11,058 nucleotides of DNA from Deltaproteobacteria bacterium (GTDB lineage: Bacteria > Myxococcota_A > Polyangia > HGW-17). Numbering within the stretch: the first letter of the stretch is position 1; the number at the start of each line of letters is the position of its first letter. The stretch is taken from assembly GCA_003249585.1 (NCBI GenBank), contig QKIM01000334.1, positions 1-11,058 of the forward strand, given 5' to 3'. The position numbers were made by a program, and so were the translations under genes. A model generated the notes under the pieces. It had not been told where the DNA came from. It saw nothing but the letters and a program-made list of their open reading frames with translations, and ran no database searches. This document shows positions 1-11,058 of this stretch, in pieces.

Positions 1-621
1 CTGTCCCTGCAGGATCTTCTGTTCGCGCATGGTCTTCACGGACTCATCGCACTGTTCCAGCGTGATCAGGCGCTCCTCCACGAGCATGCGCCCGAGGAGC
101 TCCTGCCCCTTGTTGGACTTGATGACGGTGGGGATGCCGCGGTGGAATCCGATCACCTTCTTCTTCTTGTCCTGCTTGACGTAGAGCTGCCCCGTCAGCC
201 GGTTGGCATAGATGGAGACCAGGAGCTCCGCCCAGAGGATCTCCTCGAAGACCCCGTGGGGAGGCGGAGCGGGGCGGGTGATGATGAGGTTGGTGCTGCT
301 GGAGGCCAGGACATCCCGGTCCTGGATGCGTTTCTTGACATCCTCGATGTGGATGAGCTCGAAGTCCCCGCCGCCGATGGCGTCCTTGGTCTCATGGCTC
401 ACGGGAATCCGGGACACCAGGATGACCGGTCCCACGCGCTCGTTCCATTCGGCCAACTGTGAGGCGTCAGTGCACACGGGATGGAGCAGGTCGACATAGA
501 GCTCCTCCCCGTTGGAGAAGTTGAGCCGGGGGATCTCCCTGCGCAGATTGTCGTTGGTCATCAGCTCCATGGGGAAGAACTGGCTCTCCAGGGACAACAG
601 ATAGTAATTGATCTCGGTCAT
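1..621 (-). CDS. DUF4388-domain protein, partial (C-terminus beyond left edge)
   Basis: The first 207 residues are visible, starting at ATG 619-621 and reading off the left edge with no stop. An AGGAG ribosome site lies at 630-634, 8 bases before the start. Residues about 128-207 resemble the DUF4388 (PATAN-like) domain found in myxobacterial and related signalling and gliding proteins: a beta-rich LTGQLYV segment, then IGFHRGIPTVIKS, then a helical ELLGRMLVEERLITLEQC repeat, with a second repeat probably beginning at the edge. Residues 1-120 (strands such as VGPVILVSRIPV) are not recognised; a degenerate receiver-like fold is possible but unproven. There is no signal peptide, so it should be cytoplasmic. 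It is divergent from the L,D-transpeptidase gene, from which its start is 100 bases away. The domain call rests on pattern memory; the gene itself is secure from start, ribosome site and uninterrupted frame. Confidence 0.75.
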   Translation of the reverse strand, partial: MTEINYYLLSLESQFFPMELMTNDNLRREIPRLNFSNGEELYVDLLHPVCTDASQLAEWNERVGPVILVSRIPVSHETKDAIGGGDFELIHIEDVKKRIQDRDVLASSSTNLIITRPAPPPHGVFEEILWAELLVSIYANRLTGQLYVKQDKKKKVIGFHRGIPTVIKSNKGQELLGRMLVEERLITLEQCDESVKTMREQKILQGQ

Positions 622-663
622 GAGCGACTCTCCTGTATGGGCGGCGTGGAGTTGACCGTTTTT

Positions 664-692
664 TTGCCTCGGGGCAACAATGCGCACATTAT
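664..692 (+). promoter_or_regulatory. Promoter for the L,D-transpeptidase gene
   Basis: On the plus strand there is a -35-like TTGCCT at 664-669 and a -10-like CATTAT at 687-692, with a 17-base spacer; each box matches the sigma-70 consensus at 4 of 6 positions. The expected start is near 699, just before the ribosome site AAGGAGGT at 706-713. A small inverted repeat, TTGCC-TCGG-GGCAA (664-677), covers the -35 and could be an operator. Consensus matching only. Confidence 0.4.
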
Positions 693-716
693 AGGGCGAA
701 GCATGAAGGAGGTAAA
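688..716 (-). promoter_or_regulatory. Promoter for the DUF4388 gene (overlaps the divergent promoter)
   Basis: On the minus strand there is a perfect -10 box TATAAT at 688-693 and a -35-like TTTACC at 711-716, with a 17-base spacer. Transcription would start near 681, leaving a leader of about 60 bases before ATG 621. The -35 lies on top of the ribosome site of the opposite gene, and the -10 is shared with the opposite promoter. Confidence 0.5.
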
Positions 717-721
717 CAACC

Positions 722-2506
722 ATGCGAATCGCCGCGACTCTTTTCTCGATTTTTTCCGTCTTTCAGCTCTCCTGCGGTGAAGCTGGAGCGGCAAAGGAGA
801 AGCAGGTCCTCCCCAAACCGGCAGACGGTCTGGAGACGCTGAACACCGCCCCCGTCAAGGCTCAGTGTATGAGTGACGAGAGCGCGACGGACTACGGCGA
901 GAAGATTCTCAAGCCCGCTGTCTGGCACGAGGCGACGGGGATCACCAACTCCATGGACCTCCCTCCCCTCACCGGCCTGCCCACTCTGGCTCAGGTGCGC
1001 GATGCGGTCGAGGACGGCTTCAGACGTATCCCCCGCAAAGGCAAGTGGTTCAAATCCCTCTCCTTCGCCACCCCGGCGAAGGTGTATGAGAAGCCCGATC
1101 TCAAGGCCCTGGAGATGGGGCGCATGGAGCCTCAGACCCGGGTCTCCCCCGTGGGATACCACAAGGGGACCGGATGCAAGGGAGGCTGGCTGCGCATCGC
1201 CCTGAACGGGTACGTCTGCCTGCGCAACCTGAAGCCCGCCCGCGACATGCCCACCACGGTCGTGCTCCCCGATGCCAAGGCCGGCGCCCTCACCCCCGGA
1301 CAGTACTCCTATGTCCGCATCGGCGGCGCTCCCTGGTACCCCACCCGCGGCGCCGTCAAGTCTGGCAAGAAGGGCGGAGATCTGGCGGCGGGATTCTTTG
1401 TCCGCTTCAAGCGCTTCACGCGGATCAACGGGAAGAACTACTGGAAGACCATGCGGAACCGGTACATCCCCGTGGATCGTCTGGCCCGCTTCATCCCCTC
1501 GAAGCACCAGGGCGCCGAGCTCACCGGGGGGCTCACCCTCCCCGTCCTCTTCCCCATCGCCAAGAACGGCAGCAAGGGTGTCTCCGTCCCCGTCTACGAC
1601 CGTCCCGGCGGGAATGTCGTCGCCAAGCTCCCCTACCACAAGGCGGTGCACATCTTCGGCGAAAAGAAGCTGGGCAAGCGTCGCTTCTACCGTATCGGCC
1701 CCTGCCGCTGGGTCTCCTCCCGCCAGGTCGCCGCCGCCTTCCCCTCTCCCGTCCCCCCCGGCGTGCGCCCCTCGGAGCAGTGGATCGACATCAACCTGGA
1801 GCGGCAGACCCTCGTGGCCTATGAGGGCCCGACGCCGGTCTTCACCACCATCATCTCCTCGGGAAAACCCGGGCACTCCACCCGTCACGGGGTCTTCCGC
1901 GTCTGGTGGAAGGTCCCGGAGATCGACATGAAGAACGAGGTGGGGGCCAAGGACGAGTATCTCGCCTCGGCCGTCCCCTGGACCCTCTTTTTCTGGAAGG
2001 GCCAGGCGCTCCACGGCGCCTACTGGCACGATGACTTCGGCAAGACCAAGAGCCACGGCTGCGTCAACCTTGCGCCCCTGGATGCCCGCTATCTCTATGA
2101 GTGGTCGAGGCCCTATCTCGGCGCGGGCTGGCGGTACCAGTGGACCGGCGCCTCCTATCCGGGGATCACCGTCCAGATCCGACGCGACGACGAAGACCGC
2201 CCCATGGTGTGGGGCGTGGCCCGCAACTTCATCCCCGCTCCCCAGCTGGCCAAGATGGACAGCCGCTACAAGGCCGACATCAAAAAGGAGACCCTGGAGA
2301 TGCTGGCCGGCCCCACCAGCAAGGACGGCGAGTCCATGGCCGACAGCACTCCCGAGAAGATGAAGGATCCTGCGCCAGTCAAAGGCAAGACGGTGAAAAA
2401 GGCCAAAAAATCCCGCCGCGCCGTGGCGCGAAGGGGCAGGTCCTCACGCAGCCGCCGGGCCCACAGACCCCGCAAGGGCCGCCGGGCCCGCCGCGCCTCC
2501 CGCTGA
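722..2506 (+). CDS. Secreted L,D-transpeptidase (YkuD) with SH3-like domains and a basic tail
   Basis: 594 residues; a strong AAGGAGGT site 8 bases upstream fixes the start. Residues 1-18 form a signal peptide ending in FQLSC; Cys18 may be lipidated although Gln at -3 departs from the usual lipobox, so ordinary secretion is the alternative. Residues about 116-170 and 289-340 look like SH3-type wall-binding domains. The YkuD domain spans about 352-488, beginning WIDINLERQTLVAYEG and carrying HGAYWH (His431) and the signature SHGCVNL with catalytic Cys447. The family makes 3-3 cross-links in peptidoglycan or joins lipoproteins to it through meso-diaminopimelate; which applies here cannot be told. 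After residue 550 comes an unusual Lys/Arg-rich tail to the stop. It is convergent with the thioredoxin-like gene, with 8 bases between their stops. The enzyme family is near certain; the exact substrate is unknown. Confidence 0.93.
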   Translation: MRIAATLFSIFSVFQLSCGEAGAAKEKQVLPKPADGLETLNTAPVKAQCMSDESATDYGEKILKPAVWHEATGITNSMDLPPLTGLPTLAQVRDAVEDGFRRIPRKGKWFKSLSFATPAKVYEKPDLKALEMGRMEPQTRVSPVGYHKGTGCKGGWLRIALNGYVCLRNLKPARDMPTTVVLPDAKAGALTPGQYSYVRIGGAPWYPTRGAVKSGKKGGDLAAGFFVRFKRFTRINGKNYWKTMRNRYIPVDRLARFIPSKHQGAELTGGLTLPVLFPIAKNGSKGVSVPVYDRPGGNVVAKLPYHKAVHIFGEKKLGKRRFYRIGPCRWVSSRQVAAAFPSPVPPGVRPSEQWIDINLERQTLVAYEGPTPVFTTIISSGKPGHSTRHGVFRVWWKVPEIDMKNEVGAKDEYLASAVPWTLFFWKGQALHGAYWHDDFGKTKSHGCVNLAPLDARYLYEWSRPYLGAGWRYQWTGASYPGITVQIRRDDEDRPMVWGVARNFIPAPQLAKMDSRYKADIKKETLEMLAGPTSKDGESMADSTPEKMKDPAPVKGKTVKKAKKSRRAVARRGRSSRSRRAHRPRKGRRARRASR

Positions 2507-2514
2507 CAATTTCC

Positions 2515-3009
2515 TCACTTGCAGGTTTTCAGGGCGTCGGAGATCTGGGCGTGGAGCGTCTTGGTCGTGGCCGGCCCCTGATAGGAGTAGCAGATCTTCC
2601 CCGAGGCACCGACGATGAGGGTCACGGGGACGCGGTTGACCCTGTTCCCGCACAGACGCAGCGTGTTGTGGTAGAGGACGGGGAAGGCGGGCTTGTACAG
2701 GGAGACCCACCCGTCCACCATGCGGCTGTCGTTGTCGATGAAGATGTAGGCGAAGCCGATACGGTCCCCGAAGAGCGGGCGCACCTTCTCGAAACGGCTC
2801 ATCTGCACCTGGGACTTGACATCCCAGGTGGTGAAGACGCCGATGACCCGGATCTTCTGGGAGAGGGGGATCTGGCGCGGCAGGACGCACCGGACCGGTT
2901 TGGCGAGTTTCCCGGGCGGCGCCTTTGCGAGGGTGGCACACCCCGCGGCCGCCATCACCGCCACAAGGGCGGCGATCATCGAATATCCCTTGATTCTTTG
3001 AATGTTCAT
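2515..3009 (-). CDS. Thioredoxin-fold lipoprotein lacking the CxxC active site
   Basis: 164 residues. The N-terminus MNIQRIKGYS followed by a hydrophobic stretch and AAGC is a lipoprotein signal peptide with lipidation expected at Cys24. The remainder reads like a thioredoxin/TlpA-type fold: a strand IRVIGVFTTW, a helix, a strand FAYIFIDND, the cis-proline motif VPVTLIVG (Pro128) and a following GKICYSY strand. Where a redox protein has WCxxC, this one has Trp62-Asp-Val-Lys-Ser66, so dithiol exchange at the usual site is excluded. Cys41, Cys120, Cys140 and Cys163 remain and may form structural disulfides. The gene follows the Cys-repeat lipoprotein by 5 bases with no clear ribosome site, suggesting translational coupling. 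A role as a binding or chaperone-like partner for that protein is inference. Met11 is a possible alternative start. Confidence 0.8.
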   Translation of the reverse strand: MNIQRIKGYSMIAALVAVMAAAGCATLAKAPPGKLAKPVRCVLPRQIPLSQKIRVIGVFTTWDVKSQVQMSRFEKVRPLFGDRIGFAYIFIDNDSRMVDGWVSLYKPAFPVLYHNTLRLCGNRVNRVPVTLIVGASGKICYSYQGPATTKTLHAQISDALKTCK

Positions 3010-3014
3010 GGGGG

Positions 3015-3992
3015 TCAGTGGGTGCAGTGGGCGCCGATGTCGTGGTTGACGCCGATGCCCGTGCAGCGGGTAAAGCCCAGCTCGGTGCAGTCACGGTCGT
3101 AGTAGGTGCCGTCCAGACAGATCCGGGCGACGAAGGAATCCAGACAGTACTCCTCACCCTCCTCACACTCCTGCCCGGCGGGCTCACAGCGGGGGATGTC
3201 CGTCTCGTCGGCGGGGGGCTCGCACATCTTGTCGCCGGGCAGGCCGGTGCAGTCCACAGAGGTGGTGATGCCCAAATCGCAGGTGACCTTGGAGTCTCCG
3301 TCACAGGAGGGCACGAACTCGTCGGGATTGCACGCAGCGCCGTCACCGACGCAGTAAAGTCTGTACAGTTGCTGCTCTTCGTCGACCAGCAGCTTGGCGC
3401 AGTCGAGCCCCAGGACGGCACAGTCCTTGGTGTTGACGTACCCGGTGTCACATACGTGCATGAGGCTGCCGTCGCACTCGATCTCGAAGGTATCCGGGTC
3501 ACAGGCGGACACGGAGCAGTAGGTGTTGTCGTCGTCTCCAACGACGCACTCGTACCCCGCCTCGCCGCAATCCATGGCGTACATGGTGCCCGAGAAGCTG
3601 TCGCAGTAGTAGCGGACGGTCCCGTCACAGTACCCCTTCTGCGTCGCCGGATCGCAGGACTGGGGCAACAGGCCGTTGCCGAAGCACTTCTCCACCTCTT
3701 CACAGACACCGCCGGTCTGCAGCACGCACCGGTACAGTTCGTTCCAGATGGGCTGGGTGTGCTGCTGCACGACGGTGTTGTAATGGGCCGTGACGCACGG
3801 AGCGATGTACCCGCCGTTGAGCACCTCGCAGGCGTCCCGGATGAGGCAGGCGTCAAGAATGTCGTCATGGGTGAGATTCTGGAAGTTGTTGGCGTTGTTG
3901 GTGGTGTTGTTCCCGCTGGAGCCATCGTCGCAGGCAATGACGCCATAACCGGCCAAAATCATTAAAGCTACAAAAAAAATGTGGTGTCTCAT
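3015..3992 (-). CDS. Cysteine-rich repeat lipoprotein
   Basis: 325 residues from ATG 3990-3992. A start 17 codons further upstream is also open, but MRHH followed by a hydrophobic run and VIAC (Cys21) makes a proper lipoprotein signal only from here. Two Asp residues follow Cys21; in E. coli Asp at +2 would keep it in the inner membrane, a rule that may not hold in this lineage. Next comes an Asn/Thr linker (about 24-39), an N-terminal domain with six cysteines (49-103), then four tandem units of six cysteines each (113-159, 164-214, 221-269, 276-323). Counting Cys21 there are 31 cysteines. Such repeats occur in secreted proteins of Myxococcota and Bradymonadota; no enzyme motif is visible. 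It is probably a disulfide-stabilised surface or periplasmic protein. It is first in a two-gene unit with the thioredoxin-like lipoprotein. Confidence 0.85.
   Translation of the reverse strand: MRHHIFFVALMILAGYGVIACDDGSSGNNTTNNANNFQNLTHDDILDACLIRDACEVLNGGYIAPCVTAHYNTVVQQHTQPIWNELYRCVLQTGGVCEEVEKCFGNGLLPQSCDPATQKGYCDGTVRYYCDSFSGTMYAMDCGEAGYECVVGDDDNTYCSVSACDPDTFEIECDGSLMHVCDTGYVNTKDCAVLGLDCAKLLVDEEQQLYRLYCVGDGAACNPDEFVPSCDGDSKVTCDLGITTSVDCTGLPGDKMCEPPADETDIPRCEPAGQECEEGEEYCLDSFVARICLDGTYYDRDCTELGFTRCTGIGVNHDIGAHCTH
3024..3656 (-). repeat. Four tandem six-cysteine protein repeats
   Basis: Within the lipoprotein, four units of about 47-51 residues share the pattern C-x(6-10)-C-(D/L)-x-(6-7)-C-x(8-11)-DC-x(4-7)-C-x(9-15)-C. 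A unit typically reads CDP..(E)CDG....VCD.G.....DC..LG..C. The fourth unit is the most divergent, beginning ECEEGEEYC. The repeats are clear at protein level, not as near-identical DNA, so the duplications are old. Confidence 0.8.
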
Positions 3993-3999
3993 GGGGATC

Positions 4000-4028
4000 A
4001 TTATATGGAAAGGTTTTGCACCGGGCAA
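4000..4028 (-). promoter_or_regulatory. Promoter for the Cys-repeat lipoprotein unit, possibly leaderless
   Basis: On the minus strand there is a perfect TATAAT at 4000-4005 and TTGCCC at 4023-4028 with an ideal 17-base spacer. Only GATCCCC separates the -10 box from ATG 3992, so transcription would begin at or next to the start codon. No Shine-Dalgarno sequence is present between them, which agrees with a leaderless message. Confidence 0.5.
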
Positions 4029-4035
4029 GTTCAAA

Positions 4036-4065
4036 TTGGACAACCGGCTCGAAATCCACTATGAA
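4036..4065 (+). promoter_or_regulatory. Weak candidate promoter for the zinc-ribbon gene
   Basis: TTGGAC (4036-4041) and TATGAA (4060-4065) are 18 bases apart on the plus strand. The match is poor, but it is the best candidate in the divergent 185-base gap (3993-4177). It would give a GC-rich leader of roughly 105 bases. Confidence 0.22.
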
Positions 4066-4130
4066 TAGTCGCCGCCGCGACGGAGCTTCCCGAAGCGGCC
4101 CACGGTGCGGACCCACGCGGCCCGCGCGAC

Positions 4131-4157
4131 CGGGCCCCGCCCCCGAGGGAGGGCCCG
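4131..4157 (+). other. GC-rich inverted repeat in the leader of the zinc-ribbon gene
   Basis: CGGGCCC (4131-4137) and GGGCCCG (4151-4157) are perfect 7-base complements around a 13-base C/G-rich loop. The repeat ends about 7-10 bases before the ribosome site. As RNA it would be a very stable hairpin. No T run follows, so it is not an intrinsic terminator. It may affect translation or message stability, or be an incidental product of high GC. Confidence 0.35.
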
Positions 4158-4177
4158 CGAACACTGAAGGAGCTACC

Positions 4178-4486
4178 ATGGCCTATTACTGTTATAAATG
4201 TAGCAACCAGCTGGAATTCGCCGTCAAGGGCGGCGTGGTTGTCGGCCGCCTCGACACCTGTGACCACTGCGGCGCCAACCTCCACTGCTGCAAAAACTGT
4301 TACTTCTACGATCCCTCACTCCACAACGAGTGCCGTGAGAGCTACACCGACTTCATCCGTGACCGTGAGGCGCCCAACTTCTGTTCGTCCTACCGGTTCA
4401 AGGACTCCGACGAAGCTCCCGCCTCCGGGGCCGACATGGGCTCCGCCAAGGCAAAGCTGGAGGATCTGTTCAAAAATCTGAAGTGA
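4178..4486 (+). CDS. Small Cys-rich zinc-ribbon-like conserved protein
   Basis: 102 residues from ATG 4178, with GAAGGAG ending 7 bases upstream. The frame is open further left, but that extension has unnatural composition and no ribosome site. Cysteine pairs sit at YCYKC (5, 8), TCDHC (28, 31) and HCCKNC (36, 37, 40), followed by YFYDPSLHNECRE and DREAPNFCSSYRF. This layout (CxxC, CxxCGxxL, C.NC.FYDP..HNECRE, then (D/E)REKANFC) recurs in small uncharacterised proteins of many deltaproteobacteria-related and spirochaete genomes. The cysteines suggest one or two bound zinc ions; no catalytic motif is seen. No signal peptide, so cytoplasmic. The C-terminal 25 residues (SAKAKLEDLFKNLK) are helical. 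It precedes the amidase by 62 bases, which contain that gene's own promoter, so the two need not be co-expressed. Function unknown. Confidence 0.85.
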   Translation: MAYYCYKCSNQLEFAVKGGVVVGRLDTCDHCGANLHCCKNCYFYDPSLHNECRESYTDFIRDREAPNFCSSYRFKDSDEAPASGADMGSAKAKLEDLFKNLK

Positions 4487-4496
4487 CATTCTTTTT

Positions 4497-4523
4497 TTGA
4501 CAGAAACCTACATATGGGATAAT
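4497..4523 (+). promoter_or_regulatory. Promoter for the amidase gene
   Basis: A perfect -35 TTGACA (4497-4502) and GATAAT (4518-4523) are separated by 15 bases. This spacing is short, but an extended -10 TG dinucleotide lies at 4515-4516, one base before the -10. The expected start is near 4530. The ribosome site AGGAG at 4536-4540 lies 8 bases before ATG 4549. Confidence 0.5.
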
Positions 4524-4538
4524 GTAATGACATGTAGG
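4507..4538. promoter_or_regulatory. Inverted repeat around the amidase -10 box (possible operator)
   Basis: CCTACAT (4507-4513) and ATGTAGG (4532-4538) are perfect 7-base inverted copies with an 18-base gap that contains the -10 box. The right arm overlaps the ribosome site. The 25-base centre-to-centre spacing would suit a dimeric repressor, or the arms could pair in a transcript made from further upstream. No regulator is identified. Confidence 0.35.
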
Positions 4539-4548
4539 AGAAGATCCC

Positions 4549-5271
4549 ATGTCATTACTCTATCTCGCCCTCTTCAGCCTCGTCCCCCCTTCGGTGCAGG
4601 TGGTCCTCGACCCCGGCCACGGCGGATCGAACCTGGGTGCCCGCGCCTTTGACGGCAGCGTCTACGAGAAGGTCCTCACCCTCGACCTGGCCCGCCGAAT
4701 CGAAAAAATCCTCACGGCCCGTGGGATCTCCACACGACTCACCCGCACCCGCGACACCTACATGACCCTCCTCTCCAGGGCGGATCTCGCTCGAAAGTGG
4801 AACGCCAACTGCTTCGTCTCGCTGCACTTCAACGCCTCCACCCTCCACAATCGGCACGGCATGGAGATCTTCTACCCCGAGCAGGACCGGGGGCCCTCAC
4901 TGGACGAGATCACGCTGCTGTCCGGGACGGGATCCAGAATACTGGGGGGGCGAGAGACGATCCGGCCCCTCATCGTCGCCTCCTACCTCAACACCCTTGG
5001 GGAGAGCGTGAGCGCCTCGGGCTCGAGGGTCTTCGCCAAGAAGCTGGCCTGGCGGCTCCTGGGGGACGGGTTCCGCATCCGCTCCATCAGGAAGGGGGAC
5101 TACGATGTCCTCGCGGGCACGGGCACCAAGGCCATCCTCCTCGAGGGCGGGTTCATCGACAACCCCAGAGAGCGCATCACCATGCTCCGGGCCGAGACGC
5201 GGGACCGCATGGCCGCCTCGGTGGCCCGTGGTCTCGCCGCCCTCTGCCGCACAAACGCACAAATCTACTGA
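4549..5271 (+). CDS. N-acetylmuramoyl-L-alanine amidase (Amidase_3 family)
   Basis: 240 residues; it cuts the bond between N-acetylmuramic acid and L-alanine of the stem peptide in peptidoglycan. The zinc-binding and catalytic residues of the family are all present: DPGHGG with His24, Glu40 in VYEK, His93 in VSLHFNAS, and Glu199 in AILLEGGFIDN. Residues 110-160 form the variable insertion seen in this family (in AmiA/B/C-type enzymes it holds a regulatory helix). The N-terminus (MSLLYLALFSLVPPSVQ) is hydrophobic like a signal peptide but has no positive charge and is very short, so export is likely but not certain. There is no separate wall-binding domain, so the protein is little more than the catalytic domain. 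It has its own promoter and a likely terminator, and is convergent with the hydrogenase-like operon (64 bases between stops). Confidence 0.92.
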   Translation: MSLLYLALFSLVPPSVQVVLDPGHGGSNLGARAFDGSVYEKVLTLDLARRIEKILTARGISTRLTRTRDTYMTLLSRADLARKWNANCFVSLHFNASTLHNRHGMEIFYPEQDRGPSLDEITLLSGTGSRILGGRETIRPLIVASYLNTLGESVSASGSRVFAKKLAWRLLGDGFRIRSIRKGDYDVLAGTGTKAILLEGGFIDNPRERITMLRAETRDRMAASVARGLAALCRTNAQIY

Positions 5272-5328
5272 GTCTCAAGGAGGGGGTCCACGCCCACGGG
5301 GGAGGAAGACAAGGACCCTGGCGACGGG

Positions 5329-5350
5329 GCGGCCGTCAGCGGCCCTTTTT
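5329..5350 (+). terminator. Intrinsic terminator of the amidase gene, overlapping the end of hyfI
   Basis: GGCCG (5331-5335), loop TCAG, CGGCC (5340-5344), then C and TTTTT (5346-5350): a short GC stem followed by a T run on the plus strand. G5329-C5345 can extend the stem past one bulged base. The T run falls inside hyfI, encoding its near-terminal lysines. On the minus strand no T run follows, so it would work in one direction only. The stem is short, hence moderate confidence. Confidence 0.4.
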
Positions 5351-6106
5351 CCGGTCCCCGATCTGCCCGACCATGCGCAGCAAGCCATCCAGGATCGTCC
5401 AGGGGTTTGGAGGACAGCCGGGGATGTACAGATCCACGGGCAGCATCCCCTCGACGCCCCCGCACACTTCCTCGTTGCCCTGGAAGATTCCCCCGGAGAT
5501 GGCGCAGCTCCCGACGGCCACGACGAACTTCGGCGAGGGGATCGCGGCCATGGTCTTCATGAGCGCGACCTCCATGTTCTTCGTGACGGGGCCCGTGACC
5601 AGCACGCCGTCGGCGTGGCGCGGAGAGGCGACGAACTGAATCCCGAAGCGGGAGAGATCAAAGGTGAGCGTGTTCAGCACGTTCACGTCCGCCTCGCAGG
5701 CATTGCAGCCTCCGGCGCTGACCTGTCTGAGCTTCAGCGAGTGTCCGAACACGCTTCTGGCCTTCGCGTCAAGCGCCGTGGCCAGCTTCCACGCGTCCGT
5801 CGACAGATCCTGGCGGCCCGAGGTCGCCATCCGGTAGTCCCTGGAGAAGGAGATGGCCCCGCTCGTGCATATTCGGGCACACTCCCCGCAGAAGAGACAC
5901 TTCCCGAGGTCCATGGAGAGGGTCTCCCCCTTCCGGGAGATGGCCCCGACAGGACAGGCGTCCATACAGTCCCGGCAGTCGCCGCGACAGGCGCCGGCGT
6001 CCACCTCGGGACGTCCCATGAACAACGGCGGCAACACAGGCTCCACCTGGGGGAATCTGCTGGTGTTGTACCCCTGTTTCAACCTGGCTTTGATGATCCT
6101 GTACAT
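5336..6106 (-). CDS. hyfI: NuoB/HyfI-like small subunit fused to a 2[4Fe-4S] ferredoxin domain
   Basis: 256 residues. The N-terminal part (about 36-90) is a two-cluster ferredoxin domain: Cys40, 44, 47, 51 in CRGDCRDCMDACP (first spacing is three residues, not the usual two) and Cys70, 73, 76, 80 in CLFCGECARIC. In E. coli hydrogenase-4 this part is a separate protein, HyfH. The C-terminal part (about 125-246) is the NuoB-like electron-transfer subunit with proximal-cluster cysteines 134 and 137 (GGCNACE), 201 (GSCAISGG) and 231 (IPGCPPNPW). All twelve cluster ligands are therefore kept, giving an intact three-cluster path from a soluble donor to the large subunit. It is the last gene of the operon seen here, 9 bases after hyfG. 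The family call is secure. The partner large subunit lacks a [NiFe] site, so it belongs to an Ehr-type complex. Confidence 0.92.
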   Translation of the reverse strand: MYRIIKARLKQGYNTSRFPQVEPVLPPLFMGRPEVDAGACRGDCRDCMDACPVGAISRKGETLSMDLGKCLFCGECARICTSGAISFSRDYRMATSGRQDLSTDAWKLATALDAKARSVFGHSLKLRQVSAGGCNACEADVNVLNTLTFDLSRFGIQFVASPRHADGVLVTGPVTKNMEVALMKTMAAIPSPKFVVAVGSCAISGGIFQGNEEVCGGVEGMLPVDLYIPGCPPNPWTILDGLLRMVGQIGDRKKGR

Positions 6107-6115
6107 CGTTCAACC

Positions 6116-7624
6116 CTATAGATCGTGTCCACAGTAGGACAGATTGAAGCTCTTGTTGCATAATGGAAAATCAGAGATCTGCTGGTCTCTCAGCGCGAGG
6201 GCCAGGCCAAACCAGTTGTGAAAGGACGGATCGGTGATCTTGTAATGGGACAGGTTCCCGTCCGCGCCCGTCAGCGCCACATGGCAGATCTCGCCCCGCC
6301 AGCCCTCGACGAGGGAGACTACGATGCTGTCTCCCTCCAGCGCGCCCGTGCTCTGGAACGTCGGGGTATCGGGGAGCATCTTGAGTTCCTCCTTGAGGAA
6401 CTGCACGGAGTGCCGGCTCTCCAGATACCGGATGACCGCCCGGGCATGGACGTCGCCCGAGAACAGGATCACGGAGGGGACCGCATGGGTCTGGTAGATG
6501 CCCCAGGGCAGGTCGGACCGCACGTCTATGTTGAGCCCGCATGCCCGGGCCGCCACCCCGACGAGACCGGCGCGCACCGCGTCCTCGCTGGACACGGCGC
6601 CCGTCCCCCTGAACCTCCCGAGGACGCTGGAGGTGCTCCAGAGCAGATCCACGGCGTTCTCGGTCAACTTCCAGGTGGTGGACGCCCGCTTGTTCAAGTC
6701 CGCGGCGAGCTCGGCCGCGATGTCCTGCGTGACCCCGCCGGGCCTGACGAGATTGCGGCCAAACCGGTTGCCGCACACGGACCCCGTCATGTTCAGGTAA
6801 TCACCGCGCAGCCTGCCGCAATAGGATGCGGTCGGGAGAAACCCCACGTCCCCGGCCAGGGCGCCGAGATCGCCCGTGTGGTTGGCAATTCTCTCCAGCT
6901 CCAGCGCGATCCCCCTGATGGCGTGCGCCCGGGCAGGGATCACGGTGTCCGAGAGGCTCTCCAGGTTCCTCGCCCAGGCGGTGGTGTGCCCGATCGTCGT
7001 GTCGCCCGCCAGCGTCTGGATCAGATGGATTGCCTTGCCCAGGGGGGCTCTGAGGATCGCCCTCTCGATGCCGCGGTGCTGGTACCCCAGCTCGATCTCG
7101 AGGTGGAATACCTTCTCTCCATGGCATTGAAACCGGAAATGGCCGGGCTCGATGATGCCCGCGTGCACCGGCCCGACGGCGACCTGGTGCACCTCGGGGC
7201 CCTGGACCCTGAAGTAGTCCGTCACGCACGGCTCGATCGCCTCGTCTGCGCGGTTCCATGCATCGAGGCTGCCATTGTAGCTCTTGTGGAAGCGGATGGG
7301 TTTCAGCCACGGATGCCTCTCGGGCACGACCCCGTACTGCTCGGCGATCTCCCGCTCGAACCAATGCACCTGGGGGATCTCGGGGGTAAGCGAGGGGAAG
7401 GTCTTTTCGATCCTGGTCCGAAAAAGAGCCAGATTCCCCTGATTTCTGTTGGTCAGGACGGCCAGCAGCATGAGGCCGTCCCCTGAGGGGACCCCGAAGT
7501 ACGACGACACCGAGAATCCCTGTGTGATAAAGGACTTGAACAGATCCGCGAATTCCGCGAAGGGATACTCCGGGACCTGGGAGAAGGAGGCTTTCTGTCC
7601 GTTGCGCAGTGTCAGAGTGCTCAT
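6116..7624 (-). CDS. hyfG: HyfG/NuoC-NuoD-like large subunit lacking [NiFe] ligands (Ehr type)
   Basis: 502 residues. Residues 1-125 match NuoC (VHWFEREIAEQYGV, then ERHPWLKPIRF). Residues 145-502 match NuoD and group-4 hydrogenase large subunits (GPVHAGIIEPGHFRF, ELGYQHRGIE at 178-187, ELERIANHTGDLGALAGDVGF). In [NiFe] hydrogenases the first motif reads R-x-C-G-x-C-x-x-x-H; here it is TLAGDTTIGH, with Ala206 and Thr209 in place of the cysteines. The second motif, normally DPCxxC, is NLSYCG at 494-499, with Ser and Gly in the aligned places; Cys498 is one position off. The protein stops at DL, where hydrogenases carry a removable C-terminal peptide. It therefore should not bind nickel-iron, resembling complex I and Ehr complexes. 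It probably forms a modified substrate or quinone-like cavity near the proximal cluster; the substrate is unknown. ATG overlaps the hyfF stop by 4 bases. Confidence 0.92.
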   Translation of the reverse strand: MSTLTLRNGQKASFSQVPEYPFAEFADLFKSFITQGFSVSSYFGVPSGDGLMLLAVLTNRNQGNLALFRTRIEKTFPSLTPEIPQVHWFEREIAEQYGVVPERHPWLKPIRFHKSYNGSLDAWNRADEAIEPCVTDYFRVQGPEVHQVAVGPVHAGIIEPGHFRFQCHGEKVFHLEIELGYQHRGIERAILRAPLGKAIHLIQTLAGDTTIGHTTAWARNLESLSDTVIPARAHAIRGIALELERIANHTGDLGALAGDVGFLPTASYCGRLRGDYLNMTGSVCGNRFGRNLVRPGGVTQDIAAELAADLNKRASTTWKLTENAVDLLWSTSSVLGRFRGTGAVSSEDAVRAGLVGVAARACGLNIDVRSDLPWGIYQTHAVPSVILFSGDVHARAVIRYLESRHSVQFLKEELKMLPDTPTFQSTGALEGDSIVVSLVEGWRGEICHVALTGADGNLSHYKITDPSFHNWFGLALALRDQQISDFPLCNKSFNLSYCGHDL

Positions 7625-9081
7625 CGCGCCACCCCTTCCAGCAGCATCGCGGCTGATCCGAGCTTCGCCTGCAGCACATCGGGCATGTACAGCCCGAGGA
7701 CGAGGAGGGCGACACCGAGGGTGAGCGGAGGAACGACAGACAGAAGCGACTCAGACCTGCGCTCGACCGTCCGTGCGCCGAAGACCATCCCGAGCATGAT
7801 GGCGGACATCCCGACAAAGATAATGAACAAAAGGAACATGAACAGCGCGGCGGTGAAGTAGTGCCCCTTGTCGAGGGCCGCCCGGAGAATGGCGAACTCG
7901 CTGAGGAACGTGCCAAAGGGCGGGGCCCCGGTGATGGCCAGGAATCCGGCGATCCACAGCCCCCCTGTCCAGGGCATCGTCCTGATGACTCCCTGCACCC
8001 GGGACGAGTCCTTGGTCGCGAACCTCGACAGGATGCTCCCCGCGGCGAAGAAGAGCATCACCTTGGTGAGGCTGTGGTTGACCGCGTGGAACAACGAGCC
8101 GAAGACGCCTCCCCCGCCGATGCCGACGCCCAGGGCGATGATGCCCATGTTCTCGACGCTGGAATAGGCGAGCATCCTTTTGAAATCAGGCTGCCGCAGG
8201 ATGAAGATCGCGCCTATCACGATGGAGAACACCCCGAATATCACCAGCAGCTCGGCGCCGAAATCCCCGATCCCTGCGGCGGCGCTGACCTGTTGCATCC
8301 TCAGGATGCCGATCAGCGCGCAGTTCAGGAGCGCACCCGAGAGCAGCGCGCTGACGGGGGCCGGAGCCTCGCTGTGGGCGTCGGGGAGCCACGTGTGGAA
8401 GGGCGCGATCCCCATCTTCGTCCCGTACCCGACCAGCATGAAGATGAAGGCCGTCTTCAGCCATTTGGTGTTGAGGGTCGAGGCGTTCTGCAGGAGGGCG
8501 TCGATGGTGAGATCCGAATGGAACTTCACAGGCAACGTCATCCTCAGAAAGAAGATCCCGATGAGGGCGAGGACGATGCCGACCGAGCAGATGATGAGGT
8601 ATTTCCATGCCGCCTCGAGGCTCTTCCGGCTCTTGTGGTAGTAAACCAGCGGCGTGCTGGCCAGGGTGGTCGCCTCGATGGCCACCCACTGCAGCGCGAA
8701 CTGGCGGGCCACGATGGCCAGGGACATGGCCGAGAGCATGACGAGGAGGCACCCCATGAACAACGCCTCGGGATCGATCCGCCTGGGCTCGTGGAGCCCG
8801 TGGTCAGGGGCGGAATGCTCCCTCATGTACCCGATGGAGTAAAAGCCGATGGCCAGAAACAGGACGCTGGTCAGGACCAGGAAGATCGCGCTGAGGGAAT
8901 CGACCCCGATCCAGGCCCCGCGGGCGGGGTTCGAATCGGGGATGGAGAGATACAGGGACAGCACCAGATGGAAGGCGGCGGTGACCAGCAGCACCAGGCG
9001 GCGCAGCCCGGCCGATCGAACCAGGAAAAGCCCGAGTCCTGCGAAAAACGGGATGATCAGGAGCAGCAGAAGAAGTGTCAC
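7621..9081 (-). CDS. hyfF: HyfF-like proton-translocating membrane subunit
   Basis: 486 residues, slightly shorter than E. coli HyfF (526). The start is GTG at 9079-9081, supported by AGGAGG 7 bases upstream and by a GTGA overlap with the hyfE stop. It is almost wholly hydrophobic, with about 13-14 membrane segments, and belongs to the NuoL/M/N antiporter-like family. Ion-path residues of that family are visible: Glu136 in WVAIEATTLASTPLV, Lys222 and His229 in YGTKMGIAPFHTWLPDAHSE, and Lys301 in RQPDFKRMLAYSSVENMG. The last motif and overall similarity favour HyfF over NuoM. In the complex it would carry protons or Na+ across the inner membrane, driven by electron transfer in HyfI-HyfG. The stop overlaps the hyfG start, indicating coupled translation. 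Confidence 0.92.
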   Translation of the reverse strand: MTLLLLLLIIPFFAGLGLFLVRSAGLRRLVLLVTAAFHLVLSLYLSIPDSNPARGAWIGVDSLSAIFLVLTSVLFLAIGFYSIGYMREHSAPDHGLHEPRRIDPEALFMGCLLVMLSAMSLAIVARQFALQWVAIEATTLASTPLVYYHKSRKSLEAAWKYLIICSVGIVLALIGIFFLRMTLPVKFHSDLTIDALLQNASTLNTKWLKTAFIFMLVGYGTKMGIAPFHTWLPDAHSEAPAPVSALLSGALLNCALIGILRMQQVSAAAGIGDFGAELLVIFGVFSIVIGAIFILRQPDFKRMLAYSSVENMGIIALGVGIGGGGVFGSLFHAVNHSLTKVMLFFAAGSILSRFATKDSSRVQGVIRTMPWTGGLWIAGFLAITGAPPFGTFLSEFAILRAALDKGHYFTAALFMFLLFIIFVGMSAIMLGMVFGARTVERRSESLLSVVPPLTLGVALLVLGLYMPDVLQAKLGSAAMLLEGVAR

Positions 9082-9746
9082 TGTCCCACCTCCTGTCGTG
9101 AATCAGCCGAGAGGTTGTCGGAGAGCTCATCGAGTTTGTCGGTGTCCATGTGGGAGAACTCTGAATCGAGATGGAACAACAGATTGCCCATGATCAGGAT
9201 GCCGACCACCACATCCAGCAGGATGCCGAGCTCCACGGTGAAGGGGAACTCGAGACTCATCCCGATTCCCACACCGTAGACGCCGTTTCCCAGCACCAGG
9301 TAGGCCAGCGCCTGGGTCAGCGCCTTCTTCCGGCTCATCATGAGGAACAGCCCGGTCAGGATGAGATAAAACGCGCTGGACAACACGATCGCCGGTGTCG
9401 CCGTGTGGTGGAGCTTGAACTTGACCGTGAACCAGCCGGAGAGGATGAGGAGCAGGATGCCCACCATGATGGAGGTCCCGTAACTGATGAAGGGTTCGAT
9501 CTCGTGCGTGATCTCGCTGTTGTTGAGGCTCCGGTTCAGCAGGAAGGGGAGGATGATGCCTTTGGCCAGGATGATGCTCAGGCCGAGGATCCAGACCCCC
9601 AGGCTGAAGTGTCCCGAGATCTTGACGATGGGCAGGAGCCCCAGAAGGAGTCCCTGGATGGCCACGACCAGGATGGCGACCTTGAGGCGGCTCGAACCCA
9701 GGAGCAGAAGACTCGAAAGAATCAATAATATTGAAATATTACTCAT
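9078..9746 (-). CDS. hyfE: HyfE-like (NuoK-related) membrane subunit
   Basis: 222 residues (E. coli HyfE has 216) with roughly seven membrane segments. The C-terminal half resembles NuoK: ALAYLVLGNGVYGVGIG (146-162) followed by FPFTVELGILLDVVVGILI, with buried acidic residues Glu172 and Asp178 in the region where NuoK has functional acids. In group-4 complexes this subunit links the proton-pumping arm to the HyfC-like anchor. A charged tail after residue 193 (many Asp, Glu, Ser) is cytoplasmic. The start follows the hyfC stop by 3 bases, with GGGG as the only ribosome-site-like element, and its first codons are AT-rich, which may aid initiation. The assignment rests on the conserved C-terminal block and gene order. 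Confidence 0.88.
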   Translation of the reverse strand: MSNISILLILSSLLLLGSSRLKVAILVVAIQGLLLGLLPIVKISGHFSLGVWILGLSIILAKGIILPFLLNRSLNNSEITHEIEPFISYGTSIMVGILLLILSGWFTVKFKLHHTATPAIVLSSAFYLILTGLFLMMSRKKALTQALAYLVLGNGVYGVGIGMSLEFPFTVELGILLDVVVGILIMGNLLFHLDSEFSHMDTDKLDELSDNLSADSRQEVGQ

Positions 9747-9749
9747 ATT

Positions 9750-10664
9750 TTACCCCAACACCCTGAAGATGAGGGCGAACAGGCTCAGCACCGCAGACCC
9801 GATGAGGACCTTGGGAATCTGCAGGAGCTTGAGGCGCCCCATGACGGACTCCACAATCCCGATGGCGATCGCGATGAGGACGATCCCTGACAGGAAGAGG
9901 AGGGGCTGGGCCCACAGGGGGAAGGAATTGACGGGGAACATCAGGCTGACGATCAGCGCGCTGAAGATCCAGAGTTTCAGGGCCGAAGCATACAGGATGA
10001 AACCAAAATCCGGCCCGGAGTTGTCGAGCACCATCACCTCGTGGATCATGGTGAGCTCGAGGTGCGTGTTGGGATCGTCCACGGGCATCCTGGAGTTCTC
10101 CGTCAGCAGCAGCATGAACCAGGATCCCGCCACGATGATGAGCCCCACACCGGAAGACTGCCACACATCGGAGGACATCCCCGAGATCATGGCCGACAGG
10201 GAGATTTTTCCCGAGAACTCCGCCAAGACGAGCAGACCGATGAACAGCGAGGGCTCGGACAGCGCCGCGAACTGCACCTCACGGCTCGCCCCCATCCCCT
10301 CGAAGCTGGACCCCGTGTCCATGGCCGAGATGACGGTAAAGAACCGGGCCAGCCCCAGAACATAGGCGACAAGGAAGACGTCACCGGCGAAGTGGACGGG
10401 GGAGGCAATCCGGCCCCACGGGAGGAAGGCCACGACGAGGGCCATACAGGCCAGCACCACCGAAGGGGCGATCCTGAAGAGGAGGCTGGTGGTGGAACTG
10501 TACGTGAACCCCTTGTGCAACAGCCTCCAGATATCGTAGTACGGCTGAAGGATGGTCGGCCCCCGCTTCCCGGCGAAGATCGCCTTTACCCGGTTGATGA
10601 TCCCCGGGATGAGGGGCGCGAACAGGAACGCAAAAAATGGAAGAACCCAGTGCAATATCCGCAT
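9750..10664 (-). CDS. hyfC: HyfC/NuoH-like membrane anchor subunit
   Basis: 304 residues (E. coli HyfC about 315) with about eight membrane segments. Hallmarks are clear: GKRGPTILQPYYDIWRLLHK (32-51), GMGASREVQFAALSEPSLF (123-141) and PVDDPNTHLELTMIHE (194-209) followed by MVLDNSGPD. The acidic residues in these cytoplasmic loops correspond to the NuoH residues that connect the redox module to the proton path. The subunit holds HyfG and HyfI on the membrane. The ATG lies 9 bases after the hyfB stop and 3 bases separate its stop from hyfE, so all are one transcript. Retention of the NuoH acidic loops suggests the energy-coupling machinery is intact although the [NiFe] site is gone. Confidence 0.94.
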   Translation of the reverse strand: MRILHWVLPFFAFLFAPLIPGIINRVKAIFAGKRGPTILQPYYDIWRLLHKGFTYSSTTSLLFRIAPSVVLACMALVVAFLPWGRIASPVHFAGDVFLVAYVLGLARFFTVISAMDTGSSFEGMGASREVQFAALSEPSLFIGLLVLAEFSGKISLSAMISGMSSDVWQSSGVGLIIVAGSWFMLLLTENSRMPVDDPNTHLELTMIHEVMVLDNSGPDFGFILYASALKLWIFSALIVSLMFPVNSFPLWAQPLLFLSGIVLIAIAIGIVESVMGRLKLLQIPKVLIGSAVLSLFALIFRVLG

Positions 10665-10673
10665 AGTCTTGCC

Positions 10674-11058
10674 TCACGCCTTCCAGATCAGGAGCACGAT
10701 CAGGGTGACCGCGATATACAGAAGATATCCATGGATCTTGCCATGCTGGAACCTCCGCAGCGGCGTGATTGCCCTGTCCACAAAGAGGAAGATCCGGCGG
10801 AACATCTTCTCGAGGGCGACATCGGAGGTGTGGGTACTGAACCGGGTCTCCCGCGGAAAAAACCCCGTCACCTCCGGGCCATGCTTCTCGGTCCTCAGGA
10901 CGGGCGTGAAGAGCTCCGTAATCGGCTCGGCGAAGGAGGAGGAGCTGTACTGCATGGACGTCTCGGGCCGGATATAGCCACAATCCCAGGTGCCGACGAC
11001 GGTCTGCCTGCGGCCTCTGAGCAGCCACGTGCGCAGCAGATAGAGCACGCCGATGAGC
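10674..11058 (-). CDS. hyfB: HyfB-like proton-translocating subunit, C-terminal part only
   Basis: The frame enters from the right edge and ends at 10674, showing the last 127 residues or so. GTWDCGYIRPETSMQYSSSS and the following FAEPITELFTPVLR are typical of the C-terminal region of HyfB/HycC-type antiporter-like subunits. The last 20 residues form a membrane helix ending LIVLLIWKA. An internal GTG at 11046-11048 is not the start, because the frame remains open to the edge (LIG precedes it). Together with HyfF the complex has at least two antiporter-like subunits; whether a third (HyfD-like) lies upstream cannot be seen. Confidence 0.85.
   Translation of the reverse strand, partial: LIGVLYLLRTWLLRGRRQTVVGTWDCGYIRPETSMQYSSSSFAEPITELFTPVLRTEKHGPEVTGFFPRETRFSTHTSDVALEKMFRRIFLFVDRAITPLRRFQHGKIHGYLLYIAVTLIVLLIWKA

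Follow-up and report, generated by a model that had tools for sequence, protein, structure and literature searches.

A hydrogenase-4-like complex without [NiFe] ligands: a member of the Ehr family with a re-lined pocket

The locus and its closest described relatives

The coupling of ion translocation to electron transfer in the complex I superfamily is a long-standing problem. Energy-converting hydrogenase-related (Ehr) complexes, which span many bacterial phyla judging by record titles, are described in print as lacking the [NiFe] ligands. The published passages at hand, which concern Geobacter sulfurreducens (GSU0739-0745), Nitrospira, CPR and Riflemargulisbacteria, report a Hyf-like subunit set with a large subunit that has no CxxC motifs and lies near the group 4 hydrogenases. 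In these passages charge translocation coupled to redox is suspected but unproven and no reaction is proven, in agreement with the first-pass annotation of the present DNA, which had called the reaction not established.

The window analysed here spans the complete contig C293 (11,058 bp). It belongs to an assembly of 682 contigs with a completeness of 73%, most likely a MAG. Its minus strand carries Hyf-like membrane subunits and a small subunit together in one operon, in the order hyfB (C-terminal piece), hyfC, hyfE, hyfF, hyfG and a small subunit gene with a fused ferredoxin domain, with 4-bp overlaps at hyfE/hyfF and hyfF/hyfG (Table 1). In the HyfG/EhrL-like subunit a NuoC-like N-terminus is fused to a NuoD/[NiFe]-large-like domain, and in the small subunit, EhrS, a 2[4Fe-4S] ferredoxin-like domain is fused to a NuoB/HyfI-like one. 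The first-pass annotation held every other subunit to be intact; this stands for HyfC, HyfE, HyfF and the small subunit, whose ORFs are complete, whereas the contig ends inside hyfB, so that the statement can be checked only in part. HyfB is present as a 124-aa C-terminal ORF, as compared with 665 aa in a close relative (L028, in a record named Myxococcota, with match coordinates and a neighbouring gene identical to those of G003, same family), and the DNA upstream of hyfB lies off the contig. HyfF keeps the charged residues common to E. coli HyfF, e.g. E136, K222 and K340. Elsewhere in the window's assembly, searches for PF00346 and for HycE-like proteins gave no match.

Table 1. Positions of the Ehr genes and of the sites discussed in the text, in window coordinates
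Feature	Position	Strand	Details
HyfB, C-terminal ORF	10674..11048	-	124 aa; gene continues past contig end
HyfC / NuoH-like membrane anchor	9750..10664	-	304 aa
HyfE membrane subunit	9078..9746	-	222 aa; NF008556, 71.6 bits, under cut-off 136
HyfF antiporter-like membrane subunit	7621..9081	-	486 aa
Large subunit, HyfG/EhrL-like	6116..7624	-	502 aa; ATG...TAG; without [NiFe] ligands
Loop, residues 150-163	7136..7177	-	VGPVHAGIIEPGHF; Glu159 (aligned to MbhL Glu21) and His154
Former metal motif 1, residues 203-213	6986..7018	-	QTLAGDTTIGH; Thr204, Ala206, Asp208, Thr209
Former metal motif 2 / C-terminus, residues 485-502	6119..6172	-	DFPLCNKSFNLSYCGHDL; Ser496, Gly499
Small subunit EhrS	5336..6106	-	256 aa; 12 cluster Cys
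Eight ferredoxin-type Cys of EhrS, residues 40-80	5867..5989	-	
Proximal pair of EhrS	5696..5707	-	Cys134-x-x-Cys137
Remaining proximal ligands of EhrS	5504-5506; 5414-5416	-	Cys201; Cys231

Compared with the published Ehr complexes, no departure is seen in the window. From formate hydrogenlyase and hydrogenase-4 (HycE, HyfG; group 4a) it differs by the absence of the [NiFe] ligands and by its ferredoxin domain, which is part of the small subunit instead of being encoded by a HyfH-like gene of its own between hyfB and the small-subunit gene. Complex I (NuoB, NuoCD, NuoH, NuoM) shares with the window the core fold, the membrane arm and the loss of the four [NiFe] cysteines, but the window has neither the quinone His/Tyr ligands nor the tandem cysteines in the small subunit, and no NADH-module gene was found among the ten window ORFs scanned. 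MBS resembles the window in that it is a group 4-like ion pump with an emptied [NiFe] site. According to passages of PMC7684303, however, MBS keeps two of the four [NiFe] cysteines, has a three-Cys proximal cluster and has no equivalent of MbhL Glu21, whereas the window keeps none of the four, has four cluster cysteines and has Glu159.

In a tree that took in a Geobacteraceae sequence (L056; EhrL of G. sulfurreducens itself was left out), the 37 Ehr rows, window included, stand apart by one change (100/100) from 12 hydrogenase and 13 NuoD rows. The assignment to Ehr proposed in the first-pass annotation holds in view of the Hyf-like operon, the absent ligands and a clade separate from both the CxxC group 4 hydrogenases and NuoD; the ligands and the clade also rule out an active group 4 hydrogenase. 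The Ehr complex encoded in the window is an unremarkable representative of a family that is known but uncharacterised, and the interest lies in findings at the level of the family. As far as we searched, three of these are new: the HTH-EIIA gene at the head of the operon, the signature that replaces the ligands and the repeated loss of the proximal cluster.

The remainder of the window contains a YkuD L,D-transpeptidase gene (722-2506, plus strand), a gene for a Cys-rich 342-aa protein that has no NCBIfam or Pfam match (3015-4043, minus strand), a small Cys-rich ORF with a zinc-ribbon look and an unsure start (4016-4486, plus strand) and an N-acetylmuramoyl-L-alanine amidase gene (4549-5271, plus strand) that is convergent with the ehr operon.

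The emptied pocket and its electron wire

HyfG was aligned pairwise with HycE and with segments of P. furiosus MbhL and T. thermophilus Nqo4, and a multiple alignment included E. coli HycE, HyfG and NuoCD; the counts refer to 89 aligned sequences, window included, with L001-L004 left out as duplicates. The two CxxC motifs for [NiFe] binding are absent from the window protein and none of the four [NiFe] positions is Cys: in pairwise and multiple alignments alike, Arg is replaced by Thr204 and the four cysteines by Ala206, Thr209, Ser496 and Gly499. All five replacements had been read from the sequence beforehand, as had the gap-free course of the alignment through the first metal motif and the retention of HRGIE and of an IGHTTAW-like segment, and the comparison with the reference proteins bears out each of these readings. 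Among the 89 sequences the first ligand position is occupied by Ala (79), Ser (9) or Cys (1), the second by Thr (81), Ser (5) or Ala (3), the third always by Ser and the fourth always by Gly; the single Cys, at position 206, has no partner Cys at 209, 496 or 499. Since the same replacements recur across the 89 sequences they are not a sequencing accident, and since the site is conserved as well, the earlier view that this is not gene decay was correct; both explanations are ruled out. The window protein stops where HycE has a C-terminal tail. Five of the ten CxxC rows (L112-L116) also stop there, and the missing tail was therefore dropped as proof of lost maturation.

To judge by the alignments, the emptied [NiFe] site is re-lined and has not decayed. 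His154, Glu159, Gly207, Asp208, Asn490, Lys491, Ser492, Leu495, Ser496, Tyr497 and Gly499 are invariant in the 89 sequences. When conservation is measured as the mean top-residue fraction (alignment A1, 52 sequences), the 19 residues 484-502 come first (0.978, rank 1 of 484 windows) and the loop at 150-162 reaches 0.96, as against 0.68 for the rest of 120-502; motif 1 (203-213) is moderately conserved (0.865, rank 75 of 492). With its conserved C-terminus and loop and its invariant residues, the site is thus selected for something other than [NiFe] binding. The predicted structure of the large subunit has the fold of HycE, with residues 153-158 below pLDDT 50 and an average of 43 for the last two residues.

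In EhrS, Cys is found at all 12 expected cluster positions. Each of the eight ferredoxin-type cysteines is present in 75-82 of 83 small subunits and each of the four proximal ones in 81-82 of 83; the proximal pair is spaced Cys-x-x-Cys as in hydrogenases, and a tandem Cys-Cys is absent. In the large subunit, the quinone ligands of Nqo4, His38 and Tyr87 (numbering from passages of PMC7684303), fall on Ile158 and Gly207 in the pairwise alignment. The same passages describe MbhL Glu21 as key for proton reduction and as absent from MBS. Because the window has the Cys-x-x-Cys proximal pair as well as Glu159, aligned with MbhL Glu21, we infer that it keeps a hydrogenase-type delivery of electrons and protons around the emptied pocket.

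Accompanying genes and relatives without the proximal cluster

Upstream of hyfB, 52 of 58 loci carry a gene that fuses an HTH_17 to a PTS_EIIA_2 domain (Pfam assignments made for L026 and L028), and in 49 of these 52 it overlaps hyfB or is within 294 bp of it, measured to the estimated start. The six loci from which it is absent are L056, L073, L079, L082, L093 and L096. The 58 were retained from 85 loci, with an EhrL match of at least 400 bits; left out were loci with EhrL below 400 bits, on the minus strand, with HyfB not located or with less than 900 bp upstream. The histidine that we take, from EIIA domains, to be the phosphate acceptor is kept in 54 of 55 HTH-EIIA proteins. HPr is present in 47 of 51 Ehr genomes, with no match in G000, G051, G069 and G071. 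Among 39 relatives, matches to both domains were found on the Ehr contig of G003, G019 and G029, on another contig of G017, and in G005, a genome without a strong EhrL; no match spanning both domains was found in the Ehr-bearing G004, G006, G007, G008, G028 and G036. No report that links HTH-EIIA to Ehr was met in the open-access library searched. In the window's genome, contig C110 ends inside an HTH_17 ORF (L104:3-320, minus strand) that, among the examined loci, is matched best by the ehr-linked genes of L026 and L023; the operon of the window may have its missing head here, the two contigs not being joined. Another contig of this genome, C625, carries a stand-alone EIIA-like ORF matched by the HTH-EIIA query (L103:36-434, plus strand), directly followed by an ORF that by sequence resembles a cation/proton antiporter (L103:456-1892, plus strand); here, too, an EIIA-type gene adjoins an ion transporter.

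Apart from the HTH-EIIA gene and the core subunits, the loci have no convincing neighbour cluster that more than a few of them have in common; ORFs were called mechanically, without annotation, and clusters read as antisense shadows of core genes were set aside. Passages of PMC6349859 propose a formate dehydrogenase partner for Ehr in other lineages and state that neither the ubiquinone nor the menaquinone pathway was identified in full in the FDH-Ehr genomes. A dedicated partner of this kind was rejected here, as no such neighbour cluster is common to many loci, and no formate dehydrogenase was found among the ten window ORFs scanned.

We also surveyed 49 genomes with a close EhrL, mostly MAGs whose completeness is not given. 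PF02621 (MqnA/D) is present in 23 of them, weakly in one (G073), and MenD in three more, while neither menaquinone route was found in the other 23, including G042 (97% complete; it holds L028, the window's sister in the tree, and its HypD is in the same place as in G003) and G050 (96% complete, same places as G019). Single absences are weak, as completeness is not given for the 49 and G000 is incomplete. Among relatives, PF02621 was found in none of 11 Ehr-bearing genomes, the window's own included, with MenD checked in two of them, G003 (as G042) and G019 (as G050); PF02621 is rare among the relatives overall (a match in 8 of 39, seven over the cut-off), so that its absence there is not specific to Ehr. 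UbiA-family genes, present in 45 of the 49, were dropped as a quinone test because they are too generic, and PF02621 and MenD were used instead. The pattern argues against menaquinone as an obligate acceptor, but not as one acceptor. HypD is present in 37 of the 49 genomes and was not found in the other 12, nor in five of ten Ehr-bearing relatives (G004, G006, G007, G017 and G019), and these absences suggest that Ehr needs no [NiFe] maturation; the window's own genome has HypD, possibly for another hydrogenase.

Some relatives have lost parts of the electron wire. The EPGHFRF loop and an NKS close to the C-terminus are retained in seven large subunits, selected from 242 matching records, that are encoded on plasmids of Variovorax (two operons), Rhodococcus, Allomeiothermus, Methylocalor, Azospirillum and Paraburkholderia. 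A ferredoxin domain is missing from the small subunits (175-180 aa) of Rhodococcus, Methylocalor, Paraburkholderia and Variovorax operon 2, and the Allomeiothermus small subunit lacks all four proximal cysteines. Among the best 120 of 2650 relatives of the latter, 71 lack the proximal four, 46 keep all and 3 are mixed, a share that is biased by the clusterless query and says nothing on the family at large. The proximal four are kept in 81 of 83 small subunits; L070 has none of them, and the stretch of L008 stops short of two. In a 70-row tree the loss of the proximal ligands needs three changes, namely in the DEDS group, in the Thermaceae-type group and in L070 (bootstrap 5-95% 3-3; one change in 0% of 200 trees; the starred branches alone force two), i.e. 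the ligands were lost about three times, where the DEDS group (P0045 and others) is known here from small subunits alone and may not be Ehr. No report of a clusterless Ehr was met in the open-access library searched.

Thermaceae-type small subunits keep only four cysteines, presumably those of the second ferredoxin cluster by textbook assignment. A database search for large subunits with the C-terminal 48 residues as query gave at least 7998 matches, out of 8000 candidates scored; 103 of the best 120, the ones listed, were compared, proteins below 470 aa being left out. The 48 large subunits of the Thermaceae type all have His154, Glu159 and EPGHF, and 47 of them have NKSF (the other row is gapped there), while motif 1 is altered in all 48 to ER-x-G/S-G/S-E/D-P/S. 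The acid of this motif stands at 208 or 209 depending on one gap (ungapped, 208 is G/S and 209 is E/D), and a loss of Asp208 in the clusterless type was dropped as a claim, since that gap puts the acid on 208. Of the charged pump residues checked, clusterless Allomeiothermus keeps 9/9 in HyfF and 8/9 in HyfB, and in L070 the cluster ligands are lost while the signature of the large subunit is unchanged and motif 1 shows no change as yet. The Glu159 loop and the C-terminal signature thus survive loss of the neighbouring cluster, and in our reading these two elements serve coupling or structure and motif 1 is closer to electron chemistry.

Possible functions of the Ehr complex

The best explanation, to which we give about an even chance, is that Ehr is an oxidoreductase that pumps ions, is fed by ferredoxin and reduces a small or organic acceptor other than H2, menaquinone not being obligate. 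The membrane arm (HyfB, HyfC, HyfE and HyfF) would pump ions and the peripheral arm would carry three [4Fe-4S] clusters. The fused 2[4Fe-4S] domain would most likely receive electrons from ferredoxin or another soluble donor of similarly low potential, and these would then cross the four-Cys proximal cluster to a metal-free pocket re-lined by His154, Glu159, Asp208, Asn490, Lys491, Ser492, Ser496, Tyr497 and Asp501, where the acceptor would be reduced in a proton-coupled step that drives ion translocation; H2 would be neither made nor used. We infer the direction of the electrons, the donor, the acceptor and the ion; the lost ligands, the intact wire cysteines, the kept HyfF charges, the conserved pocket and the patchy menaquinone pathway are what can be read from the sequences. 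Several observations count against this explanation: no gene for a donor or an acceptor was seen travelling with the operon, HypD is common in Ehr genomes and present in the window's own, UbiA-family genes are so frequent that there may be another quinone route, and the three small-subunit groups without proximal ligands indicate that not every member depends on electron transfer into the pocket.

That Ehr is instead a ferredoxin:quinone (menaquinone) oxidoreductase, a short complex I without the NADH module, is in our view unlikely. The architecture and the fold family are those of complex I, MBS and complex I show that a larger acceptor can be accommodated once the [NiFe] site is emptied (passages of PMC7684303), and PF02621 or MenD is present in 26 of 49 Ehr genomes and the UbiA family in 45; but Ile158 and Gly207 occupy the places of the Nqo4 ligands, the proximal cysteines have the hydrogenase spacing and are not in tandem, 23 of the 49 genomes, G042 and G050 included, have neither menaquinone route, and in the passages of PMC6349859 the quinone pathways of FDH-Ehr genomes were not identified in full. 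An MBS-like reduction of sulfane or polysulfide, with the proximal cluster acting on S-S bonds in the emptied cavity, would fit the fact that MBS, too, has lost the quinone ligands and the [NiFe] centre. Yet the chemistry of MBS rests on a three-Cys cluster and does without a Glu21 equivalent (passages of PMC7684303), whereas the window has four cysteines in hydrogenase spacing and Glu159 is present in 89 of 89 sequences, which makes this reading improbable. Still more improbable is a different metal centre held by the shifted ligands Asp208, Cys489, Cys498 and His500: these are frequent (89, 85, 85 and 83 of 89, respectively) and both cysteines are kept in the 103 near relatives compared among the matches listed, but each Cys is replaced (N/I or S/A) in 4 of 89, so neither is indispensable, and positions 489, 498 and 500 vary further in the plasmid relatives and in the Thermaceae type. 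Formation of H2 from formate by Ehr and formate dehydrogenase has been suggested for G. sulfurreducens, where Ehr subunits are more abundant on formate than with hydrogen (passages of PMC7894505); we find it the least credible of all, given the missing [NiFe] ligands, the 12 of 49 Ehr genomes in which HypD was not found and the lack of a formate dehydrogenase among the ten window ORFs scanned.

A reading of another kind takes Ehr as in essence an H+/Na+/K+ transporter, gated by a hydrogenase-like arm that senses a ligand or the redox state; for some members of the family electron transfer would be optional or a vestige, and the EIIA-type regulator would tie the complex to ion or carbon-energy homeostasis. 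We rate it as rather unlikely, just behind the quinone reading. It would accommodate the 71 of the best 120 of 2650 small subunits without the proximal four and the three changes on the tree, the pump charges kept in clusterless Allomeiothermus, the EPGHF (48/48) and NKSF (47/48) of the Thermaceae type, the unchanged large-subunit signature of L070, and the head gene in 52 of 58 loci with its phospho-histidine in 54 of 55 proteins. On the other hand, 81 of 83 small subunits, the window's included, keep all four proximal cysteines, the 120 were found with a clusterless query and their share is biased, and the Thermaceae type, with its motif 1 altered in 48 of 48, may be a divergent side branch. 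The stricter form, in which Ehr would be primarily a PTS-EIIA-regulated ion transporter of the complex I superfamily with the dead [NiFe] pocket as a ligand- or redox-gated coupling site, is slightly less probable again; here the wire would have been discarded in about three lineages while the coupling loop and the membrane pump persist where they can be read. If this were true, these would be relatives of complex I that move ions without redox chemistry, and if the clusterless variants still pump, ion translocation would be separable from electron transfer in the complex I superfamily. The conserved signature (the Glu159 loop, motif 1 and the C-terminal NKSF..SYxGxD), the conserved regulator gene and the natural clusterless variants are handles that make the function of Ehr accessible to experimental tests.

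Some minor observations concern the plasmid relatives. The Rhodococcus HyfF (L150:10412-11929) has L, A and L in place of the equivalents of Glu136, Lys222 and Lys301, so that this particular copy may not pump. On plasmid pMESIL01 of Allomeiothermus silvanus (NC_014213.1, 21491-22294), next to the L151 copy, the clusterless EhrS has a second match that covers 92% of the query at 100% identity. Spermine/spermidine synthase-domain genes adjoin the Ehr operons without a ferredoxin domain in Variovorax (L149:16514-17248) and Paraburkholderia (L154:5897-6730), and an HPr gene lies near the Paraburkholderia operon (L154:3838-4101).
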